A DNA stretch of 64,000 nucleotides from Mycoplasmatota bacterium. Lineage in GTDB: Bacteria > Bacillota_I > Bacilli_A > Izemoplasmatales > Hujiaoplasmataceae. The stretch lies in assembly GCA_027859085.1 (NCBI GenBank), contig JAQIBJ010000047.1, positions 1 through 64,000 of the forward strand, written 5' to 3'. Position numbers and translations under genes: made by a program. The notes under the pieces are model-generated. The model was not told the DNA's origin, ran no database searches, and saw nothing but the letters and a program-made list of their open reading frames with translations. This document shows, one piece after another, positions 1-64,000 of this stretch (position 1 is its first letter; the number at the start of each line of letters is the position of its first letter).

Positions 1-81
1 TACTTGAATTGGGAGAGGTATTTTAAGAAACTTAAAAGAAAACCAATAATGAAACCAAAGTTATACGTGAAAGTTTGGTAA
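1..81 (+). CDS. C-terminal tail of a group II intron-encoded reverse transcriptase/maturase (5' truncated by window)
   Basis: Frame 1 reads YLNWERYFKKLKRKPIMKPKLYVKVW* ending TAA 79-81, directly followed by group II intron domain V; position and basic composition fit an IEP tail. Confidence 0.55.
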   Translation, partial: YLNWERYFKKLKRKPIMKPKLYVKVW

Positions 82-198
82 GTAAGAGAATATGAAGAGC
101 CTATTGCCTTAATAAGGCACGATGGGTTCTGTGAGGGGCTTATAAGACTTACCCTTACGTAATTTGAAAGGAGTATGTCGAGAATAGTCTACTCGACT
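82..198 (+). mobile_element. 3' end of a group II intron (domains V and VI)
   Basis: Domain V-like hairpin 97-129: GAGCCTAT / TGCCTTAATAAGGCA / bulge CG / ATGGGTTC, followed by TGTGAGGGG and a terminal ...CTACTCGAC resembling bacterial group II intron 3' ends; exact 3' boundary approximate. Confidence 0.8.
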
Positions 199-202
199 GT
201 TT

Positions 203-649
203 ATGAAAATATTAATTGATGCGGATGCAAGTCCAGTAAGAAGTATTACAACTGAATTAGCAAAAGAATACAAAGTTGATTTAATCATTGTATGTAATGT
301 TCATCATATGATTCAAACTAATTATGGACAAGTAATCACTGTTGATGCGGGAAATGATGTGGCAGATCATGAAATTGTAAGATTAACACAAAAAGGAGAT
401 TTGGTTGTCACTCAAGATTATGGTTTAGCCAGTTTAATATTACTTAAAGGGGCTTATGCATTACATCAAGATGGTTGGTTTTACACCGCTGATAATATTG
501 ATACTTTATTATTGCAAAGACATTTAAATCAAAAAATGAGAAAAGCAAAAAAAAGATATGGTCATATTTCAAAAAGAAAAGAAAGTGACAATGTCAAGTT
601 TAAAGAAACATTAGATGGATTTTTGAATGCAAATATAATTAAGAAATGA
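203..649 (+). CDS. YaiI/YqxD (UPF0178, DUF188) family protein
   Basis: N-terminus MKILIDADASPV resembles MKIxVDADACPV of the UPF0178 family. Confidence 0.85.
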   Translation: MKILIDADASPVRSITTELAKEYKVDLIIVCNVHHMIQTNYGQVITVDAGNDVADHEIVRLTQKGDLVVTQDYGLASLILLKGAYALHQDGWFYTADNIDTLLLQRHLNQKMRKAKKRYGHISKRKESDNVKFKETLDGFLNANIIKK

Positions 650-673
650 ACATAAAAGGTATCGATAAAATAT

Positions 674-716
674 AAAAAAAGGGTTAATCATTTTCAAAAT
701 GATTAACCTCTTTTAT
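674..716. terminator. Bidirectional intrinsic terminator between convergent genes
   Basis: Perfect 13-bp inverted repeat GGTTAATCATTTT-c-AAAATGATTAACC flanked by A and T runs. Confidence 0.85.
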
Positions 717-729
717 ACTTAAATTTCTT

Positions 730-1554
730 TTAGAACATTACATTATCAAATTCAGGGAAGTATTTTTCCCCTTTATTTAATTCTTTGATTTTATTCATAT
801 CTTCATCATCTAGTGAGAAATCAAAGATATCAAAGTTTTCTTTAATGCGTTTTGAGTGAACACTTTTTGGAATCACAACGATATCACGTTCTGTTAACCA
901 TTTAATTGCGATTTGTGCAACTGATTTTTTATATTTCTTAGCAATTTCTTGCATGGTTTCATTTTCAAGTAATTCATCGATATGATGTGACATTAACGGT
1001 GCGTAAGCTTCTAATTGAATGCCATTGTTTTTACAAAAATCCTTTAAGAATTCATTCTGTAAGCGAATATGTGTTTCAACTTGGTTTACCATAGGCTTAA
1101 CCTTAGCGTTGTCTAATAAATGTTGTAAGTGATGAACGTTATAGTTTGAGACGCCAATGGCTTTGACTTTACCCATTTCATAAAGTGTTTCCAAAGCTTT
1201 CCATGTGTCTATAGAGTTTTCATAACCTTTAAACCAGTGAATTAAATATAGATCAACATATTCTAAACCTAATTTTTTTAAAGAATCATTACATGCTTTA
1301 ATGGCCGATTGATAACCTTGTTCAGTGTTCCATAATTTTGTTGTTACAAAAATATCTTTTCTTTTAACACCTGAATCTTTAATGGCTTTTCCTACAGATT
1401 CTTCATTGCCATATACTGCTGCAGTATCAATATGTCTATATCCTGTTTTCAAAGCAGTTAAAACAGCATTATAAGCATCTTCGTCTTTACTTCTAAATGT
1501 TCCTAATCCAATGATTGGCATTAGAGTGTCGTTATTTAATTTTTGTTTTTTCAT
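730..1554 (-). CDS. Aldo/keto reductase
   Basis: IGLGTFRS, GYRHIDTAAVYGNEESVGKAI, AIGVSNYNVHHL, VIPKSVHSKRIKEN motifs. Confidence 0.93.
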   Translation of the reverse strand: MKKQKLNNDTLMPIIGLGTFRSKDEDAYNAVLTALKTGYRHIDTAAVYGNEESVGKAIKDSGVKRKDIFVTTKLWNTEQGYQSAIKACNDSLKKLGLEYVDLYLIHWFKGYENSIDTWKALETLYEMGKVKAIGVSNYNVHHLQHLLDNAKVKPMVNQVETHIRLQNEFLKDFCKNNGIQLEAYAPLMSHHIDELLENETMQEIAKKYKKSVAQIAIKWLTERDIVVIPKSVHSKRIKENFDIFDFSLDDEDMNKIKELNKGEKYFPEFDNVMF

Positions 1555-1665
1555 AATTAGTCACCTCATTAAAGATTATAACATGATTTTTTTTAATCTT
1601 AAAATGATTAGTTTTAAAGAATTTTAATTTTTGATAAGTAATATTATAGTAAAAGGAGAAATAAT

Positions 1666-3318
1666 ATGAAGAAATTTTTTGGTTTTATGAGTTTATTAAC
1701 AGTTTTAATTTTTGGAATAAATCAATATGTTTTTGCTGGACAAATTAATTATTTGCCTGGTGGTAAGAATTATGTATCTATGGATAATCTAGAATATATT
1801 ATGGAAGAGGCTCCTGTATTATATTCAATTGATGACATTATGGTTAAGCCAGATACGGATTATGTATTTTCAATTGATGCAGCTTTGGATAGTCCAATGG
1901 TGGAAATATATATACGGTATATAAGCAATGGCGAAATTTACGATGAAGTCATTTTTACTGGCAATGATTTTTTAGGAACATCATTTGATAGCAATACGTA
2001 TCGTTATTATTTGTTTTCAACTGATATAGACGTTAATTTCATCTCTTTAGAAATAAGAGGGTTAGATGTGATGAGTAAAGAAGAGGCTCAGGGTATTCAG
2101 ATTGAAGAAGGCAATTTTCCGACTGCTTATGAGGAGCATATTCCTGGAACGATGATTGATACAACCTCACCGTATTTTCAAAGTTCAGGTACAATCATCT
2201 CATATGTTGATCGACCAATTACAGCGGTAGAAGTTCAAAACTCTTTGGTTGCTTATGATACAATTGATGGCGATGTATCGACCAATATTACTTTATTGAA
2301 TGATGGGTACACGACTTCGATGGACACATTGGGAACTTATTCAATGATTTTTAGTGTCGCTGATTCGAGCGGAAACTTATCTGAAGTTGAAATATTTGTG
2401 GAAGTTGTGGATGTCTTAGAGCCTGTATTTTCAGATATTAATCAACTAGAAGTATTGTATCCCAATGTATTGACTGAAGAGGAGATTCTTTCACAATTAT
2501 CTGCAAGCGATAATTATGATGGAGATATTTCCCATTTAATAACGGTTGTGAATAATGAGTATACAATTAATTCTAATATAGTGGGCACTTATGCTATGCA
2601 ATTTAGTGTTTTAGACAGTTCTGGAAATGAAACGTTACATGATTTAGTTATTGATGTGATTGATCAAGAAGCACCAATCATTACTGGTGAATCCAGTATC
2701 CATATTGGATATAATCAATATTATTCTGAATCAACTATTATATCAGGGTTAAGTGTATCGGATAATTATGATCAAAACATCTTTTTGGTTGTGGAAAGTA
2801 ATGCTTATAAAGATAATCCTAAACAAATCGGAGAATATGATGTTGTATTTTCAGCAACTGATTCTTCCGGTAATCGAACTGAAAAAATAATAACGGTTAA
2901 TGTGATTGATAGCATTGGCCCCATGATATACTTTGACTTATCAGTGATTCAAGTGTATTCAGATCAAGTGATGACTCTACCAGATTTTGCGGAATTATTA
3001 ACAAAAACAAATGAATTAGACAGTCGTAGAGACTATCTGATAACTGTGAAGTATGATTCCTATACAAAACACGCCAATAAACCAGGAACCTATCATTTGA
3101 AACTATTGTTTGAAGATGAATTTGGAAAAAAAACTAATAAAAATTTAGAAATTAAAGTCATTGATCAGGTTGTTGACGGTATCTTTTTATCGCCTGAAGA
3201 AATTGAAGTTGGATTTTTTGAAAAAAATCAAAATATATTGATCCTTGGAGGTAGTGGATTAGTACTGATGGGGAGTAATTTAGCATGGTTTTTTATTCAT
3301 CGAAAACGCATAATATGA
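1666..3318 (+). CDS. Surface-anchored protein with repeated DUF5011/HYR-like Ig-fold domains
   Basis: Signal peptide; repeated V-D-..AsDNYDGDIS..N.vGtY.m.FsvxDSSGN...V.D units; C-terminal TM helix followed by HRKR. Confidence 0.75.
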   Translation: MKKFFGFMSLLTVLIFGINQYVFAGQINYLPGGKNYVSMDNLEYIMEEAPVLYSIDDIMVKPDTDYVFSIDAALDSPMVEIYIRYISNGEIYDEVIFTGNDFLGTSFDSNTYRYYLFSTDIDVNFISLEIRGLDVMSKEEAQGIQIEEGNFPTAYEEHIPGTMIDTTSPYFQSSGTIISYVDRPITAVEVQNSLVAYDTIDGDVSTNITLLNDGYTTSMDTLGTYSMIFSVADSSGNLSEVEIFVEVVDVLEPVFSDINQLEVLYPNVLTEEEILSQLSASDNYDGDISHLITVVNNEYTINSNIVGTYAMQFSVLDSSGNETLHDLVIDVIDQEAPIITGESSIHIGYNQYYSESTIISGLSVSDNYDQNIFLVVESNAYKDNPKQIGEYDVVFSATDSSGNRTEKIITVNVIDSIGPMIYFDLSVIQVYSDQVMTLPDFAELLTKTNELDSRRDYLITVKYDSYTKHANKPGTYHLKLLFEDEFGKKTNKNLEIKVIDQVVDGIFLSPEEIEVGFFEKNQNILILGGSGLVLMGSNLAWFFIHRKRII

Positions 3319-3347
3319 TTGACATCTTCTAGTCCATAGGTTATAAT
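3319..3347 (+). promoter_or_regulatory. Consensus vegetative promoter for riboswitch/P-type ATPase
   Basis: TTGACA (3319-3324), 17-nt spacer, TATAAT (3342-3347). Confidence 0.85.
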
Positions 3348-3354
3348 TATATCA

Positions 3355-3435
3355 ATAAGGGAGTAGCTGGCCTAAGTGCAATTAAATCAACATCATGGTT
3401 AAATACCTGGTTTAATTTTAAACAGCAAGACTTAT
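3355..3435 (+). ncRNA. yybP-ykoY type (Mn2+) riboswitch aptamer
   Basis: GGGAGTAGC (3358-3366) and AGCAAGACTT (3424-3433) match the conserved strands of yybP-ykoY; P1 ATAAG (3355-3359) pairs CTTAT (3431-3435); located 5' of a P-type ATPase. Confidence 0.82.
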
Positions 3436-3463
3436 GCATTTTTTGTGTATAAGTCTGTTTTTT
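3428..3463 (+). terminator. Riboswitch expression-platform terminator
   Basis: AGACTTATGCA / TGTATAAGTCT stem (one G-T wobble) followed by GTTTTTT. Confidence 0.85.
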
Positions 3464-3481
3464 CTAAGAAAGGGTGAATAT

Positions 3482-6172
3482 ATGGAGTCATACAGTCAAT
3501 CAAAAAAGGAAATTTTAGAAACTTTAAAAGTTGATTCAAAAAAGGGATTAACGAAAGAGGAAGTCAATAAGAGGCAGGAAGAATACGGGAAGAATCAATT
3601 AAGAGAATCAAAGAAAAAAACAATGTTAATGATGTTTCTTGATCAATTTAAAGACTTCTTGGTTATTATTTTAATTATAGCCGCAGCAGTATCCGTTGTG
3701 GTTGGCGTTTTAGAAGGAGAAGGGTTAATTGATGGATTCATCATTATTGCCATTGTCTTATTAAACGCTATTCTTGGAGTTAACCAGGAACAAAAAGCAA
3801 ATAATGCGTTGGCAGCGTTAAAGAAAATGAGTTCTCCACATGCAATAGTTATTCGAGAAGGAAAAACAATTGAAGTTTCTTCTGAAGAATTAACAGTTGG
3901 TGATATTGTTTTATTAGAAACTGGAGATTTTGTGGCTGCGGACATTAGGCTGTTAGAATCAACCAATTTAAAAACTGATGAATCATCTTTAACTGGAGAA
4001 TCAACGCCTGTAGAAAAAGATGCAAGCATAGAACTTGAAGACCCTACTGCATTGGCAGAAAGAGAAAATTCAGTATATATGTCAACCCTTGTTACTTATG
4101 GTAAGGGAAAAGGGATTGTCACTGGTATTGGAATGGAAACCGAGATAGGTAAGATTGCAACAATGCTTGATGCCGTAGAAGAAGGCAAAACACCATTACA
4201 AAAAACCATTGATCAATTTGCTAAAGTATTGGGTATTGTCATCATCATTATTTCATTTGTGGTATTTATGTTAGGTTTCATTCAAAATAATTTTGAATTT
4301 GAACTTGAGTTATTCTTGACATCAGTTGCGTTAGCTGTTGCGGCTATCCCAGAAGGATTAACCGCTGTTATCACTGTTGTTTTGGCTTTAGGAATGCAAC
4401 GGATGGTTAAAAGAAATGCAATTATTAAAAACTTATCAACAGTTGAAACCTTAGGGCAATCATCAGTGATTTGTTCAGATAAAACTGGAACATTAACCCA
4501 AAACGAAATGACTGTTAGACGCATTTATGATTTAGATCATGTATATGATGTTAGTGGAAATGGTTATGAAACTAAAGGCGACATCCTATTAGATGATAAA
4601 AAAGTTAAACCTAGTGGTAATTTAGAAAAAATTTTACAGATATCATTATTATGTAATGACTCAAAAATAGAAAGTGCAAATAAAATATTAGGAGATCCGA
4701 CAGAAGGCGCCTTATTAGTAATGGCAGCTAAGGGTGGGTTTTCTGTAGATGATCCCGAAGATACTTATCCACAATTAAATGAATACACATTTGATTCAAC
4801 AAGAAAAATGATGTCTTCAATTAATAAAGTTGACGATAAAAATCTTGTTTTAACAAAAGGGGCTAGTGACCAATTGATTAAGAAATGTAATCGCATTTCA
4901 ATCAATGGTAAAGTTAGAAAAATCACAAAAAAAGACATTGATAAAGTCTTAAAACAAAATGAAGAATTTTCAGCACAAGCATATCGAGTTTTAGGGTTTG
5001 CTTATCGTGAGACTGATGAGCCTAAATCAATGGATTTAGAACAAGATTTAATTTTTGTTGGTTTAGTGGCAATGATTGATCCACCAAGACCAGAAGCAAA
5101 AGATGCGATCGCTAAATGTCATACAGCGGGAATCCGTGTCATGATGATTACGGGTGACCATATCATTACAGCTAAAGCAATCGCTAAAGAACTCAATATA
5201 TTAAAAGAAGGTGGACTTGCTTTATCTGGTGAGGACACAAGAGATATGTCCGATGAAGAATTTGAAGAAGCAATCCTTAAATGTGATGTGTTCGCAAGAA
5301 GTACACCAGCAGATAAGATTAGAATTGTTGAAGTTTTACAGAAAAATGGAGAAGTTGTCGCCATGACTGGAGACGGTGTCAATGATTCTCCAGCATTAAA
5401 ACAAGCTGAAATTGGTGTTGCAATGGGTATTACAGGTACTGAGGTTTCTAAAGAAGCATCTAATATGATTTTGACAGATGATAACTTTAGTTCAATTGTT
5501 GCAGCTGTAGAAGAAGGAAGAACAATTTATAGTAATATTAGGAAATTTACCGTGTTCTTAGTTTCATGTAACGTTGGTGAAATCTTTATAATTTTATTAG
5601 CGATGATATTTTCACCATTCTTTAATGGACTATTACCATTGATGGCCATTCATTTATTATGGATTAATCTAATGACCGATTCATTCCCAGCATTTGCGCT
5701 TGGTATGGAAAAAGCTGAAGGTAATGCGATGGATAGAGCACCTCGTGATACCAAAGAAAAATTATTAAATAAAGAAACATTGATTAAAGTACTTATTCAA
5801 GGTACCGGATTAATGTTAGCTGGTTTAACAGCATTCAAATTAGGGTTATCAGTCATTGAAGGTGCATCTGAAACACAAGCCATTACAATGGCGTTTGTAA
5901 CTATTGTGTTTGGTGAATTGTTAAGAGCTTTCTCAGCAAGATCAGAAACGAAATTCTTATATCAATTCAATCCATTCAGTAATAAGTTTTTAAATTACTC
6001 TGTATTTATTTCTTTAGGTCTTGTGTTATTATTAGTTTATGTGCCATTTACTGCAGAAATATTCAAATTAGAACCATTAACATTTGTGGAATTATTAATT
6101 GCAATGGGTCTTGGAGTTGTACCAATGTTGTTTGGTGAAATAACAAAAATTGTGCAAAAAGCTGCTTATTAA
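3482..6172 (+). CDS. P-type (IIA, Ca2+/Mn2+-type) cation-transporting ATPase
   Basis: SDKTGTLTQNEMT, TGES, MITGDH, TGDGVNDSPAL motifs; ORF-track start 3434 lies inside the terminator, so start re-set to ATG 3482 preceded by AGAAAGGGTG. Confidence 0.93.
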   Translation: MESYSQSKKEILETLKVDSKKGLTKEEVNKRQEEYGKNQLRESKKKTMLMMFLDQFKDFLVIILIIAAAVSVVVGVLEGEGLIDGFIIIAIVLLNAILGVNQEQKANNALAALKKMSSPHAIVIREGKTIEVSSEELTVGDIVLLETGDFVAADIRLLESTNLKTDESSLTGESTPVEKDASIELEDPTALAERENSVYMSTLVTYGKGKGIVTGIGMETEIGKIATMLDAVEEGKTPLQKTIDQFAKVLGIVIIIISFVVFMLGFIQNNFEFELELFLTSVALAVAAIPEGLTAVITVVLALGMQRMVKRNAIIKNLSTVETLGQSSVICSDKTGTLTQNEMTVRRIYDLDHVYDVSGNGYETKGDILLDDKKVKPSGNLEKILQISLLCNDSKIESANKILGDPTEGALLVMAAKGGFSVDDPEDTYPQLNEYTFDSTRKMMSSINKVDDKNLVLTKGASDQLIKKCNRISINGKVRKITKKDIDKVLKQNEEFSAQAYRVLGFAYRETDEPKSMDLEQDLIFVGLVAMIDPPRPEAKDAIAKCHTAGIRVMMITGDHIITAKAIAKELNILKEGGLALSGEDTRDMSDEEFEEAILKCDVFARSTPADKIRIVEVLQKNGEVVAMTGDGVNDSPALKQAEIGVAMGITGTEVSKEASNMILTDDNFSSIVAAVEEGRTIYSNIRKFTVFLVSCNVGEIFIILLAMIFSPFFNGLLPLMAIHLLWINLMTDSFPAFALGMEKAEGNAMDRAPRDTKEKLLNKETLIKVLIQGTGLMLAGLTAFKLGLSVIEGASETQAITMAFVTIVFGELLRAFSARSETKFLYQFNPFSNKFLNYSVFISLGLVLLLVYVPFTAEIFKLEPLTFVELLIAMGLGVVPMLFGEITKIVQKAAY

Positions 6173-6245
6173 GTCATTTTTTCCGCTATCTATTGAAATA
6201 TATGATTAAATAAAGTAAAATTATAATAAGAATGGTGGTGGTTTT

Positions 6246-6812
6246 ATGGATAAAAATCTCGTAAACCAAATTAAATTGTCTAAAGATGAAAAGGTCTATT
6301 ATGACTTTAATAAATTAAAAGGCAAAAAAAATGAATGCCGAATGGTTCTAACAACCAAAAGATTAATTGTTTTTAATGACGGCGTTTATTATAAAAAGAA
6401 ACGAAAAATAAGAAGAAAAGGTATTAATGAGATTCAAAGAAATACCATCACTCATATTGAATATTATATTGAATACATGAATTCTACATATATTACTAAA
6501 TTTATAGGATTTGTTTTATTGGTAGCGGGACTTTTATTGGCAATATTTGCTTATACAGGGTCAACGCTTTTACCTGCATTATCAAATTACGCTTTTCAAG
6601 TGTCTGGTATGTTTGTCTTGATCAATGATTTGATATACTACGGGCTTGCATTTATTCTAGTACTCATTGGACTTCTAATGATATTTAAAGCGAAGAAAAC
6701 ATTATTCTTTAAAGTCACTTCAGGACATGTGGATGATTATATGGTACAATTGAAAAAGAATAAATATAATGAAGAAGCCATTAAAAGAATTTCAACAAAA
6801 CTTTATGTTTGA
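6246..6812 (+). CDS. Membrane protein with PH-like (bPH) domain
   Basis: VLTTKRLIVFNDG..kr.I....ITHIEYY pattern plus two TM helices. Confidence 0.5.
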   Translation: MDKNLVNQIKLSKDEKVYYDFNKLKGKKNECRMVLTTKRLIVFNDGVYYKKKRKIRRKGINEIQRNTITHIEYYIEYMNSTYITKFIGFVLLVAGLLLAIFAYTGSTLLPALSNYAFQVSGMFVLINDLIYYGLAFILVLIGLLMIFKAKKTLFFKVTSGHVDDYMVQLKKNKYNEEAIKRISTKLYV

Positions 6813-6820
6813 TTAATTAA

Positions 6821-6850
6821 AAAAGGCGCTGTAAAGCGCTTTTTATTTTT
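6821..6850 (+). terminator. Intrinsic terminator
   Basis: AAAAGGCGCT-gtaa-AGCGCTTTTT. Confidence 0.85.
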
Positions 6851-6919
6851 TCAAAAATCCATCATATTTTTTTCTTTATCATGATATAATAAAAATAATA
6901 TTGGATAATGAGGTGGATT

Positions 6920-8563
6920 ATGAAATTAAATTTTAAGAAAATCTTTCTAGTAGGGTTAGCGTTTTTAACGATTTCAATGTTTTGGCAAACTTATGATGCA
7001 GTGATTACTAAAATCTTGATTGATAAATTCGGGTTGAATCAATTGTGGTCGGGAGTCGTTATGGCATTAGACAATGTATTGGCTTTACTTTTGATTCCTG
7101 TGTTTGGTGCTATATCCGATAGGACTAATCATAAACGCGGAAGACGAACACCATTTATTATCATAGGAACCGTGGTGGCTGCTTTTGCTTTTATGGCATT
7201 AACCTTTTCAGATAATGTTCAAAAGAGCAAAATTGAAGCTGCCCAAACATCTATGATTGAAGATTACAATCTAATTTATAATTCCGGTGATGATTTGACA
7301 GTGGCTGAATGGAAATCAATTACGGATAGTATTGATGAAGAGTGGAATCAATTATTAAACGAGGGTATTATTTCTCAAGAAAACTACAATAAAATTACAA
7401 GTGATATTTACACACGGAGTGTTCCCTTTGGAGAGAATATAACGATTGATGAAGATCAAATATTTGCGGATAATGAAATAAGTGATGATGAACTTATTTC
7501 TTTAGAAGTATTGTTTAGTCAACATGCTAATAAGAGAGCTTGGATTGTAACAACACAATCACCTGGAACACTGATAGTATTCATAGCAACATTATTTGTA
7601 GCATTATTAGCGATGTCAGCTTATAGATCGCCTGCTGTTGCTTTAATGCCAGATGTGACGATTAAACCAATGAGGTCTAAAGCAAACGCCATCATTAATC
7701 TGATGGGGTCTTTAGGGGCAATCTTAGCTTTAGGAACGCTGATGCTATTTGGCTTGGATAGATTTTCTTATGTGAATTATACTCCAGCGTTTATTACCAT
7801 AGGAGTTTTAATGTTGGTTATTTTAACTATTTTCTTATTTAAGGTTAAAGAGCCTGAATTGGTTGCTGAAAAAGTTGCGAATGAAATCAAGTTTGATTTG
7901 GTTGAAGAAGAAGATAAATTAGAAGATTTATCTCAAGAAGAAATTGATTTATCTAAGAGTAAAAAAACAGCGCTGATTCTTATCTTGCTCTCAGTGACAC
8001 TTTGGTTCTTTGGGTATAATGCAGTGACTACAAAAATTTCTGATTATGCACCTAATGTTTTAAAAATTGGTTATGCAATACCGATTTACATAGCTCACGG
8101 AGCAGCACTTATAGCATTTATTCCAATAGGGATATTAGCGACACGAGTTGGTCGAAAGAAAATGATTTTATTTGGCATTATTTTATTAACGTTCAGCTTT
8201 GGTTCAGTGTATTTCCTAACCCCTGACACAGCATTCTTTATGTATGCAATCTTTGGATTGACTGGCATCGCTTGGGCAACTATTAATGTAAACTCTTATC
8301 CAATGGTTGTTGAATTAGCAAAAGGCTCTAATGTAGGTAAATATACTGGATATTATTACATGTTTTCAATGGGAGCACAAATACTCACACCAGCTTTATC
8401 AGGTGCTTTAATGGACGCTTTAGGAACACGTACTGTATTGTTCCCTTATGCAACATTATTTGTTGCAGCAGCGTTCTTCACAATGCTTTTTGTTAAACAC
8501 GGTGATATTAAAATCAATAAAAAGGGCTCAATTATAGAAAACTTTGATGTAGATATGGATTAA
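6920..8563 (+). CDS. MFS transporter (GPH/SLC45-like) with large extracytoplasmic insertion
   Basis: DRTNHKRGRRTPFIIIGT motif, AYRSPAVALMPD, multiple TM helices; likely start MKLNF at 6920. Confidence 0.82.
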   Translation: MKLNFKKIFLVGLAFLTISMFWQTYDAVITKILIDKFGLNQLWSGVVMALDNVLALLLIPVFGAISDRTNHKRGRRTPFIIIGTVVAAFAFMALTFSDNVQKSKIEAAQTSMIEDYNLIYNSGDDLTVAEWKSITDSIDEEWNQLLNEGIISQENYNKITSDIYTRSVPFGENITIDEDQIFADNEISDDELISLEVLFSQHANKRAWIVTTQSPGTLIVFIATLFVALLAMSAYRSPAVALMPDVTIKPMRSKANAIINLMGSLGAILALGTLMLFGLDRFSYVNYTPAFITIGVLMLVILTIFLFKVKEPELVAEKVANEIKFDLVEEEDKLEDLSQEEIDLSKSKKTALILILLSVTLWFFGYNAVTTKISDYAPNVLKIGYAIPIYIAHGAALIAFIPIGILATRVGRKKMILFGIILLTFSFGSVYFLTPDTAFFMYAIFGLTGIAWATINVNSYPMVVELAKGSNVGKYTGYYYMFSMGAQILTPALSGALMDALGTRTVLFPYATLFVAAAFFTMLFVKHGDIKINKKGSIIENFDVDMD

Positions 8564-8576
8564 ATATAAGCATAAT

Positions 8577-8607
8577 AAAAGACGAAATTTTGAAATTTCG
8601 TCTTTTT
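8577..8607. terminator. Bidirectional intrinsic terminator
   Basis: GACGAAATTT-tg-AAATTTCGTC with A/T flanks between convergent genes. Confidence 0.85.
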
Positions 8608-9352
8608 AATGCTCTTCAATTTCAGGTCTAAAGAATTCAAACACAGCATTGTCATAATGTTTTTTTACGAGATTGAATTCAAGATAGTTTCGCGCCGTGT
8701 AAGATATGACACACACGCCTTCATTATGGAATTTAGTCGCATATTTGTTGGGTAAATCTTTTATACCATAGTTGATAAAATCTGGTTTTGTGTATCGATT
8801 AAAAGTCATTCGTTTCATTAATAATTTAACAAGGCTATTCATTTTTGTATTACTTTTAAAATATTCAGCGATTTGTCCTCTAATGACATCAGGCTCATTC
8901 TTTTTGAACCAATGGACTATCCAAGGGCTAAAAGAATGGATGGCATATTCACCATTATAATTAGACATGGTTTTAACGAATGACTCACATAACAATCTGT
9001 TATGACCTTTCGTCTTTAGTTCAATTAATAGTGGGACCTTACCTTTAACCAATTCTAATACATCAGATAATAAAGGTATTTTCTCATTTGAGTTTAAAAT
9101 ATGAAAACCTTTAATTTCGTCATAGGTTACATCAGATAAATTAATATCAACTTTACATAGTCTTTCTAAGTTAATATCGTGAAAGACAACCACTTGACCG
9201 TCTTTTGTTATATTAACATCTAACTCAATTGAATAATTATAATCAATGGCCTTTTTAAAAGCAATTAAAGTATTTTCGGGTATTGATTTATCCAATGAAT
9301 GAAACCCTCTATGCGCTATATAATTGTCTTTAATCCATGTTAAATCCTTCAT
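8606..9352 (-). CDS. Glycerophosphodiester phosphodiesterase
   Basis: IAHRGFHSLDKSIPENTLIAFKKAIDYNYSIELDVNITKDGQVVVFHD; start reset to MKDLTW with GGAGG upstream. Confidence 0.92.
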   Translation of the reverse strand: MKDLTWIKDNYIAHRGFHSLDKSIPENTLIAFKKAIDYNYSIELDVNITKDGQVVVFHDINLERLCKVDINLSDVTYDEIKGFHILNSNEKIPLLSDVLELVKGKVPLLIELKTKGHNRLLCESFVKTMSNYNGEYAIHSFSPWIVHWFKKNEPDVIRGQIAEYFKSNTKMNSLVKLLMKRMTFNRYTKPDFINYGIKDLPNKYATKFHNEGVCVISYTARNYLEFNLVKKHYDNAVFEFFRPEIEEH

Positions 9353-9499
9353 AGATTCCTCCAAAAAGATCTTTGTCAATACATTATAACATGTATTTAA
9401 AAAAATTAAATATATATGAATGACTATCATTAAATAAAATATTAAGCGGTGGAAATAAATGTCTAATTTATGTTATAATAACCTTGAAAGAGGTGGACT

Positions 9500-10675
9500 A
9501 TGAATAATTTTATTTTTCATTCGCCAACCAAATTTGTATTTGGAAAAGATACAGAAAAAGAAGTTGGTCAATTATTAAAATCACAAAAAGCAAAAAAAGT
9601 ATTAATTCATTATGGGACAGGCTCTATTAAACGATCTGGTTTGTTTGATCGAGTTGTTAAGTCAATAGAAGAAGCGGGCATTGAACATGTAGAACTTGGT
9701 GGGGTTGTACCAAATCCAAGAGATACCTTAGTTTATGAAGGCATTGAGTTATGTAAAAAAGAAAATGTAGATTTTGTATTAGCGGTTGGTGGAGGTTCAA
9801 CTATCGATTCAGCAAAAGCAATTGCTGCTGGCGCTAAATATGAGGGGGACTTCTGGGATTTCTATGCTAGAAAAGCTCAAATGGAAGATGCGCTTAAAAT
9901 AGGTGTTATTTTAACCATTCCAGCTGCAGGTAGTGAAGGTTCTCAAAGTGCTGTGATTACAAAAACTGATGGTATGCTAAAAAGAGGTTTAAATTCACCG
10001 TTCTATAGACCTCAATTTTCTATCATTAATCCAGAATTAACTTATACGTTACCAACATATCAAACATCAGCTGGTGTTGTGGATATGATGGGTCATATTT
10101 TTGAAAGATATTTAACAAAAAGTGAAAACACATTATTTATTGATAGATTAGCTGAAGGTACATTGGTATCTATCATAGAAGCTGGTAAAAAATTAATGGA
10201 TGAACCGACAAACTATGATGCAAGAGCCATCATATGTTGGGCAGGAACCATTGCACATAATGGATTCTTTGGTGTAGGTCGCGTTGAAGATTGGGCAAGT
10301 CATGGATTAGAACATGAATTAAGTGCTTTATATGATGTGACACATGGTGCTGGTTTATCAGTTATTTATCCAGCGTATATGAAATATACATTAGAAGAAG
10401 ATATTGAGAAATATAAAAGATTTGCAATAAAAGTATTTGGTGTTGATTCAACAAATAAAACAGATATGCAAATAGCACTAGAAGGTATTTCTGAATTAGA
10501 ATCATTCTATGAAGAAATGGGTATGCCAACTCGTTTTGAAGGCATTGGCGCAAAAGAAGAAGACATTGATAAATTAGTTAATAAATTACAAGAAAATGCT
10601 GGAAAAACATTTGGTAATTTCAAAAAGTTAACAATGGAAGATGCTAAAAAAATATATGAATTGGCTTGTGCTTAA
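9500..10675 (+). CDS. Iron-containing (NADPH-dependent butanol/YqhD-like) alcohol dehydrogenase
   Basis: GGGSTIDSAKAIA, HELSALYDVTHGAGLSVIYPAYMKY motifs. Confidence 0.92.
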   Translation: MNNFIFHSPTKFVFGKDTEKEVGQLLKSQKAKKVLIHYGTGSIKRSGLFDRVVKSIEEAGIEHVELGGVVPNPRDTLVYEGIELCKKENVDFVLAVGGGSTIDSAKAIAAGAKYEGDFWDFYARKAQMEDALKIGVILTIPAAGSEGSQSAVITKTDGMLKRGLNSPFYRPQFSIINPELTYTLPTYQTSAGVVDMMGHIFERYLTKSENTLFIDRLAEGTLVSIIEAGKKLMDEPTNYDARAIICWAGTIAHNGFFGVGRVEDWASHGLEHELSALYDVTHGAGLSVIYPAYMKYTLEEDIEKYKRFAIKVFGVDSTNKTDMQIALEGISELESFYEEMGMPTRFEGIGAKEEDIDKLVNKLQENAGKTFGNFKKLTMEDAKKIYELACA

Positions 10676-10751
10676 GTAGGAATCATTTATTAATGATTAT
10701 TTTCCATTGATTCTGAGCCTTTCTGAAGTACCAACACGTATAATTTACTTG

Positions 10752-11002
10752 CATTTTTAATGACATTAGGCGGAGGTTTATCAACTGGAATTGGTTCAAT
10801 TCTAGCGTTTAACCTAAAAAGGCGAATAAAAAGTTTTTATCAGCTGCACTTGGGTTTTCTGCAGATGTCATGACTTATGTTTTATATATCTTTAGATGAA
10901 TTATTGCCAACTGCAGAAAAATATGGTGAATATCATATTGCAATATATGGATCAATTGCTGGTATGTTTTTGATGGCTTCGAGTTTAGTATTGTTAACGT
11001 AA
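10752..11002 (+). pseudogene. Remnant of ZIP-family (ZupT/GufA-like) metal transporter
   Basis: Across three frames: LMTLGGGLSTGIGSILAFNLKRRIK / KFLSAALGFSADVMTYVLYIF / LDELLPTAEKYGEYHIAIYGSIAGMFLMASSLVLLT*; two frameshifts and a central deletion. Confidence 0.75.
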
Positions 11003-11014
11003 ATATTTCTTTTT

Positions 11015-11042
11015 AAACCACTATTTATTTAGTGGTTTTTTG
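11015..11042 (+). terminator. Intrinsic terminator
   Basis: AAACCACT-atttattt-AGTGGTTTTTTG. Confidence 0.8.
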
Positions 11043-11128
11043 TTTGAAAAAATAATAAATGATTATGGTTTACAAAGTTAGATTTATTTTGATATACTAG
11101 TGATGGATTTGTTTTTAAGGAGAAAAAA

Positions 11129-12427
11129 ATGTTAAAAAATTTTAAATTAGCTTTAATCTTTCGGGCCAATATGATTATACAAGCGAATAAACCTATTCGT
11201 GTATATGGCAAGTGTAAGAAACATGTTGATATTACTGTAAAGATGCTAGATCAAGAAAAGACAATTAGAACAACTAAAGAATTTTTTGTAATAGAACTAA
11301 AACCAGAAAAACCTTTGGACAAAAGTTTTTCTTTTTCAGTGTCTTGTAAAAAACAAAAAGAAACAATAAAGAATGTTTTAATTGGTGATGTGTTTTTGTT
11401 TATTGGTGGAAAGAACTTATCACAGACTTTAAATGCAAGTTCAAAAGAAGATGATTATCAACATGAACAAATACGTTTATTTGATTTAGAAAAAGATAAA
11501 AAGTGGTTAGTTTCCGGAAAAGATTCAATAAATCATCTGAGTGTGTTTTCTTACTTATATGCTAAAAACTTACATAAAAAATTAAAGCAACCGATTGGGG
11601 TTGTTACTTATAGTAAAGAAGATGAAAATATATTCTCATGGGCAAACAAAGCAACCATTACCAGTGATAGAGAAATGAAGAATTACTTGAATGGTATTCT
11701 TTCGATGAAAGATTACAACCTTTCAAGGGATTTTCAATATTTGAAAAATCATTATTTCGGGTATCAGTTTAAGTCTGTGATTTTTTCACAAGGTGAAAAT
11801 GATTTTTACCACTATCATTTTTATGAAAGAGCATTAAAAGACACCATAGAGTCTTATCGGGATGCATTCAATGATCAACAATTGACTTTTTATATTATTC
11901 AAATACCTAGTTTTGTAGATGCTAAAAATAATTACATTGCTCCAAGTGAAATTAGAATAGCACAAAGTAACTTGTGTTATGAGAATGATTATATTCATTT
12001 AGTTAGTGTTGTCGATATCGAAGAAACTGGAATGATTAGTATGAATAAATCTATTTTAAGTAAACGACTTGTTAATATGGTTTTAGAAAGACAATATAAT
12101 CAAACTACTGAAAAAGAAAACGCAGTATTTCCACAAATTGCTTCATATAAAAAATTTAGAAATAGAGTGGAAATATTTATAGATGAACAATTTGGTTCTT
12201 TGGAATCTAAATCTGGCTCCCAATCAGGATTTTATTATACTGTTGATAGAGCTGATTATTATCCAGTTGAAGATGTGAAGATTAATGGCAATAAAATTAC
12301 GGTTAAAGTTCCGAGAAATGTTAAAGAAATACGTTATGCATATGACGATAATCCGATGTGTGATATTTATTCGAATAATGGTTTACCGTTGTTACCATTT
12401 AAAATTGTTTTCAACAAAGCAAGTTAA
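11129..12427 (+). CDS. Sialate O-acetylesterase-like SGNH-fold protein, catalytic motifs apparently degenerate
   Basis: N-term LALIFRANMIIQANKPIRVYGKC resembles LSPLFSDNMVLQRDKPIPIWG; GDVFLFIGGKNLSQ at GEVWLCSGQSNM position; FSQGENDF resembles WYQGESN. Confidence 0.65.
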   Translation: MLKNFKLALIFRANMIIQANKPIRVYGKCKKHVDITVKMLDQEKTIRTTKEFFVIELKPEKPLDKSFSFSVSCKKQKETIKNVLIGDVFLFIGGKNLSQTLNASSKEDDYQHEQIRLFDLEKDKKWLVSGKDSINHLSVFSYLYAKNLHKKLKQPIGVVTYSKEDENIFSWANKATITSDREMKNYLNGILSMKDYNLSRDFQYLKNHYFGYQFKSVIFSQGENDFYHYHFYERALKDTIESYRDAFNDQQLTFYIIQIPSFVDAKNNYIAPSEIRIAQSNLCYENDYIHLVSVVDIEETGMISMNKSILSKRLVNMVLERQYNQTTEKENAVFPQIASYKKFRNRVEIFIDEQFGSLESKSGSQSGFYYTVDRADYYPVEDVKINGNKITVKVPRNVKEIRYAYDDNPMCDIYSNNGLPLLPFKIVFNKAS

Positions 12428-12442
12428 TTACTTGCTTTTTTT
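12416..12442 (+). terminator. Intrinsic terminator overlapping the stop codon
   Basis: AAAGCAAGT-taatt-ACTTGCTTTTTTT; 5' arm encodes the last residues. Confidence 0.8.
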
Positions 12443-12478
12443 CACGGCAAAATAATGTATAATAGAGGTGGTGATTTA

Positions 12479-14815
12479 ATGAAAAACTTACAATTAAGTG
12501 TCAGAGATTTGGTTGAACTGATTTATGGTTCTGGTAGTATATCAAATCTAAAAGATTTAAAAAACCGAGCAACTGAAGGCACGATGATTCATGGCTTTTG
12601 GCAAGATAAATACCTTGAATCGGATCGTAAAGAAGTTGTTGTTAAAGAGGTTTTTACAAATGAATCATTTGAATTAAACATCAGTGGTCGCATTGATGGT
12701 GTTTTATATAGAGATAATACATATATTATCGAAGAAATTAAATCTACTCATATTGACTTTGATGTTTTAGAAGAAACCACCACGCCAAGTCATTTGGCTC
12801 AAGCTAAGGTCTATGCTTATATTTATGCTAAAAAAGAAAATCTTGATCGTATAGAAATATGGTTAACATATATTGATGTGAAAACAAGAAAGATTAAACA
12901 ATTAAAGAATGTCTTTTCATTTAATGATTTAGAAATATTTTGTTTAGAAACAATAGAATTATTCTTTGATTGGCAAGAAAAACTATTAAATCATGAAGAA
13001 GAAAGATTATCTTCAATAGAAGGATTAAAGTTTCCTTTTGATAAATTTAGATTTAATCAAAGAAGAATGATGGCAGTGATTTATAGAAATATTGTGGCCA
13101 GAGAAGTTGCTTATATTGAAGCACCAACAGGACTTGGTAAAACAGTAGCTTCAATATTTTCGGCATTAAAAGCCATTCATCAGCCAAGACAAAAAATATT
13201 TTATCTTACCGCAAAAAATGATGGGAAGAGAACAGCATTAGAAACCGTAAGATTATTAGAAGAAGAAGGTTTAAAAGCAAAGACTGTTGAGATTACCGCA
13301 AAAGATAGTGTGTGTCTGTTAGAAAAAAGAGATTGTGATCCGAATGTTTGCCCTTATGCTAATGGATATTATTCGAAAGTGTTTAAAGCCATTGAAGATG
13401 TGTTTATGAATGTATCTAAGTTTTCTAGACAAGTGATTGATGACTATGCAAGAAAACATGTGATATGTCCTTTTGAATTAAGCTTAGATTTATCGAATTA
13501 CTCAGATATTGTTATTTGTGATTATAATTATGTCTTCGATCCGATTGTTCACTTAACCAGATATTTTGAGGATAACGTTTATCAGCCGATAGTTTTGGTT
13601 GATGAAGCTCATAATTTAGTATCGCGATCAAGAGATATGTATTCTGCAGCCATTAATAAGACTGCGTTTGAGGAGTTCTTAGAAATATCACAATATTTAA
13701 AACCAAATCCAACATTTCAAGTCAAAGAAATCATTAAGATGTTTGAAGATGCTGAAAAGAAATTAGAAAAAATTGATTTTCTACGTGAATATCAAATTGA
13801 TGATTTGTTAATACATAAATTAAAGGTATTGTTAGTTAAGTTTGATGACATCTTAACCAATGAGAAATTAACCATCGGTAAAGAAGACATCCAAAATTTA
13901 TATTTTCTAGTAAATCGTTTTATTAAAATATCAGAATACTATAATGAGGAATTTGTGTATTTAATAGAAAGAGATAAGGATGATTATTTTATTTCCATTA
14001 AATGTTTAAATGCATCAGGGTTTATTAATGACGTGATTGAAGATTATTTGGAAAGCATTGTCTTCTTTAGTGCAACATTAAAACCAATCGATTATTACAA
14101 AAATCTATTAACGAATGATATTGGAAAATTTAGTGCTTTCAGTTCTGCATTTAAACCTGCCAACTTATTGGTGTTGGCTGTGGATAATGTTTCAACAAGA
14201 TATCATGATCGTGCACAATCTATCCCTAGAATTATAGATACATTAAAAGCAATGATTGCATCTAAAAAAGGTAATTATATTGTCTATTTTCCAAGTTATT
14301 ATTATATGAAACAAGTGCAGAAAAAAGCGTTTGAAGAAATCGAGAATGTTCATTTCATTACACAAACAAGAGATATGAGTGGTTTAGAAAGAAATGAAAT
14401 GATGAATCAATTCGCAGAAAACCCAGATGAAACCCAAGTGTTTATGTTTGTGATGGGTGGTATATTTGGAGAATCTATTGATTTGGTTGGCGAATTATTA
14501 AGTGGTGTTTTAATTGTCGGCGTTGGATTACCTGGATTAAGTAATTATAATAATGTCTTGAAGAGCCATTATGATTTAAAGTTTAGGCAAGGTTTTGATT
14601 ATGCATATACTTATCCAGGGTTAAATAAAGTCATACAAGCAGTTGGTAGAGTGATTCGAACAGAATCAGATAAGGGTATTGCCATATTGTTAGATGACAG
14701 GTTTACCATGAGAAAATATTTAAGATTGTATCCAAATGCATGGAGCCATTTAGAAATTTGTAATGACCCCAATGATATAGAAGATATGATTGATAGTTTT
14801 TGGAAAAGTGAATAA
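12479..14815 (+). CDS. DinG/XPD-family helicase with N-terminal PD-(D/E)XK nuclease-like domain and FeS-cluster cysteines
   Basis: GRIDGVL..YIIEEIKST..HLAQAKVYAYIYA; EAPTGLGKT; C..C....CPYANGYY....CPFE; VDEAHN; QAVGRVIRTESDKG. Confidence 0.85.
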   Translation: MKNLQLSVRDLVELIYGSGSISNLKDLKNRATEGTMIHGFWQDKYLESDRKEVVVKEVFTNESFELNISGRIDGVLYRDNTYIIEEIKSTHIDFDVLEETTTPSHLAQAKVYAYIYAKKENLDRIEIWLTYIDVKTRKIKQLKNVFSFNDLEIFCLETIELFFDWQEKLLNHEEERLSSIEGLKFPFDKFRFNQRRMMAVIYRNIVAREVAYIEAPTGLGKTVASIFSALKAIHQPRQKIFYLTAKNDGKRTALETVRLLEEEGLKAKTVEITAKDSVCLLEKRDCDPNVCPYANGYYSKVFKAIEDVFMNVSKFSRQVIDDYARKHVICPFELSLDLSNYSDIVICDYNYVFDPIVHLTRYFEDNVYQPIVLVDEAHNLVSRSRDMYSAAINKTAFEEFLEISQYLKPNPTFQVKEIIKMFEDAEKKLEKIDFLREYQIDDLLIHKLKVLLVKFDDILTNEKLTIGKEDIQNLYFLVNRFIKISEYYNEEFVYLIERDKDDYFISIKCLNASGFINDVIEDYLESIVFFSATLKPIDYYKNLLTNDIGKFSAFSSAFKPANLLVLAVDNVSTRYHDRAQSIPRIIDTLKAMIASKKGNYIVYFPSYYYMKQVQKKAFEEIENVHFITQTRDMSGLERNEMMNQFAENPDETQVFMFVMGGIFGESIDLVGELLSGVLIVGVGLPGLSNYNNVLKSHYDLKFRQGFDYAYTYPGLNKVIQAVGRVIRTESDKGIAILLDDRFTMRKYLRLYPNAWSHLEICNDPNDIEDMIDSFWKSE

Positions 14816-14910
14816 TATATATATAAGGATAGAAAAAGTCATTATTTCAAAGAAATTTGATGATTTTTTCTTTCTTTTTGGAAATAAATATAAATAGAGG
14901 TAAAAAATCC

Positions 14911-14939
14911 TTGCAATTAAAAAGTATATTTGGTATCAT
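14911..14939 (+). promoter_or_regulatory. Promoter of the S10 operon
   Basis: TTGCAA (14911-14916), 17-nt spacer, TATCAT (14934-14939). Confidence 0.65.
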
Positions 14940-14945
14940 ATTAAA

Positions 14946-15060
14946 GCCTATGTAAATAGGAAGGCAGAGATTTGTGAGGTTGCTGACACACACGAAGGCG
15001 TTGTATGTGTGAGGTTGGGTCATTCACAAGGAGCCAGTATGTAAGCTAAATTATATGCGA
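14946..15060 (+). ncRNA. Structured S10-operon mRNA leader (candidate r-protein leader)
   Basis: Hairpin CCTAT-gtaa-ATAGG; outer pairing TTGTGA (14972-14977)/TCACAA (15024-15029) enclosing CACACA...TGTGTG hairpin; repeated TGTGAGGTTG. Confidence 0.55.
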
Positions 15061-15075
15061 AGGAGGAACTAAATA

Positions 15076-15381
15076 ATGGCTAATCAAGTAATTAGAATAA
15101 GATTAAAATCTTATGACCACAGATTGTTAGATCAATCATCAAAGAGAATCGTTGAAACAGCGAAAAAAACGGGTGCTAAAGTTAGTGGGCCAGTTCCACT
15201 ACCGACTGAAAAAGAAATTTTTACAATTTTGAGAAGTCCACATGTTAATAAGACTTCACGTGAACAATTCGAACGTAGAACTCATAAACGTTTAATTGAC
15301 ATCATTAACCCTACGCCAAAAACTATTGATTCTTTAATGCACTTAGATTTACCGTCTGGTGTAGATATCGTATTAAAATAA
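15076..15381 (+). CDS. rpsJ: 30S ribosomal protein S10
   Basis: [37 protein letters not shown]. Confidence 0.98.
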
Positions 15382-15405
15382 TAAATTAAATTAGGAGGTG
15401 TACTC

Positions 15406-16035
15406 ATGGCAAGAAAAGGTATCTTAGGAAGAAAAGAAGGAATGACACAAATTTTCGATGAAAATGGAAACATGATTCCTGTTACAGTCATTTCGGCAGA
15501 ACCGAATGTTGTATTACAAAAGAAAACCGTTGAAACAGATGGTTATGAATCTGTTCAATTAGGTTTTATGAACAAAAGAGCAAACTTGATCAACAAACCA
15601 TTAGCTGGTCATTTTGCAAAAACTGAAACAACACCTAAGCGCTACATCAAGGAAATGCGTCTTTCAGGAATGAAAGAGTATAAACCTGGCCAAGAGGTAA
15701 AAATAGATATATTTACCGCTGGTGACTTTGTAGACGTTACAGGAACTTCAAAAGGGAAAGGTTACCAAGGTGTGATTAAAAGACATAATCAACACATTGG
15801 ACCGATGTCTCATGGTTCTAAATATCACCGCGGTGTTGGATCAATGGGTGTAATTTCACCTAACCACATTAGAAAAGGTAAAAACATGCCTGGTAGAATG
15901 GGACATGAAACTGTTACAATTCAAAACTTACAAGTTGTTAGAGTTGATGCAGAAAGAAATATCATTCTTATTAAAGGTAATGTACCTGGACCTAATAGAT
16001 CATTAATCGTTATTAAAAACGCAATTAAAAAATAA
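15406..16035 (+). CDS. rplC: 50S ribosomal protein L3
   Basis: [29 protein letters not shown]. Confidence 0.98.
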
Positions 16036-16059
16036 TATTCTTTGGAAGGAGGAAAAGCT

Positions 16060-16683
16060 ATGCCTAAATTAGCAATGTTAAACCAACAAGGTGAATCAGT
16101 AAAAAATGTTAATTTAAAAGACGAAGTATTTAATGTTGAAGCTAACAACCAAGTCATCTATGACGTTGTTAAACAACAAAGAGCTGCTATGAGACAAGGA
16201 ACTGTTATGACAAAAAACAGATCTGCTGTACGTGGTGGAGGTAAAAAACCTTATCGTCAAAAAGGGACTGGACATGCTCGCCAAGGAACAATCCGTGCGC
16301 CTCAATATGTAGGTGGTGGAGTTGTGTTTGGACCAAGTCCTAGAAACTATAAATACAAAGTGAACAAGAAAGTTCGTCGCTTGGCTTTAAGAATCGTTTT
16401 ATCTGAAAAGTTAAGAGAAAACAACATTATTCTTGTTGATCAAATTTCTTTAGAAGCAAATAAAACTAAAGAAATGGTGAAAGTTTTAGAAAATGTTAAA
16501 GCAGAAGGAAAAGTAATGGTGATCTTAGGAGAAGTTATGGATGCTGTAATGATTGCATCAAGAAACCTTCCTAATATCGAAGTAGATTTATTCAACCATA
16601 TCAGTGTGTATGATCTTATGAACGTAAATAAAATCGTTATTACTAAAGATGCTTTAGAAAAGATTGAGGAGGCTTTAAGTTAA
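16060..16683 (+). CDS. rplD: 50S ribosomal protein L4
   Basis: RGGGKKPYRQKGTGHARQGTIRAPQ; start reset to MPKLA after GGAGGAAAA. Confidence 0.97.
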   Translation: MPKLAMLNQQGESVKNVNLKDEVFNVEANNQVIYDVVKQQRAAMRQGTVMTKNRSAVRGGGKKPYRQKGTGHARQGTIRAPQYVGGGVVFGPSPRNYKYKVNKKVRRLALRIVLSEKLRENNIILVDQISLEANKTKEMVKVLENVKAEGKVMVILGEVMDAVMIASRNLPNIEVDLFNHISVYDLMNVNKIVITKDALEKIEEALS

Positions 16684-16684
16684 T

Positions 16685-16966
16685 ATGGAAAAATATGAAA
16701 TCGTTAAACGCCCAATCGTTACTGAAAAAACAACGAAATTAGCTGAAGAAAACAAATACACATTTGAAGTCGATAAAAGAGCAAACAAAATTCAAATCAA
16801 AGAGGCGATTGAACAAATCTTTGATGTAAAAGTAAAGAAAGTAAATGTCATTAATGGTAAACCAAAAGCAAAAAGAGTTGGTCAATACCAAGGATTTAAA
16901 CCGGCTATTTCTAAAGCTATTATTACTTTAGAAGAAGGTCACAAAATCGACATTTATACAGCATAA
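16685..16966 (+). CDS. rplW: 50S ribosomal protein L23
   Basis: IVKRPIVTEKTTKL; synteny. Confidence 0.97.
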   Translation: MEKYEIVKRPIVTEKTTKLAEENKYTFEVDKRANKIQIKEAIEQIFDVKVKKVNVINGKPKAKRVGQYQGFKPAISKAIITLEEGHKIDIYTA

Positions 16967-16981
16967 TAGGAGGAAAAAATA

Positions 16982-17812
16982 ATGGCTATTATAAAGTTTA
17001 AACCACAAACACCTGGTACACGTCATATGAGCAAAAGCGATTATGCGGAGATTACCACATCACAGCCAGAGAAATCCTTATTATCTACTATTAAGAAAAA
17101 TGGCGGAAGAAATAACCAAGGTAAAATCACAGTTCGTCATCAAGCAGGTGGAGCTAAACGTAAATACAGATTAATTGATTTTAAAAGAAATAAAGACGGT
17201 ATTGTTGGGAAAGTAGCAACTATTGAATACGATCCGAACCGTACGGCTAATATTGCTTTAATCAATTACGCCGATGGAGAAAAACGTTATATCTTACAAC
17301 CTAAAGGATTAAAAGTAGGAATGGAAATTGAATCTGGAGAAAATGCAGATATCGTTATCGGTAATGCAAAAGCAATCAAAGATATTCCAGTTGGTACAAT
17401 AGTTCATAATGTTGAATTGTATCCTGGTAAAGGCGGCCAAATGATTAGAGCTGCTGGGGCAAGCGCACAAATTTTAGGGCGTGAAGCTAGATATGTATTA
17501 CTTAGATTAAAATCTGGTGAAGTTAGAAGAGTATTAGGCACATGCCGCGCAACAATTGGTGCAGTTGGAAATGAATTCCATTCATTAATTAGCATCGGTA
17601 AAGCTGGTAGAAAAAGACATATGGGTGTTAGACCTACAGTAAGAGGTTCTGCAATGAACCCTAACGACCATCCACATGGTGGTGGGGAAGGTAAACAACC
17701 TATTGGTCATCCATCGCCACTTACTCCATGGGGTAAAGTAGCTCTTGGTAAAATCACTAGAAAAAATAAAAAAGCTAGCAATAAACATATTGTTAGAAGA
17801 AGAAACAAATAG
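16982..17812 (+). CDS. rplB: 50S ribosomal protein L2
   Basis: [18 protein letters not shown]-like; [24 protein letters not shown]. Confidence 0.98.
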
Positions 17813-17830
17813 GGAAGGAGGAACTCAAGT

Positions 17831-18112
17831 ATGTCACGTTCAATTAAAAAAGGTCCATTTTGTGATGATCACTTAATGAAAAAAGTAGAAAACGCAAAAA
17901 AAACTAATTCAAAGAAAGTTATTCAAACATGGTCGAGACGTTCAACAATATTTCCACAATTTGTTGGCTTAACAATTGCCGTTCATAACGGGAAGGAACA
18001 TGTTCCTGTATATATTACAGAAGACATGGTTGGTCATAAATTAGGAGAGTTCGCTCCGACTAGAACATATCGCGGACATTTAGAGAAAAAAGCTGTAAGG
18101 GGAGGTAAATAA
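17831..18112 (+). CDS. rpsS: 30S ribosomal protein S19
   Basis: [17 protein letters not shown]. Confidence 0.98.
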
Positions 18113-18114
18113 AG

Positions 18115-18462
18115 ATGGAACAAGTTACTGAAGCAAAAGCAGTCTTAAGATCTGTAAGAATAGCTCCTCGTAAAGTTAAATTAATGGTGGACTTGATTAG
18201 AGGTAAAAGTGTTGGTGAAGCATACGCTTTACTAAGAAACACACCGAAAAGATCAGCCATCGTTGTTGGAAAATTACTTAAATCAGCAGTTGCTAACGCT
18301 GAACATAATTATCAATTAGACCAAGATAATTTATTTGTAAAAGAAATTTATGTTGGTGAAGGAAAAACACTTAAGAGAATGCAACCACATGCACAAGGTA
18401 GAGCATTTCAAATCTTAAAAAGAACCAGTCACATATATTTAACTGTGGCTGAGAAAGAGTAA
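18115..18462 (+). CDS. rplV: 50S ribosomal protein L22
   Basis: [32 protein letters not shown]. Confidence 0.98.
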
Positions 18463-18473
18463 GGAGGGATTTT

Positions 18474-19124
18474 ATGGGACAAAAAGTAAATCCAGTTGGA
18501 CAACGTATTGGAATCATTCGTGATTGGGAATCTAGATGGTATGCTGAAAAAAATGATGTAGCCGACTTACTACATGAAGACATTAAAATTCGCGACTTAA
18601 TCGAAGATTTGTATAAAAACGCTAGTGTTTCTCAAGTTGTAATTGAAAGAAGTAAAAAAAGAGTTATTATTACAGTACATACTGCTAAACCAGGTATGGT
18701 TATTGGTAGAAATGCTGAAACAAAAAAAGCTGTTGTAGAACAACTACAAAAGTTAACGAATAAAGAAGTATTTTTAAATGTTGTAGAAATAAAACGTCCA
18801 GAAATAGACGCTAAATTGGTTGCTGAAAATATAGCAAGACAATTAGAAAACAGAGCATCTTTTAGAAGAGTGCAAAAAGTTGCTATTCAAAGAGCTTTAA
18901 AATCTGGTGCTAAAGGATGTAAAACATTAATTTCAGGTCGTTTAGGTGGCGCTGAAATGGCACGAAGTGAAGGATATAATGAAGGTAATGTTCCTTTACA
19001 TACTTTAAGAGCTGACGTTGACTATGCATTAGCGGAAGCTAATACAACGTATGGTAAATTAGGTGTTAAAGTATGGATCTACAAAGGAGAAGTACTTCCT
19101 TCTAAAAAAAGAGGGGGTAAATAA
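18474..19124 (+). CDS. rpsC: 30S ribosomal protein S3
   Basis: [33 protein letters not shown]. Confidence 0.98.
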
Positions 19125-19126
19125 TA

Positions 19127-19549
19127 ATGTTAATGCCTAAAAGAACAAAATATCGTCGCCCTCATCGTGTAAGCTATGAAGGATTGGCTAAAGGTGGATC
19201 AGAAATCACATTTGGTGATTACGGACTAAAAGCTTTAGATGGCGCTTGGATTACTTCACGCCAAATCGAAGCAAGTCGTATTGCGATGACTAGATATATG
19301 AAACGTGCTGGGAAAGTATGGATTAAAATATTCCCGCATTTAGCAAAAACTAAAAAACCTTTAGAGGTTCGTATGGGATCTGGTAAAGGTGCTCCAGAAG
19401 AATGGGTAGCTGTTGTAAAAAAAGGGACAGTTATGTTCGAAGTTGCAGGGGTAACTGAAGAAGTTGCTAAAGAAGCTTTAAGACTTGCAGCACACAAACT
19501 ACCGATTAGAACGAAGTTTGTTAAAAAAGAAAGTGGTGATTCTAAATGA
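19127..19549 (+). CDS. rplP: 50S ribosomal protein L16
   Basis: [35 protein letters not shown]. Confidence 0.98.
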
Positions 19550-19740
19550 TTTACGCAAAAGAAATTCGCGAGTGGGACACCGCAAAAATCTTAGAAGAAA
19601 TTGATAATTTGAAGAAAGAAATGTTTGACCTACGTTTTAAGCAAGCGACTGGTCAATTAGAAAATACTGCACGCTTATCAAATATTAGAAAAACGATTGC
19701 TAGAATGAAAACAATTTTAACCGAGAGAGAAAGAAGTTAG
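19546..19740 (+). CDS. rpmC: 50S ribosomal protein L29
   Basis: [22 protein letters not shown]. Confidence 0.97.
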
Positions 19741-19750
19741 GGGGAGGATA

Positions 19751-20011
19751 ATGATGGAAAAAGTAAGAAAATTTTTTACTGGAAATGTTGTATCTGATTC
19801 AAATGATAAAACAATCGCAGTATTAGTCACTACGTATAAAAAGCATCCATTGTATGGAAAAAGAGTTATCTCTTCTAAAAAATTCAGAGCTCACGATGAG
19901 AAAAATGAAGCTAAAAATGGTGATGTTGTAAAAATAACAGAATGCAGACCTTTATCAGCTACTAAGCGATTCCGTTTAGTCGAAATAGTTGAAAAAAGTA
20001 AGACTATTTAG
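19751..20011 (+). CDS. rpsQ: 30S ribosomal protein S17
   Basis: [44 protein letters not shown]. Confidence 0.97.
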
Positions 20012-20026
20012 GGTGGGGGAATTGAT

Positions 20027-20395
20027 ATGATACAACAAGAAACAAAACTAAAAATCGCTGATAACTCAGGTGCAAGAATTATTCAAACAATCAAAGTACT
20101 TGGTGGTACTAGCCGTAAGTATGCAAGCATTGGAGACGTAATCGTAGCTTCTGTTAAAAACGCTATTCCAGGTGGAATGGTTAAAAAAGGTGAGGTTGTT
20201 AAAGCAGTAATCGTTAGAACAAAATATACGTTACAACGTGCAGATGGTTCATTTATTAAATTTGATGATAACGCAGCAGTTATATTAAAAGAAGACGGCA
20301 ACATGATGGGAACCAGAATTTTTGGTCCTGTTGCAAGAGAGTTAAGGGACGCTAATTACACGAAAATAGTTTCTTTAGCTCCAGAAGTATTATAG
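20027..20395 (+). CDS. rplN: 50S ribosomal protein L14
   Basis: [27 protein letters not shown]. Confidence 0.98.
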
Positions 20396-20406
20396 GAGGC
20401 GCATTT

Positions 20407-20745
20407 ATGAAATTAAAAAACGGTGATAAAGTAATCATAATCTCTGGCGCAGACAAAGGAAAAGAAGGAACAGTTCTTAAAGTCCTTAAAAAAACAAATC
20501 GTGTTGTTTTAGAAGGTGACGGATTAACGAAGATCAAAAAGCATCTTAAACCATCACAAGTAAATCCTGATGGAGGAATCATTGAAATTGAAAAACCAAT
20601 TCATGCTTCAAACGTGATGGTTATTGATCCAAAAGATAAAACAAGAACAAGAATCGGATATAAAACAGTAACTGAAACTAAGAATAAAGAAGAAGTTACT
20701 AAAAAAGTTAGATATGCAAAAAAATCTGGCAAAGAATTGAAATAG
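20407..20745 (+). CDS. rplX: 50S ribosomal protein L24
   Basis: [23 protein letters not shown]. Confidence 0.97.
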
Positions 20746-20760
20746 TGAAGGGAGAAAATA

Positions 20761-21300
20761 ATGAATAGATTACAAGAGAAATACCGTAAAGAGATTACAC
20801 CATCTTTAATGGAAAAATTCAATTATTCTTCCATCATGGAGACACCGAAAATCAGCAAGATCGTGATTAACATTGGTGCTGGAGATGCGGTTCAAAATCC
20901 GAAAGTATTAGATAATGCTGTTAGTGAATTAACACAAATAACAGGACAAAAGCCAATTGTAACTAGAGCTAAAAAATCTATAGCGACATATAAATTAAGA
21001 GAAGGTATGCCAATCGGATGTAAAGTTACTTTAAGAGGTCAAAGAATGTATGATTTCTTTGATAAATTAGTCTCGCTTGCTCTACCTAGAGTGAGAGACT
21101 TCAGAGGGATTAATCCTAAAGGATTTGACGGAAGAGGAAATTATACGCTTGGTGTTAAGGAACAATTAATATTCCCTGAAATTGACTACGATAAAGTAGG
21201 AAAAATCAGAGGAATGGATATTGTTATAGTTACATCAGCAAATACTGATCAAGAAGCTTTCGAATTGTTAAGTCAATTCGGAATGCCGTTTAGAAGATAG
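20761..21300 (+). CDS. rplE: 50S ribosomal protein L5
   Basis: [42 protein letters not shown]. Confidence 0.98.
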
Positions 21301-21309
21301 GAGGATACA

Positions 21310-21495
21310 ATGGCAAAAACATCAAAAAGAGTCAGTCAAAAACGCGGAAGTAAATTCGCAGTAAGAAACTATACGAGATGTGAACGTTGTGGACGTCCTC
21401 ATTCTGTATATCGCAAATTCAGATTATGTCGTATTTGTTTTAGAGAATTAGCTTACAAGGGTCAAATCCCTGGTGTTAAAAAAGCAAGTTGGTAA
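21310..21495 (+). CDS. rpsZ: 30S ribosomal protein S14 type Z (zinc-ribbon)
   Basis: [39 protein letters not shown]. Confidence 0.98.
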
Positions 21496-21548
21496 TATAT
21501 TATGAAAGAATTTATTTCCTATAAATCAAGGAAGGAGGCATTATTGAT

Positions 21549-21950
21549 ATGGTCATGACAGATCCTATTGCGGATATGTTAACAAGAATTCGCAACGCAA
21601 ATCAAATGAAACATAAAAAAGTTGAGCTACCAGCATCAAAATTAAAATCAGAAATCCTTAACGTTTTAAAAAAAGAAGGATATATCACAGATTTTGAAAG
21701 TGTAAATGATGGAGGCGTTCAAGGTACTTTACGTATACAGTTAAAGTATTTAGATAATGAAGAAAGAGTTATAAGAGGTTTGAAAAAGATTTCCAAACCT
21801 GGATTACGTGTTTATGCTAAAACAGACGACCTTCCTAAAGTTCTTAATGGACTTGGAATCGCGATTATTTCTACTTCAAAAGGTCTATTAACGGATAGAG
21901 CTGCGAGAAAAGAAAAAGTTGGCGGAGAAGTCTTAGCATATATATGGTAA
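21549..21950 (+). CDS. rpsH: 30S ribosomal protein S8
   Basis: [37 protein letters not shown]. Confidence 0.98.
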
Positions 21951-21978
21951 CAAAAAATAATGGAGGTGCAAGAAAACT

Positions 21979-22521
21979 ATGAGTCGAGTTGGTAATCAAT
22001 CGATCAAGCTTCCTCAAGGCGTAGAAATTAACGTCAACGATGAAAACTTCGTTGTAGTTAAAGGGCCTAAAGGGGAATTAAGCTTTGGATTCGATAAAAA
22101 TATGACAATAAACATAAATGAAGACGAAATTTCTGTAACCCGACCAAATGATTCATTACGCAATCGTGCTTTACACGGAACAACAAGAGCGTTATTGAAT
22201 AATATGGTTATTGGAGTAAGTGAAGGATATTTAAAAGCCCTTGAAATTAAAGGTGTCGGATACCGTGCGCAATTAAAAGGTTCAGATACATTAGTTCTTA
22301 ATGTCGGATATTCTAACCCAGTTGAAATGGAAATTCCTAAAGGAATTACCGTGGAAGTTCCAAAAAATACAGAAATACAAGTAAGAGGTGCTAATAAACA
22401 AGAAGTCGGTCAATTTGCCGCAATTATTCGTAAAGTTCGTTTACCTGAACCATATCTTGGAAAAGGTATTCGTTACAAAGATGAATATGTACGTCGTAAA
22501 GAAGGGAAAACAGCTGCTTAA
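21979..22521 (+). CDS. rplF: 50S ribosomal protein L6
   Basis: [39 protein letters not shown]. Confidence 0.98.
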
Positions 22522-22542
22522 TCGCAGTTGAGAGGTGATATT

Positions 22543-22893
22543 ATGTTTAAACCAGTAATAAAAAACAAAAATAGAAAAGTTAGACATCGTCGTATGAGAT
22601 TTTACATAAAAGGAACTGCTGAAAGACCACGTCTAAATGTTTTCCGTTCTAACAAACAAATTTATGCACAAATCATAGACGATACAAATTCTGTAACATT
22701 AGCACAAGCTTCATCACTTAAATTAGAAAATGGAGCAAATATCAAAGGCGCAAAATCCGTAGGTAAATTAGTTGCTGAACAAGCAGTTAAACAAGGTGTT
22801 AAAAAAGTCGTATTCGACCGTGGTGGTTATTTATACCATGGAAGAGTAAAAGCTTTAGCAGATGCTGCTAGAGCAGCAGGGCTAGAATTCTAA
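22543..22893 (+). CDS. rplR: 50S ribosomal protein L18
   Basis: [50 protein letters not shown]; start reset to MFKPV. Confidence 0.97.
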
Positions 22894-22910
22894 TGAAGGA
22901 GGTAATCTAA

Positions 22911-23444
22911 ATGGAAAACAATAAACGTAGCAAAAGAGGAAGAAAGCCTCGTTCTAAAAGAGAGCCAAAACTTTATGAAGAAAGAGTAGTTAACATTGGA
23001 CGTGTAACCAAAGTTGTTAAAGGTGGTAGACGTTTCAAATTCTCAGCTTTAGTTGTTGTTGGCGATCAAAAAGGAAAAGTAGGATTCGGAATTGGTAAAG
23101 CTAGTGAGGTTCCGGATGCAATTAAAAAAGCAATTGAGACCGCTAAGAAAAATATTATTGAAGTTCATAGAAATGGAACAACAATACCTCATACAATTAC
23201 TGGGAAATTCGGTGGCGGAAAAGTATTCTTAAGACCAGCTGTAGAAGGTACCGGTGTAATTGCTGGTGGTGCAGTACGTGCTGTCTTAGAATTAGCAGGA
23301 ATCAAAGATGTATTGTCTAAATCTTTAGGTTCGGATGCTCCAGTTAATATCGTTAGTGCAACTGTTCGAGCCTTAAGTGAATTAAGAACTGTTGAACAAG
23401 TTGCTGAAATGAGAGGCTTAACTGTCGAGGAGGTTCTACACTAA
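22911..23444 (+). CDS. rpsE: 30S ribosomal protein S5
   Basis: [27 protein letters not shown]. Confidence 0.98.
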
Positions 23445-23629
23445 TGGCTAAATTAAAAGTAACCCTTACAAAGGGTTTATCAGGTAGAAAACCTAATCAA
23501 GTAAAAACGGTTAAAGCTTTAGGACTGAACAAAAGAACGTCATCTGTTGTTGTTGAAGACACAGATATGATTAAAGGTATGATTAATACCATTAGTCATT
23601 TAGTTTCAGTCGAAGAAGTAAGCAAGTAG
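23444..23629 (+). CDS. rpmD: 50S ribosomal protein L30
   Basis: [26 protein letters not shown]. Confidence 0.97.
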
Positions 23630-23640
23630 GGGGTGCTGAT

Positions 23641-24081
23641 ATGAAATTACACGAATTAAAACCAAATTCAGGCGCAACTCATTACAAAAAAAGAGTGGGT
23701 CGTGGAAATGGTAGTGGTTTAGGTAAAACAGCTGGACGTGGACATAATGGACAAAATTCTCGTTCAGGTGGTGGCGTAAGACTTGGTTTTGAAGGTGGAC
23801 AAACTCCACTATTCAAACGTCTTCCTAAAAAAGGGTTTACAAATCCTTTTAGAAAGGAATTCGCTGTAGTCAATTTATCTGACCTTAATAGATATGAAGC
23901 AGATACAGAGGTAACACCTGAATTATTACTTAAAGATCGTATTATTCGTAAAGAATTAAGCGGCGTTAAAATTTTAGGTAGAGGAAAATTAGAAATTAAA
24001 CTAACTGTTAAGGCTCATAAATTTTCTACTTCTGCAAAAGAAGCTATAGAAGCAGCTGGTGGCACGGTTGAGGTGATATAA
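23641..24081 (+). CDS. rplO: 50S ribosomal protein L15
   Basis: [49 protein letters not shown]. Confidence 0.98.
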
Positions 24082-25442
24082 TGGAAACAATTAAAAAGAT
24101 TTTCAGTAACAAAGAAGTCTTGAAAAAAATTGCTTTTACATTAATGATCTTTTTAATCTTTAAACTTTTAACTAAAGTGACCATTCCATTGGTTGATCAA
24201 GCGGCATTCGCCGATTCGTTTGAAGGGGGATTCTTAGGAATCGCTAACTCAATATCTGGGGGAGCATTAAGAAATTATTCGGTTGTTGCTCTTGGTATTA
24301 GTCCATACATTACTGCATCAATTGTTGTGCAGTTATTACAAATGGACATTGTTCCATTCTTAAAAGAGTGGAGCGAAGAAGGAGAAGTCGGTAAAAAGAA
24401 AATCTCTAGATTAACACGTTATTTAGCAATAGCTCTTGCTTTTGTTCAAGCAATTGCAATGACATTTGCATTCAATAATGTGGGCGCAGGACTTTTCACT
24501 TCACAAGCGACAGATTGGGCAACTTTAGGTGGTAGAAACCTATGGTTCATTGTGTATTTCTATATTGCAGTTGTATTAACTGCAGGGACTGCATTAATGA
24601 TTTGGTTGTCAGATCAAATTTCGCTTAAAGGTATTGGTAATGGAACATCAATGCTAATCGTGGCTGGTATTATTATTTCATTCCCAGGAACGATTGTATC
24701 GTTGGTTCAATACTATATCGCAGACCCAGGTAACGCTTTACAAGCTGTTTTTGTTAATCAAGGACATTTTAGCGGGTATGTTTTATTTGGTGTCAGCATG
24801 TTAATGTTTGTTTTAGTATTAGTAGGTGTGACATATATGCAAATCGCAATCAGAAAAGTTCCTATTCAATATGCAAACAGACCAGGCTCATCAAAATTCA
24901 AAGGTAAATCAGAATCTAACATTCCAATCAAATTAAATACTGCAGGAGTTATTCCGGTTATCTTTGCATCAATTATTTTGTCTTTACCATTAACAGTCAT
25001 CGGTTATGTCGCAGGTAATAATACAAGCTCAGGCGGCTGGATGAACTGGCTCCAACAAATATTCACATATACTGAACCAATTGGTTTTGTAATGTATGCA
25101 TTACTAATCTTTATTTTCACATTCTTCTATTCGTTCATTCTAATCAAACCAGAACAAATAGCAGAAAACCTAAACAAACAAAATGCTTATATTCCTGGTG
25201 TTAGACCTGGAAAAGAAACTGAAGCTCATATTACTAAGATATTATTTAGAGTAACAGTTGTTGGTGCATTTTACCTGGTAGTTGTGGCAAGTTTACCGAT
25301 TATTACATCGATTATTCTTGGTCATAATTACGCTCAAATCGGAGGGACATCTTTATTGATTATTGTTGGTGTAGCACTTGAAACAGCGAGACAAATTGAA
25401 GCTGATACTCAAGAAAAAGCTTACGCTGGCTTTATGAGATAA
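24081..25442 (+). CDS. secY: Preprotein translocase subunit SecY
   Basis: ALGISPYITASIVVQLL; KPEQIAENLNKQNAYIPGVRPGKET. Confidence 0.98.
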   Translation: METIKKIFSNKEVLKKIAFTLMIFLIFKLLTKVTIPLVDQAAFADSFEGGFLGIANSISGGALRNYSVVALGISPYITASIVVQLLQMDIVPFLKEWSEEGEVGKKKISRLTRYLAIALAFVQAIAMTFAFNNVGAGLFTSQATDWATLGGRNLWFIVYFYIAVVLTAGTALMIWLSDQISLKGIGNGTSMLIVAGIIISFPGTIVSLVQYYIADPGNALQAVFVNQGHFSGYVLFGVSMLMFVLVLVGVTYMQIAIRKVPIQYANRPGSSKFKGKSESNIPIKLNTAGVIPVIFASIILSLPLTVIGYVAGNNTSSGGWMNWLQQIFTYTEPIGFVMYALLIFIFTFFYSFILIKPEQIAENLNKQNAYIPGVRPGKETEAHITKILFRVTVVGAFYLVVVASLPIITSIILGHNYAQIGGTSLLIIVGVALETARQIEADTQEKAYAGFMR

Positions 25443-25446
25443 TGCC

Positions 25447-26097
25447 ATGATTAACTTGTTGATTATGGGTAAACCTGGAGCAGGTAAGGGTACCCAAGCA
25501 AAAAAAATTCTTGATCATTTTAATTTAACCCATATTTCCACTGGCGAGATTTATCGTGAAGAAATTAAAAAGGGTTCATACATTGGTCAAGAAGCTAAAA
25601 AATACTTAGATCAAGGAAACTTAGTACCTGACAAAATGACAAATGATATTGTTCGTGGCGTCCTTTCGACCACTGAATTCGAAAACGGATTTATGTTGGA
25701 TGGATATCCAAGAACAATTTCTCAAGCAGAAGCGTTGGATGAGATGTTAAACAAACGTCAAATTCAATTAACTGCAGTGATCAATGTCGACGTCGATGAT
25801 GACATCATCTCAGACCGTATGTCGGGAAGAAGAGTATGTTCTAATTGTGGTGAAACTTACCACTTAGAATATCAACAACCAAAAGTTGATGGCGTTTGTG
25901 ATGTCTGCGGACATCAATTGATTCAAAGACCCGATGATTTAAAAGAATCAGTTTTGAATAGATTGAAAATCTATAAGAACAAAACACAACCATTATTAGA
26001 TTATTATGAACAAAAAGATCTATTAAGGGTTATTGATGGTGAGAATTCGAGCGATCGAGTATTTGAAGATATACTAAAAAAACTAGGTGAGTTGTAA
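25447..26097 (+). CDS. adk: Adenylate kinase (zinc-binding LID)
   Basis: [56 protein letters not shown]. Confidence 0.97.
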
Positions 26098-26846
26098 TGA
26101 TTAAACTTAAATCAAAAAGAGAAATTGAATTAATGCGAGAAGCTGGACGTATAGTTGCTTTAGCACATCAAGCTGCTGGAGATTATATAAAGCCAGGCAT
26201 TTCAACAAAAGATCTAGATGGTTTAATAGAAAAAGTCATTCGTGAAAACGATGCAACCCCATCTTTTAAAAACTACAATGGTTTTCCCGCAGCAGCATGC
26301 ATATCAATCAATGAAGAAGTTGTTCATGGTATTCCAAGTAAAAAGCGAATTCTTAAAGAAGGCGATATCGTCTCTGTTGATATAGGCGCTATTTACAAAG
26401 GATATCACGGTGACTCCGCTTGGACTTATGCATGCGGGGAAATATCTATTGAAGCAAATAGATTACTCGAAGGTACTAAAGAAAGTCTTTTTAAAGGCTT
26501 AGAATTTGCTAAAGCAGGTAATCGCTTATCAGATATTTCTCATGCTATACAAAAATATGCGGAAAGTCTTGGTTTTAGTGTTGTTAGAGAATTTGTCGGC
26601 CACGGGTTAGGTAGAGAACTCCATGAAGATCCACAAATACCAAATTATGGATTGCCTGGACGAGGACCTAAACTAAAAGCTGGCATGACTTTAGCAATTG
26701 AACCAATGATCAATTTAGGGAATAAAGATGTCAGAGTAAAAACTGATGGGTGGACAGCAGTGACCAGAGATAAATCGATATCTGCTCATTATGAGCATTC
26801 AATATTGATTACTAAAACAGGTTACGAAATATTAACCAAATTATAA
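26097..26846 (+). CDS. map: Methionine aminopeptidase type I
   Basis: [48 protein letters not shown]. Confidence 0.97.
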
Positions 26847-26858
26847 GGAGTGATTGAT

Positions 26859-27083
26859 TTGGCACAAAAAGAAGAAGTAATTGAAATGGTAGGAACTGTT
26901 ATTGAAGTTTTACCGAACGCAAAATTTTTAATTGAGCTAGAAAACAAACACCGTATTATCGGCCACGTTTCTGGTAAAATCCGCATGCACTACATACGCA
27001 TTTTACCAGGTGATAAAGTAAAAGTTGAACTATCAACATACGACCTAACACGTGGACGCATTACATATCGAATGAAAAATTAA
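26859..27083 (+). CDS. infA: Translation initiation factor IF-1
   Basis: [52 protein letters not shown]; start likely TTG 26859 (AAGGAG 26845-26850). Confidence 0.96.
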
Positions 27084-27120
27084 TAAATTATATATGGAAA
27101 GATTTTAAGGAGGTAATGGT

Positions 27121-27237
27121 ATGAAAGTAAGACCATCTGTAAAAAAAATCTGTGATAAATGTAAGATCATAAAAAGAAAAGGTAAAGTTTATGTAATTTG
27201 TGATAATCCAAAGCATAAACAAAGACAAGGAAAATAG
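27121..27237 (+). CDS. rpmJ: 50S ribosomal protein L36 (absent from ORF track because of length)
   Basis: Translation [48 protein letters not shown]; between infA and rpsM. Confidence 0.97.
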
Positions 27238-27246
27238 GAGGAAACT

Positions 27247-27612
27247 ATGGCAAGAATCGCAGGAGTTGATATTCCTAAAGAAAAAAGAGTCGTTGTTGCT
27301 TTAACATATGTATTTGGTATTGGTAGAACTAGATCTGAAAAGATTTTAGAAGCTGCTGGTATAGATGAAAGCACAAGAGTAAAAGATTTATCAGACTCGG
27401 ATGTAGTAAAAATTCGTCAAGAAGTTGAAAAATTTACTGTCGAAGGTGACTTAAGACGTGAAGTAGCTTTAAACATTAAACGTTTAAGTGAAATTGGAAG
27501 TTACCGTGGATTAAGACATCGTAGAGGATTACCTGTACATGGACAAAACACTCGTAACAATGCAAGAACACGTAAAGGCCCAAGAAGAACTATAGCTAAT
27601 AAGAAAAAATAA
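27247..27612 (+). CDS. rpsM: 30S ribosomal protein S13
   Basis: [47 protein letters not shown]. Confidence 0.98.
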
Positions 27613-27630
27613 GAAGGGAGACTGAATAAA

Positions 27631-28020
27631 ATGGCACGTAAAAAAGTTAAAACAAAACGTCGTGTGAAAAAGAATATTCCTTCAGGAATAGCACATATTC
27701 ATTCGACTTTCAATAATACTATTATTACAATCACTGATTCAAGTGGTAATGCAATTGCTTGGAGTTCAGCTGGAGCAATCGGGTATAAAGGTAGCCGTAA
27801 ATCTACTCCTTTTGCAGCAGGTTTAGCTTCTGAAGCGGCAGCAAAATCAGCAATGGATCATGGGGTTTTAAAAGTTGAAGTAGAAGTCAAAGGTCCAGGA
27901 CCTGGACGTGAAGCTGCTATTAGAAGCTTACAAGTAGCAGGATTAGAGATTACAGCAATTAAAGATGTTACACCAGTTCCTCATAACGGATGTCGTCCAC
28001 CAAAACGACCACGTGGTTAG
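27631..28020 (+). CDS. rpsK: 30S ribosomal protein S11
   Basis: [30 protein letters not shown]. Confidence 0.98.
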
Positions 28021-28026
28021 GAGGTA

Positions 28027-28977
28027 ATGATGAAGGACTTGAAATTCGAAAAACCTAAAACAGAAATATCAGAGCTAGAGGATAACTACGGAAAATTCAC
28101 TATCTCACCTCTTGAAAGAGGTTACGGTATTACACTAGGTAACTCTTTAAGACGAGTTTTATTGTCTTCTTTACCTGGCGCAGCAATCGTTAATGTTAAT
28201 ATCGCGGGGGTTGTTCATGAATTTACACCAATCGATGGTGTCATTGAAGATGTAACAACCATCATTCTAAATCTTAAGGGTGTTATTCTTTCGATTGACA
28301 ACGATGATCCAATAGTTGAAAAACGCTTGGACATTTCAGTTGAAGGCCCAAGAGATGTTTATGCATCAGATATTATAGCTGATGAAGAAGTTGAAATTAA
28401 AAACCCAGATCATTTTATTTGCCGTGTAAATAAAGGCGTATTAAGAATGACGCTTAAAGCTAAAAAAGGTAATGGATATGTAAATGCTTTTGAAAATGCA
28501 AAATACAAAGATGATGTAAATGACATTTCAATTGACAGTATCTATACACCAATCACACGCGCAAGATATGATGTTGAAAAAACGAGAGTTGAAGACTCTG
28601 CAGACTATGATAAACTTACAATGGAAGTTTGGACAGACAAATCTATTAATCCAAAAGACGCAATTGGTTTAGCATCTAAAATGCTAATCGATCACTTAAA
28701 TGAATTCGTAGATTTATCAGAAAAAGCTGCTGATGAAGAGTTTATGGTAGAAAGAGAAGTTGAAGAAACTAATAAAAACTTAGAAAAACCAATTGAAGAC
28801 TTAGACTTATCTGTTCGTTCTTACAACTGTTTGAAACGCGCAGGTATCAATAATCTTTCAGAACTTATTGAAAAAACTGAAGAAGACATGATGAAAGTAA
28901 GAAATCTTGGTAAAAAATCATTGAAAGAAGTTAAGCAAAAGCTTGAAGAATTGAATTTAAGCTTAGCTAAACACTAA
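28027..28977 (+). CDS. rpoA: RNA polymerase alpha subunit
   Basis: PLERGYGITLGNSLRRVLLSSLPGAA; alpha-CTD LSVRSYNCLKRAGINNLSEL. Confidence 0.98.
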   Translation: MMKDLKFEKPKTEISELEDNYGKFTISPLERGYGITLGNSLRRVLLSSLPGAAIVNVNIAGVVHEFTPIDGVIEDVTTIILNLKGVILSIDNDDPIVEKRLDISVEGPRDVYASDIIADEEVEIKNPDHFICRVNKGVLRMTLKAKKGNGYVNAFENAKYKDDVNDISIDSIYTPITRARYDVEKTRVEDSADYDKLTMEVWTDKSINPKDAIGLASKMLIDHLNEFVDLSEKAADEEFMVEREVEETNKNLEKPIEDLDLSVRSYNCLKRAGINNLSELIEKTEEDMMKVRNLGKKSLKEVKQKLEELNLSLAKH

Positions 28978-28993
28978 TCGATAGGAGGAAATT

Positions 28994-29356
28994 ATGGCAA
29001 GCAGAGGATACACTAAACTTAATCGTAATAGCGCTAATCGTAAGGCTCTAATTCGTGATTTAGCTACTCAACTAATTATGCATGAGAGAATTGAAACAAC
29101 ACTTACTAAGGCTAAAGAAATCAGAAGAACTGTTGAAAAATTAATTACTCTTGCAAAAAAAGGTGACTTGAATTCAACAAGAATCGCTGAAAAAACAGTT
29201 AGAGAATTAAAAATAGATGATCAATATGCTATCGTTAAACTAATCAAAGAATTAGGACCTAAATATAAAGATAGAAACGGTGGATACACACGTATCTACA
29301 AGACTGGACCACGCTTAGGTGATTCAAGTCCAATGGCTATTATTGAATTAGTATAA
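28994..29356 (+). CDS. rplQ: 50S ribosomal protein L17
   Basis: YTKLNRNSANRKALIRDLATQLIMHERIETTLTKAKEIR. Confidence 0.98.
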   Translation: MASRGYTKLNRNSANRKALIRDLATQLIMHERIETTLTKAKEIRRTVEKLITLAKKGDLNSTRIAEKTVRELKIDDQYAIVKLIKELGPKYKDRNGGYTRIYKTGPRLGDSSPMAIIELV

Positions 29357-29363
29357 TAAAAAT

Positions 29364-29391
29364 AAAGTATCGAGAAATCGATACTTTTTTT
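29364..29391 (+). terminator. Terminator after rplQ
   Basis: AAAGTATCGA-gaaa-TCGATACTTTTTTT. Confidence 0.9.
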
Positions 29392-29414
29392 ACATTTTTC
29401 CGGGAGGAAGCCTT

Positions 29415-30128
29415 ATGAATAAAGAAACGTATTTTTTAGAACTTTATAATAAATTAGATACATACTTAAGAGTCAAACATTTTAACAATAACCCTTCTTA
29501 CATGAGTTATGTTAGGAAATTATTCTATATAAAAAAACATAAGCTTGAACCGATTATCAATCGAGAACATCAATTCGATGTTTTAAAAACTGCAGGTGAA
29601 ATTAGAAATATTATTGCTCATAATAATGATATTATCATACCAAATGAGTCGTTTTTAAAGACGTTTGAAAACTTGGTTAATCGTATAGTTGAACCTAAAA
29701 AAGTAACTCAGGTAATGACTGTTTTTAGCGATTTACAGACAAAAGAATATAGCGATAGATTGTCTGAAGTTATTGCATTAATGAAAGATAGTGGATTTGC
29801 TTCAATTCCCATTTTAAACAACAAAAAATTTGTTGGTATGTTTACGGAGAGAACAGTCTTTGATTACTTAACCATCTCAGAAAGAATTATTGATAAAGAC
29901 ATGCTCATCAAAGAATTTCATGAAGTGATTGATTTAGACGAAGAACCTAGGAAATATTTTAATTTTGTAGATCGAAAAATGACTGTTGACGAAGCCTATG
30001 ATATTTTTACCAGTGACTTTAAAGACAAGCATAATTTAATCCTTTTGTTGGTGACTGAAAATGGCTCACCCAAGGAGTCATTACTAGGTATTGTTGCATT
30101 AAGAGATTTAAAAAATGAATTGTTATAA
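29415..30128 (+). CDS. CBS-domain pair protein with N-terminal helical domain
   Basis: SEVIALMKDSGFASIPILNNKKFVGMFTERTVFDYL and second CBS-like half ending LGIVALRDLKNELL. Confidence 0.7.
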   Translation: MNKETYFLELYNKLDTYLRVKHFNNNPSYMSYVRKLFYIKKHKLEPIINREHQFDVLKTAGEIRNIIAHNNDIIIPNESFLKTFENLVNRIVEPKKVTQVMTVFSDLQTKEYSDRLSEVIALMKDSGFASIPILNNKKFVGMFTERTVFDYLTISERIIDKDMLIKEFHEVIDLDEEPRKYFNFVDRKMTVDEAYDIFTSDFKDKHNLILLLVTENGSPKESLLGIVALRDLKNELL

Positions 30129-30190
30129 TTGGATTAACACTATCATAGCAATTTTAAATTTATTTTGATATAATAACTTAGGTGATGTAA

Positions 30191-30991
30191 ATGGGCTATA
30201 TAACTATAAAAGACTTAAATTTTTCTTATAATCGCAAGCAAAATGTTTTAAATAATATCAACGTTGAAATTAATAAAGGTGATTGGGTTGCTGTGCTTGG
30301 ACATAACGGTTCTGGTAAATCTACACTCGCCAAAGCATTGGTTGGTTTAATAGAACCTCAATCAGGAACCATTACAATTGATGGTCTAGAATTAACTGAA
30401 GAATCAGCTTATGATATTCGAAAAAAAATAGGTATTGTATTTCAAAATCCGGATAATCAATTTGTAGGTGTTACTGTAAGAGATGACATCGCTTTTGGTA
30501 TGGAAAATTTGCAAGTCGCTAGAGAAGAAATGATTGAACGTATTCTTTTTTATGCAGATAAAGTTCAAATGAAGAATTTTTTAGATAAAGAACCTTCTCA
30601 ATTATCTGGCGGACAAAAACAAAGAGTTGCGATTGCTGGTATTTTAGCAATGAAAACAGATATTATTATATTTGACGAAGCAACATCTATGCTTGATCCA
30701 TCTGCTAGAGAAGAATTGATGAGTTATATTAAAAGTTTACATGATGAAGGATTAACCATCATCATGATTACACATGATATTAATGAAGCGCTACTAGCTG
30801 ATAAATTGTTAATCTTAAAAGAAGGCGAAGTTTTTGCACAAGATGATAGTAGAAAATTAATGAGACATAAACATTTATTTGTTGAAAGTCATTTGGAATT
30901 ACCTGTTGCTTTAGATGTAGCAAATGAATTGAAAGACAAAAAATACGATTTGATAAAGGAGACATTATGGGCATACGTTTCAATGAAGTAA
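30191..30991 (+). CDS. ecfA1: ECF transporter ATPase A1
   Basis: Walker A GHNGSGKS, LSGGQKQRVAIAG, followed by ecfA2 and ecfT. Confidence 0.93.
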   Translation: MGYITIKDLNFSYNRKQNVLNNINVEINKGDWVAVLGHNGSGKSTLAKALVGLIEPQSGTITIDGLELTEESAYDIRKKIGIVFQNPDNQFVGVTVRDDIAFGMENLQVAREEMIERILFYADKVQMKNFLDKEPSQLSGGQKQRVAIAGILAMKTDIIIFDEATSMLDPSAREELMSYIKSLHDEGLTIIMITHDINEALLADKLLILKEGEVFAQDDSRKLMRHKHLFVESHLELPVALDVANELKDKKYDLIKETLWAYVSMK

Positions 30992-31824
30992 GTTATACAT
31001 ATAACTCATTCTCCGATATGGAAGCATCTGCTATATATAAAATAAGTTTAGACATTAAAGAAAAAGATGAATTCATTGCTTTGGTTGGTCATACTGGTTC
31101 AGGTAAAACAACTTTGGCAAAGCATATGAATGCATTAATTTTTCCCACGTCTGGTTATATGGAAATCTTTGGTAAAAAAATCGAACATAAGAGAAATAAA
31201 AAAATTAAGTATAATGACATTAGACAAAATGTCGGACTTGTTTTTCAGTTTCCAGAATATCAACTGTTTGAAGAAACCGTTTTAAAAGATGTGATGTTTG
31301 GTCCTATGAATTTTCATATTGATAAAGAAGAAGCAAAGGAATTGGCTATGAACGCCATTCGTCTAGTGGGATTAGATGAAAGTTATTTTGAGCGCAATCC
31401 TTATAATTTATCAGGTGGAGAGAAAAAAAGAGTATCAATCGCTGGTATTCTTGCGATGGATCCTAAGATACTTGTATTGGATGAACCCACGTCAGGATTA
31501 GATCCTGCTGGTAAAAGAGTATTAATGGAATTATTTCTAAACATTCATGAAACCACCAATAAAACGGTTGTTATTATTACGCATGATATGGATTTAGTAT
31601 ATGAGTATTTTAATAGAGTTATTGTTATGAATGAAGGCGAAAAAATATACGAAGGCGAACCTGAAAAATTATTTAGAAATTCAGCTTTAATAGAAGAATA
31701 TCTTGATTATCCGAACTCAATTAAAGTGTTAAAACATTTGAATAAAACACTTAAACTTGATTTGGATGTGTTCAAAAAAACCGCAGATGATGTATTGGCT
31801 GAAATTAAAAAGGCGGTGAAATAA
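30967..31824 (+). CDS. ecfA2: ECF transporter ATPase A2
   Basis: GHTGSGKT, LSGGEKKRVSIAGILAMDP. Confidence 0.93.
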   Translation: MGIRFNEVSYTYNSFSDMEASAIYKISLDIKEKDEFIALVGHTGSGKTTLAKHMNALIFPTSGYMEIFGKKIEHKRNKKIKYNDIRQNVGLVFQFPEYQLFEETVLKDVMFGPMNFHIDKEEAKELAMNAIRLVGLDESYFERNPYNLSGGEKKRVSIAGILAMDPKILVLDEPTSGLDPAGKRVLMELFLNIHETTNKTVVIITHDMDLVYEYFNRVIVMNEGEKIYEGEPEKLFRNSALIEEYLDYPNSIKVLKHLNKTLKLDLDVFKKTADDVLAEIKKAVK

Positions 31825-32804
31825 TGAAAGGTATTGTTATTGGGCAATATGTTCCTGGAAAAGGCTTCTTTTATAGAGTTGATCCCAGAACAAAAATTGT
31901 GGCTGTATTATTCTTGATGATTGGTACGTTCTTATTGAATGATATCTATCAAGTGATTGGTGCATTGTTATTAACTTTCATATTGTTGGTTATTGGTAAA
32001 ATTTCTTTCATCAAAGTGATGAAAGGCTTAAAACCGATACTAATTCTTTTGATATTTACATTTGTCTTTCAAATATTACTAAACAAAGAAGGCGCATTGG
32101 TATTAGATTCAAATTTGAATATTTCGTTAATCAATATAGCGTTTGTTATAGGTTTGTTTATTGTTTGGAGATTATTGGCAAAGTTTAAGAAATTTAATTT
32201 CTTATTGTTTATTGCTTTTATTGTTGGATCAATATTCCTATTTGCGAATGTGACCATCAGTGGCGATTATCTATTTACATCATTTAACTTTAGAATTTAC
32301 GAAAAAGGCATTGAAATGTCAATATTTGTTGTATTGAGATTATTAATTATTATTACTTTATCTACCATATTGACTTTAACAACAAAACCCACTGATTTAA
32401 CACAAGGGTTAGAAAGTTTATTAAGACCCCTGAAGAAGATTGGTTTTAACTCAGATGATTTTGCTTTGATTATATCAATTAGTTTAAGATACATTCCAAC
32501 CATCTTTGATGAAGCCAATAAGATTATGCAAGCACAAGCTTCTAGAGGCGCTGATTTCTCAGAAGGTAAATTGAAAGATAAACTAAAACAGGTCATTTCC
32601 CTATTAATACCGATGTTCATCATTGCCTTTATGCGAAGTGAAGAATTAGCAGATGCTATGGGTTCTAGAAATTTTATTCCAGGGAAACCAAGAACAAGAT
32701 TACATATTTTAGAGTATTCATATAGAGATGTTTTAGTCTCAATGTTTACAGTTGCTTTCTTTACAATTGCCTTATTATTAAGAATTAATGTATTGGGGTA
32801 TTAA
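31824..32804 (+). CDS. ecfT: ECF transporter transmembrane subunit T
   Basis: DPRTKIVAVLF; AQASRGADFSEGKLKDKLKQ; AMGSRNFIPGKPRTR. Confidence 0.93.
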   Translation: MKGIVIGQYVPGKGFFYRVDPRTKIVAVLFLMIGTFLLNDIYQVIGALLLTFILLVIGKISFIKVMKGLKPILILLIFTFVFQILLNKEGALVLDSNLNISLINIAFVIGLFIVWRLLAKFKKFNFLLFIAFIVGSIFLFANVTISGDYLFTSFNFRIYEKGIEMSIFVVLRLLIIITLSTILTLTTKPTDLTQGLESLLRPLKKIGFNSDDFALIISISLRYIPTIFDEANKIMQAQASRGADFSEGKLKDKLKQVISLLIPMFIIAFMRSEELADAMGSRNFIPGKPRTRLHILEYSYRDVLVSMFTVAFFTIALLLRINVLGY

Positions 32805-33758
32805 ATGTTTAATTTTAGCGATAAAGCAGCAATTAAAATAAATGATTTATTGATATTTGATCATGATAAAATCATTGAAAACATAAGCAAAAACCAAGCC
32901 TTATTCAAAGACTTGGTTTTAGACTATTCACCATCGAAACAGACAGCTTACGGTTATAATCGATTTGGTCATATGATTAAAATTTCTTATCGCGATGATA
33001 TGATTGAAAAGATTGTCTTGGTAACTGATAAACCAGAATATTTGAGGAAAAAATTAATTGTAAGTTATGATGGTTCAAACTTTTTTGGTTTTCAATACCA
33101 AAGTAAACATAGAACCATTCAAGGAGAAATCACAAAAGTTTTAAAAGAAATTAATCGAAGTGATGAGTTAATCCAAGGTGCATCAAGAACAGATACAGGT
33201 GTTCATGCATATGAGCAAGTATTACATTTTGATACAACGATGGATATTTCCAATGAGAAGTGGATAGAAATACTTAATCATCAACTACCCAATGATATCT
33301 TGGTAAAAGTGGTGGAAGATGTTCATCCATTGTTTCATTCAAGATATGATGTGTATAAGAAACGTTATGTATATAAAATTTCTTTGGATGAAATAAATCC
33401 ATTTTTAATTAATTACTATCACTTTGAAAAGTCATTAAATATTGAGATTATGAAAAAGAATATCAAGTATCTACTGGGTACACACGACTTTACTAGTTTT
33501 TCTAAATCAGCTGTAGATGATCCTTATAGAACGATTCATTATGCAGAAATCATAAAAAAAGACGGTGTATTATACATCGAAATAGAAGGAAATGGATTCT
33601 TAAGATATATGGTAAGAATTATTGTTGAATATTTATTGAAATTAGGAAAAGGTAAAACAAGTATGTCTATTAAAGATGTATTAGAAGTTAAATCTAGAAA
33701 GCATACAAATTCAATGGCGAAAGCTGAGGGTTTGTATTTGGAACATATAATATATTAA
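32805..33758 (+). CDS. truA: tRNA pseudouridine synthase A with about 78-aa N-terminal extension
   Basis: RKKLIVSYDGSNFFGFQYQ; GASRTDTGVHA; start of the translated region uncertain. Confidence 0.88.
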   Translation: MFNFSDKAAIKINDLLIFDHDKIIENISKNQALFKDLVLDYSPSKQTAYGYNRFGHMIKISYRDDMIEKIVLVTDKPEYLRKKLIVSYDGSNFFGFQYQSKHRTIQGEITKVLKEINRSDELIQGASRTDTGVHAYEQVLHFDTTMDISNEKWIEILNHQLPNDILVKVVEDVHPLFHSRYDVYKKRYVYKISLDEINPFLINYYHFEKSLNIEIMKKNIKYLLGTHDFTSFSKSAVDDPYRTIHYAEIIKKDGVLYIEIEGNGFLRYMVRIIVEYLLKLGKGKTSMSIKDVLEVKSRKHTNSMAKAEGLYLEHIIY

Positions 33759-33793
33759 CTTAGTGATAATCATTTTGATTATTTCTAATTCAT

Positions 33794-33824
33794 AAAAAAA
33801 AGAGATATTCAACATATCTCTTTT
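33794..33824. terminator. Bidirectional terminator between truA and znuB
   Basis: AGAGATAT-tcaac-ATATCTCTTTT with A-run upstream. Confidence 0.85.
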
Positions 33825-34695
33825 ATACTTTTCTTGATAAGTTTTTAATACGTCTTGCACTGATAATCCTTTTTGTTAATGCAACAATTAATAATATGAT
33901 GATATTTACAGAAACAATGGCTGCACCACTTGGTATTGTGAACGAGTAAGCCCCCCATAAACCAACAAGCACTGATAGTTCTGAAAATATAATTGAAATA
34001 ATAACTGTGGATTTATAAGACCACCCGATTCTCATTCCAGCAGCGACTGGTATAACCATCATTGAAGATATCAATAATACTCCTGCAGCTTCCAATAGTA
34101 CAGAAACAACAATGGATAACATAACCATGAAAATTATTTGAAATATATTAACATTAATGCCTAAGAATTTAGCATTCGTTTCGTCAAAACTGACGGCGAC
34201 TATTTTCTTGCCAAATAAGATAAATAATAGTGAAACGATGAATAATGTAATGAAAATTAAATATATATAATAATTTGTAACGGTTAGAATTGAACCAAAT
34301 AAGTATTCATATAATGAACCTGTTTTACTAGCTAATGAAAAGAATATGGCACTTAATGCAGCACCTAAACTCATAACAATAACCATGGATATTTCTTTAT
34401 AGTTCTTATAAGAACGCCGGAAAAACTCAATTAGCAATCCGCCAATAACAGAGAAGATAATCCCTAGATAAAGCGGTTTTTCGAAAAAATAAGAAAAGCC
34501 AATTGAGCTTAAGAATAAACTAACTGAGATACCCACTAATGAAAAGTGGCCCAAGGTATCTGCAATAAACGATAATCTTCTTACAACCACTATAGACCCT
34601 AATAAAGGGGCTAGGATACCAAGCATAAAACCAGCGGCTAAGGCTCTTAACATAAAATCTTGTTGGAAGAGATCAGTAATGAATGATAAGAACAT
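33823..34695 (-). CDS. znuB: Metal (Zn/Mn) ABC transporter permease
   Basis: ABC-3 family: GSIVVVRRLSFIADTLGHFSLVGISVSL; AAGVLLISSMMVIPVAAG. Confidence 0.87.
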   Translation of the reverse strand: MFLSFITDLFQQDFMLRALAAGFMLGILAPLLGSIVVVRRLSFIADTLGHFSLVGISVSLFLSSIGFSYFFEKPLYLGIIFSVIGGLLIEFFRRSYKNYKEISMVIVMSLGAALSAIFFSLASKTGSLYEYLFGSILTVTNYYIYLIFITLFIVSLLFILFGKKIVAVSFDETNAKFLGINVNIFQIIFMVMLSIVVSVLLEAAGVLLISSMMVIPVAAGMRIGWSYKSTVIISIIFSELSVLVGLWGAYSFTIPSGAAIVSVNIIILLIVALTKRIISARRIKNLSRKV

Positions 34696-34697
34696 AA

Positions 34698-35366
34698 TTA
34701 TTCATCTCCTCCTTCAGTAGAATGTTGTCTTGTTGAAAAATTATTGGTTGAATCAGCATACATTTCCAACACATGAGTATAGTGTAGGTGTTCCATACTA
34801 TCACTATGTGTGATAAGAATAATCGTAATGCCTTGTTTATTTAATGCTTCTATGGTTTCATAGAAGAACGTTTTATTTTGTTTGTCTATTGAAGCGGTGG
34901 GTTCATCAAGAATCAAAACTTCAGGGTTGTTTAACATAGCTCTTACAATAAAGACACGTTGTAATTGACCGCCGGATAAAGAGTTGATGTTTTGGTTTTG
35001 AATATTAAATATCTTCATTTGGTCAAGTAGTTTCAATCTTGTTTGAACACTAACATTGTTTGCACTTGAGACATTTAGCAATTCAGATACGGTGATGGGA
35101 AATTCATAGTTAAAACCATCAAAAGTTTGACTGACATATCCAAACTTGGGCCACTTCTTAAAAGCGGTAATATCTGTTTCGTCTAAAAAGATACTACCAG
35201 GTTTTACGTCGTTTATACCAAGTAAGCATTTGATAAAAGTTGATTTTCCCGAACCATTTTTACCCTTTATGACTAAATAATCACCTTGATTTAAGGTGAG
35301 GCTTAGATTTTTAATGACTGTTTTAATGCCATAACCGAATGTTAATTTGTTAATATATATTTGCAT
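34698..35366 (-). CDS. znuC: Metal (Zn/Mn) ABC transporter ATP-binding protein
   Basis: GKNGSGKST; LSGGQLQRVFIVRAMLNNPEVLILDEPTASID. Confidence 0.87.
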   Translation of the reverse strand: MQIYINKLTFGYGIKTVIKNLSLTLNQGDYLVIKGKNGSGKSTFIKCLLGINDVKPGSIFLDETDITAFKKWPKFGYVSQTFDGFNYEFPITVSELLNVSSANNVSVQTRLKLLDQMKIFNIQNQNINSLSGGQLQRVFIVRAMLNNPEVLILDEPTASIDKQNKTFFYETIEALNKQGITIILITHSDSMEHLHYTHVLEMYADSTNNFSTRQHSTEGGDE

Positions 35367-35475
35367 ATCGAACCATCCTCAAAATTAATTGTATCATATT
35401 ACTCAATCTTATTAAATAATTATGTTTAAAAAATATGTTATTTATGAGATAATATAACAATAAGCAGGTGATGAA

Positions 35476-36096
35476 ATGAAAGGAAAATTTATTACATTTG
35501 AAGGCACTGAAGGTTCCGGAAAAACTTCTGTCATCAAAGAGATAAAAACACATTATGAAAACTTAGGATTTAAGATTTTAACAACAAGAGAACCCGGTGG
35601 TATTAGAATCTCTGAACAAATTCGTTCAATCCTTTTAGATAAAAACAACCAAGAAATGGATCCAAGAACAGAAGCATTACTTTTTGCGGCTGCGAGACGT
35701 CAACATGTTGTTGAAAAGATTCTACCAGCATTAGAAGAAGGTTATGTTGTTATTTGCGATAGATTTGTTGATAGTTCATTGATTTATCAAGGGGATGCTA
35801 GAGGTATCGGTGTTGATAAAGTTTATGATATAAACTACTTTGCAATTGAAGAAGCTTTACCAGATTTAACAATCTTTGTCGATGTTCGACCTGAAGTGGG
35901 ATTGGAAAGAGTTTTTTCAACGCCCAATAGAGAAGTCAATCGATTAGACCTTGAAAGTTTAGAGTTCCATAAGAAAATCTATAAGGGATATTTAGGTTTG
36001 GTTGAAAAATATGATAGAATAAAGAAGGTCAATGGTGAGAATCCGCTTGATAAAGTGGTTAATGATACCATTGCTTTAATTGACCAAATTTTGTAG
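35476..36096 (+). CDS. tmk: Thymidylate kinase
   Basis: FITFEGTEGSGKTS; TTREPGGIRISEQIR; DRFVDSSLIYQG. Confidence 0.97.
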   Translation: MKGKFITFEGTEGSGKTSVIKEIKTHYENLGFKILTTREPGGIRISEQIRSILLDKNNQEMDPRTEALLFAAARRQHVVEKILPALEEGYVVICDRFVDSSLIYQGDARGIGVDKVYDINYFAIEEALPDLTIFVDVRPEVGLERVFSTPNREVNRLDLESLEFHKKIYKGYLGLVEKYDRIKKVNGENPLDKVVNDTIALIDQIL

Positions 36097-36105
36097 GAGG
36101 AGCAT

Positions 36106-37137
36106 ATGAGTTATAAGTCATGGGATGAGATTGCACTTGAACAAAAAGTGCCGGCTAAATTATTAAAAAACCATATTCATTTAAATAGATTAAACCATGC
36201 TTATATCTTTGAAGGCGTTAAAGGTACTAGAAAAGCTGAAATCGCTGAATTTTTTTCAAAAGCAATTATGTGTAACAATAAAGATGATTCTGAGAATCCT
36301 TGTCATGAATGTGACAATTGTAAAAGAATTGATTCTGGGGTTCATCCAAATATGTTTATTGTTAAACCTGATGGACAAATGATTAAAAAAGAACAAATTA
36401 AATCATTGATTGAAGAGTTTTCTAAAACCTCTTTAGAATCAGGCCCAAGAATTAACATTATTTATGAAGCAGATAAGTTTAATCTATCTTCAGCCAATGC
36501 ATTGTTAAAAACAATGGAAGAACCTGGAGAAGATATTTATCAAATTATGATTACAGAAAATGTTCAAGCACTTCTTCCAACGATTAAATCAAGAGGGGAA
36601 AAGATTCATTTTAAAGAATTGGATAGAGATATTATTAAAGATAAACTCCAATCTTTAGGCATTGATGCATCTTATGCAAATCCAATTAGTCAATATACTT
36701 CAGACATCTCAGCTGCGATAGAAATTGCCAATGACGGTTTGATGATTGAATTAATTGATTTGGTGATTGACGTATATGAATCAATGGAAGATAATAAAAA
36801 ATCTGTAATTATTACATTTTTAGAAAATGGAGGAAAAGTTATCTCTGAACAATCTAGAGCTGAATTTTTTCTTGATTTAATGATTATTTTTCAAAAAGAC
36901 ATTATTCAATCTAAATTAAAAAATGAGCATTTATGTTTCTATAATCATCATTTTTTGATAGAGAATTTAGCAAAAAAACTTGATTTAAATAAAGCAAAAA
37001 ACCATTTAGAAAAATTGTTGGAACTCTCAAAGAGAATAAAATACAATATTAATATGCCGTTGGCATTTAATCAATTACTAATGGTTTTGGAAAGAGGTTA
37101 TAAAAATGCAACACAAAGTCGTCGCAATCCAATTTAA
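36106..37137 (+). CDS. holB: DNA polymerase III subunit delta'
   Basis: HAYIFEGVKGTRK; C..CDNCKRIDSGVHPN; LLKTMEEPGEDIY; synteny with tmk. Confidence 0.92.
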   Translation: MSYKSWDEIALEQKVPAKLLKNHIHLNRLNHAYIFEGVKGTRKAEIAEFFSKAIMCNNKDDSENPCHECDNCKRIDSGVHPNMFIVKPDGQMIKKEQIKSLIEEFSKTSLESGPRINIIYEADKFNLSSANALLKTMEEPGEDIYQIMITENVQALLPTIKSRGEKIHFKELDRDIIKDKLQSLGIDASYANPISQYTSDISAAIEIANDGLMIELIDLVIDVYESMEDNKKSVIITFLENGGKVISEQSRAEFFLDLMIIFQKDIIQSKLKNEHLCFYNHHFLIENLAKKLDLNKAKNHLEKLLELSKRIKYNINMPLAFNQLLMVLERGYKNATQSRRNPI

Positions 37138-37951
37138 TTACCTAGGAAAAAAATATTATTTTTCATCAAATGATTTGGATCTAAATAGAAATGATTATGT
37201 GGTTGTGGAAACAATTAGAGGTTTTGAACTTGGTGAAGTTATATCAGATATCATTGATATCAGTGAAAAAGATTTGGTATCACCACTTAAACCTGTTTTA
37301 CGTATCGCAACCCCTGAAGATATAGAAGCGTTTAAACAAAACATGATTGATCAAACACCTATTCTTGATTTGACCGAAGATTTAGTGAAGAAACATAAGC
37401 TTGATATGAAGTTGTTAAATTCAGAATATACATTAGACCGATCTAAACTTATTATTTATTTTACCTCTGATGGTCGAGTTGATTTTAGAGAATTGGTTAA
37501 AGACTTAGCCAATGAGTTCCATGTGCGCATTGAACTGCGTCAGGTTGGCGCAAGAGACGGTGCAAAGATAATTGGCGGTATTGGACCATGTGGAATGCAA
37601 ACGTGTTGCACAAGGTTTTTAAGAGAGTTTGAGCCAGTCACTATTAAGATGGCAAAAACTCAAAATCTTTCATTAAATCCAAGCAATATTTCTGGATTAT
37701 GTGGAAAACTTTTATGCTGTATTCGTTATGAAAACGAGAATTATAAAAACTTTAAAGCAGAAACACCTAATGTTGATTCATTGGTATGGACAAAAGATGG
37801 TCAAGGTAAAGTATTGAAAATTAATTACAGTGAACAAAGTGTGACAGTTATGTTTACACCAGATGATAAAAATACTTATCACATGAGTGATGTGGCTATG
37901 AAAAAAGAAGACTTAGATATTGAAGAAGAATTATCGAGTTTAGAGGATTAA
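37106..37951 (+). CDS. ricT: PSP1-domain protein RicT
   Basis: GGIGPCGMQTCCTRFLREFEPVTIKMAKTQNLSLNPSNISGLCGKLLCCIRYE. Confidence 0.95.
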   Translation: MQHKVVAIQFNYLGKKYYFSSNDLDLNRNDYVVVETIRGFELGEVISDIIDISEKDLVSPLKPVLRIATPEDIEAFKQNMIDQTPILDLTEDLVKKHKLDMKLLNSEYTLDRSKLIIYFTSDGRVDFRELVKDLANEFHVRIELRQVGARDGAKIIGGIGPCGMQTCCTRFLREFEPVTIKMAKTQNLSLNPSNISGLCGKLLCCIRYENENYKNFKAETPNVDSLVWTKDGQGKVLKINYSEQSVTVMFTPDDKNTYHMSDVAMKKEDLDIEEELSSLED

Positions 37952-37953
37952 TC

Positions 37954-38709
37954 ATGTCTCAGGTTTACACGCATGATCTATTGGCCTATGATGGCTTGAA
38001 AATAAAACAAACGGATGGTTTGTTTAAATTTTCCATTGATTCTTTGTTATTGGGTGATTTTGTAAGAATCAATCCGAGAACTAAAAAAATTATTGATCTA
38101 GGTTGCGGATTGGGACCGGTTAGTTTTTATTTATCTTTGAAAACAAAAGCACATATTACAGGTGTGGATATTCAAGAAGATGTAATTGAACTTGCAAAAG
38201 AATCAATGAAAATTAATCATCTTGAAGATCAAATTACATTTATACACGAGGATATAAAAAAAGTTTATCAACAATTTCAAACGAATCAATTTGATATTGT
38301 TGTTTGTAATCCGCCGTTTTATAAAACAACTGAAAGAAACCAACAAAATGATCTTGAGTCTTTACAAATCGCAAGACATGAAGTGTTATTAAACTTAGAA
38401 GAACTTTTTTCAGCAACAAAAAGGCTCTTATCAAATGGTGGTATGTTTTACTTCATTCATAGAGTTGAAAGAATGGATGAAATCATATTGGAACTATACA
38501 AACAAAATTTTGTTGTTAAAAGATTGCGTTTTGTTTACACAAAACCTAATAAGCCTGCCAAAATGTTACTTGTTGAAGCCAGGTTTAACGGTTCTATGGG
38601 TTCTTTAGAAATTGAAGAGCCTTTATATATTTATGATGAAAATACTGAATACACAAAAGACATTTTAGATATTTTTCATCTAGGAGATGAAAATTATGAA
38701 AATCATTAA
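37954..38709 (+). CDS. tRNA1(Val)-type adenine N6-methyltransferase (YabB/TrmN6-like)
   Basis: IIDLGCGLGPVSFYLS; VVCNPPFYK (NPPY-type motif); synteny. Confidence 0.88.
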   Translation: MSQVYTHDLLAYDGLKIKQTDGLFKFSIDSLLLGDFVRINPRTKKIIDLGCGLGPVSFYLSLKTKAHITGVDIQEDVIELAKESMKINHLEDQITFIHEDIKKVYQQFQTNQFDIVVCNPPFYKTTERNQQNDLESLQIARHEVLLNLEELFSATKRLLSNGGMFYFIHRVERMDEIILELYKQNFVVKRLRFVYTKPNKPAKMLLVEARFNGSMGSLEIEEPLYIYDENTEYTKDILDIFHLGDENYENH

Positions 38710-39550
38710 GCATTATCAAAATGATAATCCAACTTTATATTTAGTACCCACACCAATAGGTAACTTAGAAGATATTACCTTTAGAGCTTTAAATATATTA
38801 AAAGAAGTGGATATAGTCTTTGCTGAAGATACGAGAACTTCAAGAAAACTATTTACACATTTTGATATAAAAACAAAAATGGATTCATATCATGATCATA
38901 ATGAAGAACAAAAGATGAATGTGCTCATTGAAAAATTAATCAGTGGGAAGAATATAGCGTTGATCAGTGATGCGGGGATGCCATTAATCAGTGACCCAGG
39001 ATATCATTTGGTTCAAAAAGCTATTGAAAAAGATTTTAATGTGGTTGCTTTGCCAGGCGCCAATGCTTTATTACCTGCATTGATTATGTCTGGGATAAAG
39101 ACACAACCATTTGTTTTTTTAGGGTTTTTAGATAATAAAATTAAAAAAAGACACGAGATGATTGAAAGAGTGAAGTATTATCCAGAAACATTAATATTTT
39201 ATGAATCAATCCATCGAGTAAAAGATACAGTAAAAGATTTATTCAATGTATTAGGTGATAGACAATTTACAATCGCTAGAGAAATATCAAAATCTTATGA
39301 AGAAACCATACGTGGTAAATTATCTGAATATGATGAATTAAAAGACTTGAAAGGTGAACTTGTTTTGATTGTGGAAGGTTATACAGGAGAATTAATGGAT
39401 GATAAATTAACTATTATTGAACAAGTTGATTATTTTATTAAACAAGGATTGAAAAAAACAGAAGCAATGAAAAAAGTTTCTCAGATGACACAAATACCTA
39501 AAAATAAAATTTATCAAGAATATTTACATAATAAAATCAAGGAGGAATAG
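38687..39550 (+). CDS. rsmI: 16S rRNA (cytidine-2'-O)-methyltransferase RsmI
   Basis: PTLYLVPTPIGNLEDITFRAL; ALISDAGMPLISDPGY; GANALLPAL. Confidence 0.97.
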   Translation: MKIMKIIKHYQNDNPTLYLVPTPIGNLEDITFRALNILKEVDIVFAEDTRTSRKLFTHFDIKTKMDSYHDHNEEQKMNVLIEKLISGKNIALISDAGMPLISDPGYHLVQKAIEKDFNVVALPGANALLPALIMSGIKTQPFVFLGFLDNKIKKRHEMIERVKYYPETLIFYESIHRVKDTVKDLFNVLGDRQFTIAREISKSYEETIRGKLSEYDELKDLKGELVLIVEGYTGELMDDKLTIIEQVDYFIKQGLKKTEAMKKVSQMTQIPKNKIYQEYLHNKIKEE

Positions 39551-39554
39551 TATA

Positions 39555-40094
39555 ATGAAATTTGCATGTTTATTAGCGGATGGCTTTGAAGATGTTGAAG
39601 CGCTAGCATCAAGTGCTTTATTAAGACGCGCAGGTTTTACAGTTGATTTTTATTCTGTATATAATCAAAAAAAAGTGACTGGTGCATATAAAACTGTTGT
39701 CACAGATATCCAATATATGAAAAAATTAAATGTAGACAATTATGATGGATTATTTATTCCTGGTGGAAAAGCAACGTTTAAAATAAGAGATGAACAATCA
39801 GTTAAAGAAGTTGCTAAAGCATTTGATCAAAAGGAAAAATGGATGCTTGCCTTGTGCGCAGCACCTACAGTTTATGGCTTGCTTGGATTACTGGATGGCA
39901 AAAAATATATATCTTATCCAGGGACTGAAAACGAAATGGGAAAAGCCATAAGAGTAGATGAAAAAGCCATAAGAGATGGTAGATATATAACCTCAAGAAG
40001 CGCAGGCACAGTTTATGATTTTGTTTTTGAAATCATCAAAGCAATTAAAGGTGAAGAGGCTTTAAATAAATTCAAAGAAAATATAGTATATTAA
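39555..40094 (+). CDS. DJ-1/PfpI family protein
   Basis: LLADGFEDVEALA; GLFIPGGKATFKIRD; ALCAAPTVYG. Confidence 0.92.
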   Translation: MKFACLLADGFEDVEALASSALLRRAGFTVDFYSVYNQKKVTGAYKTVVTDIQYMKKLNVDNYDGLFIPGGKATFKIRDEQSVKEVAKAFDQKEKWMLALCAAPTVYGLLGLLDGKKYISYPGTENEMGKAIRVDEKAIRDGRYITSRSAGTVYDFVFEIIKAIKGEEALNKFKENIVY

Positions 40095-40107
40095 CGAGGT
40101 GGAAAGA

Positions 40108-42057
40108 TTGAAGACATTTTATATTACAACACCAATCTATTATCCGAGCGGTAAGTACCACATAGGTTCTGCTTACACGACTTGTTTATGTGATAGTGTC
40201 AAAAAATACAAACAATTACAAAATTATGATGCAAGATTTCTAACAGGAAATGATGAGCATGGTCAAAAAATGGCTGAGGCTGCAAGCGATAATGGTCGAA
40301 CACCACAAGAACATGTTGATTATATGGCAAAGTTATCTAAAGAATTATGGTCAACGTTAAAAATTGATTATGATGATTTTATAAGAACAACTGAAGAACG
40401 GCACGAAAGTGTTGTTGAAAAAATATTTGAAAAACTTTTAGCAAATGATGATATTTATTTAGGAGAATATTCAGGACATTATTGTTTGTCTTGTGAAGCA
40501 TATTTTACTGAAACTCAATTGTTAGAAGGAAATATTTGTCCAGATTGTGGACGAGAAACAAAAATCCTTAAAGAAGAAACATATTTTTTAAGACTGTCTA
40601 AATATTCTGATCGTCTATTAAAATATATTGAAGATAATCCAGATTTTATTTTCCCTGAATCAAGAAAGAACGAAGTTGTTCAGTTTGTAAAATCAGGGTT
40701 AAATGATTTAAGTGTTTCAAGAACAGCTTTTGATTGGGGTGTGAAAGTTAAATCCAATCCAAAACATGTTATTTATGTTTGGATTGATGCTTTAAGCAAT
40801 TACATTACATCTTTAGGTTATGGTTCAAGTAAAGATGACTTGTTCCAAAAATATTGGATGAATGGTGATGAAGTGGTTCATGTTGTTGGGAAAGACATTC
40901 TAAGGTTTCATGCCATTTATTGGCCAATTATGTTAATGGCTTTAGACTTACCGATAAAATTTAGATTATTTGCCCATGGTTGGTATATGATGAAAGATGG
41001 CAAAATGTCTAAATCAAAAGGCAATGTGATTTATCCAGAACAATTGGTTGAGGCTTATGGGTTGGATGCATTTAGATATTATATTGTTAGAGAATTGTCT
41101 TATGGACATGATGGTGAATTTACTCCTGAAGATTATATTAAAAGAATTAATACAGACTTGGTAAATGATTATGCCAATCTAGTATCAAGAACCATTTCAA
41201 TGGTGAATAAGTACTTTGATGGAACTGTAAAAAACGCTAAGCATGATCATGATTATAAGAAGTTTGAGTTAGAACTAGAAGAAACATCTAAGCATATTTT
41301 TGAACAATACCAACAAGCGATGGATGAATTTAAAATGGCAGAAGCTTTGTCAGAAATATCTGCATTGGTTAAAAGAACTAATAAATTGATTGATGATACA
41401 TTCCCTTGGGATTTAGCAAAAGACGATTCTAAAAAAGATGTATTAGAATCAGTGATGTATCATTTGCTCGAAAGTATTCGTTTAATTACAATTCTTTATC
41501 AACCATTTTTATTAGAAACAACACCTAAAGTGTTTGAAGGATTAAATGTCGGTGAAGGATTAAGAGTTTTTACAAGTTATAAATTTGGTGAAAAATCAGT
41601 TTATCAAGTTGTAAAAAAATTACCTCATTTATTCCCTAGATTAGATGTTGAAAAAGAAAGTGAAAAGATTAAGGTAATGATGGAATCGAACAAACCAAAA
41701 GAAGAAGAAAAAAGAGTATTTGATATGAAATCTGAAATCGAATATGATGATTTTTCAAAATTGGATTTGATTGTTGGTCATATTGATGATGCAAAAGCAC
41801 ATCCGAACGCAGACAAGTTGTTGGTGTTTGATGTGAATACTGGTGATAAAGTAAGAACAATTGTTTCGGGAATTGCAAAATTCTATAAACCGGAAGACTT
41901 GAAAAATACAAATGTGATGGTTGTTGTAAACCTAAAACCAGTAAAATTAAGAGGTATCTTAAGTGAAGGAATGATCTTAAGTGCTGAGGATAAGGATGGA
42001 AATTTGAAGGTTATTGAGTTAAATAATGAATTAGAACCTGGCGATAAAATTAGTTAA
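40108..42057 (+). CDS. metG: Methionyl-tRNA synthetase
   Basis: KTFYITTPIYYPSGKYHIGSAYTT; KMSKSKGNVI; C-terminal tRNA-binding domain; likely TTG start 40108. Confidence 0.97.
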   Translation: MKTFYITTPIYYPSGKYHIGSAYTTCLCDSVKKYKQLQNYDARFLTGNDEHGQKMAEAASDNGRTPQEHVDYMAKLSKELWSTLKIDYDDFIRTTEERHESVVEKIFEKLLANDDIYLGEYSGHYCLSCEAYFTETQLLEGNICPDCGRETKILKEETYFLRLSKYSDRLLKYIEDNPDFIFPESRKNEVVQFVKSGLNDLSVSRTAFDWGVKVKSNPKHVIYVWIDALSNYITSLGYGSSKDDLFQKYWMNGDEVVHVVGKDILRFHAIYWPIMLMALDLPIKFRLFAHGWYMMKDGKMSKSKGNVIYPEQLVEAYGLDAFRYYIVRELSYGHDGEFTPEDYIKRINTDLVNDYANLVSRTISMVNKYFDGTVKNAKHDHDYKKFELELEETSKHIFEQYQQAMDEFKMAEALSEISALVKRTNKLIDDTFPWDLAKDDSKKDVLESVMYHLLESIRLITILYQPFLLETTPKVFEGLNVGEGLRVFTSYKFGEKSVYQVVKKLPHLFPRLDVEKESEKIKVMMESNKPKEEEKRVFDMKSEIEYDDFSKLDLIVGHIDDAKAHPNADKLLVFDVNTGDKVRTIVSGIAKFYKPEDLKNTNVMVVVNLKPVKLRGILSEGMILSAEDKDGNLKVIELNNELEPGDKIS

Positions 42058-42077
42058 CAAAGCGTCGAATATATCTG

Positions 42078-42106
42078 TTGACTTAATCACGCCTAAGTGA
42101 TATTAT
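42078..42106 (+). promoter_or_regulatory. Promoter of rplM-rpsI
   Basis: TTGACT (42078-42083), 17-nt spacer, TATTAT (42101-42106). Confidence 0.75.
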
Positions 42107-42111
42107 ATTAC

Positions 42112-42169
42112 AGGTACATTTTTATTTTATATAACCCACTAGCTCTTTAATATCTTAAGGAGGTATAAA
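42112..42169 (+). ncRNA. Candidate L13 (rplM) mRNA leader
   Basis: TATAACCCACTAGCTCTTTAATATCTTAAGGAGG: AACCCAC-n-AGCTC motif resembling Firmicutes rplM leaders. Confidence 0.5.
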
Positions 42170-42604
42170 ATGAAAACATTTATGGCAAATGCTAATACAA
42201 TTGAACGCAAATGGTTAGTTGTAGATGCAGCTGGAAAAAAATTAGGTCGTTTGGCAACGGAAGTTGCTACTGTATTGAGAGGAAAACATAAACCAACATT
42301 TACACCACATGTAGATACTGGTGATTATGTGATTATCATTAACGCAAGTAAAATTGTTTTAACTGGTAAAAAATGGAGTGACAAAATGTATTACACTCAC
42401 TCAACATACAACGGTGGTTTAAAAACCAAATCGGCTGAAACATTAATGGCTCAAAAACCTACTAAAATGGTTGAATTAGCTGTTAAAGGTATGTTACCAA
42501 AAGGAAGACTTGGAAGACAAATGTATAAAAAATTATTCGTTTTTGCAGGCGAAGAGCACAACAAACAAGCTCAAAAACCAGAAGTGATGGAAGTGAGAGG
42601 ATAA
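42170..42604 (+). CDS. rplM: 50S ribosomal protein L13
   Basis: [39 protein letters not shown]. Confidence 0.98.
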
Positions 42605-42605
42605 T

Positions 42606-43001
42606 ATGGCAAACAATGTAATGTATCGCGGTACAGGTAGAAGAAAATCATCTGTAGCGAGAGTAATATTAAGACCAGGTGAAGGAAAAATCACGGTAAA
42701 TAAACGAGATTTCGATGAATATATCCCTTCAGCTTTAGCTAGATTAGACGTATCACAACCTTTAGTTTTAACTGCAAACGAAAACACATTTGATATTTCA
42801 GTTAATGTCAATGGTGGGGGAATCATCGGTCAAGCAGGTGCAATCCGTTTAGGAATCACTAGAGCTTTACTCGAAGTAAACCCTGACTATAGAAAAATCC
42901 TAAAACCAGCTGGATTAATTACAAGAGACCCTCGTGCTAAAGAACGTTATAAATACGGACTTAAAAAAGCACGTCGTTCACCACAATTCAGTAAACGTTA
43001 A
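42606..43001 (+). CDS. rpsI: 30S ribosomal protein S9
   Basis: [31 protein letters not shown]. Confidence 0.98.
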
Positions 43002-43018
43002 GAAAATGCCAAATATAA

Positions 43019-43050
43019 AAACACAGGAACCCACATCCTGTGTTTTTTTT
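43019..43050 (+). terminator. Terminator after rpsI
   Basis: ACACAGGA-acccaca-TCCTGTGTTTTTTTT. Confidence 0.9.
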
Positions 43051-43108
43051 GCGTTAATATATTAAAATACACTTATATTTGGTATAATATTTTTATGAGG
43101 TGATAATA

Positions 43109-44149
43109 ATGTGTTTATTTAAAAAATGGCGTGAAAGAAGAAAAGCCAAAAAACAACCAATACAATCTAATGATATACAAACAAAAGAAAAGGAAGAAAC
43201 GTATTCCAAAGCAGATGAGAGAAAGGACTTAAAAAAGAAAATTAAAAACATAAAAGAAGAAGAAAAAGGTTTTAGTTCATCTAAAGATGAAACGGTTGAA
43301 AAGTTAAAAACTAGACCGTTTAACAAACCTAAAGTAACGAATCAGGAACCTGATTGGCCTAAAGACAAAGAAGTCGTTAAAGAAGATAAAAACATACAAA
43401 AGAAAAAAAAGTCATCAAATGATTCTAAACAAAAAAAATACACTGGTAAATATGAAATTTACCCTGAAGCAAAAGCCTATAAATTTAGGTTAAAAGCTTC
43501 AAACGGAGAGGTATTAGCAGCTTCTTTTAGATATTCTACGGGAAAAGGTGCCTTATCAGGTATTGATACCTTTAAAAAGAATGTTGAAGAAGGTCAGTTT
43601 AACATTAAAACTGATAAAAATGGTTTTTCACAGTTTAGATTATTTAATGCGAGTGGTGCAAGAGTCGTCATTGCCGGAGAAGTTTATCAAACAGTTGCCA
43701 ATGTCAATTCAGCTATTGAATCTGTTAAGAATTTTTACAAAACAGAAAAAGTTGAAGTCTTAGATGAATTGCCTAAATCAGAAATTAGAGAAGAAAACAT
43801 TAAATTTGATTCAGTTGATCAAATAGGCAGTGGTAAATATGAAATATACAAAGAAGATGAGTTGTTTTATATTAGACTTAAAGCATCGAATGCTCAAGTA
43901 CTATTTGTTTCTCAAGGATATGCTTCAAAAGCATCTGCGAAAAATGGATTAAAAACAATTCAAAAAGCGATTAAAGAAAAGAACTTTACAATTGAAAAAG
44001 ATAAACAAAATCGTTTTCAATTCAATCTTCTCTCAATAAATGGACAAATGCTTTTAACAGGTGAATCATATCAAGATAAAAGTAATTGTATATCAGCTGC
44101 TCATTCAGTTATAAAATTTGGGTTAAAAGCACCGATAGTTGAGTTGTAA
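43109..44149 (+). CDS. Protein with Lys-rich N-terminus and two DUF1508 (YegP-like) domains
   Basis: GKYEIYPEAKAYKFRLKASNGEVLAAS..Y and GKYEIYKEDELFYIRLKASNAQVLFVSQGY repeats. Confidence 0.75.
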   Translation: MCLFKKWRERRKAKKQPIQSNDIQTKEKEETYSKADERKDLKKKIKNIKEEEKGFSSSKDETVEKLKTRPFNKPKVTNQEPDWPKDKEVVKEDKNIQKKKKSSNDSKQKKYTGKYEIYPEAKAYKFRLKASNGEVLAASFRYSTGKGALSGIDTFKKNVEEGQFNIKTDKNGFSQFRLFNASGARVVIAGEVYQTVANVNSAIESVKNFYKTEKVEVLDELPKSEIREENIKFDSVDQIGSGKYEIYKEDELFYIRLKASNAQVLFVSQGYASKASAKNGLKTIQKAIKEKNFTIEKDKQNRFQFNLLSINGQMLLTGESYQDKSNCISAAHSVIKFGLKAPIVEL

Positions 44150-44181
44150 AAAAACTGCCACTGTAAGGTGGTTTGTTTTTT
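44150..44181 (+). terminator. Intrinsic terminator
   Basis: AAACtgCCACtgtaaGGTGgTTTGTTTTTT. Confidence 0.65.
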
Positions 44182-44216
44182 GCTAAAGAAATAGTTCATA
44201 AATAAGGAAGCGCGTT

Positions 44217-45737
44217 ATGAAAAAAGGTTTTATGATTTTTGCCTTATTGGTGTTTGGCGCATTTGTATACACCATATCGGCCATGCAATATAATTATATA
44301 AGTAATGTAATGCAACTCTTTGCTGGAAACATTTTTGGATTCATTGTTTCCGGTGTTTTAGGCATCATTGCTTTAGGGATTATTGTGAAGGTATTACTAA
44401 AAGAAGATTATGCTTATAATAAGAGTTACTGGATATTAATTATCGTTCTTAATCCAATATTAGGGATTATTCTTTATGGTATTTTTGCGAGAGATTTCCA
44501 GTTAAGGAAATTCCCTAAAACAAGACCTTTAATCTCTGCTAAAGCTTTTGCAGGGTTTGAAAAAAATAATCAAGTAGATTATGATAATTATCAGTATGGT
44601 CATGTTTTTTCATTCATTAAAAACAATACATCGAGAACGATTTATCAAGACAATACAGGCGTTAAATTGCTTAACAATGGTGACCAATTTTTTCCGAGAT
44701 TAGAAGTAGAGATTCAAAAAGCTAAGTCTTATATAATGATGGAATTTTATATTATTAAAAACGATTATATTGGCAGAAGAATTCTTGATCTTTTACATGA
44801 AAAGGTTAAGGAAGGTGTCAAAGTATATTTATTATATGATCATTTTGGATCAAATAAACATTTAGACCATCACTATATGGGCACGTTAAAACAAGCAGGA
44901 ATGAATATCTCAATCTTTGACCCTCAAACCTTATCGGTGTTTAACTCTAATTTAAATTTCAGGAACCATAGAAAAGTAACCATTATCGATGGAGATGTTG
45001 GTTTTATTGGGGGTATGAATTTAGGGGATGAGTATAATCACCAATCAAAAAGATTTGGTTTCTGGAGAGATACACAAATAATGGTTGAAGGTAAAGGTGT
45101 TGTTGGTCTATATAATGTATTTATCAAAGATTGGTACTATGTCAACAATCAAGTATTGGATTTATATAGAATACCAAAACCATCTAAACAAAAAGGGTTG
45201 TTTAGTGTGATAGAATCTGGACCGGATTATGAACAAGGTTTAATTAAAGATGTTTATTTGAAAATGTTTACAATGGCTAAAAAATCAATTAAGATTACCA
45301 CGCCTTATTTAATCATTGAACCAGAATTAATGGCTGCGATTAAGATCGCCAGTAACTCCGGTGTGAAGATTCAACTAATTGTCCCTGGGAAACATGATTA
45401 TTTTACTGTTGGGTTTGCGACAAATTCTTATTATGAACAATTGCTAAAATTTGGTGTTAGAATCTATGAATACAATGAAAGATTCATACACTCAAAAGTA
45501 TTAATCATTGATGATAAATTGGCGTCTGTAGGGACGGTCAATATTGATCCGAGAAGTTTGAATTTAAACTTTGAGGTGACAGCGATTTTTGAAAATAGTA
45601 CGGTGGACGAATTGGTTAAAAGTTATAATGAAGATTTAGAAAACTCTTTAGAAATTACAAAAGAAAAATGGCGCAAAAGAGGGATTTTCAAAAGAATTGC
45701 TCAAGGATGGTTTAATTTATTTAGCCCAATGTTTTAA
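44217..45737 (+). CDS. cls: Cardiolipin synthase
   Basis: Two HKD motifs: FRNHRKVTIIDGDVGFIGG and RFIHSKVLIIDDKLASVGTVN. Confidence 0.93.
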   Translation: MKKGFMIFALLVFGAFVYTISAMQYNYISNVMQLFAGNIFGFIVSGVLGIIALGIIVKVLLKEDYAYNKSYWILIIVLNPILGIILYGIFARDFQLRKFPKTRPLISAKAFAGFEKNNQVDYDNYQYGHVFSFIKNNTSRTIYQDNTGVKLLNNGDQFFPRLEVEIQKAKSYIMMEFYIIKNDYIGRRILDLLHEKVKEGVKVYLLYDHFGSNKHLDHHYMGTLKQAGMNISIFDPQTLSVFNSNLNFRNHRKVTIIDGDVGFIGGMNLGDEYNHQSKRFGFWRDTQIMVEGKGVVGLYNVFIKDWYYVNNQVLDLYRIPKPSKQKGLFSVIESGPDYEQGLIKDVYLKMFTMAKKSIKITTPYLIIEPELMAAIKIASNSGVKIQLIVPGKHDYFTVGFATNSYYEQLLKFGVRIYEYNERFIHSKVLIIDDKLASVGTVNIDPRSLNLNFEVTAIFENSTVDELVKSYNEDLENSLEITKEKWRKRGIFKRIAQGWFNLFSPMF

Positions 45738-45763
45738 GAGTTTTAAGACGAAAGGAATTGCAT

Positions 45764-46975
45764 ATGGTTTTAATTGAAATAATTGGCATTATTATATTAT
45801 CATTTATAGTTCTTGTCTTTATCTTGCTTGTTTATTTGGTGTTCTTTAGCAGAAAAGAACAAACAATTAACATTGATAAAGAAATTGATCAATTAGAAAA
45901 AAACATTAAATCAGAGTTGAATGATTCATTGTTAAAATTTAACAATGAAGTCAATCGTCAACTGATGCATTCATCAGAGTTATCGAGTAAAAATATTGCG
46001 GAATTTAGATTGAATATTAATTCGCAAATGTCAGAGTTTCAAGAAAAAATTTCCAATAAATTTAATCTTGAGTTTAAATCTTTATCAACAACCGTTGAGA
46101 AACGCATGAATGAAATTAATGAAAAAGTAGAAGAAAGATTATCAAAAGGATTCAAAGATGCTCAAATAACTTTTGTAGATATTGCCAAAAGGGTTGAAGT
46201 GATTGATGAAGCTCAAAAGAACATCAAGGAATTGTCTGAAGAAATGGTTTCTTTGCAAAACATTCTTTCACACAATCAATCAAGAGGTGCATATGGTGAG
46301 TATCAATTAAACCAATTGCTTTATTCAATCTATGGTAATAATCAATTACTTTATAAAACTCAATATACAATTAAGGACAATGATAAGTCGGTAAGAGTTG
46401 ATGCTGCTGTTTTTATGCCAGAACCAAATGGCATTATTGGGATTGATTCTAAATTCCCTTATTCATCATATTCTAAATTATTTGATAACAAAGATTTATC
46501 AAAAGAAGAAGAAAGCAAGATTATATCTGCGTTTGGTAGAGACGTAAAAAAACATATCACAGATATTGCGAATAAATATATTATGCCACCGATCACGACA
46601 GACTACGCATTGATGTTTGTACCAAGTGATGGCATTTTGGCTTTATTGCATTCGAAGCTTCAAAACGTGATTGAATATGCAAGAGAGAAATTTATTACCA
46701 TTGTTTCTCCGACCACAATTGTACCTTTGTTATCATCATTTAAAACATTTATGATTGATTATGAACGTTCTCAAAATATGGAAAAAATCAACAGGGAACT
46801 GATAAAGTTAAGTAAAGATTTTAATATATTTAGTAAAGAATGGGAAAAGTTAAGTCGTTCAATACAAACTGTCAAAAATGATACTGATAAGTTTGATAGT
46901 CGGGTTGAAAAAATTAATATGAAATTTGGTTCAATTAAGAATGTTGGTATTGAAGATCGGATTGATGACCAATAA
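45764..46975 (+). CDS. rmuC: DNA recombination protein RmuC
   Basis: SRGAYGEYQLNQLL; VDAAVFMPEPNGIIGIDSKFPYSSY; SPTTIVPLLSSF. Confidence 0.92.
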   Translation: MVLIEIIGIIILSFIVLVFILLVYLVFFSRKEQTINIDKEIDQLEKNIKSELNDSLLKFNNEVNRQLMHSSELSSKNIAEFRLNINSQMSEFQEKISNKFNLEFKSLSTTVEKRMNEINEKVEERLSKGFKDAQITFVDIAKRVEVIDEAQKNIKELSEEMVSLQNILSHNQSRGAYGEYQLNQLLYSIYGNNQLLYKTQYTIKDNDKSVRVDAAVFMPEPNGIIGIDSKFPYSSYSKLFDNKDLSKEEESKIISAFGRDVKKHITDIANKYIMPPITTDYALMFVPSDGILALLHSKLQNVIEYAREKFITIVSPTTIVPLLSSFKTFMIDYERSQNMEKINRELIKLSKDFNIFSKEWEKLSRSIQTVKNDTDKFDSRVEKINMKFGSIKNVGIEDRIDDQ

Positions 46976-47009
46976 TGATAATGGGCGAACCTTTGTTCAG
47001 TTAAAAGAC

Positions 47010-47038
47010 TTGCAATAATGCTGAATAAAAGTTATAAT
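47010..47038 (+). promoter_or_regulatory. Promoter of cold-shock gene
   Basis: TTGCAA, 17-nt spacer, TATAAT. Confidence 0.7.
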
Positions 47039-47070
47039 AATAAAGTATAAAAGAGGAAAAGGAGATTTAA

Positions 47071-47268
47071 ATGAACGGAACAGTAAAATGGTTTAACGCA
47101 GAAAAAGGTTATGGTTTCATCACAGATGAAGAAGGAAATGACATTTTCGCACATTACTCAGCAATCCAAGGTGACGGGTACAAATCTTTAGAAAACGGCC
47201 AAGAAGTTACATTTGACGTCGTTGATGGAGATAGAGGACCTCAAGCATCAAACATAGTGAAATTATAA
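47071..47268 (+). CDS. cspA: Cold-shock protein
   Basis: [40 protein letters not shown]. Confidence 0.97.
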
Positions 47269-47307
47269 ATTTACAAACTGTAAGTTAAACAAAGTAGAAA
47301 ACTAAAA

Positions 47308-47332
47308 AGACCACGTCAAGTGGTTTTTTTAT
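47308..47332 (+). terminator. Intrinsic terminator
   Basis: AGACCAC-gtca-AGTGGTTTTTTT. Confidence 0.8.
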
Positions 47333-47403
47333 TTGGAAAAATAGGTTTCATAGAGTGCTTGAAAAAAGACCGTCTATAAACTATAATTATAAGTAGCGAA
47401 GAG

Positions 47404-48744
47404 GTGATGATGATGCGCATTTATAATTCATATAAAGATCAAGTCGAAGAATTTAAATCTATTCATAAAAATCAAGTTAATATGTATGTGTGTGGACCAA
47501 CTGTCTATAATTATATCCATATTGGAAATGCAAGACCAGTGGTCTTTTTTGATACGGTTAGAAGGTTTTTTGAAGCGAAGGGATACAATGTAAAGTTTGT
47601 TTCTAATTTTACCGACGTTGATGATAAAATTATTCAAAAAGCCAAAGAAGAGAATCTTGATGAAATGAATGTCGCAAATCATTATATTGATGCATTTCTT
47701 AATGATTTAGAAGGATTAAACTGTTTAACAGATTATATAAAACCTAAAGTCACAAACTATATGACTCATATTATAAGTTTTATTGATGAATTGGTGAAAA
47801 AAGATTTTGCTTATGAAATCAACGGAGATGTATATTTTAGAGTTGAGAGTATTGCTGAATATGGAAGGTTAAGTAATCGTCAAGTGGCTGACTTAAAAAG
47901 TGGTGCACGGGTTGATATCAATCTGGACAAAGAAAGCCCTTTGGATTTCACGCTATGGAAGAAAACAACAGAAGGATTAAACTTTAAATCACCATTCTCA
48001 GTGGGCAGACCAGGGTGGCACACAGAATGTGTTGCGATGATTGATGATGTCTTTGGTGAAAAAATTGATATTCATGGAGGCGGGGCTGATTTAAAGTTCC
48101 CACATCATGAAAATGAGATTGCACAATCTGTGGCTTTGCATAATCATCGATTGGCAAACTATTGGATGCACAATGGTCGCTTGAGCATTAAAGACTCAAA
48201 GATGAGTAAGAGTATAGGAAACGTTATTCTAGTGAAGGACGTTGAGGATAAGATGCCATTAAGGTACTTTTTATTAAGTACACACTATCGTTCTCCATTA
48301 AATTATGATGATGAAGGCTTTCAAATGTATGAGAAAGAATTTGAAAAGCTTGAATCATCGATGAAACAATTATTTAGATTGCTTGATTTACAAGGTCAAT
48401 TAGAAATTGTTGAAATTGTTGATGCTGAGATTTTAGATGTAATGAAAGCATTTGATGATGCAATGGAAGATGACTTTAATACAGCGAACGCGATAACAGC
48501 ATTACAATCATTATTAAAGATAATGAATGTCAGTGTTCGAAAAAAAGCATCTAGTCATTATTACAATCAATTAAATCAAGCGGTTCAATACATGGTTAAT
48601 ATTTTAGGACTAAAGGTTGAATTAGAACCAATGAGTCAAGAAGATAAAGATATGTATCTTCAATGGGAACAAGCAAGAAAGCAAAAAAAATATAAGTTGG
48701 CTGATGAATTAAGAACAAAGTTGACTGAAAGAGGTATTTTGTGA
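47404..48744 (+). CDS. cysS: Cysteinyl-tRNA synthetase
   Basis: YVCGPTVYNYIHIGNARP; GGGADLKFPHHENEIAQS; KMSKSIGN. Confidence 0.97.
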   Translation: MMMMRIYNSYKDQVEEFKSIHKNQVNMYVCGPTVYNYIHIGNARPVVFFDTVRRFFEAKGYNVKFVSNFTDVDDKIIQKAKEENLDEMNVANHYIDAFLNDLEGLNCLTDYIKPKVTNYMTHIISFIDELVKKDFAYEINGDVYFRVESIAEYGRLSNRQVADLKSGARVDINLDKESPLDFTLWKKTTEGLNFKSPFSVGRPGWHTECVAMIDDVFGEKIDIHGGGADLKFPHHENEIAQSVALHNHRLANYWMHNGRLSIKDSKMSKSIGNVILVKDVEDKMPLRYFLLSTHYRSPLNYDDEGFQMYEKEFEKLESSMKQLFRLLDLQGQLEIVEIVDAEILDVMKAFDDAMEDDFNTANAITALQSLLKIMNVSVRKKASSHYYNQLNQAVQYMVNILGLKVELEPMSQEDKDMYLQWEQARKQKKYKLADELRTKLTERGIL

Positions 48745-49133
48745 TTCAACATAATGGATTAACATTGGCTTATATAGGGGATGCTGTATATGAAATTAAG
48801 ATTAGAGAGTATCTGATTGAAAAAGGGTTAACCAAAGTGGGTGACTTACATCAAAATGCAATCCAATACACACAAGCTGCGTCACAGGCATTGGCTGCTT
48901 TGAAGATGACAACTGATTTTTATACAGAGAAAGAAATCAATATTTATAAACGTGGCAGAAACCAATCTGCATCACATAAACCAAAAAATACAGATGTTCA
49001 AACTTATAACCAATCAACTGGATTTGAAGCAGTAATCGGTTACCTCTATTTAGATAAATCATTTGATAGAGTGGGTGAAGTGATTGCTAGAAGCATTGAG
49101 ATTATCAATGAATTGGTTATAAAAGCATCATAA
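48741..49133 (+). CDS. mrnC: Mini-ribonuclease III
   Basis: LAYIGDAVYEIKIREYLIEKG; RGRNQSASHKPKN; TGFEAVIGYLYL. Confidence 0.95.
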   Translation: MIQHNGLTLAYIGDAVYEIKIREYLIEKGLTKVGDLHQNAIQYTQAASQALAALKMTTDFYTEKEINIYKRGRNQSASHKPKNTDVQTYNQSTGFEAVIGYLYLDKSFDRVGEVIARSIEIINELVIKAS

Positions 49134-49189
49134 TTTTTCAAGTTAGTTAAGGAATATATGTGGTATGATAAACCAAGAAGGGGTTATTA

Positions 49190-49909
49190 ATGAGTACATT
49201 AATCTATGGAAGAAATACTTGTTTAGAAGTATTAAAAACAGATAGAAAGATTTATCAAGGTTTTGTGATGGATAACACAAATCAAGATATTATTGATTAC
49301 TTAAAACGACACAATGTGGATTGTCAAGTCTTGAATAAACATGATTTTAAGAAGAAGTTTCTAGGCAACCATCAAGGTGCGGTTTTGGATGTAGAAGATT
49401 ATAAAACTTATGATTTAAAACCTTTTCTAGACACGTTAGATTTAAGTAAAAATCCTTTTCTAATAATGCTAGACCAAATTACTGATGAACATAATTTAGG
49501 CGCTATTATTAGAACATGTGAAGCTGGTGGAGTTGATGGTGTTATCATTCCTAAAAACCGTTCAGCTAAAATCACAGGAACAGTTGCTAAAACAAGTTCA
49601 GGTGCAATAGAACATGTGAAAGTTATAGAAGTCACGAACCTGACAAATACTTTAAAAACATTAAAGGATAAAGGTTTTTGGAGTGTTGGAACCGATTTGA
49701 AAGCCAAACAATCCTATCATGAAATATTCGTGGATACACCATTATGTTTAGTCATTGGTAGTGAAGGCAAGGGCATTTCTAAAATCGTTAGAAATCATGT
49801 CGATTATAATGTTAAGATTGATATGGTTGGTCAAATTAATAGTTTAAATGCATCGGTGAGTGCAGGTATATTAATTTTTGATATTTTAAGAAAGAAGTTA
49901 GATAAATAA
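49190..49909 (+). CDS. rlmB: 23S rRNA 2'-O-methyltransferase RlmB (SpoU)
   Basis: DEHNLGAIIRTCEAGGVDGVIIPKNRSAKIT; VIGSEGKGIS; INSLNASVSAGI. Confidence 0.95.
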   Translation: MSTLIYGRNTCLEVLKTDRKIYQGFVMDNTNQDIIDYLKRHNVDCQVLNKHDFKKKFLGNHQGAVLDVEDYKTYDLKPFLDTLDLSKNPFLIMLDQITDEHNLGAIIRTCEAGGVDGVIIPKNRSAKITGTVAKTSSGAIEHVKVIEVTNLTNTLKTLKDKGFWSVGTDLKAKQSYHEIFVDTPLCLVIGSEGKGISKIVRNHVDYNVKIDMVGQINSLNASVSAGILIFDILRKKLDK

Positions 49910-50452
49910 ATGATTTTTCGCAATTATAACGACTTTGAAATTATTAATCTCATTAAACAAGGCGATGACGAAGCCTTTGAATTGATGGTTAGTAAATATA
50001 AGTTTCTTATTGCGAAAAAAATAAAACAATTCAACCTAGTTTACGATTATGAAGACTGTTTCCAAGAATCTTTGATACTTCTTCATAAATCTGTGATTAA
50101 ATTTGATGAAACATATGGCAAAACATTCACAAGGTTTTTTGAATTGAACTTAAATAATTATTTAATTTCTTATAAAAAGAAAAAGAACAATTACTTTTCA
50201 TTTATTTATGAAAAGTTACCCATTTATCAACAAAAAACCATCGAAGAACCAAGAAGGCATGGTTTTTTGGATCAGGAAGTTTATGACGCATTAGAGAACT
50301 TATCTGGCTTTGAAAAAGAAGTCTTTCAAAGAAAAATAATAGAAAAGAGAACAGTGAGAGAAGCTGCGAAAATTATTTGTACGAACGAAAAAAGAATTTA
50401 TAATGCTTTGGACCGAATAAGAAATAAGATTAAAATCTATTTAATACAATGA
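49910..50452 (+). CDS. Sigma-70 family factor (SigH-like by synteny)
   Basis: DDEAFELMVSKYKFLIAKKIKQF...YEDCFQESLILLHKSV; position rlmB-X-rpmG-secE-nusG. Confidence 0.8.
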   Translation: MIFRNYNDFEIINLIKQGDDEAFELMVSKYKFLIAKKIKQFNLVYDYEDCFQESLILLHKSVIKFDETYGKTFTRFFELNLNNYLISYKKKKNNYFSFIYEKLPIYQQKTIEEPRRHGFLDQEVYDALENLSGFEKEVFQRKIIEKRTVREAAKIICTNEKRIYNALDRIRNKIKIYLIQ

Positions 50453-50511
50453 TTTTCTTGACTTTTTCTCTAAATTTTGATACATTTAATACGCGAGTGA
50501 GAGGGAATATA

Positions 50512-50655
50512 ATGAAAAATAATGCAGTTTTAATATGTGAAGAGTGTTTATCTAGAAATTATGAGGTCAAAAAATCTACTGGGCCTACAAGATTTCAAGC
50601 AAAAAAATATTGTAAGAAATGTAAAAAACATACCATTCACAAAGAAGGTAAATAG
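50512..50655 (+). CDS. rpmG: 50S ribosomal protein L33
   Basis: MKNNAVLICEECLSRNYEVKKSTGPTRFQAKKYCKKCKKHTIHKEGK; upstream TTGACT-N17-TACATT. Confidence 0.95.
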   Translation: MKNNAVLICEECLSRNYEVKKSTGPTRFQAKKYCKKCKKHTIHKEGK

Positions 50656-50664
50656 GAGGATATT

Positions 50665-51129
50665 ATGGCAAATAATAAAGAAATGAAACCAAAGAAGAAC
50701 AATGATGAAAGTAGAGTCATGAGCATTCTTAAAACAGAATATAAATTTGAAAATTGGTTATTAGCAATTTTAGCACCAGTATTAATTTTATATGGTGTTT
50801 ATATCATGACAGGACAATTTGGTAATGTAGATTTGGAAGCAATCTTAGGTAGATCAGGAATTGGAGTCATCGACTTTTTCTTTAATACAACATTAAAGAG
50901 AATGTTAACTGGAGGATTCTTAATCTTAGTTGGTACACTTGTGATTGTTTATTTAGCAATTCCATTTGTGAAACCAAGTCTTATCGAAATGAAAAAAGTA
51001 AATTGGCCAAGCGGGAAAAAATTAGCTGAGAGTTCAGGAAGAGTATTTACATTCTTACTATTCTTAATGCTCGTTTTTGTTGTTTATGATTTGGTGTTAA
51101 ATCCTTTATTTACATTAATCTACGGGTAG
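50665..51129 (+). CDS. secE: Preprotein translocase subunit SecE (extended, three predicted TM segments)
   Basis: EMKKVNWPSGKKLAESS followed by TM; synteny with rpmG and nusG. Confidence 0.92.
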   Translation: MANNKEMKPKKNNDESRVMSILKTEYKFENWLLAILAPVLILYGVYIMTGQFGNVDLEAILGRSGIGVIDFFFNTTLKRMLTGGFLILVGTLVIVYLAIPFVKPSLIEMKKVNWPSGKKLAESSGRVFTFLLFLMLVFVVYDLVLNPLFTLIYG

Positions 51130-51138
51130 TGATTATTC

Positions 51139-51684
51139 ATGAGTGAAGCTAAACGATTATGGTATATCGTTCAAACTTATTCAGGTTTAGAAGATTCTGT
51201 TAAGTCAAGTCTAGAAAGACGTATTGAATCAATGAACATGGAAGACTTAATTTTCCAAGTAATGATTCCTGAGACTATAGAAATCGAAGAGAAACCTGAT
51301 AAGTCAAAAAAAGAAAAAAGAATTAAAATATATCCAGGATATGTTTTCATAGAAATGATTGTCACCGATGACTCTTGGTTTGTTGTGAGAAATACACCAG
51401 GTGTGACTGGGTTCTTAGGCAGTAGTGGTGGTGGAACAAAACCAGTTCCATTGAAACCTGAAGAAATCAATCCAATCTTGAAAAAATGCGGTATGTTGGC
51501 TGTACAACGCTTGAATGTTGAAGTTGGCGATAAAGTAAGAATTGCAAATGGAAACTTTAAAGGACAAGAAGTTGTGGTTGAAAGTATCGACGAAGACCAA
51601 GGTAAAATTCACGTACTTATTGAAATGTTTGAAAGACAAACAACTATGGAACTTGATTTTGCTGAAGTAGAAGTAATTAAATAA
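51139..51684 (+). CDS. nusG: Transcription termination/antitermination protein NusG
   Basis: WYIVQTYSGLEDSVKSSLERRIE; YPGYVFIEM; VRNTPGVTGFLGS; VGDKVRIANGNFKGQ. Confidence 0.98.
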   Translation: MSEAKRLWYIVQTYSGLEDSVKSSLERRIESMNMEDLIFQVMIPETIEIEEKPDKSKKEKRIKIYPGYVFIEMIVTDDSWFVVRNTPGVTGFLGSSGGGTKPVPLKPEEINPILKKCGMLAVQRLNVEVGDKVRIANGNFKGQEVVVESIDEDQGKIHVLIEMFERQTTMELDFAEVEVIK

Positions 51685-51687
51685 ATA

Positions 51688-51724
51688 CAATAGACATCAA
51701 TTCTAAATTTGATGTCTATTTTTT
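51688..51724 (+). terminator. Terminator after nusG
   Basis: AATAGACATCAA-ttctaaa-TTTGATGTCTATTTTTT. Confidence 0.88.
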
Positions 51725-51904
51725 CTTACAATTAATTATCTAACATAAGCGCCGTTATACTAAATAATATAATGTGTTATAATTACATTTGATTAAGAAT
51801 GATTAATAGAATACAATAATGATACATAAGAGGGTAGAATATATAAAACTTATTTATAGATTATGATATAATATTTTAGAACAACGAAGTGTTAGGGAGG
51901 CCAT

Positions 51905-54106
51905 ATGATAGAGTTAAAGAATATTTCAAAGTTTTATAGTAAAAATCAAACGGTTAGTTTGGGTTTAAGAAAAATTAATTTAAAGCTAGGAATTAATGAG
52001 TTTGTAGCGATTGTAGGGGAAAGTGGTTCAGGTAAAACCACACTTTTAAATGTGATATCAGGTATTGATTCATATGAAGAAGGCGAACTTTATGTAAATG
52101 ATGAAGAAACATCATATTTTTCGAAGGATGATTGGGAAAATTATCGCAAAAAATATATTGCATTTATCTTTCAAAATTACAATTTGATTGAGTCATATAC
52201 AGTCTTACAAAATGTTGAAGCGGCTTTGATTTTATCTGGTTATCCAAAAGACGAATTAAGAGATAGAGCGGAGGCGATTATTGAGCGCGTTGGGTTGACT
52301 GACCATAAAAGCCATAAGGCAACAAAATTGTCTGGAGGACAAAAGCAACGTGTTGTTATTGCTAGAGCTATTGCAAAAGATGCACCGATTATTGTGGCTG
52401 ATGAACCAACAGGTAACTTAGACAGTGAATCTGCTCAAAATATTGTTGAATTACTTCATGAAATTTCTAAAGATAAACTAGTGATTGTGGTGACACATGA
52501 TTTTACTCAAGTTAAAGATCAAGCCACAAGACGTATTAGAATATATGATGGCGAAATAGTAGAAGATAAAAAAATAGAAAAAGTTAAACCAAAAAAATTA
52601 CCAAGTTTAGAAGATAAAGATTACCAAATGAATTTCAAAGAGACCATAAAAATGGTGCTTAGAAATTTATTGGCAACACCAAAGAAAAGTATTTTATTAT
52701 TCGTTATCTTTATGTTTATAACGTTCTTCTTTGCTTTTATCTATGGTGGTTTCTTATATGCACAAACTGAACAATCTGGTTATAATTCTAGTTTTGAATT
52801 TGCACCAGAAACAAGAATTGTTGTAAATAAAAAAGATGGCTCTGCTTTTACACAAGCAGAACTTGATGATATACAATCAAATTCAAAAGTTAGAACCATT
52901 GTTTATAATGATTATATGCTAGAGTATTCGAACAATTCAAATCGTGGATGGGATTTAAATAATAGTGATGTTGATTTATGGGGCCCGCTTATATTGCCGG
53001 TAAGTTATTTGGGATCAGACTATGAAGATATGCCTGAAGATGAAATAGTGCTTTCGATTCCTGAATACAATTTCCGCTCAGATCCTTATGATTTAACAGG
53101 AGATACAATTCTATTGTATGAAAGAGATGATATTACAAGTTTTACAATTAATAAGTACTTTGATTCATCAGAGTTGGTCGATATTTTAGGCGGTCGATAT
53201 CAATCTGTTGTATTTGTTCATGATAATCTATGGCAATCATTCAGTCGTGAAACAGGTTTCTTTAGGATTGCTGAAATTAGTTTTACTTATTTAAACAATA
53301 ATGATAAAGAATTGATATATACGCTTCAATATGAACAAGTATTAGTTAATGAATCATTGGCTGATGATGAAATAAATATTTCTTCCAATACATTTATGCA
53401 AGGCAGTGGATCTTTTGATAGTGATTTAAAAATAGATGCTTTTTATCAAACATTTGAAGAGGAAGGTATTACAGTTAATTTTCAACAATTAGACTATGGA
53501 AATATGGAATTAAATTCAAGGGTTTATAATGAATTTTTTTCACTTGATGAACAATATCAAATATCAATTTTTGCGAATGATGGTATAGATGCAAGAAATT
53601 ATGTTGATCAATTGAATAGACAAAATGTTGATGGTGAACAAATATACACGGTATATCATCCAGCGAGTGCTAGTTCGGGCAATCAATTAGAAGGTTTAAT
53701 CTTCTTGATTATGAACTTTGGCTTAATTTTCATGTTTGGTATCTTGTTTATTGGTATCTTCTTTATTTCATATGTAATTATTAAGAATATAATCAATTCT
53801 AAACTAAGTGATTATGCAATTTTTAGAACGATTGGAGCAAATAAATCGACGATTAGAAGTTTTATTTATCTAGAAAATATTTTTGTAGCAGTATTCGCTT
53901 ATATAATATTTGTCTTAGCCATTATATTTGGAACGCCTTACATTAAAGAAGAAGGTTTCTTGTATGTGTTGAAATTCTATAACTTTAGATACACATTATT
54001 CTTATTCATTTTTATTATGTTATTCTCTGCATTAATTTCAAGAAGATATTTATCTCGGGTATATCATGATAGTGTGGCTGAAACATTAAGAAGGGAGATG
54101 GAATAA
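51905..54106 (+). CDS. ABC exporter, MacB-like ATPase fused to FtsX-type permease
   Basis: GESGSGKTTLLNVISG; LSGGQKQRVVIARAIA; C-terminal TM helices. Confidence 0.88.
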   Translation: MIELKNISKFYSKNQTVSLGLRKINLKLGINEFVAIVGESGSGKTTLLNVISGIDSYEEGELYVNDEETSYFSKDDWENYRKKYIAFIFQNYNLIESYTVLQNVEAALILSGYPKDELRDRAEAIIERVGLTDHKSHKATKLSGGQKQRVVIARAIAKDAPIIVADEPTGNLDSESAQNIVELLHEISKDKLVIVVTHDFTQVKDQATRRIRIYDGEIVEDKKIEKVKPKKLPSLEDKDYQMNFKETIKMVLRNLLATPKKSILLFVIFMFITFFFAFIYGGFLYAQTEQSGYNSSFEFAPETRIVVNKKDGSAFTQAELDDIQSNSKVRTIVYNDYMLEYSNNSNRGWDLNNSDVDLWGPLILPVSYLGSDYEDMPEDEIVLSIPEYNFRSDPYDLTGDTILLYERDDITSFTINKYFDSSELVDILGGRYQSVVFVHDNLWQSFSRETGFFRIAEISFTYLNNNDKELIYTLQYEQVLVNESLADDEINISSNTFMQGSGSFDSDLKIDAFYQTFEEEGITVNFQQLDYGNMELNSRVYNEFFSLDEQYQISIFANDGIDARNYVDQLNRQNVDGEQIYTVYHPASASSGNQLEGLIFLIMNFGLIFMFGILFIGIFFISYVIIKNIINSKLSDYAIFRTIGANKSTIRSFIYLENIFVAVFAYIIFVLAIIFGTPYIKEEGFLYVLKFYNFRYTLFLFIFIMLFSALISRRYLSRVYHDSVAETLRREME

Positions 54107-54107
54107 C

Positions 54108-56537
54108 ATGATTAAATTAAATAATATTAATAAGTATTTTAATAAAAACAGAAATAATGAAATTCATGTTATTAACAACACTTCTATTGAATTTCCTGAA
54201 ACTGGATTAGTCGCAATTACTGGGCCATCTGGTTGTGGGAAAACAACGCTTTTAAACGTGATTGCTGGATTGGATAGTTTTCGCGATGGTGAAATCGTAT
54301 ATGAAGAAGAAAGTATTCAAAGATACAAATCTTCTAAGATAGATCAAATTAGAAATAATAAAATTGGTTTTATTTTTCAAAACTATAATTTAATAACACA
54401 TCAAACGGTTTATGAAAATATTAAGACATCGCTGAATATAGCTGGTCTTTACGATAAAGAAAAAATAGATGAAAGAATCAACTATAGTCTAGAACAAGTT
54501 GGTATGTATAATTACCGAAAAAGAAGTGTCTTAGCATTATCTGGAGGTCAACAACAACGCGTTGGTATCGCAAGAGCGATTGCTAAAAACCCTGATGTTA
54601 TTTTAGCTGATGAACCAACCGGAAACTTAGATAGTAATAATACATTTGAAGTCATGAGTTTAATCAAAAATATTTCAAAAAGCAAACTAGTTATTTTAGT
54701 GACTCATGAAAGAAATTTAGTAGACTTATATGCGGATAGAATCATTGAATTAAAAGACGGTTTGGTCGTCAATGATTATCAAAACTTTAATAGTTCAACT
54801 TATGAACATAAAGATGACCGCTATATTTATTTAAAAGATTTAAAAAACGAAGATTTAGAATCTCAATTTATCGATTACTATTATGAATCAGAAAGTAAAA
54901 AACATTTTAATTTAAAAGTTGTCGAAATGAATAATACCATTTATATTAAAGCAAATTCAGATAAAAAAATTGTTTTTGTTGATGATGAATCAGAGGTACA
55001 TTTAATAGATGACCATAAAAAAGAAGTGAAAGTTGATGAAATGGAACCATTGGATTTCGATTCTTTTGACCCGATTAATCATCATAATAGTAAGTCTTTA
55101 TTTAGATGGCGCGATACCTTGTTGAATGGTTTGAAAAAATTATTTTCAAGAAAGAAATTTACAAAGAAAATTACAATATTTGTTTATTTTGTGATTTCTG
55201 CGGTTGTGGCAGCACAGTTAGCGTCTTTAGGAAACTTAATCAAAGTTGATGAAACCCAATTCTTATCTGCACCTAAAAGTTTTGTAGGTGTTGATTCGAC
55301 TGGAGGATTAACTTATGATGAATTAAGAGAAATTGCAGATGTTGAAGGGGTAGAAATTCCATATGTTCAAAATATATATCTGTTTTTTAGTGATCAAACT
55401 TTTTATCAAACTGAAGTTGCTGCTGAGGTAGGTGCTTATGCAGTTAAAGCATCTTGGGTAGATTCCGGTGATTTAGTTTTAGGCGAAATGCCTGAAGGTG
55501 ATGATCAAATTGTCATTTCTACTAGTGTTGCCAAAAGATTGCTAATGAATTATAACGTTTCACAAATGGGATATAATTCACAAGGTGAATTGTTTGATTT
55601 TACAGTTGTTGATTTTAATTTAGACGGCCATGATATGAAGGTTGTTGGAATCATAGAAACGAATGAACAATTGGTGGTTACCGATGATACAAGTTACGCT
55701 ATGTTTTTAGCAAATCAATTCAATTATTCGAATATTGACTTATATGAAGATCACATTAATATCATAGATGGTGTAAATGTAACTGCAGCTGATGAAATTA
55801 TTGTTAATGAAAGTTCAACATATGATATAGGTGATAGTGTAAGATTATATACGAGTAATTCTTCATTGATTGATGAATATGAAGTGGTTGGAACTTATGA
55901 ATATGTAGATGAGCTTACTTTAACTAGACCAGACTACTTAATAGCAACCGCAGCCTTTGAAAATGCAATTTTAAAAAATATGGGAAGCAGATTAAATGTT
56001 TCTTTTGGTCAAAGTTCTGACTATTTATTTTATGCAGATGACAAGGGGGCAGTCATACAAGATCTTGAAGAACTTGGATATGAAGCAGTTGACATTTATG
56101 AAGTAGAAAGAACAAATTATATCGAGGATAGAGCAGCTGCCGTTTCTGGTCAAGTTATAACATTGTTAGTGATCCTTGGTGGTATTGTCTTGTTTATCTT
56201 CTTTGTGATGAGAACAAGTATGATTAATAGAGTTAAAGAAATAGGTATATATAGAGCAATTGGTGCCACTAAAAAAGATGTCTATAAAATATTCTTATCA
56301 GAAATTCTTGTCTATACAACCATTGCTTCAGCATCCGGATATTTGTTATCAAGTTATGTTTTAATGGGTATAGAACGACAAGTGAGAACATTTTTCTCAG
56401 TATTCTATTTACCTTTCTGGTTATTAATGCTTGGATCGATAGGAATATATGCTGTAAATATAATTTTTGGTTTATTACCGGTCTTTAATTTAATGAGAAA
56501 AACACCAGCTGAAATTCTAGCGAAATATGATATTTAA
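54108..56537 (+). CDS. ABC exporter, MacB-like ATPase fused to FtsX-type permease
   Basis: GPSGCGKTTLLNVIAGLD; LSGGQQQRVGIARAIAKNP; RVKEIGIYRAIGATKKDVYKIFL. Confidence 0.9.
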   Translation: MIKLNNINKYFNKNRNNEIHVINNTSIEFPETGLVAITGPSGCGKTTLLNVIAGLDSFRDGEIVYEEESIQRYKSSKIDQIRNNKIGFIFQNYNLITHQTVYENIKTSLNIAGLYDKEKIDERINYSLEQVGMYNYRKRSVLALSGGQQQRVGIARAIAKNPDVILADEPTGNLDSNNTFEVMSLIKNISKSKLVILVTHERNLVDLYADRIIELKDGLVVNDYQNFNSSTYEHKDDRYIYLKDLKNEDLESQFIDYYYESESKKHFNLKVVEMNNTIYIKANSDKKIVFVDDESEVHLIDDHKKEVKVDEMEPLDFDSFDPINHHNSKSLFRWRDTLLNGLKKLFSRKKFTKKITIFVYFVISAVVAAQLASLGNLIKVDETQFLSAPKSFVGVDSTGGLTYDELREIADVEGVEIPYVQNIYLFFSDQTFYQTEVAAEVGAYAVKASWVDSGDLVLGEMPEGDDQIVISTSVAKRLLMNYNVSQMGYNSQGELFDFTVVDFNLDGHDMKVVGIIETNEQLVVTDDTSYAMFLANQFNYSNIDLYEDHINIIDGVNVTAADEIIVNESSTYDIGDSVRLYTSNSSLIDEYEVVGTYEYVDELTLTRPDYLIATAAFENAILKNMGSRLNVSFGQSSDYLFYADDKGAVIQDLEELGYEAVDIYEVERTNYIEDRAAAVSGQVITLLVILGGIVLFIFFVMRTSMINRVKEIGIYRAIGATKKDVYKIFLSEILVYTTIASASGYLLSSYVLMGIERQVRTFFSVFYLPFWLLMLGSIGIYAVNIIFGLLPVFNLMRKTPAEILAKYDI

Positions 56538-56564
56538 TTTACAATAAATACACGGATAAAAATC

Positions 56565-56593
56565 TTGACTATTTACAATTATTATTATATAAT
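56565..56593 (+). promoter_or_regulatory. Promoter of rplK-rplA
   Basis: TTGACT, 17-nt spacer, TATAAT. Confidence 0.85.
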
Positions 56594-56617
56594 GTCATAG
56601 CGTGCAATATGTAATTA

Positions 56618-56655
56618 GAGTGGGAGGAAGAAATTCCATTCACCACATCACGAAA
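56618..56655 (+). promoter_or_regulatory. Conserved rplK leader motif, candidate L1-binding site
   Basis: GTGGGAGGAAGAAATTCCATTCACCACATCACGA: outer GTGG/CCAC and inner GGAA/TTCC pairing with asymmetric internal loop. Confidence 0.55.
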
Positions 56656-56672
56656 ATAAGGAGGTGTCTTTC

Positions 56673-57098
56673 GTGGCTAAAGAAGTAAAAAATGTAGTTA
56701 AACTGCAAGTTCCTGGTGGAAAAGCAACACCAGCACCACCAATTGGACCTATTTTAGGACAAGCAGGAGTTAACATCCAACAATTTTGTGTGCAATTCAA
56801 TGATAGAACTAAAGATCAGGTAGGAAACATTATTCCTGTTGTATTGACTGTTTATGACGATCGTTCATTCACATTTATTACAAAAACTCCACCTGCTAGT
56901 GATTTATTGAAAAAAGCATGTAAAATTCAAAAAGGAGCTGGAAACTCTAAAGAAGAAACCGTAGCAACGATTACTTGGGATCAATTAAGAGAAATCGCTG
57001 AACAAAAAATGCCAGACCTTAACGCAAATGATGTAGAAGCAGCAGCTCGCATTATTGAAGGTACGGCTCGTAACATGGGAATTGTCGTTAAAGACTAA
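56673..57098 (+). CDS. rplK: 50S ribosomal protein L11
   Basis: [32 protein letters not shown]; start reset to GTG 56673. Confidence 0.98.
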
Positions 57099-57138
57099 GT
57101 TTATAAGTTGTTAATATAGATTTTAATACAACTATATA

Positions 57139-57165
57139 ATTGGGAGGACATTCCGCTAAAACCAA
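57139..57165 (+). promoter_or_regulatory. Second candidate L1-binding motif upstream of rplA
   Basis: TTGGGAGGACATTCCGCTAAAACCAA: TTGG/CCAA and GG/CC pairing; similar layout to rplK leader. Confidence 0.45.
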
Positions 57166-57185
57166 ATATAGGAGGAAACACAACA

Positions 57186-57878
57186 ATGGCAAAAAAAGGA
57201 AAAAAATACACTGAAGCATTCAGTAAAGTTGATAGAACAAAAACTTATCCAGTTGATGAAGCTGTAGAGTTGGTGAAATCAATTTCCTTTGAAAATTTTG
57301 ATGCATCTTTTGAATTGGCTTTCAATCTTAACCTTAACCCTCGTAAAGCAGAACAAAACCTTAGAGGCGCTGTCGTTTTACCGAATGGAACAGGGAAAAC
57401 AAAAACTGTATTAGTTTTTGCTAAAGGTGCAAAAGCTAAAGAAGCTGAAGAAGCTGGCGCTGATTACGTTGGCGATGAAGACTTAGTGAAAAAAATCAAC
57501 GATGGATGGGCAGAATTTGACGTGGTAATTGCAACACCAGACATGATGGCAACTGTTGGTAAGTTAGGACGTGTATTAGGGCCTAAAGGTTTAATGCCTA
57601 ACCCTAAAACAGGAACTGTTACAATGGATGTAGAAAAAGCTGTTAGCGATTCTAAAGGTGGGAAAATCACTTATCGCGTAGACAAATTTGGAAACATTTT
57701 AGTCTTAATTGGAAAAGTTTCATTCACAACTGAAAAACTTGTTGAAAACATTAAAACAGTTGTAGATGTTGTAAGAAAACTTAGACCATCAACAGTAAAA
57801 GGTGTATATCTTAAAAATGTTAGTATCTCATCTACGATGGGACCTGGCGTAAAATTAGAAGTTAAAAAAACAATATAA
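57186..57878 (+). CDS. rplA: 50S ribosomal protein L1
   Basis: [31 protein letters not shown]. Confidence 0.98.
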
Positions 57879-57883
57879 TAATC

Positions 57884-57930
57884 GAAGACAGTAGGGGCTA
57901 GCGCTTAATAAGCCTACCGAGATTAAGATT
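57884..57930 (+). ncRNA. L10 (rplJ) mRNA leader
   Basis: GAAGACAGTAGGGGCTAGCGCTTAATAAGCCTACCGAGA resembling Firmicutes L10 leaders; GTAGG/CCTAC stem. Confidence 0.72.
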
Positions 57931-57946
57931 TTTAAATTCACTATTT

Positions 57947-57984
57947 AAACCTCTTTTTCTCGTTAAAAGAGGTTTTCGTATTTA
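57947..57984 (+). terminator. Attenuator hairpin in rplJ leader
   Basis: Perfect 11-bp stem AAACCTCTTTT-tctcgtt-AAAAGAGGTTT followed by T-rich tract. Confidence 0.7.
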
Positions 57985-58007
57985 TTAGACAAGAAGGAGG
58001 TCTATGA

Positions 58008-58583
58008 ATGGCTAATCAAAAAGTTATCGACACTAAACAACAATTAGTTAATGAAGTTGCTGAAAGAATGTCTAACTCAAAATCTTTTGTTATTGCTGAA
58101 TACCAAGGTCTTACAGTTGAAAAAACTCAAGTTTTACGTAACGAATTGCGTGAAGCTGGATGTGAAATGTTTGTGATTAAAAACAATATTTCAAGAAGAG
58201 CAGCTGAAGCACAAGGGTATAATGAATTAATGGAAGATTTAGACGGACCAAACACGGTTGTTTTCAGTTATGAAGATCAAGTATCAGCAGCCAAAATACT
58301 ATACGAGTTTGCTAAAAAGAACAAAAAGCTTAAAATCAAATCAGGAATAGTTGACGGAAATTTTTACGAAATTGAAAAAATCAAAGAGATTTCACTATTA
58401 CCAAACAGAGAAGGCCTATTAACTATGTTAGCTGGTCAAATGTTAGCACCAGTAAGAGAGTTAGCGGTAGGTTTGTATTTATTAACAGAAGAAGATTCTG
58501 AAGAAGAAAATTCTGAAGAAGTAGATTCTAAAGAAGAAAATTCTAAAGAAGAAGATTCTAAAAAAGAAAATGAAAGCAATTAA
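58008..58583 (+). CDS. rplJ: 50S ribosomal protein L10 with acidic repetitive C-terminal tail
   Basis: NSKSFVIAEYQGLTVEKTQVLRNELREAG; tail EEDSEEENSEEVDSKEENSKEEDSKKENESN. Confidence 0.95.
   Translation: MANQKVIDTKQQLVNEVAERMSNSKSFVIAEYQGLTVEKTQVLRNELREAGCEMFVIKNNISRRAAEAQGYNELMEDLDGPNTVVFSYEDQVSAAKILYEFAKKNKKLKIKSGIVDGNFYEIEKIKEISLLPNREGLLTMLAGQMLAPVRELAVGLYLLTEEDSEEENSEEVDSKEENSKEEDSKKENESN
58488..58572 (+). repeat. Imperfect 15-bp tandem repeat encoding (E/K)-E-x-(D/N)-S units
   Basis: gaagaagattct / gaagaagaaaattct / gaagaagtagattct / aaagaagaaaattct / aaagaagaagattct. Confidence 0.8.
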
Positions 58584-58598
58584 TAGGAGGATATTATA

Positions 58599-58970
58599 AT
58601 GGCAAAAATTATTGTTAAAGATTTTATTGAATCATTAAAAGAAATGAATATTTTAGAAATCAAAGAATTAGTCGACGCAATGAAAGACGAATTCGGTATT
58701 GACCCATCAGCAGTAGCGGCAGCACCTGCAGCAGCAGCTGAAGTAGAAGACGAAGGTCCAAAACAAGTTGATGTTATGTTAACAGCAATTGGTGGATCTA
58801 AAGTTAAGGTTATTAAAGTTGTTAGAGCATTAAATGGTATGGGCTTAATCGAAGCTAAAAAATTAGTTGACTCTGCACCTGTAGCAATCAAAGAAAAAGT
58901 TAGTGAAGATGAAGGTAAAGAAATTTCTGAAAAATTAACTGAAGCTGGAGCTACAGTAGAATTAAAATAG
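58599..58970 (+). CDS. rplL: 50S ribosomal protein L7/L12
   Basis: KVIKVVRALNGMGLIEAKKLVDSAPVAIKE. Confidence 0.98.
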   Translation: MAKIIVKDFIESLKEMNILEIKELVDAMKDEFGIDPSAVAAAPAAAAEVEDEGPKQVDVMLTAIGGSKVKVIKVVRALNGMGLIEAKKLVDSAPVAIKEKVSEDEGKEISEKLTEAGATVELK

Positions 58971-59040
58971 TAATTCAACATTGAGATGAACATAAACCTG
59001 GGGATGCCTCAGGTTTTTATTCATGTATGAGGTTATGATT

Positions 59041-59628
59041 ATGGGACATTATTTTATCAATCAAGAAGATTTAAATTCAAATAAAAAAGAACATTTTGTT
59101 CTGATAGAAGATAAGAAATTTTCTTTTATAACTGACCACGGTGTGTTTTCAAAAAAAGGTTTGGACTTTGGTTCAAGATTGCTGATAGATACAACCAAAG
59201 ACCTATCATTTAATAGTGCTTTAGATCTTGGGTGCGGATACGGACCCATTGGTATTATTCTTAAATCCTTCAACTTTAAAGCAATGATTGATATGGTTGA
59301 TGTTAATGAAAGAGCCATTGAACTTGCCAAAGAAAATTCAAGGAATAATTATACAACGGTGAATGTTTTTAAAAGCGATGGCTTTCAAAACATTTCTGAA
59401 AAGTATGATTTAATTGTGACCAATCCGCCCATCCGGACTGGAAAGAAAGTTATCTACAAAATGTTTGAAGATGCAATGCATCATTTAGCTGATAATGGAT
59501 CACTGTATATGGTGATACAAAAGAAGCAAGGTGCAATGTCTGCAATCAAGTTTTGTCAAACTATCTATAATGATGTGGAGATTGTGAGTAAGAAATCAGG
59601 ATATGTTATAATTAGATGTTGTTTATAA
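59041..59628 (+). CDS. Class I SAM-dependent methyltransferase (RsmC-like)
   Basis: ALDLGCGYGPIGIIL; LIVTNPPIRTGK. Confidence 0.9.
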   Translation: MGHYFINQEDLNSNKKEHFVLIEDKKFSFITDHGVFSKKGLDFGSRLLIDTTKDLSFNSALDLGCGYGPIGIILKSFNFKAMIDMVDVNERAIELAKENSRNNYTTVNVFKSDGFQNISEKYDLIVTNPPIRTGKKVIYKMFEDAMHHLADNGSLYMVIQKKQGAMSAIKFCQTIYNDVEIVSKKSGYVIIRCCL

Positions 59629-59657
59629 TTGACTGAATAGAATTATTATGATAAAAT
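59629..59657 (+). promoter_or_regulatory. Putative rpoBC promoter
   Basis: TTGACT, 17-nt spacer, TAAAAT. Confidence 0.5.
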
Positions 59658-59747
59658 ATTAAAATGCGTATAATGCGCATTTTTGCGTTTGCTTTTGTGT
59701 TTTTGCAAGCATAAAAAACACACCAAATTTATTTATGAGGTGATTGT

Positions 59748-62700
59748 GTGAATTATAGTACTATACAGTATGGTAAAGCCAAAGAAAGAAGAAATTATTC
59801 GCGAGTAAAATCGAATGTTGACCTTCCGAACTTAATCGAAGTTCAAACAGATTCTTTTAAATGGTTCGTTGAAAAAGGACTAAAAGAATTATTTAAAGAT
59901 ATATCTCCAATTACAAACTTCAACGAAAGTGTTGAACTTTATTTTGGTGATTTTAAATTTGATGAACCGAAGTATAATATCGATGAGTGTAAAGAAAAGG
60001 ATATGACCTTTTCACGCGCTTTACGGGTTCAAGTTCGTTTGAAAAACAAAGAATTAATTGATCCTAAAACTGGGGAATTAATCGATGATAACAATGTTTT
60101 AGAACATCGTTTATTCATGGGTGATATTCCAATGATGACACCAAATGGAACATTTATTTTTAATGGTTCTGAACGTGTTATTGTTTCTCAGATTGTTCGA
60201 TCTTCCGGTGTATTTTATTCTGAACAGAAAGACAAAAAAACTCAAGAAACGAAATTCTTGGGACAAGTTATTCCTACAAGAGGTGCTTGGTTAGAATTTG
60301 AAATGGGTTCTAAGAGTATGCCTTATGCAAAAGTCGATCGTTCTAAAAAGATTTTGTTAACAACAATGATTAAAGCGCTTGGTTTTTCTACAAAAAAACA
60401 AATCACTGATATTTTTGGAGAAAATGACTTACTAGATAATTCATTTGATAAAGATTTAACACAAAACTCTAAAGATGCAATTAAAGAAGTATATGCAAAA
60501 ATTCGTCAAGGAGAGACAGCTACTTTTGAAGGTGCTAGACAGTTTTTTGTGTCACGTTTATTTGATGAAAAACGATATGATTTAGCGGATGTTGGTCGAT
60601 TTAAAGTCAATCAAAAACTTGATGTTGTCCATATGCTTAAAACGTTATTAGATAAAGATTTAGATGTTCATACCACAAAAGATCTTGTGGACGTAAACAC
60701 TGGAGAAGTTATCTTAAAAAGAAATACTCTTCTAGCATATGATAATTATGAATTATATGGAAAACATAGAGAATCAATTACTAAGAAAATTACTTTTGAT
60801 AATGATTTAGAAAAAGAACTTAAATTATTAATCGATAGAGAAAATAGAAATGAATTAGCAACAGATGATCCAAACGAAGAATTTATCCAAAGTGTGATTA
60901 GAGATGTTTTCGTTGAAGAAATTGAAGTTAAAATTAAGGATGAATCAGGTAATTCTAATAAAACTAAAATTGTTGGTAATAATTCTTATGAAACCCGTTT
61001 ACATATTACAACGTCTGACATATTGGCGAGTATTAATTATTACTTAAACATTTATAAAGGTTTAGGTGATATGGATGATATTGACCATTTAGGAAACAGA
61101 CGCCTTAGACTTATTGGGGAGTTATTGAAAAACCAATTTAGAATTGGTTTAGCAAAAATCGAGAAAAATGTTAAAGATAGAATGTCAACAAAAGATCCAA
61201 GAGAAATTACACCACAAAATCTTGTGAACATTCGTCCATTAACATCTTCTTTAAAAGAATTTTATGGTTCAAGTCAGTTGTCACAGTTTATGCAACAAAC
61301 TAATCCTTTAGATGAAGTAACACATAAACGTAGAATTTCTGCCTTAGGACCTGGTGGTTTGACAAGAGATAGAGCTGGTTTTGACGTTCGTGACGTTCAT
61401 CAATCACATTATGGACGTATTTGTCCGATTGAAACACCAGAAGGTCAAAACATCGGTTTGATTAACTCTTTAGCAACTTATGTTAAAGTGAATAAATATG
61501 GATTTATGGAAACGCCATATTTTAGAATAGATAAAGAAAACCTTAGAATCACAGATGAACTCCATTATTTATCAGCTGATGATGAGAAAGATCACATCAT
61601 TGCACAGGCAAATATCAATTTAGATGATGATGGAAATATTCTTGATGAAAGAGTTGTTGCTAGAAAAAATGGTGAAACAAAAATGTTCAATCGTATAGAT
61701 TGTGACTATATGGATGTTTCGCCAAAACAGATTGTTTCTGTTTCAACAGCGTCAATTCCATTCTTAGAGCACGATGACTCGTCACGTGCATTAATGGGTG
61801 CGAACATGCAACGACAAGCCATTCCACTATTAAAACCAAGAGCACCATTTGTTGGTACAGGTATTGAGTACAAAGTTGCTCACGACTCTGGTTCAGCAAT
61901 TGTTGCGTTAAGAAGCGGTACTGTTGAAGAAGTGGATGGAAGAGAAGTCAAAATTAGAACAGAATCTGGAGAATTAGATGTTTATAAATTACAAAAATTT
62001 ATGAGATCTAATCAAGGTACTTGTATCAATCAAACACCGATTGTTGGATTGGGTGAGTTTGTCAAAGCAGATGATATTATCGCTGATGGACCATCAATGC
62101 AAAAAGGTGAGTTAGCAATTGGACAAAATGTAACCGTTGCTTTCATGACTTGGAATGGATACAATTACGAGGATGCTGTTATTATGAGTGAACGTCTTGT
62201 TAAAGAAGATGTTTATACATCAATTCATATTGAAAAATATGAAGTTGAAGCAAGAGATACAAAATTAGGAAAAGAAGAAATTACACGTGAAATTCCAAAC
62301 GTTGGACCTGATGGTCGTCGTTACTTAGATGAAAGTGGTATTGTTATACCTGGTACAGAAGTTCATGAGGGCGATATCTTAGTTGGTAAAGTCACTCCAA
62401 AAGGTCAAACAGATCCTTCACCTGAAGAAAAACTTTTATTAGCAATCTTTGGTGAAAAATCACGTGAAGTTAGAGATACATCAAAACGCGTACCACATGG
62501 TGGTGGCGGTATTGTTAAATCAGTACAAGTACTAACCAAAGAAAATGATGAATTAAGTCCTGGTGTTAATATTTCTGTTAGAGTATTTATTGTTCAAAAA
62601 CGTAAAATAAATGAAGGAGATAAAATGGCTGGTCGCCATGGTAACAAAGGGGTTATTTCAAAAATATTACCTGAAGAAGATATGCCATACTTAGAAGATG

Positions 62701-63377
62701 GAACACCAGTAGATATTATGTTAAGTCCACTTGGGGTACCATCAAGAATGAATATTGGACAGGTATTAGAAATCCATTTAGGAATGGCTGCTAAACGTTT
62801 AGGCATCCATGTTGCTTCTCCAGTATTTGATGGGGTTGAGTCAGGAGACTTAGCTGCTATTATGGAAGAAGCTGGTATGAAACCAACAGGTAAATTCCCA
62901 TTAATTGATGGACGTACCGGACGTAAGTTTGATAACGACATTTCAGTTGGTGTTATGTATATGGTTAAACTTGACCATATGGTTGATGATAAATTACATG
63001 CACGTAGTGTTGGACCATACACACTTGTTACCCAACAACCTATGGGGGGTAAAGCACAAAATGGTGGACAACGTTTTGGTGAGATGGAAGTTTGGGCACT
63101 TGAAGCATATGGTGCTGCTTACACATTACAGGAAATGTTGACTGTTAAATCTGATGATATCATCGGAAGAAACAAAGTCTTTAAAGCGATTGTTGATGGA
63201 CAACCTATTCCGTCGCCATCATTACCTGAATCATTTAGGGTATTGTCTCGTGAATTAAGATCACTAGGTATTTATGTTGAATTAATTAACCGCGAAACCG
63301 GAGAAAATGAGATTGATAAGTCTTTAGTTGAAACAGACAAAGATAATTATCTTGATAAATTTGGTTTTCAATCGTAA
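59748..63377 (+). CDS. rpoB: RNA polymerase beta subunit
   Basis: [54 protein letters not shown]. Confidence 0.99.
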
Positions 63378-63389
63378 GGAGGAAAGATT

Positions 63390-64000
63390 ATGAGTCAAAA
63401 ATTTTCGCATTTGAAGATTAGATTAGCCTCTCCTGATGAAATAAGATCTTGGTCTTATGGAGAAGTTAAGAATCATGAAACTATTAATTACCGTACATTG
63501 AAACCAGAAAAAGATGGATTATTCTGTGAACGAATCTTTGGACCACAAAAAGATTATCAATGTGCATGTTCTAATAAATCTAAAAAAAGTTCACATCCAG
63601 GAAAGAAATGTCCTGTGTGTGGGGTTGAAATAACTGAATCAAAAGTCCGTCGTGAAAGAATGGGACATATCGAGCTAGAAGCACCAGTTGTTCATGCTTG
63701 GTATTTAAGAAACTCTCCTTCTAGATTAGCAACATTGCTAGATGTTAAAGCTAAAGATTTAGAAGAAGTTGTTTACTTAGCATCTTATATAGTCACTGAA
63801 CCTGGAGATACAGATTTAGAATACAAACAAGTATTGTCTGAAAGAGATTATACAGATAAATACTTTGAATTTGGTTCAAAATTTAAAGCATTAACAGGTG
63901 CAGAAGCTGTTAAAAAATTATTACAAGACATTGATTTAGAAGAAGAAACTTTAAAACTAAGAGTTGAATTAAAATCAGCGTCAAAACAAAGACGTGAAAA
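63390..64000 (+). CDS. rpoC: RNA polymerase beta' subunit (3' truncated by window end)
   Basis: ATG 63390 after [67 protein letters not shown]; not in ORF track because no stop in window. Confidence 0.98.

Follow-up and report, generated by a model that had tools for sequence, protein, structure and literature searches.

In the stretch of DNA analysed here (64,000 nucleotides of an uncultured Izemoplasmatales bacterium, hereafter the window) a gene for a P2-type cation-transporting ATPase is preceded by a leader with its own promoter and terminator. We asked whether this leader is a metal-sensing riboswitch, how it would act on the gene and which metal the pump would move. We concluded that the leader is very probably a transcriptional ON-type riboswitch of the yybP-ykoY (Mn2+) class, in a compact three-way-junction form, which controls the ATPase.

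The comparative evidence comes from related loci, of which 80 were found with the ATPase as query. A covariance model, R1, was made from 17 Izemoplasmatales-type ATPase leaders, this leader included (the training leaders), and its 75 hits outside the training set (73 distinct sequences) were evaluated separately.

Layout of the leader

The elements of the locus follow each other in the order promoter, aptamer, terminator and ATPase gene.

3319-3347, + strand: sigma-70-type promoter, TTGACA-N17-TATAAT; predicted transcription start at about 3354, the aptamer 5' end
3355-3435, + strand: compact yybP-ykoY (Mn2+) aptamer with P1.1, L1, P1.2, a rudimentary P2, P3.1, L3 and P3.2, P4 being absent (minimum-energy fold, covariance model, pair counts)
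3429-3463, + strand: intrinsic terminator, GACUUAUGCAU-UUUUU-GUGUAUAAGUC followed by six U (3458-3463); stem of -13.4 kcal/mol
3470-3476, + strand: Shine-Dalgarno-like AAGGGTG, 3' of the terminator (direct reading)
3482-6172, + strand: gene under control of the leader, encoding a P2-type (PMR1/SERCA-like) cation-transporting ATPase of 896 aa (NCBIfam; PDB relatives)

With TTGACA at 3319-3324, TATAAT at 3342-3347 and a spacer of 17, the promoter matches the consensus at 12 of 12 positions, so that the consensus promoter with a start at the aptamer 5' end, as claimed in the preliminary description, was found with exact coordinates. No other exact match exists among the 64 kb of the window; 0.06 would be expected by chance according to shuffled sequences. 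Among the 17 homologous leaders the promoter score was 10-12 of 12 in 14 and 9 in the other three. The terminator stem (3429-3455) with its six T (3458-3463) was the sole terminator-like site within 3200-3600, compared with 0.1 in shuffles. Since the ribosome binding site lies downstream of the terminator, control would be exerted by transcription.

Anatomy of the aptamer

The canonical architecture of the class was present in the minimum-energy fold of 3353-3438, and the following parts were assigned.

3355-3359, + strand: 5' strand of P1.1 (the switch helix), AUAAG; pairs with 3431-3435 (direct reading and folding)
3360-3366, + strand: L1, GGAGUAG, a sarcin-ricin-like loop strand, invariant in 17 leaders
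3366-3369, + strand: 5' strand of P1.2, GCUG; pairs with CAGC at 3423-3426, all four pairs showing compensatory changes
3370-3379, + strand: rudimentary P2, GC..GC, with two pairs only here and of the ACGC/GCGU type in relatives (leader alignment)
3380-3389, + strand: 5' strand of P3.1, ten pairs with 3408-3417 (fold; 98.7% of cells paired in the 75 hits outside the training set)
3390-3396, + strand: L3 bulge, ACAUCAU, containing A3392
3397-3407, + strand: P3.2 hairpin, GGU-UAAAU-ACC, 3397-3399 pairing with 3405-3407; three pairs compensated in the training alignment
3418-3422, + strand: junction strand UUAAA, 5 nt, replacing helix P4 and giving a three-way junction (fold; linker comparison)
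3423-3430, + strand: 3' strands of P1.2, CAGC (3423-3426), and of L1, AAGA (3427-3430) (alignment, compensation)
3431-3435, + strand: 3' strand of P1.1, CUUAU, common to the terminator 5' arm; this is the switch (folding; overlap kept in homologs)

The internal loop L1 between P1.1 and P1.2 reads GGAGUAG / RAGA and was invariant in the relatives except at R. Its A3362 corresponds to A10 of the Xanthomonas oryzae riboswitch, which makes an A-minor contact with P3.1 (PMC6754395). In L3, A3392 lies beside the P3.1 pair C3388-G3409, the equivalent of C44-G66 in X. oryzae (numbering of PMC6754395). A3392 itself is the counterpart of the Mn-coordinating adenosine, A48 in X. oryzae and A41 in Lactococcus lactis, whose N7 contacts Mn2+ (PMC6754395). 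L1 GGAGUAG, GCAAGA on the 3' side, ACA of L3, C3388-G3409 and the 10-bp P3.1 thus each lie where the crystal structures have them. An adenosine was found at this position in all 75 hits outside the training set and in 16 of the 17 training leaders. The exception (L016:2854-2954) reads UCAACUAACAC in L3 and carries U at the Mn-coordinating position; its metal preference may differ, or the register may be shifted.

Two strands had been pointed out earlier as conserved, GGGAGTAGC and AGCAAGACTT, and both are present, at 3359-3367 and 3424-3433, whereas the key core strand UCAACA of L3, which holds the Mn-coordinating A, had been overlooked. The window contains the combination GGGAGTAG-N20-TCAACA a single time.

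Helix P4 and the four-way junction were not found; the linker UUAAA takes their place. P4 is not obligatory for the class, because the yybP-ykoY aptamer of Streptococcus pneumoniae mgtA is described as a three-way junction (PMC9495176). The compactness of the central region, already noticed in the preliminary description, was borne out by the comparison and consists in the loss of P4, which leaves a three-way junction. The aptamer alone was no more stable than shuffles (z 0.35), and no weight was laid on fold stability.

Competition between P1.1 and the terminator

The sequence AUAAG occurs twice in the leader: 3355-3359 is the 5' strand of P1.1, and the copy at 3449-3453 lies in the 3' arm of the terminator. 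The two compete for CUUAU at 3431-3435. On the DNA this strand, CTTAT at 3431-3435, had been placed within the terminator 5' arm, and we found it there, with AGACTTATGCA at 3428-3438. The overlap is kept in relatives: in 90 of the 112 leaders compared (some loci occur in two sets) the P1.1 3' strand is also part of a hairpin further downstream, which is followed by a T-rich tail.

P1.1 is marginally stable. In partition functions of the growing transcript its value was 0.62 at nt 3437, and by nt 3455 the terminator had taken its place with 0.995. Because P1.1 gives way to the terminator in these folds, the default state would be OFF.

The following mechanism is proposed. Without ligand the terminator, which takes up the P1.1 3' strand for its own stem, would displace the weak 5-bp P1.1, so that transcription would end before the ATPase gene. 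When Mn2+ is high it would bridge L1 and L3, the N7 of A3392 serving as the soft ligand, and the docked aptamer would keep P1.1 until RNA polymerase has passed. The pump would then be made and cytosolic Mn2+ lowered. For the ligand, the direction of the switch and the substrate of the pump we infer from relatives what is probable here; in L. lactis, Mn2+-stabilised P1.1 blocks the terminator (PMC11087558).

Related leaders and covariation

When the 17 leaders were aligned most core columns were invariant and 96.2% of the cells were paired, compared with at most 39.5% in control slides. R1 scored the window element with 96.5 bits (training range 70.6-102.7) and matched one place only in its own genome; the window sequence is part of the R1 training set. 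Matches were obtained in 25 of 90 genomes of the order, in 24 of 34 genomes of the own family, in none of the 49 genomes of a sister family (f2) and in 77 of 395 genomes of a class-level sample.

The element is far beyond chance, and the informative part is how R1 behaved outside the training set. In the 75 hits 95.3% of the cells pair, and for 23 of the 25 pairs both partners change. The covariation score was 0.685, whereas shuffles gave 0.221 +/- 0.010 and slid controls 0.086 at most. The latter comparison is the safer one, because the sequences are related to each other and were aligned by fitting to the model. Covariation was found in P1.1, P1.2, P2 (two pairs in this member), P3.1 and P3.2. 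Seven of the eight counted pairs of P3.1 and all four of P3.2 were compensated in these hits.

The letters before the invariant adenosine were AC or UC in 74 of the 75 hits; these two types are known from X. oryzae and L. lactis (PMC6754395). The junction strand measured 6-8 nt in 71 of 75 and mostly ended in UUAAA or UUAAU, and a P4-like hairpin was seen in only three. Thus the P4-less form is widespread; the counts, coming from a model of P4-less leaders, do not imply that forms with P4 are rare. We tentatively suggest that the P4-less elements with their uniform 6-8 nt UUAAA-type junction strand could be a coherent subclass of Mn2+ riboswitches across Bacilli, largely unseen by the Rfam model RF00080. 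The strand would replace P4 and might tune the choice of Mn2+ versus Ca2+, and Izemoplasmatales might re-use the element on different exporters (the ATPase mostly, mntP in one genome).

In one genome (G030) the riboswitch and terminator lie at one contig end and a leaderless ATPase on another contig (L002 upstream of 1789; L095). An IS605/TnpB-like insertion, recognised by eye, seems to separate the two.

Genes behind the element and the metal of the pump

R1 was trained on ATPase leaders alone, and the downstream gene was read for the 75 hits outside the training set. The gene classes were obtained with BLAST against representatives, five of which for MntP and two for the exchangers were confirmed by Pfam. 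The genes were mntP-type (35), P-type ATPase (20), Na/Ca-exchanger family, CaCA (19), and another transporter (1), which places 74 of 75 hits before mntP, ATPase or CaCA genes and in a context of Mn homeostasis. As there are few such genes per genome, this is not chance. The one remaining hit, at L169, stands before a gene that by eye resembles a TrkH-type potassium transporter, not a Mn exporter.

Within the own family, one genome (G018, locus L104) has mntP (PF02659, E 4.7e-46) behind the same compact switch, again with the GACTTATGCAC terminator; no ATPase match was obtained in this genome at E<=1e-150. The ATPase occurs in 25 of the 34 genomes of the family, MntP in 4 and both in one; these counts, which ignore phylogeny, are suggestive only of an exclusion between ATPase and MntP. 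A second copy of the element in the window's genus (L106) contains P4 and lies before a Na/Ca exchanger.

A second type of L3 (G-UCA...AC, as in the Rfam family SSRC10 and in L. lactis) was seen at L178, L164, L165, L174, L191, L183, L184 and L193. It occurs before ATPase and CaCA genes and before 0 of the 35 mntP genes, and it may mark a different Mn/Ca preference.

The ATPase of the window scored 724 bits with the PMR1-type model of NCBIfam (cut-off 798, missed), 675 bits with the SERCA-type (703, missed) and 546 bits with the PMCA-type, for which the cut-off of 507 was reached. It belongs to the P2A ATPases, the PMR1, SERCA and PMCA subclasses not being separated by these scores, and its closest solved structures are LMCA1 and human SPCA1 (PDB). 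A call of Mn2+ versus Ca2+ from the residues of the ATPase was given up: the motifs VAAIPEG in M4, NVGE in M5 and NLMTD in M6 look generic for P2A. Its own genome (87% complete) gave no hit for MntP, CaCA or Nramp, and the absence of MntP and CaCA from a genome of this completeness leaves the ATPase as a plausible Mn exporter.

The alternative that survives best keeps the aptamer class and makes the element effectively a Ca2+ or mixed Ca2+/Mn2+ sensor over a Ca2+ pump. The closest families of the ATPase are indeed Ca2+ pumps, and CaCA exchangers are often targets of the same element. Moreover, the three-way-junction aptamer of S. pneumoniae mgtA reportedly binds Ca2+ tighter than Mn2+, according to a review (PMC9495176). 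The same review, however, reports that activation in S. pneumoniae was greater by Mn2+ than by Ca2+. The mntP-type genes behind 35 of 75 hits, together with the same-family locus L104, also speak for Mn2+, and so does the invariance of the adenosine that offers the soft N7 ligand. We therefore regard the Ca2+ alternative as unlikely. Export of Mn2+ by the ATPase is the best prediction and is well supported by context, with Ca2+ possible as a co-ligand or co-substrate. A likely role in Mn2+ export would thus fall to an ATPase that annotation would name a calcium pump.

The Mn2+-riboswitch identity proposed in the preliminary description, and the ON-switch logic that went with it, are both supported by this comparative evidence, namely the covariation, the invariant core adenosine, the gene context and the conserved overlap.

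The possibility of a degenerate leader, and the Rfam models

The leader might instead be an aptamer relic that attenuates the ATPase constitutively without sensing a metal. P2 is down to two pairs, and a decayed aptamer with an intact terminator is known from a relative; all core nucleotides are nevertheless intact here and the R1 score lies within the training range, which makes a relic very improbable. In the relative concerned (L006:2871-2957), the ATPase leader has lost GGGAGTAG of L1 and TCAACA of L3. The pump behind it may be permanently attenuated, or another start may be used.

A search with RF00080 had been proposed as a check on the riboswitch, and it gave no hit at the cut-off. With gathering thresholds, cmscan of the window reported only a ribosomal protein L10 leader (RF00557, 69.2 bits) at 57864-57987, an ordinary feature. 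With relaxed thresholds RF00080 matched the leader with 17.8 bits (E 0.0028; cut-off 45). This miss is uninformative as a refutation, because the Escherichia coli mntP leader (L108:962-1058), a verified Mn riboswitch (PMC9603457, PMC11647493), also fails with 41.6 bits. RF00080 also rejects 18 related loci, the alx leader (L109) gives no match to it at E<=1, and its printed structure line holds no P1 pairing. We dropped RF00080 as a membership test because of this insensitivity to the E. coli mntP leader. The compact form escapes the current Rfam model entirely, and at the cut-off even the mntP member from E. coli does.

The best covariance-model match to the leader at relaxed thresholds was SSRC10 (RF02617, 'Streptococcus sRNA 10'), with 38 bits and E 5.4e-6 over 3355-3462 (cut-off 56, not reached). 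This match and the observation of SSRC10 as a discrete RNA in Streptococcus pyogenes (PMC3675131) would suit a free-standing small RNA with its own terminator and no switch. We nevertheless consider this the least probable reading of all. SSRC10 itself has a terminator at its end and is followed by a gene for a putative calcium transporter (PMC3675131); in genomes with SSRC10 hits, ATPase, mntP or CaCA genes have the aptamer in front of them; P1.1 and the terminator are mutually exclusive and both conserved; and a terminated riboswitch leader would resemble a small RNA. SSRC10 as an independent small RNA was rejected on account of its place before the calcium-transporter gene and its co-location with aptamers. 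Most likely it represents the Mn-riboswitch leader of a gene for an MgtA-type ATPase in its terminated state, and the S. pyogenes RNA would be the product of termination in this circuit. Rfam would then contain what looks like one element twice, as RF00080 and as SSRC10.

Comparison with known systems

The riboswitch class is known and the leader is one of its ordinary members; the three-way-junction form has already been described in front of an ATPase gene, for S. pneumoniae mgtA. A literature search found no riboswitch paper on Izemoplasmatales, to which the known Mn2+ switch is hereby extended.

The mgtA product is a P-type ATPase under a Mn riboswitch (PMC11434433, PMC9331361) and a failsafe Mn exporter (PMC11434433). 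The mgtA riboswitch (Martin et al. 2019 via PMC11434433, PMC9331361 and PMC9495176) shares with our leader the three-way junction, the P-type ATPase and the Mn2+-activated transcription that is predicted here. It differs by its lineage and, if it is of the SSRC10 type, by an L3 reading UCAAUAC versus ACAUCAU here, the two being compared by description.

The competition between P1.1 and the terminator and the ON direction are those of the L. lactis yybP-ykoY riboswitch (4Y1I; PMC11087558). The L. lactis ATPase YoaB ('YaoB' in PMC11477304), which gives protection against Mn2+, is likewise under a Mn riboswitch, and Mn riboswitches precede ATPases in Clostridioides difficile as well as in L. lactis (PMC11477304). 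The crystallised L. lactis RNA has a four-way junction with P4 and an L3 of UCA-A-U-U-C, whereas our leader is without P4 and has ACAUCAU.

With the E. coli mntP riboswitch (L108) the leader has in common L1 GGGGAGUAGC, the L3 UCAACAUAC and GCGAGACC. The E. coli element differs in that P4 is present, control is translational and the gene product is MntP, not an ATPase. SSRC10 (RF02617) resembles the leader in that its model spans aptamer and terminator and in its place before a calcium transporter gene; it differs in being filed as a Streptococcus small RNA.
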